From Cyanobacteria bacterium UBA11370 (lineage in GTDB: Bacteria > Cyanobacteriota > Cyanobacteriia > Cyanobacteriales > Coleofasciculaceae), in assembly GCA_003486645.1 (NCBI GenBank), contig DNGI01000078.1, positions 1 to 22,872 on the forward strand: a stretch of DNA of 22,872 bases, in the 5' to 3' direction. Below are positions 1-22,872 of this stretch, in pieces (the first letter of the stretch is position 1; the number at the start of each line of letters is the position of its first letter). A program made the translations under genes and the position numbers. Below the pieces are notes generated by a model. It worked only from the letters and a program-made list of their open reading frames with translations, ran no database searches and was not told the origin of the DNA.

Positions 1-645
1 GGGGTGTGGGGGGGGATTAACTGTATGGGTGATTCCGGTTGCTTTTACTACGTCTCGAACAATTTGGCTAACTTCATGGGGTAAGGTGCCGCCGTTGGTG
101 TCGCATAGGACTAGCCATTCTGCACCTGCATCTGTTGCCGTTAGTAGGGTTTTGAGGGCGTAGTTGGGGTTGTGTTTGTAGCCGTCGAACCAATGTTCGG
201 CATCGTAAATGACTCGACGACCTTGGCTGCGGAGGTATTCAATTGTATCTCGGATCATTGCTAAATTTTCATCCAGGGTGGTGTTTAACCCTTCTGTGAC
301 TTGAAGATCCCAAGATTTGCCAAAAATTGTTACCCAGTGGGTTCCTGCCGCTAAAATCGCTTGTAGCATGGGATCGTCGGCGGCAGCTTTATGGGGACGG
401 CGAGTTGAACAAAAGGCGACAACTTCGGCTTGGGTTAGGGGTTCTTCTTTGAGTCGCCAGAAAAATTGTACATCTTTAGGATTCGCTCCTGGCCAGCCGC
501 CTTCTATGAAGGGAATTCCTAATTGATCGAGTTGTTTGGCAATTCGTAATTTGTCTTCGAGGGATAGGGAGAGTCCTTCACGCTGGGAACCGTCGCGTAG
601 GGTTGTGTCATAGATCCAAATTGGCTTTGATGGTTGTGAGGTCAT
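1..645 (-). CDS. cimA: Citramalate synthase-like protein (HMGL-like family), 3' end beyond window
   Basis: An open frame of 215 codons starts at ATG 645 and runs off the left edge, so the C-terminal part is not in the window. It begins with DTTLRDGSQREGLSLSLEDK at about residues 13-32, the metal- and substrate-binding signature of the isopropylmalate/homocitrate/citramalate synthase family. Further on come IEGGWPGANPKD and LCDTNGGTLPHEV, which continue the TIM barrel. The family condenses acetyl-CoA with an oxo-acid; the TLRDGSQREG form fits citramalate synthase (pyruvate to citramalate, threonine-independent isoleucine route) better than LeuA. The last visible residues, VNPPPHP, are encoded by a C-rich tract where the family normally continues towards its metal-binding histidines, so a low-complexity insertion may start here. 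It diverges from the ferredoxin gene. Choice of CimA over LeuA or a homocitrate synthase is inference. Confidence 0.8.
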   Translation of the reverse strand, partial: MTSQPSKPIWIYDTTLRDGSQREGLSLSLEDKLRIAKQLDQLGIPFIEGGWPGANPKDVQFFWRLKEEPLTQAEVVAFCSTRRPHKAAADDPMLQAILAAGTHWVTIFGKSWDLQVTEGLNTTLDENLAMIRDTIEYLRSQGRRVIYDAEHWFDGYKHNPNYALKTLLTATDAGAEWLVLCDTNGGTLPHEVSQIVRDVVKATGITHTVNPPPHP

Positions 646-660
646 GGGTTGGTAGATTGT

Positions 661-688
661 TTGAGAAAATTGTAAAGAAATGTAAAAT
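661..688 (+). promoter_or_regulatory. Candidate sigma70-type promoter for the ferredoxin gene
   Basis: TTGAGA at 661-666 and TAAAAT at 683-688 are separated by 16 bases and lie about 90 bases upstream of the ferredoxin start, in the intergenic region shared with the divergent cimA-like gene. Assignment rests only on match to the consensus. Confidence 0.35.
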
Positions 689-779
689 AAAACCATGGGG
701 TGGTTAAATCGGGATAATCAAACGCTATCGGTAAACCGACTTAGCCAAACCCGGTGGATGAAGAGTTTGGTAATCCTTA

Positions 780-1157
780 ATGCCTAAAGTAACAGCTCAA
801 GGAAAGATTTTTGAATGCGATCGCGGTAGTAATTTACGCCAGGTTTTATTAGAGCATGGCATTGAGTTATACAACGGGAATGCCAAAATTATTAATTGTA
901 TGGGCATCGGTAGTTGTGGGACTTGTGCGGTGAGGATAGAAGGGGAAGTCTCACCCCCTAATTGGAAAGATAAAGCGAGGCGAAGTCTCCCGCCCCATTC
1001 TCCCACAGCTAATCGTCGTTTGGCGTGTCAGACTAAGGTTTTAGGGGATATTAAAGTTACTAAATTTGATGGGTTTTGGGGACAAGGATCGGAAGTTGTT
1101 TGGATGCCGGAAGGGTGTAGCCAGTTGCAGGCTAATGTAGAGGGTAGTAGTTCTTGA
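780..1157 (+). CDS. 2Fe-2S ferredoxin family protein with CX5CX2C cluster motif
   Basis: 125 residues. The plant-type ferredoxin fold is recognisable from Cys40, Cys46, Cys49 in NCMGIGSCGTC and Cys83 in RRLACQ. The first spacing is CX5C rather than the CX4C of photosynthetic PetF. As I recall, this spacing together with a C-terminal extension (here about 35 residues after Cys83, with GFWGQG) is seen in the FdC2-like group, so this is probably an electron carrier outside the main photosynthetic pool; its partner cannot be told from the sequence. No strong Shine-Dalgarno is visible before ATG 780. The stop codon runs directly into a purine tandem repeat, and the last residues (GSSS) may derive from that repeat junction. 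The ferredoxin fold is well supported; the subgroup is inference. Confidence 0.88.
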   Translation: MPKVTAQGKIFECDRGSNLRQVLLEHGIELYNGNAKIINCMGIGSCGTCAVRIEGEVSPPNWKDKARRSLPPHSPTANRRLACQTKVLGDIKVTKFDGFWGQGSEVVWMPEGCSQLQANVEGSSS

Positions 1158-1199
1158 GGGGGAGAGAGGGAGAGGGGGAGAGAGGGGGAGGGGGAGAAG
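1156..1199. repeat. Purine tandem repeat (GGGGGAGA-type) abutting a stop codon
   Basis: An irregular G/A-only tract built from GGGGGAGA, GGGAGA and similar units starts within the TGA stop of the ferredoxin gene. The same unit and the same flanks (CTTGAGGGGGAGAG on the left, GGGGGAGAAGTTT on the right) recur at 2257-2281, and the unit recurs at 22840-22872. Confidence 0.85.
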
Positions 1200-1219
1200 T
1201 TTATATTGCAAGTTCTTAA

Positions 1220-1245
1220 GAAAAAAAGAAGGTGTGTGACCTTCT
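1220..1245 (-). terminator. Rho-independent terminator of the small minus-strand gene
   Basis: Read on the minus strand, AGAAGGT (1245-1239), a five-base loop and ACCTTCT (1233-1227) form a perfect 7-bp stem followed at once by a run of seven T. It lies about 60 bases after the stop of the gene at 1307-1549. The plus strand lacks a T-run, so it should not terminate the ferredoxin transcript efficiently. Confidence 0.8.
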
Positions 1246-1306
1246 CTTGATGAAAAATGAAAACAATTCTGCAATTTTACATCCTCAAGGATTAAACGGT
1301 ATTGTG

Positions 1307-1549
1307 TTAAACAACTTGAGCTACACGGATTGTTTTAAGTTCGTCGTCTCGATAGTGGCGATCGATCCAGCAACGGGGTAGGGATTCACCAGACGGGAAA
1401 ACTAGTTCTGATTTTAAGTAAGTTTCTGGATCTTGGAGTTCTTCACCTGCATGAGACTGACCAGTAATTTCAGTCCGGCATGGATTATACATACTCTCCA
1501 GTGTTAGCACTTCCACGAGGTCGCCGCTAGGCTTGTGCTTCAAGAACAT
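1307..1549 (-). CDS. Conserved small cyanobacterial protein, function unknown
   Basis: 80 residues starting MFLKHKPSGDLVEVL. The ATG at 1549 was chosen over an in-frame TTG at 1651 because AGGAGG stands four bases before it and a good promoter ends about 40 bases upstream; the longer frame would start upstream of that promoter. Central sequence HAGEELQDPETYLKSELVFPS followed by SGESLPRCWIDRHYR looks like a conserved soluble domain. I recall similar 75-85 residue proteins in many cyanobacteria, sometimes carrying an unsupported 'acetyltransferase' label; no acetyl-CoA motif is visible. It has its own promoter and terminator, so it is a monocistronic unit. Confidence 0.75.
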   Translation of the reverse strand: MFLKHKPSGDLVEVLTLESMYNPCRTEITGQSHAGEELQDPETYLKSELVFPSGESLPRCWIDRHYRDDELKTIRVAQVV

Positions 1550-1589
1550 AACGCCTCCTCTGTTATTAAATCCTAACAACTTCAAACCT

Positions 1590-1617
1590 AACATAAGTTG
1601 TTGATATAAAATGTCAA
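1590..1617 (-). promoter_or_regulatory. Promoter of the 80-residue protein gene
   Basis: On the minus strand TTGACA (1617-1612) is followed after 16 bases by TATGTT (1595-1590). Transcription would begin near 1583, giving a leader of about 34 bases that contains the AGGAGG ribosome site before ATG 1549. Confidence 0.55.
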
Positions 1618-1666
1618 ATAGTGTAAAGAGAAAAAGTTTATAAAATTGCAAAAAAGTTCACAATTT

Positions 1667-2260
1667 ATGTCATCGAATCTAAAAGTTCACTCTGAATCTG
1701 TAGAGTCTAGCGGTGGTATCTTTCATATCTCTCCGCTAATTCGCATCACATTGATTGCGTTTTATCTGGCGCTGACTATTCCTTTACCCTTTTTAGCACA
1801 AGCGTCATCAACTCCAATTCCACCTCTATTTTTATGGATCGGAATGGGTTTGGGATTGATTGCGCTTTATGGTACGTTGAGTGAACGAGTGATTGTGGAT
1901 GAGGAGAAAATTCAGGTTGCTTATCCGAGTTGGGTTCCTCGATTTTTCCGTAAAGGTTGGTCTTTATCTTGGACGGATGTTAAAGATTTAAAAATGCGAA
2001 CGACGGGTCAAGGTGGATTGGTTTACTATTTTGTAAGTGAGTCATCGGAAAAGGCTTATTTGTTACCGATGCGAGTGATAGGATTTGCGCGGTTAGTTAA
2101 GTTGGTGGAAGTTCATACGGGAATTGATACAAAAGATATTCGTCCTTTGGCACAGCCTTGGATGTATTTGATTTTGTTAGGGTTTACAGTGTTGCTGTTA
2201 CTGATAGATGGATGGACGATAGTAACAGCGATTACTCAGGGTTTAATTAATAACTCTTGA
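1667..2260 (+). CDS. Membrane protein with PH-like cytosolic segment, function unknown
   Basis: 197 residues from ATG 1667; an in-frame TTG at 1646 is less likely, and neither has a clear ribosome site. Hydrophobic segments lie at about residues 26-45 and 53-72 and near the C-terminus at about 165-188. Between them is a soluble stretch of about 90 residues rich in beta-type sequence (ERVIVDEEKIQVAYPSWV, then SLSWTDVKDLKMRT, then GGLVYYFVSES), the pattern expected of a bacterial PH-like domain held at the membrane. The family looks conserved in cyanobacteria but I do not know a function. It is divergent from the 80-residue protein gene and ends, like the ferredoxin gene, in CTCTTGA followed by the purine repeat. 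Confidence 0.72.
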   Translation: MSSNLKVHSESVESSGGIFHISPLIRITLIAFYLALTIPLPFLAQASSTPIPPLFLWIGMGLGLIALYGTLSERVIVDEEKIQVAYPSWVPRFFRKGWSLSWTDVKDLKMRTTGQGGLVYYFVSESSEKAYLLPMRVIGFARLVKLVEVHTGIDTKDIRPLAQPWMYLILLGFTVLLLLIDGWTIVTAITQGLINNS

Positions 2261-2278
2261 GGGGGAGAGGGGGAGAAG
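2259..2278. repeat. Second copy of the GGGGGAGA purine repeat at a stop codon
   Basis: A short version of the repeat at 1156-1199 with the same left flank including the stop codon and the same right flank AGAAGTTT. The two genes it follows are otherwise unrelated. Confidence 0.8.
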
Positions 2279-2370
2279 TTTGATTCAGGGTAATTAGGTG
2301 GACATCCTATAAGTCCTGATCAATAAGGTTTTCCAAAGTTACTAATATCGCTGATAAATAACTATGAATC

Positions 2371-3753
2371 TTAACCTAACGTTCTAATATATTCTCGAAA
2401 AACAGGGGATAATTTAAACCCAATTTTGTCTCCTTCTGTTGTTTTGAGCAAATAGCGTTTACTCAAAGATTGTAAGCCATTAATTAAGTCCATTGACGAT
2501 AAGGATAAGCTTTTCCTTAAATCCTCTCTTGACACGGGTTGACTAGATTTACTGACTTCTACAGCAATCTGTTGTTCTATCGGTGATAATCGTTCAAATA
2601 ATTCATTGAATCTAAATTTAATCTCTTCTGTCACAAGTAAAGCATCTTCTCTTAAAAATTCAGATACTTTACCTGCAAAAATAGTCCTAATTAAGCTAGC
2701 AATATCTTTTAGATAAATTGGATTGCCTTCATATAAATCAATTAATTTCAACCAGCTTTCCTCATCGTTTAATCCCAAGTTAGTCAGAATTTTGATATTG
2801 TCTATTCCTTCTAATTCTAAGCACTTAACAGGATATAAGTCTTCATCTAAACAGAGCATTTCTTGACATTGTTCTTGACTGATTAGGATTAAATTACTTT
2901 GATGTTCAATCTCTATCATCATTGTGAAAAAGGTTTTATAGTCTTTGTATTCAGTTTGATACTGTCCAGCAAATTGTCCTTTGGTGAATAATTCTTGCAC
3001 ATCATCAAGGACGATTATACATTTTTGCTGACGTAAAAGATTGAATAATTGCGTTAATTTATTGTCAGTTTCAATAGATTCTGTATTAACAGTCGTTAAA
3101 ATTTCAGTAATAATGCGATCTAAAGATTGGGAGAGTTTGAGGCTTTTCCAGATAACTACATCAAATTGTTGGAGGTTTAGGTCAACAAATTGTTTAACTA
3201 GGGTAGTTTTACCGATTCCACTTAGTCCTAGAACTGAGATGAGGCGAGTGTTTTGATTGGTTAGCCAGTTGGATAGGGTTTGAAGTTCGGTTGTGCGATT
3301 ATAGAAGTGGGTGATTTTTGGGGCTAGGGTTAAATCACAGTAAGATTTATTTACAAAATCGATTTCATCATCTTCATTAGAACCAATATCATTGTTTTTA
3401 ATTAATGGACATAAATTAAAACTGCTCTTAATGTCTATGCAAAATACTTTTGATGAATTCAAGGAATTCAAGGAGTCTTTTAATCTTTCTATTGTCCAAC
3501 GGAAATTTGATTTATTAACATCTTCTCCTAACTGATCAGATAAAATTCTATATAATTCACGACTAACATTACCAATATGATTTTCACTATCATAGCCAAA
3601 CTCATTAGCAATTTCAGCATAGGTTTGACCTTGCCAAATTCCTTGAACTACGTTTTTTTGTATATCATTCAGGTGATTCCCTGTATGCTTCAAGACTAGC
3701 TGATCCACCAATTGTAAAACTTCTGTTACAGTCATAGAAGTATATTTAATCAT
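2371..3753 (-). CDS. NB-ARC (STAND-type) ATPase with N-terminal HTH domain
   Basis: 460 residues if started at ATG 3753. Residues 7-92 (MTVTEVLQLVDQL, WQGQTYAEIANEFGYD, then ELYRILSDQLGE and KSNFRWTIERL) match the helix-turn-helix domain that precedes NB-ARC in many cyanobacterial ATPases of the vWA-MoxR-associated protein type. The ATPase core has the P-loop GLSGIGKTT at 176-184, Walker B CIIVLDD at 245-251, a sensor-like LILISQEQ at 287-294 and the GxP motif GNP at 343-345. A winged helix fills 380-460. The usual C-terminal WD40 or TPR sensor is absent, so this short form needs a separate partner or senses through the HTH. Homologues usually begin at the MTV corresponding to Met7 (position 3735). 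The candidate promoter would leave only about four leader bases before ATG 3753, which also favours 3735. The gene is AT-rich. It is divergent from the GTPase cassette. Confidence 0.88.
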   Translation of the reverse strand: MIKYTSMTVTEVLQLVDQLVLKHTGNHLNDIQKNVVQGIWQGQTYAEIANEFGYDSENHIGNVSRELYRILSDQLGEDVNKSNFRWTIERLKDSLNSLNSSKVFCIDIKSSFNLCPLIKNNDIGSNEDDEIDFVNKSYCDLTLAPKITHFYNRTTELQTLSNWLTNQNTRLISVLGLSGIGKTTLVKQFVDLNLQQFDVVIWKSLKLSQSLDRIITEILTTVNTESIETDNKLTQLFNLLRQQKCIIVLDDVQELFTKGQFAGQYQTEYKDYKTFFTMMIEIEHQSNLILISQEQCQEMLCLDEDLYPVKCLELEGIDNIKILTNLGLNDEESWLKLIDLYEGNPIYLKDIASLIRTIFAGKVSEFLREDALLVTEEIKFRFNELFERLSPIEQQIAVEVSKSSQPVSREDLRKSLSLSSMDLINGLQSLSKRYLLKTTEGDKIGFKLSPVFREYIRTLG

Positions 3754-3763
3754 GATTTTAATT

Positions 3764-3794
3764 ATTATAGCTTAGTGTTATCGAAGATTATCAA
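3764..3794 (-). promoter_or_regulatory. Candidate promoter of the NB-ARC ATPase gene
   Basis: On the minus strand a consensus TATAAT lies at 3769-3764, with TTGATA at 3794-3789 19 bases upstream, longer than ideal. The predicted transcription start near 3757 argues for translation from ATG 3735 or a nearly leaderless start at 3753. Confidence 0.4.
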
Positions 3795-3924
3795 GGGTTT
3801 TCGATGGATTTACTTAATAGTTTTTTACAAATAAAAAATAAAACCAAGTCTTTTCAGGTGGCAGTAGTTAGAAAAGGGTACTTAGCATGGAAGAAACTTA
3901 AGTTTGAAGTGACTGGAAAACATT

Positions 3925-4863
3925 ATGGATTTACGAGGCTTTGTTCAAAGTCTAGCAAGGGATATTCTGGGCGATCAGAAGATGTCGGAAGAAGATTTTG
4001 AAGAAATCTACAGCATGATTGAAGACAGAGTAGATAATGAACCTCCCCCTCGTTTTGCTTTTATTGGTGAAACAGGAGTAGGAAAATCTTCTACACTCAA
4101 TGCACTTTTCAACGCAGGTTTAGATGTGAGTCATATTGAGGCTTGCACTCAAATGGTGCAAGGAGTTGAAGTATCCTTTAATGAAGTTGAAGGTGTTAAT
4201 GGAGCATTAGTCGCTTATGATATGCCCGGATTGGGTGAAAGTCAATTAAAACAAAAAGAACATATTGCACTTTATGAACAAGTGTTAAAAGATGTCGATG
4301 TTGCTTTGTGGATTTTAGATGCCCAAAATCGGGCGATCGCTTCTGTACAGCAATATTTGGAAACCGAACTGAGAGCAATTCATCCTAGACTTTTAGAGCA
4401 AATGGTAATTGCCTTAAATAAAGTAGAGTTAGTATATCCGGGGGAAACCGCTTGGCATCCTTTAGCTAATTTACCTAGCGAAGAACAAGAAAAAAACATC
4501 AAAGGAAGAATCCGTGATGTTAAAAGAAAAATTCGTGAAGTCTTACCCAACTGGCAAGGAAAAATTATAGGATATTCAGCCAATAAGCGCTACAATTTAC
4601 CCCACCTTTTTGATGCGATGATGGATGCTGTTCCTAATAAAAGAAGATGGGTAGTTGCCTCTCGTAAAGCACTAGCTGATTTTCTGGAATTAGTCGATCC
4701 TCAGTTATTACCTCCAGAAAAAAGACGACAAAGAGCAAATCATCAACAACCTCAACCTTCAAAAATGTCAGATATTGTTGCTAATATGTCTCCTGAAGAG
4801 TTTGCTAAATTTGGTGGAGATAAAGAAGCATTCTTAGCGTGGGTAAAACAACAAGAACTTTAA
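3925..4863 (+). CDS. Era-like small GTPase (TRAFAC class), conflict- or membrane-associated type
   Basis: 312 residues, first gene of a plus-strand set. After a helical N-terminal region (1-40) all GTPase motifs are present: G1 GETGVGKSS at 48-56, G2 Thr75 in ACTQMVQG, G3 DMPG at 99-102, G4 NKVE at 165-168 (Glu instead of the usual Asp in NKxD), G5 SAN at 218-220. A basic, Gln-rich linker (265-277, with RRQRANHQQPQ) leads to a short helical C-terminus, MSPEEFAKFGGDKEAF. There is no hydrophobic DUF697 domain, so it is probably soluble. GGAAAA precedes the ATG by four bases. The gap to the next gene is 50 bases. The Asp-to-Glu change in G4 may alter nucleotide affinity. GTPase identity is secure; its role in a cassette with the two small proteins is inferred from position only. 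Confidence 0.88.
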   Translation: MDLRGFVQSLARDILGDQKMSEEDFEEIYSMIEDRVDNEPPPRFAFIGETGVGKSSTLNALFNAGLDVSHIEACTQMVQGVEVSFNEVEGVNGALVAYDMPGLGESQLKQKEHIALYEQVLKDVDVALWILDAQNRAIASVQQYLETELRAIHPRLLEQMVIALNKVELVYPGETAWHPLANLPSEEQEKNIKGRIRDVKRKIREVLPNWQGKIIGYSANKRYNLPHLFDAMMDAVPNKRRWVVASRKALADFLELVDPQLLPPEKRRQRANHQQPQPSKMSDIVANMSPEEFAKFGGDKEAFLAWVKQQEL

Positions 4864-4913
4864 TCAAATATCTATTGAAGATTAAGTCAACTTCAAAACT
4901 AGGAGATTTCTCC

Positions 4914-5186
4914 ATGAGAGCAGTTCCTAACGAAAACTACATTCCCAGTGATGAACTAGCTAAAATTAGAGCTAGATTAGTCAATCAAATCAACTCTATG
5001 AGTGATGCCGAATTAAGTATAGCAGCTAAATCCGAAGCAAGTTTAAGAGCTTTTGTAACCGATCTATTTAAGTCAATTGCTAGACTTTTTGGCTATATTG
5101 TTGGACAAGTAGTTGGTTTTGGCAGAGATATAGTGAGATCAATTGGTGACGGATGGGCAGAAGGCTGGAAAGCTGGACTAGGTTAA
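4914..5186 (+). CDS. Small helical protein sharing a domain with the downstream zinc-ribbon protein
   Basis: 90 residues. ATG 4914 was chosen because AGGAGA stands seven bases upstream; upstream in-frame alternatives overlap the GTPase gene. Residues 14-64 are predicted helical and align without gaps with residues 77-127 of the next gene product: the two share R.RL, IN.M, E.SI..KS, then I.RL.G and V at fixed spacing. The C-terminal third is glycine-rich and amphipathic (IVGQVVGFGRDIVRSIGDGW then AEGWKAGLG), which could lie on or in a membrane. I do not recognise a named family. It sits between the GTPase and the zinc-ribbon gene, probably co-transcribed. It could be a small effector or an adaptor of the GTPase; this is inference. 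Confidence 0.72.
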   Translation: MRAVPNENYIPSDELAKIRARLVNQINSMSDAELSIAAKSEASLRAFVTDLFKSIARLFGYIVGQVVGFGRDIVRSIGDGWAEGWKAGLG

Positions 5187-5207
5187 ATCCTTGTTTGCTT
5201 ATATAAA

Positions 5208-5241
5208 TACCTCTACAAAATAATATCTCTTTGTAGAGGTA
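5208..5241. other. Perfect 12-bp inverted repeat between the two small genes
   Basis: TACCTCTACAAA at 5208-5219 and its exact complement at 5230-5241 enclose a 10-base loop, 21 bases after the upstream stop and 34 before the next ATG. No T-run follows on the plus strand, so it is more likely an mRNA stabilising or processing hairpin, or a protein-binding site, than an efficient terminator. Confidence 0.65.
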
Positions 5242-5274
5242 AATTAACTTAATAGTTTGGTAAATAATAATAAA

Positions 5275-5703
5275 ATGGCTGAATGGATAGCATTTCCTTT
5301 TCCTAAATGTCCTAGTTGTGGTAAGCAATGGGGCAAGAACTATCATAAAGATTGTATTTTCAATGGTCAGTTATTAGTTGAGCCTAATCAGAGACAGATT
5401 AAATGTGAATCTTGTAGTGAAGAGTGGTACATTTTAAATAGTGAATTTTATTGCTCTTGTGGGTATAATTTTTATCCTTCAGAAGTAGAAAATGCTCTTT
5501 CTACAACTCAACTCTTGAGACAGCGTTTACTACAAAAAATTAATGAAATGGATAGCTATGAAAGGAGTATTAGAACAAAATCACAGAGTTCATTCCAGCA
5601 ATGGATTTATGATATTAGTTATGACATAGGAAGACTGTTAGGTACAACAGTATCGAAAGCTCAAGAACTGATTAAAAACTTTTTTGATAAGTGGTCATTT
5701 TAG
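5275..5703 (+). CDS. Zinc-ribbon protein carrying the shared helical domain
   Basis: 142 residues from ATG 5275 (an in-frame TTG at 5257 is less likely). The N-terminal half has metal-binding clusters: C12-P-S-C15 with His24 and Cys27 nearby, then C44-E-S-C47 with C60-S-C62, consistent with one or two zinc ribbons. Residues 77-127 form the domain also found in the preceding 90-residue protein, 18 identities in 45 aligned positions with no gap. The rest is a helical tail ending FFDKWSF. A zinc ribbon fused to a domain that also occurs alone next door suggests partners in one complex, possibly a nucleic-acid- or protein-recognising subunit. No family name is known to me. It lies 88 bases downstream of the preceding gene, across a hairpin. 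Confidence 0.75.
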   Translation: MAEWIAFPFPKCPSCGKQWGKNYHKDCIFNGQLLVEPNQRQIKCESCSEEWYILNSEFYCSCGYNFYPSEVENALSTTQLLRQRLLQKINEMDSYERSIRTKSQSSFQQWIYDISYDIGRLLGTTVSKAQELIKNFFDKWSF

Positions 5704-5732
5704 TTATGCTTAAAAAACCAAATTTATCTATA

Positions 5733-6251
5733 TCATGCCACTATTACCGATTTTACACTCTCAGGAAAAGCAGGAGCAATAAACTTCCCCTTATCCTCTA
5801 AACTCACATAACCCAAATTAACTGCCAATTCCATCACCTCAACTAAAAACCTTCTTAACTCTCCTAAAACCTGACTTTTCTCCAACTCATACTCCTGTTG
5901 ATTAGGCTGATAAGTAAACTTCCTTAATTGCCACTCAACCTGATCACCTATCGGCGTTAAAATTACCGTAATATGATAACTTTCTGCAAAATCTATACGA
6001 ATGCTTTTACCCTGCTCTAATTCCCCAATTTGTTCCGGAAACCGATCTTCTAATAGCATACAAATATCGGGGTCAAAAAACACAGTAAACTGAATCTCAC
6101 CAATTTCCACAACTACTCGGCGATCGCACTCATAACAAAAACGACGTAATCGCAATTCAAAATCAGATAATTCCCCTAGAGGATCGTCAGGAGGTAACGC
6201 ATAATTTTCTAGATTACGCTCGGCAAGTTTAAAATTAGAATTATATACCAA
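5733..6251 (-). CDS. Uncharacterised acidic protein, cyanobacterial
   Basis: 172 residues. Translation probably begins at TTG 6251: AGGAG lies six to seven bases upstream and the first ATG in frame is about 64 codons in. The sequence is soluble and acidic, with LSDFELRLRRFCYECDRRVV, then a beta-rich segment (VEIGEIQFTVFFDPDI, then IRIDFAESYHITVILTP) and a helical C-terminal region (LGELRRFLVEVMELAVNLGY). No catalytic motif is evident and I do not recognise the family. It converges with the zinc-ribbon gene (29-base gap) and is divergent from the DUF433 gene. Confidence 0.65.
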   Translation of the reverse strand: MVYNSNFKLAERNLENYALPPDDPLGELSDFELRLRRFCYECDRRVVVEIGEIQFTVFFDPDICMLLEDRFPEQIGELEQGKSIRIDFAESYHITVILTPIGDQVEWQLRKFTYQPNQQEYELEKSQVLGELRRFLVEVMELAVNLGYVSLEDKGKFIAPAFPESVKSVIVA

Positions 6252-6416
6252 GAAGTTCTCCTACTTCATCTACTTAATACCAAACTCTCACATAAACTTT
6301 TGAGGGAGACGCTTTCTGTTTTGTCTGATCTGCCTTTCTCAGGTGTAATTCTCTAGAGGAAACTCACCCTTAACCCGTCATAATATAAAATAGACTTCCT
6401 ACCTCAATCTAGTACT

Positions 6417-6740
6417 ATGCTAATCTCCGTCATCAAAGAACACATCGAAATTACTCCTGGAGTATGTGGCGGAAAACCTCGGATCGCTGGACATCGCATT
6501 AGAGTTCAGGATATTGTCATTTGGCATGAACAAATGGGAATGTCACCCGATGAAATTCTCTATCACTACCCCAGTATTACCTTATCGGACATCTATGCAG
6601 CCTTAGCTTATTATCACGATCATCGAGATGAAATTCGCTCCTCAATTGAAGACGATGAAGAATTCGCCTGCCAAATCAAAGCTCAAACACCATCTCTAGT
6701 GCAACAAAAATTGAAAACTCATTATCATGGCAAAGATTGA
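6417..6740 (+). CDS. DUF433 family protein, probable antitoxin
   Basis: 107 residues. ITPGVCGGKPRIAGHRIRVQ at about 12-31, DEILYHYPSITLSDIYAALA and YYHDHRDEI are the hallmarks of DUF433, a small HTH family that in type II toxin-antitoxin pairs (VapB45-like) is normally followed by an overlapping gene for a DUF5615 PIN-like toxin. The expected partner begins here at 6727, overlapping this gene by 14 bases, but closes after 29 codons. This copy therefore seems to be an orphan antitoxin. It may still regulate its own promoter; an AT-rich CATAATATAAAAT lies about 25 bases upstream of ATG 6417. Confidence 0.85.
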   Translation: MLISVIKEHIEITPGVCGGKPRIAGHRIRVQDIVIWHEQMGMSPDEILYHYPSITLSDIYAALAYYHDHRDEIRSSIEDDEEFACQIKAQTPSLVQQKLKTHYHGKD

Positions 6741-6816
6741 ATTTTATTGGGATGAAACTACTGTCAAAATTACTCTCCGATTAAAAATGAGGCTAACGCC
6801 ATGCAGTTGGAATTAA
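6727..6816 (+). pseudogene. Remnant of a DUF5615 PIN-like toxin gene
   Basis: An ATG overlapping the DUF433 gene opens a frame starting MAKIEFYWDE, which resembles the N-terminus of DUF5615 toxins (a short strand, then an acidic DE pair). The similarity stops after about 12 residues and the frame ends at TAA 6814-6816 inside the Uma2 start. The position and overlap are those of a complete toxin-antitoxin pair, so this looks like the surviving 5' end after a deletion joined it to the Uma2 gene. The family assignment rests on ten residues plus context. Confidence 0.5.
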
Positions 6817-7448
6817 AGCGATTTAATATACCACCAGGTCATAAAATATTTCTAGAGGATGTCACCTGGCAAGAATTTGAATCCATTTTAGAAGATTTAG
6901 GAGAACATCGTGGGTCAAGAGTAGCCTATGATAGCCGAGTTTTAGAAATTATGACCCCGTTACCAGAACATGAAACCAGCAAGCTGTTTATTACTAACTT
7001 TGTTGAAATTCTACTCGAAGAACTAGATATTGATTTTTACCCTCTGGGTTCGACTACATTTAAAAATAAAGATATGCTCAAAGGAATAGAACCAGATAAC
7101 TGTTTTTATATTCAAAATGAAGCAGCAGTAAGAGGCAAAGATAGATTAGATTTATCCATCGATCCACCTCCTGATTTAGCCTTAGAGATAGATGTAACGT
7201 CTCGTACTCATCAAAGTATTTATGCCGCATTACGAGTGTGTGAATTGTGGCGATTTGAACAGGAAAAATTACAAATTTTAGTCTTGCGAGAAGGTAGGTA
7301 TGTTGAATCAGAATTTAGCTCTATTTTTCCTAATTTACCCCTTATTGAAGTAGTTCCTCGATATTTAAAACAAATCAAAACGGCTGGTAGAAATAGCACG
7401 ATGAGAGCGTTTAGAACTTGGGTACGGGAACAAATTACACGAGCATAA
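6801..7448 (+). CDS. Uma2 family (DUF820) PD-(D/E)XK nuclease-like protein
   Basis: 215 residues. The fold's active-site elements are visible: Glu57 in PLPEHE, Asp99 in GIEPDNCFYI, and the E-x-D pair Glu129/Asp131 in PDLALEIDVTS; CELWRF at 148-153 matches the usual EYWR-type motif. Uma2 proteins are found in tens of copies in cyanobacteria; they are predicted restriction-like nucleases, often near mobile or toxin genes, but few have been tested. ATG 6801 has AGG eight bases upstream within the toxin remnant. Domain assignment is secure; enzymatic activity is not shown by sequence. Confidence 0.88.
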   Translation: MQLELKRFNIPPGHKIFLEDVTWQEFESILEDLGEHRGSRVAYDSRVLEIMTPLPEHETSKLFITNFVEILLEELDIDFYPLGSTTFKNKDMLKGIEPDNCFYIQNEAAVRGKDRLDLSIDPPPDLALEIDVTSRTHQSIYAALRVCELWRFEQEKLQILVLREGRYVESEFSSIFPNLPLIEVVPRYLKQIKTAGRNSTMRAFRTWVREQITRA

Positions 7449-7498
7449 ATAAGCAACCTATACTCAATAACATACACAAACCTCTGTATCTAATTCCC

Positions 7499-7504
7499 AA
7501 AGGA
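7499..7504 (+). promoter_or_regulatory. Ribosome binding site that sets a TTG start
   Basis: AAAGGA ends six bases before TTG 7511. No ATG or GTG in this frame lies between the end of the Uma2 gene and the conserved ABC domain, so this site fixes the likely start of the ABC ATPase. Confidence 0.6.
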
Positions 7505-7510
7505 TTCACC

Positions 7511-8320
7511 TTGACAACCTCTAACGAAAGCACCCCTATTCCCCACTCCCCACTCCCCACTCCCCACTCTCCCCAACTCCAACTCAAACAGGTGAGTCTA
7601 ATAACCTCATCCAGAGGAGCAATTCCAGGAACATCGATATTAACTGATATTTCCTGTGAGATATTCAGGGGCGATCGCACTTGTCTGATTGGCCCATCGG
7701 GTGCTGGCAAAACGTCACTGTTACGCCTATTAAACCGCCTGAGTGAACTAACAACGGGTACAATTTATCTCGAAAATCAAGATATTAGAACCATTCCAGT
7801 TTTACAGCTACGGCGGCAAGTAATGTTAGTACCTCAAGAACCCAAACTGTTAGGAATGACGGTTCAAGAAGCACTCGCTTACCCGTTAGTATTACAGCAA
7901 TTACCGCAACGACAAATTCAAGAACGCTTACAAACAATTCGAGAACAAATGCACCTTCCAGAAGATTGGTTAAACAGAACGGAATTACAACTTTCTGTCG
8001 GACAACGGCAATTAGTTGCGATCGCGCGTGCTTTAGTAACTCAACCAAAAATTCTGTTACTTGACGAACCCACATCGGCTTTAGATGCTGGGACAGCCTC
8101 TCATGTTCTCAACATTTTAACGGATTTAGCGTTTCAAGCTCAAATAACAATGATTATGGTGAATCATCAGCTTGATATGGCTCAACTCTTTTCTAGTCGA
8201 GTATTGTATTTACAAGAGGGTCAGTTACTTGAAGATGTTCGAGCAAATGAGATTGATTGGAAACAATTACGAGAACGATTAGTAGAAGCTGAGGTTCAAG
8301 CGTCTCAAGATTGGGTGTGA
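7511..8320 (+). CDS. ABC transporter ATP-binding protein, FetA/YbbL-like
   Basis: 269 residues from TTG 7511. All ABC motifs are present: Walker A GPSGAGKTS (61-69), Q-loop Gln109 in VPQEP, signature LSVGQ (161-165, instead of LSGGQ), Walker B ILLLDE with Asp185/Glu186, D-loop SALD, and switch His219 in MVNHQ. The compact form resembles the ATPase of the FetAB/YbbLM exporter group, but there is no permease gene in the window, so the partner must be encoded elsewhere. The first 25 residues are partly encoded by CCCCACT repeats (PHSPLPTPHSP), and the ABC domain begins only after them. The stop codon is followed at once by a GGTTGTT-type repeat. ATPase identity is secure; the transported substrate is unknown. 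Confidence 0.88.
   Translation: MTTSNESTPIPHSPLPTPHSPQLQLKQVSLITSSRGAIPGTSILTDISCEIFRGDRTCLIGPSGAGKTSLLRLLNRLSELTTGTIYLENQDIRTIPVLQLRRQVMLVPQEPKLLGMTVQEALAYPLVLQQLPQRQIQERLQTIREQMHLPEDWLNRTELQLSVGQRQLVAIARALVTQPKILLLDEPTSALDAGTASHVLNILTDLAFQAQITMIMVNHQLDMAQLFSSRVLYLQEGQLLEDVRANEIDWKQLRERLVEAEVQASQDWV
7533..7578. repeat. CCCCACT heptamer repeat inside the ABC ATPase gene
   Basis: Four perfect CCCCACT copies at 7541-7568 are flanked by degenerate copies. The unit resembles the CCCCA(A/G)T class of cyanobacterial short tandemly repeated repetitive (STRR) sequences. Because seven is not a multiple of three, a change in copy number would shift the frame of the N-terminus. Confidence 0.85.
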
Positions 8321-8528
8321 GTTTGTTGTTGGTTGTTGGTTGTTTGTTGTTTGTTGTTTGTTAGTGGTTATATGATGAAAAAACAACGGACAACTTATAT
8401 TAAATCTGTTAGCATTCTTATTGAATCGTGGAGAGTAGGGAGTAAGAACGCAGGACGAAATACTTATGACAACCAACAACCAACAACCAACAACCAACAA
8501 CCAACAACTAACAACTAACAACCAACAA
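8321..8528. repeat. Inverted heptamer-repeat arms between two convergent genes
   Basis: A (GGTTGTT/GTTTGTT)-type arm at 8321-8365 begins directly after the ABC stop codon. A complementary (CAACCAA)n arm at 8470-8528 ends directly at the stop codon of the response regulator gene. About 104 bases of unique sequence lie between. Each gene's transcript therefore starts its 3' end with the same TTGTTGG-type repeat, and read-through in either direction would give a hairpin with arms of 40-50 bases. No coding potential seen. Confidence 0.8.
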
Positions 8529-9299
8529 CTATTCCCGAACAGCTACCGACGTAGAACGACGGCTGAAATTATTGTTATGAGTTACTACTCCTCCTGCTGT
8601 TAGTTGATGTTCCTGGAGTATTTCTGAATTAAATCGATAGCCGACATTGCGAACCGTTTGAATCATACTTGGTTGTCGAGGATCGGTTTCAATTTTTTTC
8701 CGCAATGAGAGAACATGAGTATCAATTGTGCGGGGGTTATCAATTGCATCGGGCCAAGCGCGGCGCAACAATTCCGAACGACTTAACGGCAGCCCTTCCG
8801 CTTGTGCTAGCACGTAAAGTAAACTAAATTCTTGAGGAGTCAGATCAATAAACTCTCCTTTAAAACATACCCGACGCTGCACTAAATCAATTTTTAGATC
8901 ACCATATTCTAGCGTCATGGGAGCAGCACTGACCCTACCCCGTCGAATTAGCGCCTCAACCCGCGCCATAAATTCTTGCATCCCAAAGGGCTTAGTAAGA
9001 TAATCATCAGCCCCAGCTTTAAGACCTCTAACAATATCAAGCTCCCGATCGCGGGCAGATAACATTAAAATCAGGGACTGTCGCTGCTGCTGAAGCCATT
9101 GGCAAAACTCTACACCATCCCCATCCGGTAAGTCAGAGTCTAAGATCACCAATGTCGGTTGGCGATGATAGAATGTGTCTCTTGCTTGAGCCAGCGTAGC
9201 GGATTGGGAGACCCAATAGCCTGCCTGCTGCAAGTGCCATCCTAGTAGCGATCGCAAGTTCGCGTTGCCCTCGATAATCTGAATACAAACAAATCCCAC
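8529..9299 (-). CDS. OmpR/PhoB-type response regulator with altered acidic pocket
   Basis: 256 residues from GTG 9299, with GAGGA about 11-12 bases upstream. The receiver domain (1-120) has phospho-acceptor Asp54 in VILDSDLPDGDG, Ser81 in MLSARD and Lys103 in DDYLTKPF. The acidic pair that normally binds Mg2+ (ED or DD) reads Glu10-Gly11, so metal binding and phosphorylation may be weakened. The C-terminal winged helix (128-225) has LTPQEFSLLYVLAQ, TIDTHVLSLRKKI and TVRNVGYRF, the standard DNA-binding domain. A tail of 30 Ser/Asn/Arg-containing residues follows. No histidine kinase is adjacent. It is not an obvious RpaA or RpaB orthologue (their N-termini differ), so no symbol is given. Confidence 0.9.
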   Translation of the reverse strand: MGFVCIQIIEGNANLRSLLGWHLQQAGYWVSQSATLAQARDTFYHRQPTLVILDSDLPDGDGVEFCQWLQQQRQSLILMLSARDRELDIVRGLKAGADDYLTKPFGMQEFMARVEALIRRGRVSAAPMTLEYGDLKIDLVQRRVCFKGEFIDLTPQEFSLLYVLAQAEGLPLSRSELLRRAWPDAIDNPRTIDTHVLSLRKKIETDPRQPSMIQTVRNVGYRFNSEILQEHQLTAGGVVTHNNNFSRRSTSVAVRE

Positions 9300-9577
9300 G
9301 GCAGCTTCTTTCCTCTGTAGCCGTTGTTTCTTAAACTAACAGAGTTAATGTCAAGATTTTGTAACAAAGGCTACTCCAGAGGATGACAGCAGTTTGGAGT
9401 TGAATGGAAGCCATCCTCGTTGCCGTTAAAATTATGATTGACTGAACCAGGAAAATGCTCGTTTCTAGCGAGATTTACACAAACTTGTTGCAGAGGGCAC
9501 AATCTTTAGAAAATAGCTAGGTTATCCTAAAAATAGGATTAAACGTGTATTTAAAAAGCCCTAATTGATCAGGTATC

Positions 9578-9781
9578 ATGACAAGCCCAGCTACTTCCGA
9601 ATCCAGCCAACTCTCCCCAGATAGCCAAATCTGGCACAACCTCAAACACGCGATCGCTGCCAGTTCAGGATTTCAACGCTGGCAAATGGACTATAGCGTT
9701 ACCGATAAACTGCCAGACGATAGCTTGGAATGTTTGGTGCGTCGGTATTTGCGTGAAACCTTAGAAACTCTAGCGTACTAG
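9578..9781 (+). CDS. Small conserved cyanobacterial protein, function unknown
   Basis: 67 residues. The C-terminal half, LECLVRRYLRETLETLAY, and the motif DSQIWHNLKHAIAASSGF look like a conserved helical domain that I recall from many cyanobacterial genomes without a function. ATG 9578 is preceded closely by CAGG. A 278-base region upstream, shared with the divergent response regulator, holds no gene; it contains a TTGACA on the minus strand (near 9350) and a small ATCCTA hairpin at 9524-9539. Confidence 0.65.
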   Translation: MTSPATSESSQLSPDSQIWHNLKHAIAASSGFQRWQMDYSVTDKLPDDSLECLVRRYLRETLETLAY

Positions 9782-9822
9782 TACAAGACGGCAAAAGGAA
9801 AGTGACCACCTGTGAAGGAAAA

Positions 9823-9864
9823 GGGGGACAAGGGGGACAAGGGGGACAAGGGGGACAAGGGGGA
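9823..9864. repeat. Nonamer tandem repeat GGGGGACAA
   Basis: Four perfect copies of GGGGGACAA plus a partial fifth lie between the stop of the 67-residue protein gene and the convergent DUF1400 gene. The nine-base period keeps a reading frame open on both strands (GDK or CPP repeats), which explains the short spurious frames here. Confidence 0.85.
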
Positions 9865-9899
9865 GATTGTAGCTGGTTACTTATTTCCGCCACGCTGTA

Positions 9900-10433
9900 C
9901 TAGAAAAGATCAATATTGGGTAGGCTCCCAGCAACTTGGGCGATATCCTGTACAATCTCAACTAAGCGATCGCCTTCAAGATGTACCTCTGCTGTGGGGT
10001 AATTTTCTAGGGTTTCAATGAGGGTAATCTGATCGTCATCTAAAGCGGACATCACAAGTGCTGATCGCAAAGACTCCCGACTGGCGCGATCGCTGGGAGT
10101 GTGAACGACTTCACTAACGCGATCCAGCATAGCTTCTCCAAGGGGATTATTGAGAATGCGGGAGAGTAGTACTCCTTGGACAGGAATTTCTTGGGTTAGC
10201 GCCTTTCGTAATTCATCCGGTTCTTTTCCAGCGAGTTTGAGATAAGCTCGTAGGGAAGAAGAAAGTTCTCCGGTTTGAGCAAAAGTAGATAATTCGGGAA
10301 CGGATACCGTCTCTCGGAGAAACTTATATTTGAGAACTACTGAGTCAGCGGCGTTTACAGCACGGCTGAACAGTAAAACGCTGGTAAAAAGAATTGAACC
10401 TAGGAGTGATGTGAATTTTAATTCATAATTCAT
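9900..10433 (-). CDS. Exported DUF1400-domain protein
   Basis: 177 residues. A signal peptide (hydrophobic LLGSILFTSVLLFSRAVNA, likely cleavage after the first NAA region near residue 29) precedes a domain with VLKYKFLRETVSVPELSTFA, NPLGEAMLDRVSEV and RSALVMSALDDDQITLIETL. This is the DUF1400 pattern that normally forms the N-terminal part of cyanobacterial periplasmic alpha/beta hydrolases. Here only DUF1400 is present, with no hydrolase domain after it. It follows the pentapeptide gene by 24 bases on the same strand, so the two exported proteins are probably made together. Confidence 0.8.
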   Translation of the reverse strand: MNYELKFTSLLGSILFTSVLLFSRAVNAADSVVLKYKFLRETVSVPELSTFAQTGELSSSLRAYLKLAGKEPDELRKALTQEIPVQGVLLSRILNNPLGEAMLDRVSEVVHTPSDRASRESLRSALVMSALDDDQITLIETLENYPTAEVHLEGDRLVEIVQDIAQVAGSLPNIDLF

Positions 10434-10457
10434 ACGTCCATAATTAACAATTTTTTA

Positions 10458-11027
10458 TCAAGGATGAAATCTACCATCGGGCATAATCGTAGTATTCAGC
10501 TTAGTCTCCTTGAGGGTGGCATTTTCTAGGTCAGCATTTCGCAAATCAGCCCCTCTCAAATCCGCGAAATTCAACTTAGCGTTACTCAAATCTGCCCCTG
10601 TGAGATCTGCTAATCTTAAGTCAGCATTGGTTAGGTTAGCACTCGGTAACTTAGCTAAATTTAAACCAGCACCCACAAGGGTAGTACGGGTAAGATTTGC
10701 GCCAATTAATGCTGCTACAATGAGATTAGATCCCGTTAAATTGGCATTGGAAAGATTAGCATAAATTAAGCTAGCGCCACTCAAATTAGCTCCTTGAAGA
10801 TTAGCACGCCGGAAGTCAGCACGGCTGAGGTTAGCACCGGAAAGATTTGCACCTCTCAAATCCGTATTGCTTAAGAGTGCATTGGGCAATTGTACAGCAC
10901 TCAAGTCACACTCCACACAGCTACCCGTTTGCCGCAGTTGTTCCAGATCAGCGGGATTGAAGGCTTTTGCTGACGTTGGTAGGTATAGAGTTAGGAGAAT
11001 GGTGATAGTGAAAATTTTGAATTTCAT
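10458..11027 (-). CDS. Exported pentapeptide-repeat protein
   Basis: 189 residues. An N-terminal signal sequence (ITILLTLYLPTSAKA) is followed by FNPADLEQLRQTGSCVECDL, a cap with two cysteines that may form a disulphide, and then about 24 A(D/N)LXX-type pentapeptides (ADLRGADLRNADLENATL and similar) forming a right-handed quadrilateral beta-helix up to about residue 176. A short tail TIMPDGRFHP closes it. The protein should be periplasmic or luminal. Function of such proteins is mostly unknown. GGTTTTT repeats lie directly upstream of the start. Confidence 0.9.
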   Translation of the reverse strand: MKFKIFTITILLTLYLPTSAKAFNPADLEQLRQTGSCVECDLSAVQLPNALLSNTDLRGANLSGANLSRADFRRANLQGANLSGASLIYANLSNANLTGSNLIVAALIGANLTRTTLVGAGLNLAKLPSANLTNADLRLADLTGADLSNAKLNFADLRGADLRNADLENATLKETKLNTTIMPDGRFHP

Positions 11028-11035
11028 GGTTCCAT

Positions 11036-11056
11036 GGTTTTTGGTTTTTGGTTTTT
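11036..11056. repeat. GGTTTTT heptamer repeat upstream of the pentapeptide gene
   Basis: Three perfect copies of GGTTTTT end nine bases before the start codon on the minus strand, so the 5' leader of the pentapeptide gene is made largely of this repeat. Confidence 0.75.
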
Positions 11057-11189
11057 GTCTAAAGGGTGAAAGCTAGCGATCGCATTTGGGTTTTTAAGGC
11101 ATTTTATGTGTACTATGAGGATAGTAAAATTAAAATTATTTCAATTTAAGTTAGGTGTAGCCTAGATATTGATTTAAGGACGCTGTTTT

Positions 11190-12074
11190 ATGAAAATGCC
11201 CAACTTTATCATCATTGGTGCTGGTAAATCTGGAACAACATCGCTCTATAAGTATCTGCAAGAGCATCCGCAAATCTTTATTCCTTCAATGAAGGAAATC
11301 TACTTTTTTGCCTTTGAGGGTCAACCTCATCCAATCGGTATAACCAATTTTAAAGACTATCAGGCACTATTTCAAGAGGCTTCAGAAGAGCAAGTGATTG
11401 GTGAAGTTTCTAGTATTTATCTTTTCCGACCACAAGCTCCTGAGCGCATAAAGTACTACTTACCCGATGTAAAATTAATTGCTATTCTTCGCAATCCAGC
11501 GGATCGGGCATTTTCAGATTATCTCATGAATCTTAATAGACATAATTTATCTAAATCAGACAAAAATAGCAAACCCATGCGGGATTTTGCTGAGTTAGTG
11601 AAAGAGAAACATTACTTTATTCAAATCGGATTTTATTATGAACAGTTAAAGCGATATTATGACAGGTTTGACCCTAGTCAGATCAAAGTTTATCTTTATG
11701 AAGATTTAGTGACTGATGCGCGTGGCTTGGTACAAGATATTTTTAGGTTTGTGGGTGTAGATGATTCGTTTGTTCCAAACACATCTCAGAAACATAAAGT
11801 ATCTGGTCTCCCGAAGAATCAAGCTATGCATAGACTACTCACAAAATCTAGTCCAATGGGTTCCCTGGCAATATCGATCCTTAAACCGTTCATGCCAGCG
11901 CAGCTACGCCAGTATATTCGAGACAAAATTATTGGCGGTATCGTTAAACAAAATCTGAGTAGACCCCAGCTTTCATCACCAGTGCGGCAAGAATTAATAG
12001 AAATTTATCGCGAAGATATATTGAATCTACAAAATCTCATTAATAGAGACCTTTCTACATGGCTAGATGGGTGA
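11190..12074 (+). CDS. PAPS-dependent sulfotransferase family protein
   Basis: 294 residues. The 5'-phosphosulfate-binding loop IIIGAGKSGTTSLY is at 7-20 (Lys13), and the 3'-phosphate-binding segment AILRNPADRAFSDYL at 98-112 holds Arg101 and Ser109, the usual PAPS-binding residues. The family transfers sulfate from PAPS to hydroxyl groups, often of sugars. Neighbouring glycosyltransferases suggest a surface or secreted glycan as acceptor. AAGGA lies ten bases before ATG 11190; a second ATG two codons on is also possible. It converges with the second sulfotransferase with a 24-base gap and no clear terminator. Confidence 0.9.
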   Translation: MKMPNFIIIGAGKSGTTSLYKYLQEHPQIFIPSMKEIYFFAFEGQPHPIGITNFKDYQALFQEASEEQVIGEVSSIYLFRPQAPERIKYYLPDVKLIAILRNPADRAFSDYLMNLNRHNLSKSDKNSKPMRDFAELVKEKHYFIQIGFYYEQLKRYYDRFDPSQIKVYLYEDLVTDARGLVQDIFRFVGVDDSFVPNTSQKHKVSGLPKNQAMHRLLTKSSPMGSLAISILKPFMPAQLRQYIRDKIIGGIVKQNLSRPQLSSPVRQELIEIYREDILNLQNLINRDLSTWLDG

Positions 12075-12098
12075 AATATCTATAAACATTGCTTTGGA

Positions 12099-12935
12099 TC
12101 AAACGTTCAACCAATGAGAACAATCTAATCCAGTCAGTTCCTGTAATTGAACAATGTCATCCTGATAAATTTTGATTAGTTTCCTTCTCGCTTGAACGGA
12201 TAATGGTGGAATTGGAGGTTCAACGATCTGGTCAATCAGTTGTTTTAGTTGTGGTAATATCCGTTTCAAAATAAACTGAAAAAAATGTTTAAGCTGCTGG
12301 TTCGACCGAAGCAATTGCAACGTTAATCGAGTAACCAAATTAGGCTTGAGTTTACCCTTATGGTAGATGCGATCGCGCTGGACTTCAAAATTCGGATCTA
12401 CTCCGATGAACGTGAAGAGTTCCTTGATAAAGTAATCAGGTCTACTGACTAGCTCATCATAAAGCATTATTTTGATTTGCTCTCTCGGAAATAATTTAAA
12501 ATAATTTGTTAGATGAGCGTAGTAGTAGCCAGGTTCAATAAAATTGGTTAATTCTAAAAGTTTTGACTGAAGTTCTTTGAGTTCTTTTCTGCTATATTTT
12601 TTTTTAAAACAAGCATGGGAATAAGCCCTATCAGCGGGGTTGCGAAGTACAGCAATAATTTTCACATCAGGAAATAAATGTTTAATTCTTTGAGCCACTC
12701 CATCGGCATGAAGATATACACTAGACACTTCACCTAAAGCGATTTCGTTGGTAGCATCCTTGTATTGCTCTAGATATTTGTCTGCATCTTCAATAGATTT
12801 AATTTTACGTTGAGTTAGAATATCTTCACCCTTATTCGGAATTAAATATACTTGTGGATGTTGTTTAAGATAGTAGTGGAGAGATGTTGTCGCCGCTTTA
12901 TGGGCACCGATGATTATAAAGGTTGGATCGTTCAT
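12099..12935 (-). CDS. Second PAPS-type sulfotransferase with variant phosphosulfate loop
   Basis: 278 residues, related to its convergent neighbour. The loop reads GAHKAATTSL (10-19), with Ala15 where a Gly is usual (KxGTT); the 3'-phosphate segment AVLRNPADRAYSHAC (95-109) keeps Arg98 and Ser106. Activity is likely but the loop change is worth noting. GGAAGAG lies upstream of ATG 12935 in sequence that belongs to a decayed glycosyltransferase fragment, so the gene now begins right after that remnant. It is on the same strand as the glycosyltransferase operon and was probably part of it once. Confidence 0.88.
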   Translation of the reverse strand: MNDPTFIIIGAHKAATTSLHYYLKQHPQVYLIPNKGEDILTQRKIKSIEDADKYLEQYKDATNEIALGEVSSVYLHADGVAQRIKHLFPDVKIIAVLRNPADRAYSHACFKKKYSRKELKELQSKLLELTNFIEPGYYYAHLTNYFKLFPREQIKIMLYDELVSRPDYFIKELFTFIGVDPNFEVQRDRIYHKGKLKPNLVTRLTLQLLRSNQQLKHFFQFILKRILPQLKQLIDQIVEPPIPPLSVQARRKLIKIYQDDIVQLQELTGLDCSHWLNV

Positions 12936-12950
12936 AAATCTCTTCCATTA

Positions 12951-13060
12951 TTCAAAATAGGGAATAAAAACAATCGGAGTATGAAGAGCGTATAATCGGC
13001 TACTTTTTAGTAGAGAGAGCACCTACTCAATTACCTAATCATTAGCCGTAATATACCATG
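12951..13060 (-). pseudogene. 5' fragment of a third DxD glycosyltransferase paralogue
   Basis: Read on the minus strand, 90 bases ending at about 12957 align without gaps to codons 9-38 of the gene at 13542-14456, 66 of 90 bases identical. Translated in that frame the fragment reads AND*VIE*VLSLLKSS, then RLYALHTPIVFIPY, against ANDKVIDQAIALLKSI, then RLHDTETPIVLIPY. Two in-frame stops and a 4-base deletion just upstream show it is dead. The similarity fades immediately before the ribosome site of the second sulfotransferase, so the rest of the gene was deleted. Confidence 0.88.
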
Positions 13061-13348
13061 TTCAATTGATTAATGAAACCAAGTGGTATTTTTTCTAGTT
13101 GTACAGCACATTTAGCTAGCCACTTTTATAGTTTCTTTACAAATAGCCTCGCTTCTCAAACCAGGTTTGCTTAGGCGTGCATCTGGGTAACTTCATAGGA
13201 CTGAACTCATCTCTCACCGATTAACCTGTCTACGATCTATATCACCAAATTGACATAAAAGCATCACTCCCTAAGAGTAGGAAATCATAGATATTGAGAT
13301 ATACTGACACCTTACCAGTAATGTGAGTTGTGATTAGAGGATTGGGCG
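13061..13348. other. Intergenic stretch without recognised gene
   Basis: No coding frame, RNA gene or repeat could be recognised. TTGACA at 13250-13255 lacks a good -10. TTGAGA at 13294-13299 with AGTAAT at 13317-13322 (17-base spacing) is a weak candidate promoter reading into the small frame at 13349. Confidence 0.4.
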
Positions 13349-13483
13349 ATGCTTGAAAAACTAGTGCTAGCGATCGCAATTACATTCTCAATCTATGTAT
13401 CTGTAGAATCTGGATTCTACAAAACCCCTATGTCTTCAGTTCTACAAGTACCAGTAAATCCACATAGACCTGTGGGTCACTAG
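13349..13483 (+). CDS. Possible 44-residue exported or membrane peptide
   Basis: ATG 13349 is preceded by AGAGGA at a seven-base spacing, the best ribosome site in this stretch. The product starts MLEKLVLAIAITFSIYVS, a charged start plus a hydrophobic helix like a short signal or anchor, and continues with a polar tail ending NPHRPVGH. A run of eight T follows the stop (13486-13493) after weak hairpins, a possible terminator. The frame contains a near-perfect 20-base palindrome. No homologue is known to me, so this could be a chance frame in decayed sequence. Confidence 0.35.
   Translation: MLEKLVLAIAITFSIYVSVESGFYKTPMSSVLQVPVNPHRPVGH
13402..13421. other. Palindrome with 9-bp arms
   Basis: TGTAGAATC at 13402-13410 and GATTCTACA at 13413-13421 are exact complements around a TG centre. 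The two-base loop favours a protein-binding site or cruciform over an RNA hairpin. Confidence 0.5.
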
Positions 13484-13499
13484 CCTTTTTTTTGAGTGG

Positions 13500-13533
13500 G
13501 TTTGATAATTCATATTCAAATTCATTATCAAAC
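13500..13533. other. Inverted repeat just after the glycosyltransferase stop codon
   Basis: GTTTGATAAT at 13500-13509 and its exact complement at 13524-13533 enclose a 14-base loop, nine bases beyond the stop at 13542. On the minus strand no T-run follows, so it may protect the 3' end of the operon mRNA rather than terminate it. Confidence 0.5.
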
Positions 13534-13541
13534 ATAGCTCT

Positions 13542-14456
13542 TTAAAATCGATGTTTGATATTTTCTTTAATTTTCTGCAATAGACTTTTCTGGCTAGGAG
13601 TTCGTAAAGACTCATCATCTGGCATTTCTTCACCTAAATAACGGTAATATTTCCAGATATCCCAGTAAGGACAACCCGGTTGAATCCGAATGCCTGCCCA
13701 GTGTAAGTAGTCTAAGGGTTGATTGACATTCGGATCGATGAGTTGATTTCCTTGAATTTGAAAATGTTTGCTCCCTGCCCAACTTCCCGGCGCACCCCCT
13801 GATCGGCGAACAATATTAAACCGATTGGGCACTTCTTTCAAAATCATATAGTTTATAATTGGTTGATCAGAGGTCTTTTGAGAAAAGTCAAAGTATTCGG
13901 GATGATTAGCACATTTAGCAAAAGTTTTATATAAATTTTCTTCTGAAATAAGATTTTTCTTAGCTCCCCAAAATCCGCCATTAAAAATATCCTTAATTTC
14001 GCTTTCTTTTATGACACCATCTTCAATAATTTTCGGGCTAAAAACATTTTTAATTCCTCCCGAATGTTGGTAATCATAGCAAATAAAATCATACTCGTTA
14101 AGATAGTCAGCCGTATTGATTATTTTGTCAAAGACAACCAGATCCGTATCAATATAAATAAACTTATCAAATGACCCAAACCAGCACGCTTGTTTACGAA
14201 ATTGATTAGGTCTAGCGAAAAAGCCTTCACCAAAAATTTTGTATAATTGATTTGCCAGACGGTCTATGAATTCTAAATCTTGATAAATTTCTACACCATA
14301 GGACTCCTTTAAAAGTTTAGCGATCGCTTGGTAGTTATCATCATAGGGAATTAAAACAATTGGAGTCTCAGTATCGTGTAAACGAATACTCTTGAGAAGT
14401 GCGATCGCCTGATCGATAACCTTATCGTTAGCTGTAATATAAATACCACGACTCAT
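13542..14456 (-). CDS. GT-A type glycosyltransferase-like protein (paralogue 1)
   Basis: 304 residues. Starts MSRGIYITANDKVIDQAIAL, then a GT8-like nucleotide-sugar layout: LLKSIRLHDTETPIVLIPY (21-39), FDKFIYIDTDLVVF with the metal-binding DTD at 103-105, IFNGGFWGAKK, and LDYLHWAGIRIQPG with a conserved HWAG near the C-terminus. I recall this group as the cyanobacterial 'Npun_R2821/Npun_R2823 family'; sugar donor and acceptor are unknown. It is the last gene of a three-gene operon, 13 bases after its paralogue, which suggests two related sugar transfers in one pathway. A broken third copy lies downstream. Confidence 0.82.
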   Translation of the reverse strand: MSRGIYITANDKVIDQAIALLKSIRLHDTETPIVLIPYDDNYQAIAKLLKESYGVEIYQDLEFIDRLANQLYKIFGEGFFARPNQFRKQACWFGSFDKFIYIDTDLVVFDKIINTADYLNEYDFICYDYQHSGGIKNVFSPKIIEDGVIKESEIKDIFNGGFWGAKKNLISEENLYKTFAKCANHPEYFDFSQKTSDQPIINYMILKEVPNRFNIVRRSGGAPGSWAGSKHFQIQGNQLIDPNVNQPLDYLHWAGIRIQPGCPYWDIWKYYRYLGEEMPDDESLRTPSQKSLLQKIKENIKHRF

Positions 14457-14469
14457 TGCAACATCCTCA

Positions 14470-15462
14470 TTACGTTAATTTCAGTTTTTTTAGTACTCGT
14501 TTGGCAAGACTCGGAGGTTGATTGTAGGGTTTTGGCTTGGCTGTAAACTTGGGTCTTTTGTCAGGTTCATGAAGATACCGATAATATAAAAATGTATCCC
14601 GATAAGGAAAATCAATATTTTCTCCCCTACAGACTTTAGCGAAAAGTTTCGAGGATAAGCCGATATAGTGAAGGTAGGTTAGACGATGACCTTTATCATA
14701 CAAAATATGATCGTTCTCTTCAAAGTGAGGAGATGTGACACAGCATCCTGTTTTTTCTTCTTGAGATAAATTTAAAGCCACGTTATAGACAGATAAATTA
14801 GATCTCATCATCATGTAGTTGATGAGAGTTTGATCGGGTGCCATGGGATAAAGGACTTCCGCATCTCCATCTTGCAATTTTGAGATTAACCAATTTCGTT
14901 GATCTTGATCAAACAAACCTTTTTTAGACGCATAAAATCCTGAACAAAATATCTCAGTTTTAATTCGTTCTGATGAAAATAACTTAGTGAGTTTACCAGA
15001 AGCCACCTCATAAACATGAGTTGGGTCGTTATACTGAAAGTCATAAACAACACAATCACTATCCTGGAGTTGGGCAAAAATAAACTCGACAGATGCCATA
15101 ATTAACGTATCCGCATCCATGTAGAGGAAGCGATCAAAAGGACCATCAAACGCACAGTAACGCCGATGAGTTCCAAAACGATGATAGCTCGTACTACCAG
15201 CCTTACGCCACCGTTGAAAAGCGGTTGGATGAGTATCCCAAGCACGTTTAGCAAACTCATCCCATCGCTGCATAGATTCAACATTATCGTAGAGTTGAAC
15301 GTTGGGGCGACGGTCAATTTCGGCAGCAATTTGGCTGGTATCGTCGTTATAAGGATAGATACAAACGGGAGTTTCTGACCCTAGAATAGCATCAATACTA
15401 TTGAGTAAAGCCACGAGTTGGTCGTAAACTTGGTCACTCGCTAAGGTACAAATCCCATCCAT
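14470..15462 (-). CDS. GT-A type glycosyltransferase-like protein (paralogue 2)
   Basis: 330 residues, start MDGICTLASDQVYDQLVALL. Metal-binding DAD at 116-118 in RFLYMDADTLIM. IFCSGFYASKKG and LTYLHYIGLSSKLF correspond to NGGFWGAKK and LDYLHWAGIRI of paralogue 1, so both come from an old duplication. It has a Lys-rich C-terminus (RVLKKLKLT). It starts five bases after the stop of the GT10-like gene, so translation is probably coupled. Substrate unknown. Confidence 0.82.
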   Translation of the reverse strand: MDGICTLASDQVYDQLVALLNSIDAILGSETPVCIYPYNDDTSQIAAEIDRRPNVQLYDNVESMQRWDEFAKRAWDTHPTAFQRWRKAGSTSYHRFGTHRRYCAFDGPFDRFLYMDADTLIMASVEFIFAQLQDSDCVVYDFQYNDPTHVYEVASGKLTKLFSSERIKTEIFCSGFYASKKGLFDQDQRNWLISKLQDGDAEVLYPMAPDQTLINYMMMRSNLSVYNVALNLSQEEKTGCCVTSPHFEENDHILYDKGHRLTYLHYIGLSSKLFAKVCRGENIDFPYRDTFLYYRYLHEPDKRPKFTAKPKPYNQPPSLAKRVLKKLKLT

Positions 15463-15467
15463 AATGT

Positions 15468-16424
15468 TTAAGAGAATTGAGTAACAAAATCAGATAACCA
15501 ATTGAGAAGATTGAGTTTGTGCAGGATAATTTGTCTGGCTTCTGCGATCGCATCCTTGGCTTGATACCAAGCATCCGGTGTAGCTGTCACTTCTTTAATA
15601 TAAGCGATTCCCTTTTCATCTAGGCTAGGTAATCTTAGGAAACTTCCTGGCGGCATTAATTTATCCGCCGCCGATCCTCCATAATAGATCGGTAAACACC
15701 AAGCTAAGAGAGAATCCCACAACTTCTCACTCACATACCAATCATTTCCAGCATAGTTCTCTATCGAGAGATTGTAATAATAAGGAGCCATCACATTCCA
15801 TTTATTATTAACCTTACCCCCTGCACGCGCCCAGTCTGGTAAATTACGCCCATACAGATCAAACTCTGCGCCACTCTCCCTTAATGACTTTAAAAAAGCT
15901 AAACGTTTACGATGTTCCTCCGTGCGATCAATTCCTGAAGTAATCCAGCTACAAGGTTTTACCTTTTCTGGTGGCTCCATTTCATTTAATTCTCGAAAAG
16001 AATTGTTATGATACCAAATGGCAGGCATATAAGCAGGAGTTGGGGCAAAGTCATCCGGGCCAGAAATATAACCACAATAATTCTTAGCCGTTTCATAATT
16101 CCTCTGATTAGCTTTAATCACCTTCTCTAAAGGGGGTTCTCGCAATAAATAAATAGTTCGTTCTTTCGGCACGCCACGCAACCGAGATTCTATATTTGGT
16201 TCTTGCTGCTTTTGCGGTTTACCAAAACGTTTCCACCAAGGAATTTTGGGGCGGGGTTTGTGAAAATCGTACTGATACATTAGTAAAAAATCGGGCTGTG
16301 GGGCTTGTGAAAGGATTTGAATGTTTCCCCACACTCCCAAAGGATTCGGAGTTTGTTGCCAGAGCCAATCGCTTTGAGTCAAACCCGGATATCCTGTAAT
16401 CATACCCACAATTTTTTTGCCCAT
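15468..16424 (-). CDS. GT10 (fucosyltransferase-like) glycosyltransferase
   Basis: 318 residues, first gene of the operon. The C-terminal domain has YNLSIENYAGNDWYVSEKLW followed by DSLLAWCLPIYYGG (217-250), which matches the GT10 signature FxLAxENS..DYVTEKxxxALxxGxxPVYxG. Residues 186-200 (AEFDLYGRNLPDWAR) fit the preceding conserved strand. GT10 enzymes use GDP-fucose or related donors; the true donor here is unknown. The start codon is preceded directly by GGTTGTT-type heptamers (on the other strand) and has no Shine-Dalgarno, so translation may be weak or use another mechanism. Confidence 0.82.
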   Translation of the reverse strand: MGKKIVGMITGYPGLTQSDWLWQQTPNPLGVWGNIQILSQAPQPDFLLMYQYDFHKPRPKIPWWKRFGKPQKQQEPNIESRLRGVPKERTIYLLREPPLEKVIKANQRNYETAKNYCGYISGPDDFAPTPAYMPAIWYHNNSFRELNEMEPPEKVKPCSWITSGIDRTEEHRKRLAFLKSLRESGAEFDLYGRNLPDWARAGGKVNNKWNVMAPYYYNLSIENYAGNDWYVSEKLWDSLLAWCLPIYYGGSAADKLMPPGSFLRLPSLDEKGIAYIKEVTATPDAWYQAKDAIAEARQIILHKLNLLNWLSDFVTQFS

Positions 16425-16435
16425 AGTTTGTTGCT

Positions 16436-16586
16436 GGTTGTTGGTTGTTGGTTGTTGGTTGTTGGTTGTTGGTTGTTGGTTGTTGGTTGTTACTTGTTAC
16501 TTGGCAGTTGTTAGTCGTAAAAAATAGCAATCAACAACGCACCAGTGACTAACAACAAACAACAACTAACAAACAACCAACAACTA
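16436..16586. repeat. GGTTGTT heptamer array with opposing degenerate arm
   Basis: Eight perfect GGTTGTT copies fill 16436-16491, and a degenerate complementary arm (AACAAC/AACCAAC units) fills about 16548-16586, beginning some 10 bases after the stop codon of the large CHAT gene. The unit and the inverted layout match 8321-8528. It separates the large gene from the GT10-like gene. Confidence 0.85.
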
Positions 16587-16594
16587 AATTGTTA

Positions 16595-19500
16595 CTACCA
16601 AGGGCTGCCCACTATCGTTAATGCACTCCAATAATAGGGATGAGTAAATTTTAAATCTCCTAACTCAGCGAGTTCTTCAGATAAGGGGACGCGCACATCA
16701 CCTGTTACAAGTTGACCATCCTCCAGTCGCACTTCACCCTTAAGCATAGCAAGTTGTGCTTGTCGCAAGGCTTCTGCTTTGATGGGAGCAGTTTTCAAAT
16801 GTTCGTAGAAGCTTGTCATTAATCCTAGTGTCCCCGCATCGCTAACATACCATAAACTTCCTATGGCAGACTTTACTCCTGCTTGTATTGCCAAGCCAGC
16901 AAAGCCTAATTCCGCCTGTTCATCGCCTAGTGCTGTGCGACAAGCACTCAACACTAAAAGTTCTGTCGGTGGGTCATTTAATCCTAGCTTACGCAATTGA
17001 TCAAATTGTAACTTTTCGTTCCACAATTGAATGTAGGAGTTACTCGGATTACCGGGTTTAAATTCACCGTGGGTGGCTAAATGCACAATTCCAAAGGGTT
17101 GAGATGAACGCACTTTCTTGAGATTTTCTAACGTAAAAGCTTGGTTAAGGAATGACTTTCCTGACCAAAGTTTACCTGTAATTTCATTTAGTTCTAATGG
17201 AACGGCTGGTAAGGGGTTTAAATCAGTAAAGGTATCAGCCCCCATCGCCAAGACTTCAACATTCCGAATATCGACATAACGAGTATCGGTGAGGGAAAGA
17301 CTCGGCATTAAACCAATACTGTATCGTTCCACTAAAAATCCAGTCCCATCATGTAGTGCTGCAATAGGTAGGGAGCGCAATCCTGTATCCATAATAAACC
17401 CAAGATTATCAATTTTTTGGGCTTGTAAATACTCCTCTATTGGTGCAATTATCCACTGATAAAGTTGCTTAGAAGGAGTCAGATAGTCACGGGGAATGCG
17501 AATATCAGTGACGTTGCGGCGGAATTCTTGAGCAACTTTTATGACTTGTCCACGAGTTACTCCTGCTACCCGTCGCCGAATAGGAGGACCCTCTGATGTA
17601 ATGACTAATAGTTCTAATTGATCGCTATCTTGGGGTTGAATACCGATAGTTGGTTCAGTTCGTTGTAGATAGGTATCAAACTCTTGAGTCGTTGTTGTTT
17701 CGAGTCCGGTAAAGTTAGAATTAGCTGGAATTTCTGTAGGCACAAAACTAACATAAACGAGAGCTGGTTTTTTGCCAACGGCTCGTTCAATTTCCCGCAA
17801 GATTTCCCGCGCTTGATTTTCAGTTTTAATCGGCGTACTCGCTGAAAGAGGTTTCTCGATTATGGATGATAGTATCGGTATCTCTTGTGGCAGAACTGTA
17901 CAGGCAAGGGGGTTATCTTGTAATTGGCAATTCAAGGGTGTATCATTACCACCACCATTATTATCATCATCATCACCACCACCATTATCATCATCATCAG
18001 GTGGTAGTTCAGTAACTTTGACACTTACTTGTACCGGATCTGAAGTGGAAACGCGATCGCTTGCCACAATGGTGAAGGCTGGAATATTACCTGTCTCACC
18101 CTCTGGGGGAGTGTAAACTAAAACTGTATCTACAGTTATATCTGTTCCAGGTGTTACTGGTGTGCCATCTTCGAGTGTTAGTGTTCCGGCTGTAATCTCC
18201 TTAATTTGGATTGTGGTATTGTCGAGATTTGAATCTTCTATATCTAGATTTAAATCGGATATTTTGAATTGAATAGATTGATTTTCTTTGACAGTAAGTC
18301 TTTGTGGATTCCCTGCTAGTGTTGGTTTTTGATTAATGAATGAAAAGCTGATATTGCCCTGGGTAGAGGTAACGTCATTTGAAAGATCCGTACCATCATC
18401 CGGAAATTCTTGTGTTGGCGAAATTATGTTACTAGCACCCGCATTAATCGCTCCCGCTGTACCATTTTTACTGGCATCTCCTACAGTAAATAAATCATTA
18501 TTTACTCCGCCATTGTGGGTAATAGTTACGGTTCCAGATTGAGTACTTCCTTGAGTTAAAATAGTTGTATTGCTTGGAACTGGAGGACGATTAGGCTCGC
18601 TAGGATCGCTGATTATTCCGATTCCCCTAACTACTCCATCAGGTTCATCAGGAATTCTATTAGCTGTGATAGTAACATTGCCACCTGTACTCGTTGACGA
18701 AGTATTCGGTTCAGAATTGATCTGAGAAACACCTTGAGTGTTGATACTATTAAAGATAATTTTGCTTCCCTCTAAGGTTACTGAGTTGCCAGTTGCGTTT
18801 CCCGAAGAAGTAGAATCTCCCATCAAAGCCAAGGAAGCAGCCGAGGAATCAATTGCACCTGTTTCAATAGTGTCGGCGGCACTTAAATTGACTGCACCAG
18901 CGATCGCCTCCTTAGCATCAGCAGAAGTATCTCCCTCACTCCCTTCGCCAGCTTCAGCAAAGGAAAAAGCAAAGGAATTAATTGCGTTTGTAGTAATAGC
19001 ACCTGCTGTAGACGTTAAGTTTACTGAACCGCCTGTTGCCATTCCCGAACGAGCAGAAAAATCGGAAATGTCAGAGGAAGAAGCAGAGGAATTAATCTCT
19101 CCTGTTATGGTGATATCATCTGTCGCCATTGCGGTTACTGAACCACCGATACTGTTGAATTCACTGTTGCTAGTACCTGAAGAATTAATCCCACCTGTTG
19201 TGATAGTGCCGCCAGCATCTAATTCGACTAAACCCCCTTCAGAGGTATCTGTACCTCCACCTGTAAAGGAGGGCGTATTATTAGAAAATGAATTAATTGC
19301 GCCTGTTTCAATATCACCTTCAGCCGTTAACCTTACAGCACCCCCTTCAGAACCATAAGGATTATTTGCTTCATAAGAGGAATTAATCATATTGGTTGTG
19401 ATATCACCACCAGATGTTAAGGTTACTGAACCCCCTCTATTTTCTTCAAAAAAAGATGAGAACGTAGAGCTAGAATTAATTTGATTTGTCATAATATCAC

Positions 19501-21988
19501 CAGGAGCAGTGAGATTAATGTCGCCTCCATTGGTAAAATTAGAGCTAGCATTGAGAATGCCTCCGGTGGTATCAATGAAACCATTATTGCTAGTAAAGCT
19601 AATACTACCGCCCCCTGTTGTAATAGGAGCATTCACATGAATATTACGACCGGCGTTAAAAATCAAATTGAGGACATGAATGTCACTGTTATTAATGATT
19701 GAAGCAGTGACAAAGATATCATTAGCGGCATCTAGCGTGAACGTTACATTCGTCTCTCCTAAGAAAACATTAATCGGAGTCTCTACCGTAATATTTCCTG
19801 CCTGAGTTCCTGTTGTTCCTGTATTAATCGTGACACTAGTTCCTCCATTAAGGGTATCTATAATCTTTTGTACATCAACTACAGCATTGTTACCACTTGG
19901 CGTGAAAATATTAGGATCGCCTCCACTAAAAGATCCATTACTAGTACCAGCAGTTGATATCGTGACATTCCGAGGATCGAGCAACCACATCCCAGGTAAA
20001 CCATTTGTAGCGGTAGCATCCACTGAACCTGCTAACACTTCTAACAGGTTTTTACTGGATGTTTCTACGAACCCACCATTCCCGCTTTCAATTCCACCAC
20101 GAGCGGAAATATTGCCGGAAAATCGAGTAAAATTATCAGACCAAACAATAACGTTTCCCCCATCGCCATTCACTCTGGCATCGGCATTAATAGTGGCTTG
20201 ATTGCCTATAACAGTAGTTTGCGATCGCGGTACTGTTCCCCCTCCTTTATAATCTCCACCGAGGCGAATATTACCCCCGCCACTATTACCAGAAACATTA
20301 ATATGTGCCTGATCCACGACACCGACAACAGTACCAAACACATCTACATTTCCGCCTCTTCCAATTGAAGGAACAGACGCATCTAAAGTCCCAGAGTTTA
20401 TAACTGTTCCTGTCTGATTAGGAATGACTGTACCCGCCGCTGTTTGTACAGAATTATCGGGATTAACAGTTAATCCTGTTTCCACACCACTACCTGTCAG
20501 TAATTCTGCTAATGTTGATGGCGTTATAGTCTCGTTATTTGGAATTTCTAAACTCAAAACCTGACCTTCTTGACTGAGGCGCAATCGACTGGTTCCGGGT
20601 ACTGCCACCACGCTAATATTGCCACCTGGAGTTTTAATTATTCCGGTGTTAATTACACTTCCTCCAATCAGAGAAAGATTTTGTCCTTCTTCCACCGCTA
20701 ATGTGCCAGCATTAATAATAGCATTGGGCTGTAATGTATTAAACTGAAATCTAGTAGGATTCCCGACTAAACTGTTATAATCATTCGTTCCAATTGCCTT
20801 AAACCATCCACCATTAAGTCCAATCCCTGTCGCAGTGGTAGCGGTAAAGGAAGCGGGAACATTAAGTTGAGCATTTGCACCAAAAATAATCCCGTTTGGA
20901 TTCATCAAAAATAAATTTGAGTTCCCGCCTGTGACTTGAATTAAACCGTTGATGATAGAACGATTTTCTCCAGTAACGCGACCTAAAATATTTTGAATGG
21001 ATGGATTAGAAAGAAAGTTAGCGATCTGGTTTTTGTCTAAGCCAAACTCACTGAAACTATGGAAAAGATTATCACCGTTTCGAGAAAACTTGCCGCCAGT
21101 AATATCTAACCGATTCCCCTCAGATCTAACGACTGTCCCCGTGCTACCATCTGAAACGATTGGTTCAGCAAGAGCCAGAGATGGCAAAAGGCATAAGCTA
21201 AAAGGTAAAACAACCGAGGCAATTTTTGATAAAGAATTTTGGAGTTGAAATTTTATATTTGGACTGGCAAAATTAAGTAATTTACAATCAGTTTTATACC
21301 TACGTCTGTATGCCACCTGTGCTGCTCTACGGGCGCGACGAGCTTGTTCAATTTGTTCCTGTTTGGAGATACTTTCTGAATGGGTGCGATAGTAGTATAA
21401 GGGTTTGTTAACGTGCTGCACCTCGGTAATCTCAGAAAGCCGCAAACACAGTTCATAGTCCTCAACAAATTCAAAGGATTCATTGATACCACCTGCTTGC
21501 TCATAGACACTCCGACGTATCAACCGAAAGTGAAATGTCATGAATTGATGGAGCAATTCTTCTTTCGAGTAGGGAATAATGGAACGATACCCGTAGGTAG
21601 CAATTTTGCTTTGTTCATCAATTCCTAAATAACTGGTATAAACCATCCCAATTTCTGATTGAGTATCAAGAACAGCGGCGGTTTCTGCTAGGGCGGTTGG
21701 GGCGAGTAAGTCATCACTGTCTACCCAACCGATGTAAGTCCCATGAGTTTGAGCGATCGCTTCCTTTAACGAAATTCCTCGCCCTTGATGCTTTGCCCCT
21801 ACTACCCTGATGCGCTGATCCCGTGTAGCATAGTCATGGGCGATCGCTAACGAGTTATCCGTCGATCCGTCATCCCAAATCAATAGTTCAAAATCACCTT
21901 GGGTTTGGGAGAGAACGCTCTCTATTGCTCCGCCTAAGTAGCGATCGCGGTTATAAGTGGTGATGATTATTGAAATTGGTACTGCCAT
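16595..21988 (-). CDS. GT2 glycosyltransferase fused to secreted haemagglutinin-like CHAT protease protein
   Basis: 1797 residues from ATG 21988 (GGGGGA five bases upstream; an in-frame TTG at 22000 is less likely). Residues 1-240 are a GT2 domain: ISIIITTYNRDRYLGGAIES, DDGSTD (39-44), the DSDD metal site (90-93) and the ED pair (176-177). A Sec-type signal peptide follows inside the protein: Lys246, hydrophobic core 256-274 (IASVVLPFSLCLLPSLALA), Ala-x-Ala cleavage site at 274. Then comes a two-partner-secretion haemagglutination domain (NPNGIIFG from Asn363), a long beta-helix with repeats at about 820-1085, a cadherin-like Ig domain (about 1216-1325), an Asp/Gly linker, and a CHAT caspase-fold peptidase with His1640 (LATHGEF) and Cys1683 (LSACRTALG). 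Secreted TPS-CHAT proteins are known in cyanobacteria; an N-terminal GT2 fusion is not known to me. No TpsB transporter gene is in the window. Confidence 0.88.
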   Translation of the reverse strand: MAVPISIIITTYNRDRYLGGAIESVLSQTQGDFELLIWDDGSTDNSLAIAHDYATRDQRIRVVGAKHQGRGISLKEAIAQTHGTYIGWVDSDDLLAPTALAETAAVLDTQSEIGMVYTSYLGIDEQSKIATYGYRSIIPYSKEELLHQFMTFHFRLIRRSVYEQAGGINESFEFVEDYELCLRLSEITEVQHVNKPLYYYRTHSESISKQEQIEQARRARRAAQVAYRRRYKTDCKLLNFASPNIKFQLQNSLSKIASVVLPFSLCLLPSLALAEPIVSDGSTGTVVRSEGNRLDITGGKFSRNGDNLFHSFSEFGLDKNQIANFLSNPSIQNILGRVTGENRSIINGLIQVTGGNSNLFLMNPNGIIFGANAQLNVPASFTATTATGIGLNGGWFKAIGTNDYNSLVGNPTRFQFNTLQPNAIINAGTLAVEEGQNLSLIGGSVINTGIIKTPGGNISVVAVPGTSRLRLSQEGQVLSLEIPNNETITPSTLAELLTGSGVETGLTVNPDNSVQTAAGTVIPNQTGTVINSGTLDASVPSIGRGGNVDVFGTVVGVVDQAHINVSGNSGGGNIRLGGDYKGGGTVPRSQTTVIGNQATINADARVNGDGGNVIVWSDNFTRFSGNISARGGIESGNGGFVETSSKNLLEVLAGSVDATATNGLPGMWLLDPRNVTISTAGTSNGSFSGGDPNIFTPSGNNAVVDVQKIIDTLNGGTSVTINTGTTGTQAGNITVETPINVFLGETNVTFTLDAANDIFVTASIINNSDIHVLNLIFNAGRNIHVNAPITTGGGSISFTSNNGFIDTTGGILNASSNFTNGGDINLTAPGDIMTNQINSSSTFSSFFEENRGGSVTLTSGGDITTNMINSSYEANNPYGSEGGAVRLTAEGDIETGAINSFSNNTPSFTGGGTDTSEGGLVELDAGGTITTGGINSSGTSNSEFNSIGGSVTAMATDDITITGEINSSASSSDISDFSARSGMATGGSVNLTSTAGAITTNAINSFAFSFAEAGEGSEGDTSADAKEAIAGAVNLSAADTIETGAIDSSAASLALMGDSTSSGNATGNSVTLEGSKIIFNSINTQGVSQINSEPNTSSTSTGGNVTITANRIPDEPDGVVRGIGIISDPSEPNRPPVPSNTTILTQGSTQSGTVTITHNGGVNNDLFTVGDASKNGTAGAINAGASNIISPTQEFPDDGTDLSNDVTSTQGNISFSFINQKPTLAGNPQRLTVKENQSIQFKISDLNLDIEDSNLDNTTIQIKEITAGTLTLEDGTPVTPGTDITVDTVLVYTPPEGETGNIPAFTIVASDRVSTSDPVQVSVKVTELPPDDDDNGGGDDDDNNGGGNDTPLNCQLQDNPLACTVLPQEIPILSSIIEKPLSASTPIKTENQAREILREIERAVGKKPALVYVSFVPTEIPANSNFTGLETTTTQEFDTYLQRTEPTIGIQPQDSDQLELLVITSEGPPIRRRVAGVTRGQVIKVAQEFRRNVTDIRIPRDYLTPSKQLYQWIIAPIEEYLQAQKIDNLGFIMDTGLRSLPIAALHDGTGFLVERYSIGLMPSLSLTDTRYVDIRNVEVLAMGADTFTDLNPLPAVPLELNEITGKLWSGKSFLNQAFTLENLKKVRSSQPFGIVHLATHGEFKPGNPSNSYIQLWNEKLQFDQLRKLGLNDPPTELLVLSACRTALGDEQAELGFAGLAIQAGVKSAIGSLWYVSDAGTLGLMTSFYEHLKTAPIKAEALRQAQLAMLKGEVRLEDGQLVTGDVRVPLSEELAELGDLKFTHPYYWSALTIVGSPW
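17941..17998. repeat. Triplet repeat encoding the Asp/Gly linker
   Basis: ATC/ACC-type triplets on the plus strand encode, on the minus strand, blocks of DDDD, GGG and NN that link the Ig-like domain to the CHAT region. Acidic glycine-rich linkers of this kind are flexible and may bind calcium. The tract is prone to length change in frame. Confidence 0.75.
18735..19532 (-). repeat. Eight imperfect beta-helix repeats in the exoprotein
   Basis: Protein repeats of about 30-45 residues with the core GG.V.LT..GDI.T..INSS recur eight times (for example GGSVTLTSGGDITTNMINSS, GGAVRLTAEGDIETGAINSF, GGSVNLTSTAGAITTNAINS). The cores are constant and Ser-rich loops of variable length separate them. This is typical of the shaft of filamentous haemagglutinin-like proteins. 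Confidence 0.75.
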
Positions 21989-22193
21989 AAATTCCCCCAA
22001 GGTCGCTAGTCTTACAGAATGAGATGGTTCTTGAATGTTTCGGATTTTAATATTTTTTTATATTTCAAGTCTTTTTAATAAAAAAATCCTTTTTTAAACC
22101 AACAAAACCAACCCTTTTAGCTTGACAATTTTATTTTCTTGATTAACAGCTCATCTTGCTTTATTACTATAACGAATGAGTAAATTTTTGCGG

Positions 22194-22215
22194 GTAAATC
22201 TTATTGAAGATTTAC
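22194..22215. other. Hairpin downstream of the 181-residue protein gene
   Basis: GTAAATCTT and its exact complement around a four-base loop lie 43 bases beyond the minus-strand stop at 22258. The bases after it on the minus strand are not a T-run, so it is at best a weak terminator. The remaining intergenic sequence 21989-22257 is AT-rich with no other recognised feature. Confidence 0.4.
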
Positions 22216-22257
22216 ATAATAGTGACCCCTGACGGCGGAAAAACGACGAATCGATCA

Positions 22258-22803
22258 TCAAAACTCAATCTCCTCAACTCCGCTGGCAGTTATTTCATAA
22301 CCCCACTCCGGATGCTGTAAGATTGACTTTTCTATTTCTGGTCGGAGAATTGGATCAGCCATAAACTGTTGAATTGTAGCAATATCAGGTCTTTTTGCAG
22401 ACAAACTTAAATCTTGAATAGAGGGGGTTGTTTGACGAGAACGATTGAAATGACCCTTGACCATGTGGCACAATCGCTGATAATTCTCAATTCGCTCTTC
22501 CAAGGTATGCCCTGTATCAAAATCAGCAGCAGTGCGGACAGGTAATAACGGCGCTGTTGTTTTGGAGTTTCGCGGTTTCCATCCCTTTCGTAAGGCTTGG
22601 ATCAAATAGTAGGTGGGTTTCTCAAGTTGCCCCTTTCCAGTAAACTCAATAAAGGCTTGAATTGCCGTTTCTAAATTTTGAGGATAGCTGTTAATCGTAT
22701 CTTGAAGTTGTTCATCATAAAGGTCAACACCTAGCTTTTCGAGTTGAGGTTGATACTCACGAATGATATCGAGTTGGCTGGAGTCAAGTTCAAGTAAGTC
22801 CAT
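22258..22803 (-). CDS. Uncharacterised protein
   Basis: 181 residues, soluble and mainly helical by composition. The central motif AFIEFTGKGQLEKPTYYLIQ followed by ALRKGWKPR looks like a conserved helix plus turn, and a second segment, LEERIENYQRLCHMVKGHFN, is also helical. No catalytic or metal-binding pattern is seen and I do not recognise a family. ATG 22803 has no strong ribosome site. It lies upstream of the large fusion gene on the same strand, separated by 269 bases, so co-transcription is uncertain. Confidence 0.7.
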   Translation of the reverse strand: MDLLELDSSQLDIIREYQPQLEKLGVDLYDEQLQDTINSYPQNLETAIQAFIEFTGKGQLEKPTYYLIQALRKGWKPRNSKTTAPLLPVRTAADFDTGHTLEERIENYQRLCHMVKGHFNRSRQTTPSIQDLSLSAKRPDIATIQQFMADPILRPEIEKSILQHPEWGYEITASGVEEIEF

Positions 22804-22839
22804 GGTAAGCTGCCTGTGCTTTTAAGTCGCTTGTTGAGA

Positions 22840-22872
22840 CAGAGGGAGAGAGGGGGAGAGGGAGAGGGGGAG
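22840..22872. repeat. Third copy of the purine tandem repeat, at the window edge
   Basis: A GGGGGAGA/GGGAGA tract like those at 1156 and 2259 continues to the end of the window, about 37 bases upstream of the 181-residue protein's start codon. Confidence 0.8.

What the first reader, a model, noticed from the sequence alone, without database searches (positions are those of the whole stretch)
16595..21988. GT2 glycosyltransferase fused in frame to a complete secreted TPS-CHAT exoprotein
A cytosolic-type GT2 domain (residues 1-240) is followed, in one uninterrupted frame, by a full signal peptide, a haemagglutination domain, a beta-helix, an Ig-like domain and a caspase-fold CHAT domain with His1640 and Cys1683. 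GT2 enzymes need cytosolic sugar nucleotides, while the remainder carries export signals, so one chain would have to be split, or anchored with GT2 inside and CHAT outside. The fusion sits directly in a glycosyltransferase/sulfotransferase cluster. An enzyme that modifies its own exported adhesin-protease is one possibility; a recent gene fusion is another.
Basis: partly seen in the sequence, partly recalled or inferred. Interest (0 to 1): 0.78.

Follow-up and report, generated by a model that had tools for sequence, protein, structure and literature searches.

The report
Sugar-transferase fused to exported adhesin-protease
In many cyanobacteria one long gene encodes an apparently active sugar-adding enzyme that should stay inside the cell, joined through an export signal to a large adhesin-protease that should end up outside, so one translation product seems to yield an inside enzyme and an outside protein.

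Summary
Window 16595-21988 (-) is one uninterrupted 1797-aa frame: GT2 glycosyltransferase, signal-peptide-like segment, TPS secretion domain, beta-helix-like passenger, CHAT. It is neither an assembly slip nor a recent accident. Of the 120 listed long relatives of the GT2 part, 115 carry GT2+TPS and 110 GT2+TPS+CHAT, several on contigs of 5-8.5 Mb. GT2 motifs are kept in 143 of 143 fused rows, CHAT His/Cys in 136 of 136, and GT2 is under purifying selection in five of five fused pairs. The joint resembles the signal peptides of unfused TPS-CHAT proteins. 7 of 25 loci, this window included, have no ATG/GTG/TTG between the GT2 profile's end and the hydrophobic core. Best reading: a two-in-one precursor. 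GT2 acts in the cytosol, signal peptidase cuts at the joint, and the TPS-CHAT part leaves through a TpsB pore (TpsB adjacent at 5 of 25 loci). Whether GT2 glycosylates its own passenger, as HMW1C does HMW1 in trans, is untested; passenger composition gave no clear support. I found no paper describing the fusion.

The parts
16595..21988 (-). Fused gene GT2 - signal segment - TPS - passenger - CHAT, 1797 aa, ATG start
   Evidence: same architecture in 110 of the 120 listed relatives
21269..21988 (-). GT2 glycosyltransferase module (residues 1-240), GT-A fold, DxDD at 90-93 and ED at 176-177
21167..21268 (-). Linker and signal-peptide-like segment (residues 241-274): K-containing run, hydrophobic core IASVVLPFSLCLLPSLALA (256-274), cleavage-like ALA (272-274) before EPIVSDG
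   Evidence: sequence; comparison with unfused proteins and random segments; no ATG/GTG/TTG between the GT2 profile's end and the core; low-confidence stretch 234-273 between two domains in the model
20525..21160 (-). TPS secretion domain (residues 277-488), with NPNG motif
   Evidence: PF05860 E 4e-41; TIGR01901; beta-rich in the 512-residue model
17477..20524 (-). Passenger (residues 489-1504): repeated Gly/Asn/Ser-rich region, beta-helix-like by eye, then a weakly supported Ig/cadherin-like stretch (about residues 1219-1297)
   Evidence: sequence; weak Pfam matches
16604..17476 (-). CHAT domain (residues 1505-1795), His1640 and Cys1683
   Evidence: PF12770 E 1e-70; His and Cys invariant in 136 fused and 94 other rows
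15468..16424 (-). Downstream GT10 (fucosyltransferase-like) gene, same strand; neighbour, not part of the fused chain
   Evidence: Pfam; downstream at 6 of 25 fused loci
14470..15462 (-). Downstream Npun_R2821/R2822-family protein, probable glycosyltransferase
   Evidence: NCBIfam NF045582; no Pfam match
13542..14456 (-). Downstream Npun_R2821/R2822-family protein, matches Mannosyl_trans3
12099..12935 (-). Sulfotransferase gene further along the same strand
   Evidence: Pfam

Best explanation
A two-in-one secreted precursor. Shown: one open frame joins an intact GT2 module to a TpsA-type exoprotein with a CHAT domain, and this design is conserved and under selection in many cyanobacteria. Inferred: the GT2 folds in the cytosol where sugar nucleotides are; the positively flanked hydrophobic segment after it enters the Sec channel with the amino end inside; signal peptidase I cuts at the joint; GT2 stays behind, perhaps membrane-tethered by the leftover signal segment; the TPS-CHAT part crosses the outer membrane through a TpsB pore. 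Most likely reason for the fusion (weaker inference, about 0.35): GT2 is held next to its own passenger during export and glycosylates in cis what HMW1C glycosylates in trans.
For: Recurrence: 110 of the 120 listed relatives have GT2+TPS+CHAT and 5 more GT2+TPS; 23 of 25 fused loci have all three domains in one ORF (the loci were fetched because their GT2 lay in a long frame). GT2 looks active: D90, D92 and D93 in 143 of 143, residue 177 D in 138 and E in 5; dN/dS of GT2 0.12-0.29 in five fused pairs. Signal segment intact: median hydrophobicity 2.21 fused (143 rows), 2.25 unfused (74), 1.21 random segments (429); in the 25 residues before the core K+R 4.9 against D+E 1.0, i.e. positive-inside. 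No start codon between the GT2 profile's end and the core in 7 of 25 loci; only 6-7 residues of linker in L097, L098, L099. P0130 has lost most of GT2 but keeps its first residues in frame with the signal segment. TpsB is the divergent neighbour at 5 of 25 loci; 8 ShlB matches, one partial, in the own genome. Model: GT2 and TPS are separate domains joined by a low-confidence stretch.
Against: No cleavage, localisation or activity data. The loose cleavage motif is not discriminating (142 of 143 fused, 74 of 74 unfused, but also 84% of random segments). 18 of 25 loci do have an ATG/GTG/TTG in the linker, and start codons inside GT2 were not surveyed: the window has an in-frame GTG at codon 225 (21316-21314) in the last GT2 helix. 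Passenger sequons are not enriched over unfused relatives (medians 2.27 against 2.37 per 100 residues, observed/expected 1.39 against 1.40); Ser+Thr is only slightly higher (21.7 against 20.6%, p 0.003, uncorrected). No TpsB gene was found beside the fused gene in the window.
Confidence: 0.6

Rival explanations
1. The fusion only couples expression or location: GT2 works on a surface or capsular glycan made by other enzymes, not on its own passenger, and the exoprotein is exported on its own after cleavage. (It shares the split with the best explanation and differs in the acceptor, so the two confidences overlap.)
For: At 6 of 25 fused loci the gene heads a GT10-GT-GT cassette (L087 is cut after GT10, and in L088 GT10 is split over two ORFs). 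In six of seven loci fetched around the GT10 gene from genomes without the fusion, a ~400-aa transferase lies upstream instead (L107, L108, L110-L113; the one tested, L107, is GT4-type), so the GT2 may fill a place in glycan assembly. Nearest solved fold is a polysaccharide polymerase, K4CP. Two stand-alone clade members tested are fused to sulfotransferase domains. Passenger composition is unremarkable.
Against: 19 of 25 fused loci show no match to the window's cassette, and 5 of 25 sit beside TpsB instead. Coupling alone needs no in-frame join, and no two-gene version was seen at 14 stand-alone loci.
Confidence: 0.4
2. The chain is not cut: GT2 stays in the cytosol and the rest is anchored as a periplasmic or surface protein through an uncleaved signal anchor.
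For: The positive-inside flank fits an amino-end-in signal anchor. The extended signal of FhaB slows export and delays cleavage (passages of PMC5422565).
Against: The segment resembles the signals of unfused homologues in hydrophobicity and in its place just before the TPS domain; A-x-A in 94 of 143 fused and 34 of 74 unfused.
Confidence: 0.2
3. Two products from separate starts: translation of the exported part begins in the linker or inside the GT2 frame.
For: 18 of 25 loci have at least one ATG/GTG/TTG in the linker; the window has an in-frame GTG at codon 225, near the end of GT2.
Against: 7 of 25 linkers, the window's included, have none, and three are 6-7 residues long. Linker start positions differ from locus to locus; 77 of 116 relatives have no Met in the linker before the core.
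Confidence: 0.1
4. Accidental or assembly-made fusion without function.
For: None found beyond the oddity itself.
Against: Recurrence in 115 of the 120 listed relatives, some on contigs of 5-8.5 Mb; catalytic motifs and purifying selection.
Confidence: 0.01

Closest known systems
HMW1A/HMW1B/HMW1C of Haemophilus influenzae (two-partner secretion with a dedicated cytoplasmic glycosyltransferase)
   Same: A TpsA-type exoprotein with its own cytosolic glycosyltransferase; HMW1 is glycosylated in the cytoplasm before Sec export and signal peptidase cleavage (passages of PMC3983070).
   Different: HMW1C is a separate protein and not GT2 (its OGT-like/GT41 class is recalled); no asparagine-sequon enrichment over unfused relatives was seen here; the passenger here carries CHAT.
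TpsA exoproteins with extended signal peptides (FhaB)
   Same: Extra sequence before the hydrophobic core of the signal in a TPS protein (passages of PMC5422565).
   Different: The extension here is a complete 230-240-residue enzyme, not a semi-conserved peptide.
Ordinary cyanobacterial TPS-CHAT proteins
   Same: Similar signal segment, TPS and CHAT; His and Cys conserved.
   Different: They start with a short signal peptide (median TPS start at residue 44) and lack GT2.
E. coli K4 chondroitin polymerase (K4CP), second GT2 domain
   Different: A polysaccharide polymerase; donor and acceptor of the present GT2 are unknown. That this half is the glucuronosyltransferase is recalled.
FbcH precursor of Bradyrhizobium japonicum (one chain cut into cytochrome b and c1)
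   Same: A bacterial polyprotein split at an internal signal sequence.
   Different: Recalled only: none of the 10 papers listed (of 37) names fbcH. Both FbcH products are membrane proteins of one complex (recalled).

Membership tests
GT2 glycosyltransferase (GT-A fold) | Pfam family match above cut-off and GT-A fold | tested here: met
GT2 glycosyltransferase (GT-A fold) | DxD metal/nucleotide motif and acidic catalytic base | tested here: met
   D90, D92, D93 in 143 of 143; residue 177 D in 138, E in 5
GT2 glycosyltransferase (GT-A fold) | Measured sugar transfer | not testable with these tools
   no assay
TpsA exoprotein (type Vb secretion) | TPS domain at the start of the exported part | tested here: met
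   PF05860 at 277-488, right after the signal segment; TIGR01901
TpsA exoprotein (type Vb secretion) | Sec signal peptide | tested here: inconclusive
   Core and flank charge like a signal, but internal; no signal-peptide predictor was available
TpsA exoprotein (type Vb secretion) | Cognate TpsB pore | tested here: inconclusive
   Divergent TpsB at 5 of 25 fused loci; 8 ShlB matches, one partial, in the own genome, none beside this gene
CHAT caspase-like protease | His-Cys dyad in a CHAT domain | tested here: met
   PF12770 E 1e-70; His1640 and Cys1683 in 136 of 136 fused rows
CHAT caspase-like protease | Proteolytic activity | not testable with these tools
   no assay
HMW1C/HMW1-type glycosylated TPS system | Separate HMW1C-type glycosyltransferase | tested here: not met
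   The enzyme here is a fused GT2; HMW1C's own class is recalled
HMW1C/HMW1-type glycosylated TPS system | Passenger rich in glycosylation sequons | tested here: inconclusive
   Median observed/expected sequon ratio 1.39 fused (129) against 1.40 unfused (76); the window's own is 1.51
Polyprotein split by signal peptidase | Internal signal with cleavage site between two functional modules | tested here: inconclusive
   A-x-A in 94 of 143 fused rows; the looser motif is also in 84% of random segments
Polyprotein split by signal peptidase | Both mature products observed | not testable with these tools
   needs proteomics

The most novel reading that the evidence does not exclude
A bacterial polyprotein in which signal peptidase separates a resident cytosolic glycosyltransferase from the adhesin-protease it glycosylates in cis as it leaves the cell: a self-glycosylating exoprotein, each exported molecule bringing its own enzyme copy.
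Probability: 0.3. Interest if true: 0.85.

Novelty: new variant of a known kind. Interest (0 to 1): 0.66.

Why it matters
To my knowledge (recalled, not searched exhaustively) few bacterial chains place an active cytosolic enzyme ahead of an export signal, and a conserved one gives a direct test of how Sec and signal peptidase handle internal signals. If the GT2 acts in cis, one gene would do what HMW1-type systems do with a dedicated third partner, and glycosylation would be tied one-to-one to secretion. It also bears on annotation: where sources name the relatives, they name one end only ('CHAT domain-containing protein', 'filamentous hemagglutinin family protein', 'glycosyltransferase, partial').

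Tried and rejected
Recent or artefactual fusion: rejected. Ancestral two-gene version: looked for at 14 stand-alone GT2 loci (L069-L082, 13-19 kb each, ORFs of 60 aa or more); no TPS or CHAT match in any. A special glyco-acceptor passenger: 129 fused against 76 unfused TPS-CHAT passengers. Ser+Thr 21.7 against 20.6% (p 0.003, due to Thr), sequons 2.27 against 2.37 per 100 (p 0.11), observed/expected 1.39 against 1.40 (p 0.52), Ser/Thr runs 0.78 against 0.76 (p 0.55); fused passengers are shorter (845 against 1307) and richer in Pro. The window's own passenger lies above the fused medians (Ser+Thr 22.8%, sequons 3.03, runs 1.47). Near-duplicates and phylogeny were not corrected, so the p-values are descriptive.

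Single origin of the fusion: the GT2 and CHAT trees are weakly resolved; parsimony needs 5 and 6 changes, starred branches force at least 1 and 2, so number and direction of events are open. Rows were thinned before the trees (163 GT2 rows to 80, plus 10 outgroup rows; 230 CHAT rows to 86). Some L loci and P proteins are the same gene, so row counts hold duplicates. In one search rows whose TPS match began after profile position 8, and unfused rows with under 15 residues before TPS, were left out; passengers under 200 residues and exact repeats were left out.

Literature: searches found no paper on the GT2-TPS-CHAT fusion; some searches were also run, for two-partner secretion in cyanobacteria, HMW1C and HesF, and seen as listings. 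Searches (FbcH precedent; GalT1/Fap1) gave nothing useful. Only open-licence PMC papers are searched. Passages only were seen of PMC3983070, PMC5422565, PMC3482391 and PMC9284123; all other papers were seen as listings.

Full report
OBSERVATION. The reading frame is as described. On the minus strand the ATG at 21988 opens 1797 codons to the stop at 16595. Pfam places Glycos_transf_2 at residues 6-164, TPS at 277-488 and CHAT at 1505-1795, all far above cut-off; NCBIfam adds the haemagglutinin NPXG domain at 309-386. The Ig-like domain is weak: three related profiles match below cut-off. Between GT2 and TPS lie a few basic residues, a hydrophobic core (256-274) and ALA before EPIVSDG.

RECURRENCE. 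A search with residues 1-270, restricted by the tool to proteins of about 990-3145 aa, gave 363 proteins at E <= 1e-8, of which 120 are listed. Of these 120, 115 have GT2 and TPS, 110 of them also CHAT; 5 have GT2 without TPS. Where a source names the organism of a fused row it is a cyanobacterium (Nostoc, Cylindrospermum, Coleofasciculus, Microcoleus, Allocoleopsis, Tolypothrix, Leptolyngbya, Stenomitos, Pleurocapsa and others); many rows bear no organism. Several lie on contigs of 5-8.5 Mb, so an assembly error is not the explanation. In a scan of 386 genomes of the phylum, not restricted by protein length, 24 have a close GT2 (E <= 1e-40). From I assign 12 of them (own genome included; in G145 the gene runs off its contig after TPS) to the fused form and 13 to a stand-alone form, one genome having both. 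That scan scored only 7 candidates per genome, so these are lower bounds. In the window's own family 8 of 20 genomes carry fused genes, some two or three copies; one more (G008) has a match cut by the contig end.

ONE FRAME AT DNA LEVEL. I fetched 23 relatives whose GT2 lay in a long open frame (L084-L106) and add L011 and the window. Of these 25 loci, 23 hold all three domains in one ORF; L097 runs off its contig, and in L095 the CHAT part lies in a second ORF. At 14 stand-alone GT2 loci (16 close GT2 ORFs) no TPS or CHAT match lies in the fetched stretch, so no two-gene version was seen.

FUNCTIONAL CONSTRAINT. In 143 fused GT2 rows D90, D92 and D93 never change and residue 177 is D (138) or E (5). 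CHAT His1640 and Cys1683 are invariant in 136 fused and 94 other rows. Of the 12 closest GT2 pairs, 5 are fused: dN/dS of GT2 is 0.12-0.29 in these, against 0.06-0.15 for TPS and 0.08-0.12 for CHAT (four pairs), all well below 1. The row sets contain duplicates, because some loci and proteins are the same gene.

THE JOINT. Unfused TPS-CHAT proteins start with a short signal peptide, the TPS match beginning at a median of residue 44. The fused ones carry the same kind of segment internally: hydrophobicity 2.21 against 2.25, random internal segments 1.21; K+R 4.9 and D+E 1.0 in the 25 residues before the core. A strict A-x-A site occurs in 94 of 143 fused and 34 of 74 unfused; the looser motif is no evidence, since 84% of random segments have it. 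The charge pattern predicts an amino end in the cytosol. Seven of 25 loci, the window included, have no ATG/GTG/TTG between the GT2 profile's end and the core, and in L097-L099 the linker is 6-7 residues; 18 of 25 do have one somewhere. Starts inside GT2 were not surveyed; the window has an in-frame GTG at codon 225. P0130 keeps the first residues of GT2, has lost the rest, and still runs in frame into the signal segment, as expected if translation starts at the GT2 start codon. P0134 and P0141 instead have a DUF433-type domain before the signal segment, so the slot before the signal has been filled by another domain too. The AlphaFold2 models show a confident GT-A domain (1-233), a low-confidence joint (234-273) and a beta-rich TPS domain.

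SURROUNDINGS. TpsB (ShlB plus POTRA_2) is the divergent neighbour at 5 of 25 loci (L101, L103-L106); a profile built from these five found no other in the fetched loci. The own genome has 8 ShlB, 26 TPS and 37 CHAT matches. In the window and five relatives (L084, L087, L088, L093, L094) the fused gene is followed by GT10 and two Npun_R2821/R2822-family proteins (L087 ends after GT10, and in L088 GT10 is split over two ORFs). The GT10 gene occurs in 15 of 19 family genomes at E <= 1e-20, so it does not depend on the fusion. I fetched seven of the loci from genomes without the fusion. In six (L107, L108, L110-L113) a ~400-residue protein with a similar start lies upstream of GT10, directly or with one or two genes or gene pieces between (sulfotransferase-like ones in L110-L112); the one tested (L107) is a GT4-type transferase. 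L109 has none. L113 shows GT10 without the two following genes.

MECHANISM. Shown: the conserved, constrained single chain with a signal-like joint. Inferred: cytosolic GT2, Sec entry, signal peptidase cut, TpsB export. Inferred more weakly: cis-glycosylation of the passenger. The precedents are HMW1, glycosylated by HMW1C in the cytoplasm before export (passages of PMC3983070), and TpsA proteins with extended signals (passages of PMC5422565). Against it, passenger composition differs little from that of unfused relatives, and the cassette context equally suits a glycan not attached to the passenger. I put the split at about 0.75 and cis-glycosylation at about 0.35.

VERDICT. Real, conserved, apparently undescribed (open-licence papers only); a new variant of two-partner secretion rather than a new kind of system.

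Noticed in passing
P0134, P0141, P0129 (one search hits): TPS-CHAT proteins with a DUF433-type domain, instead of GT2, in front of the signal segment (P0134 confirmed by Pfam; the others by the precomputed Pfam column; P0129 is a partial protein).
   Followed up: partly
L071 7862-9562 (-), L081 8674-10377 (+): Close GT2 relatives fused to sulfotransferase domains (Sulfotransfer_3 and Sulfotransfer_4), in two different layouts.
   Followed up: partly
L076 8900-9727; L069 8710-9483: Stand-alone GT2 of the same clade inside a contractile-injection (baseplate) gene cluster, and next to a DUF6519 protein.
   Followed up: no
P0003: A fused protein whose linker holds a second, tandem GT2-like copy before the signal segment.
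   Followed up: no
P0109: GT2-TPS protein with Big_1 and other domains and no CHAT match, so GT2 goes with the TPS part rather than strictly with CHAT.
   Followed up: partly
window 16595-21988: The GT2 groups with Symplocastrum-type proteins (P0007, L011; 70-72%, starred fork) but CHAT is nearest to P0010-type Coleofasciculus proteins (83%), which hints at recombination within the gene.
   Followed up: partly
L096 6049-7842, L098 9335-11095, L099 6855-8705, L089 2058-3794: TPR proteins of 578-616 aa encoded next to several fused genes, divergent in the first three.
   Followed up: no
window 6417-6740 (+): Small protein that resembles DUF433 by eye (not searched).
   Followed up: no
L095 2185-9463: Fused gene in which the CHAT part lies in a second ORF after a 497-base gap; broken gene or assembly fault not resolved.
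   Followed up: no
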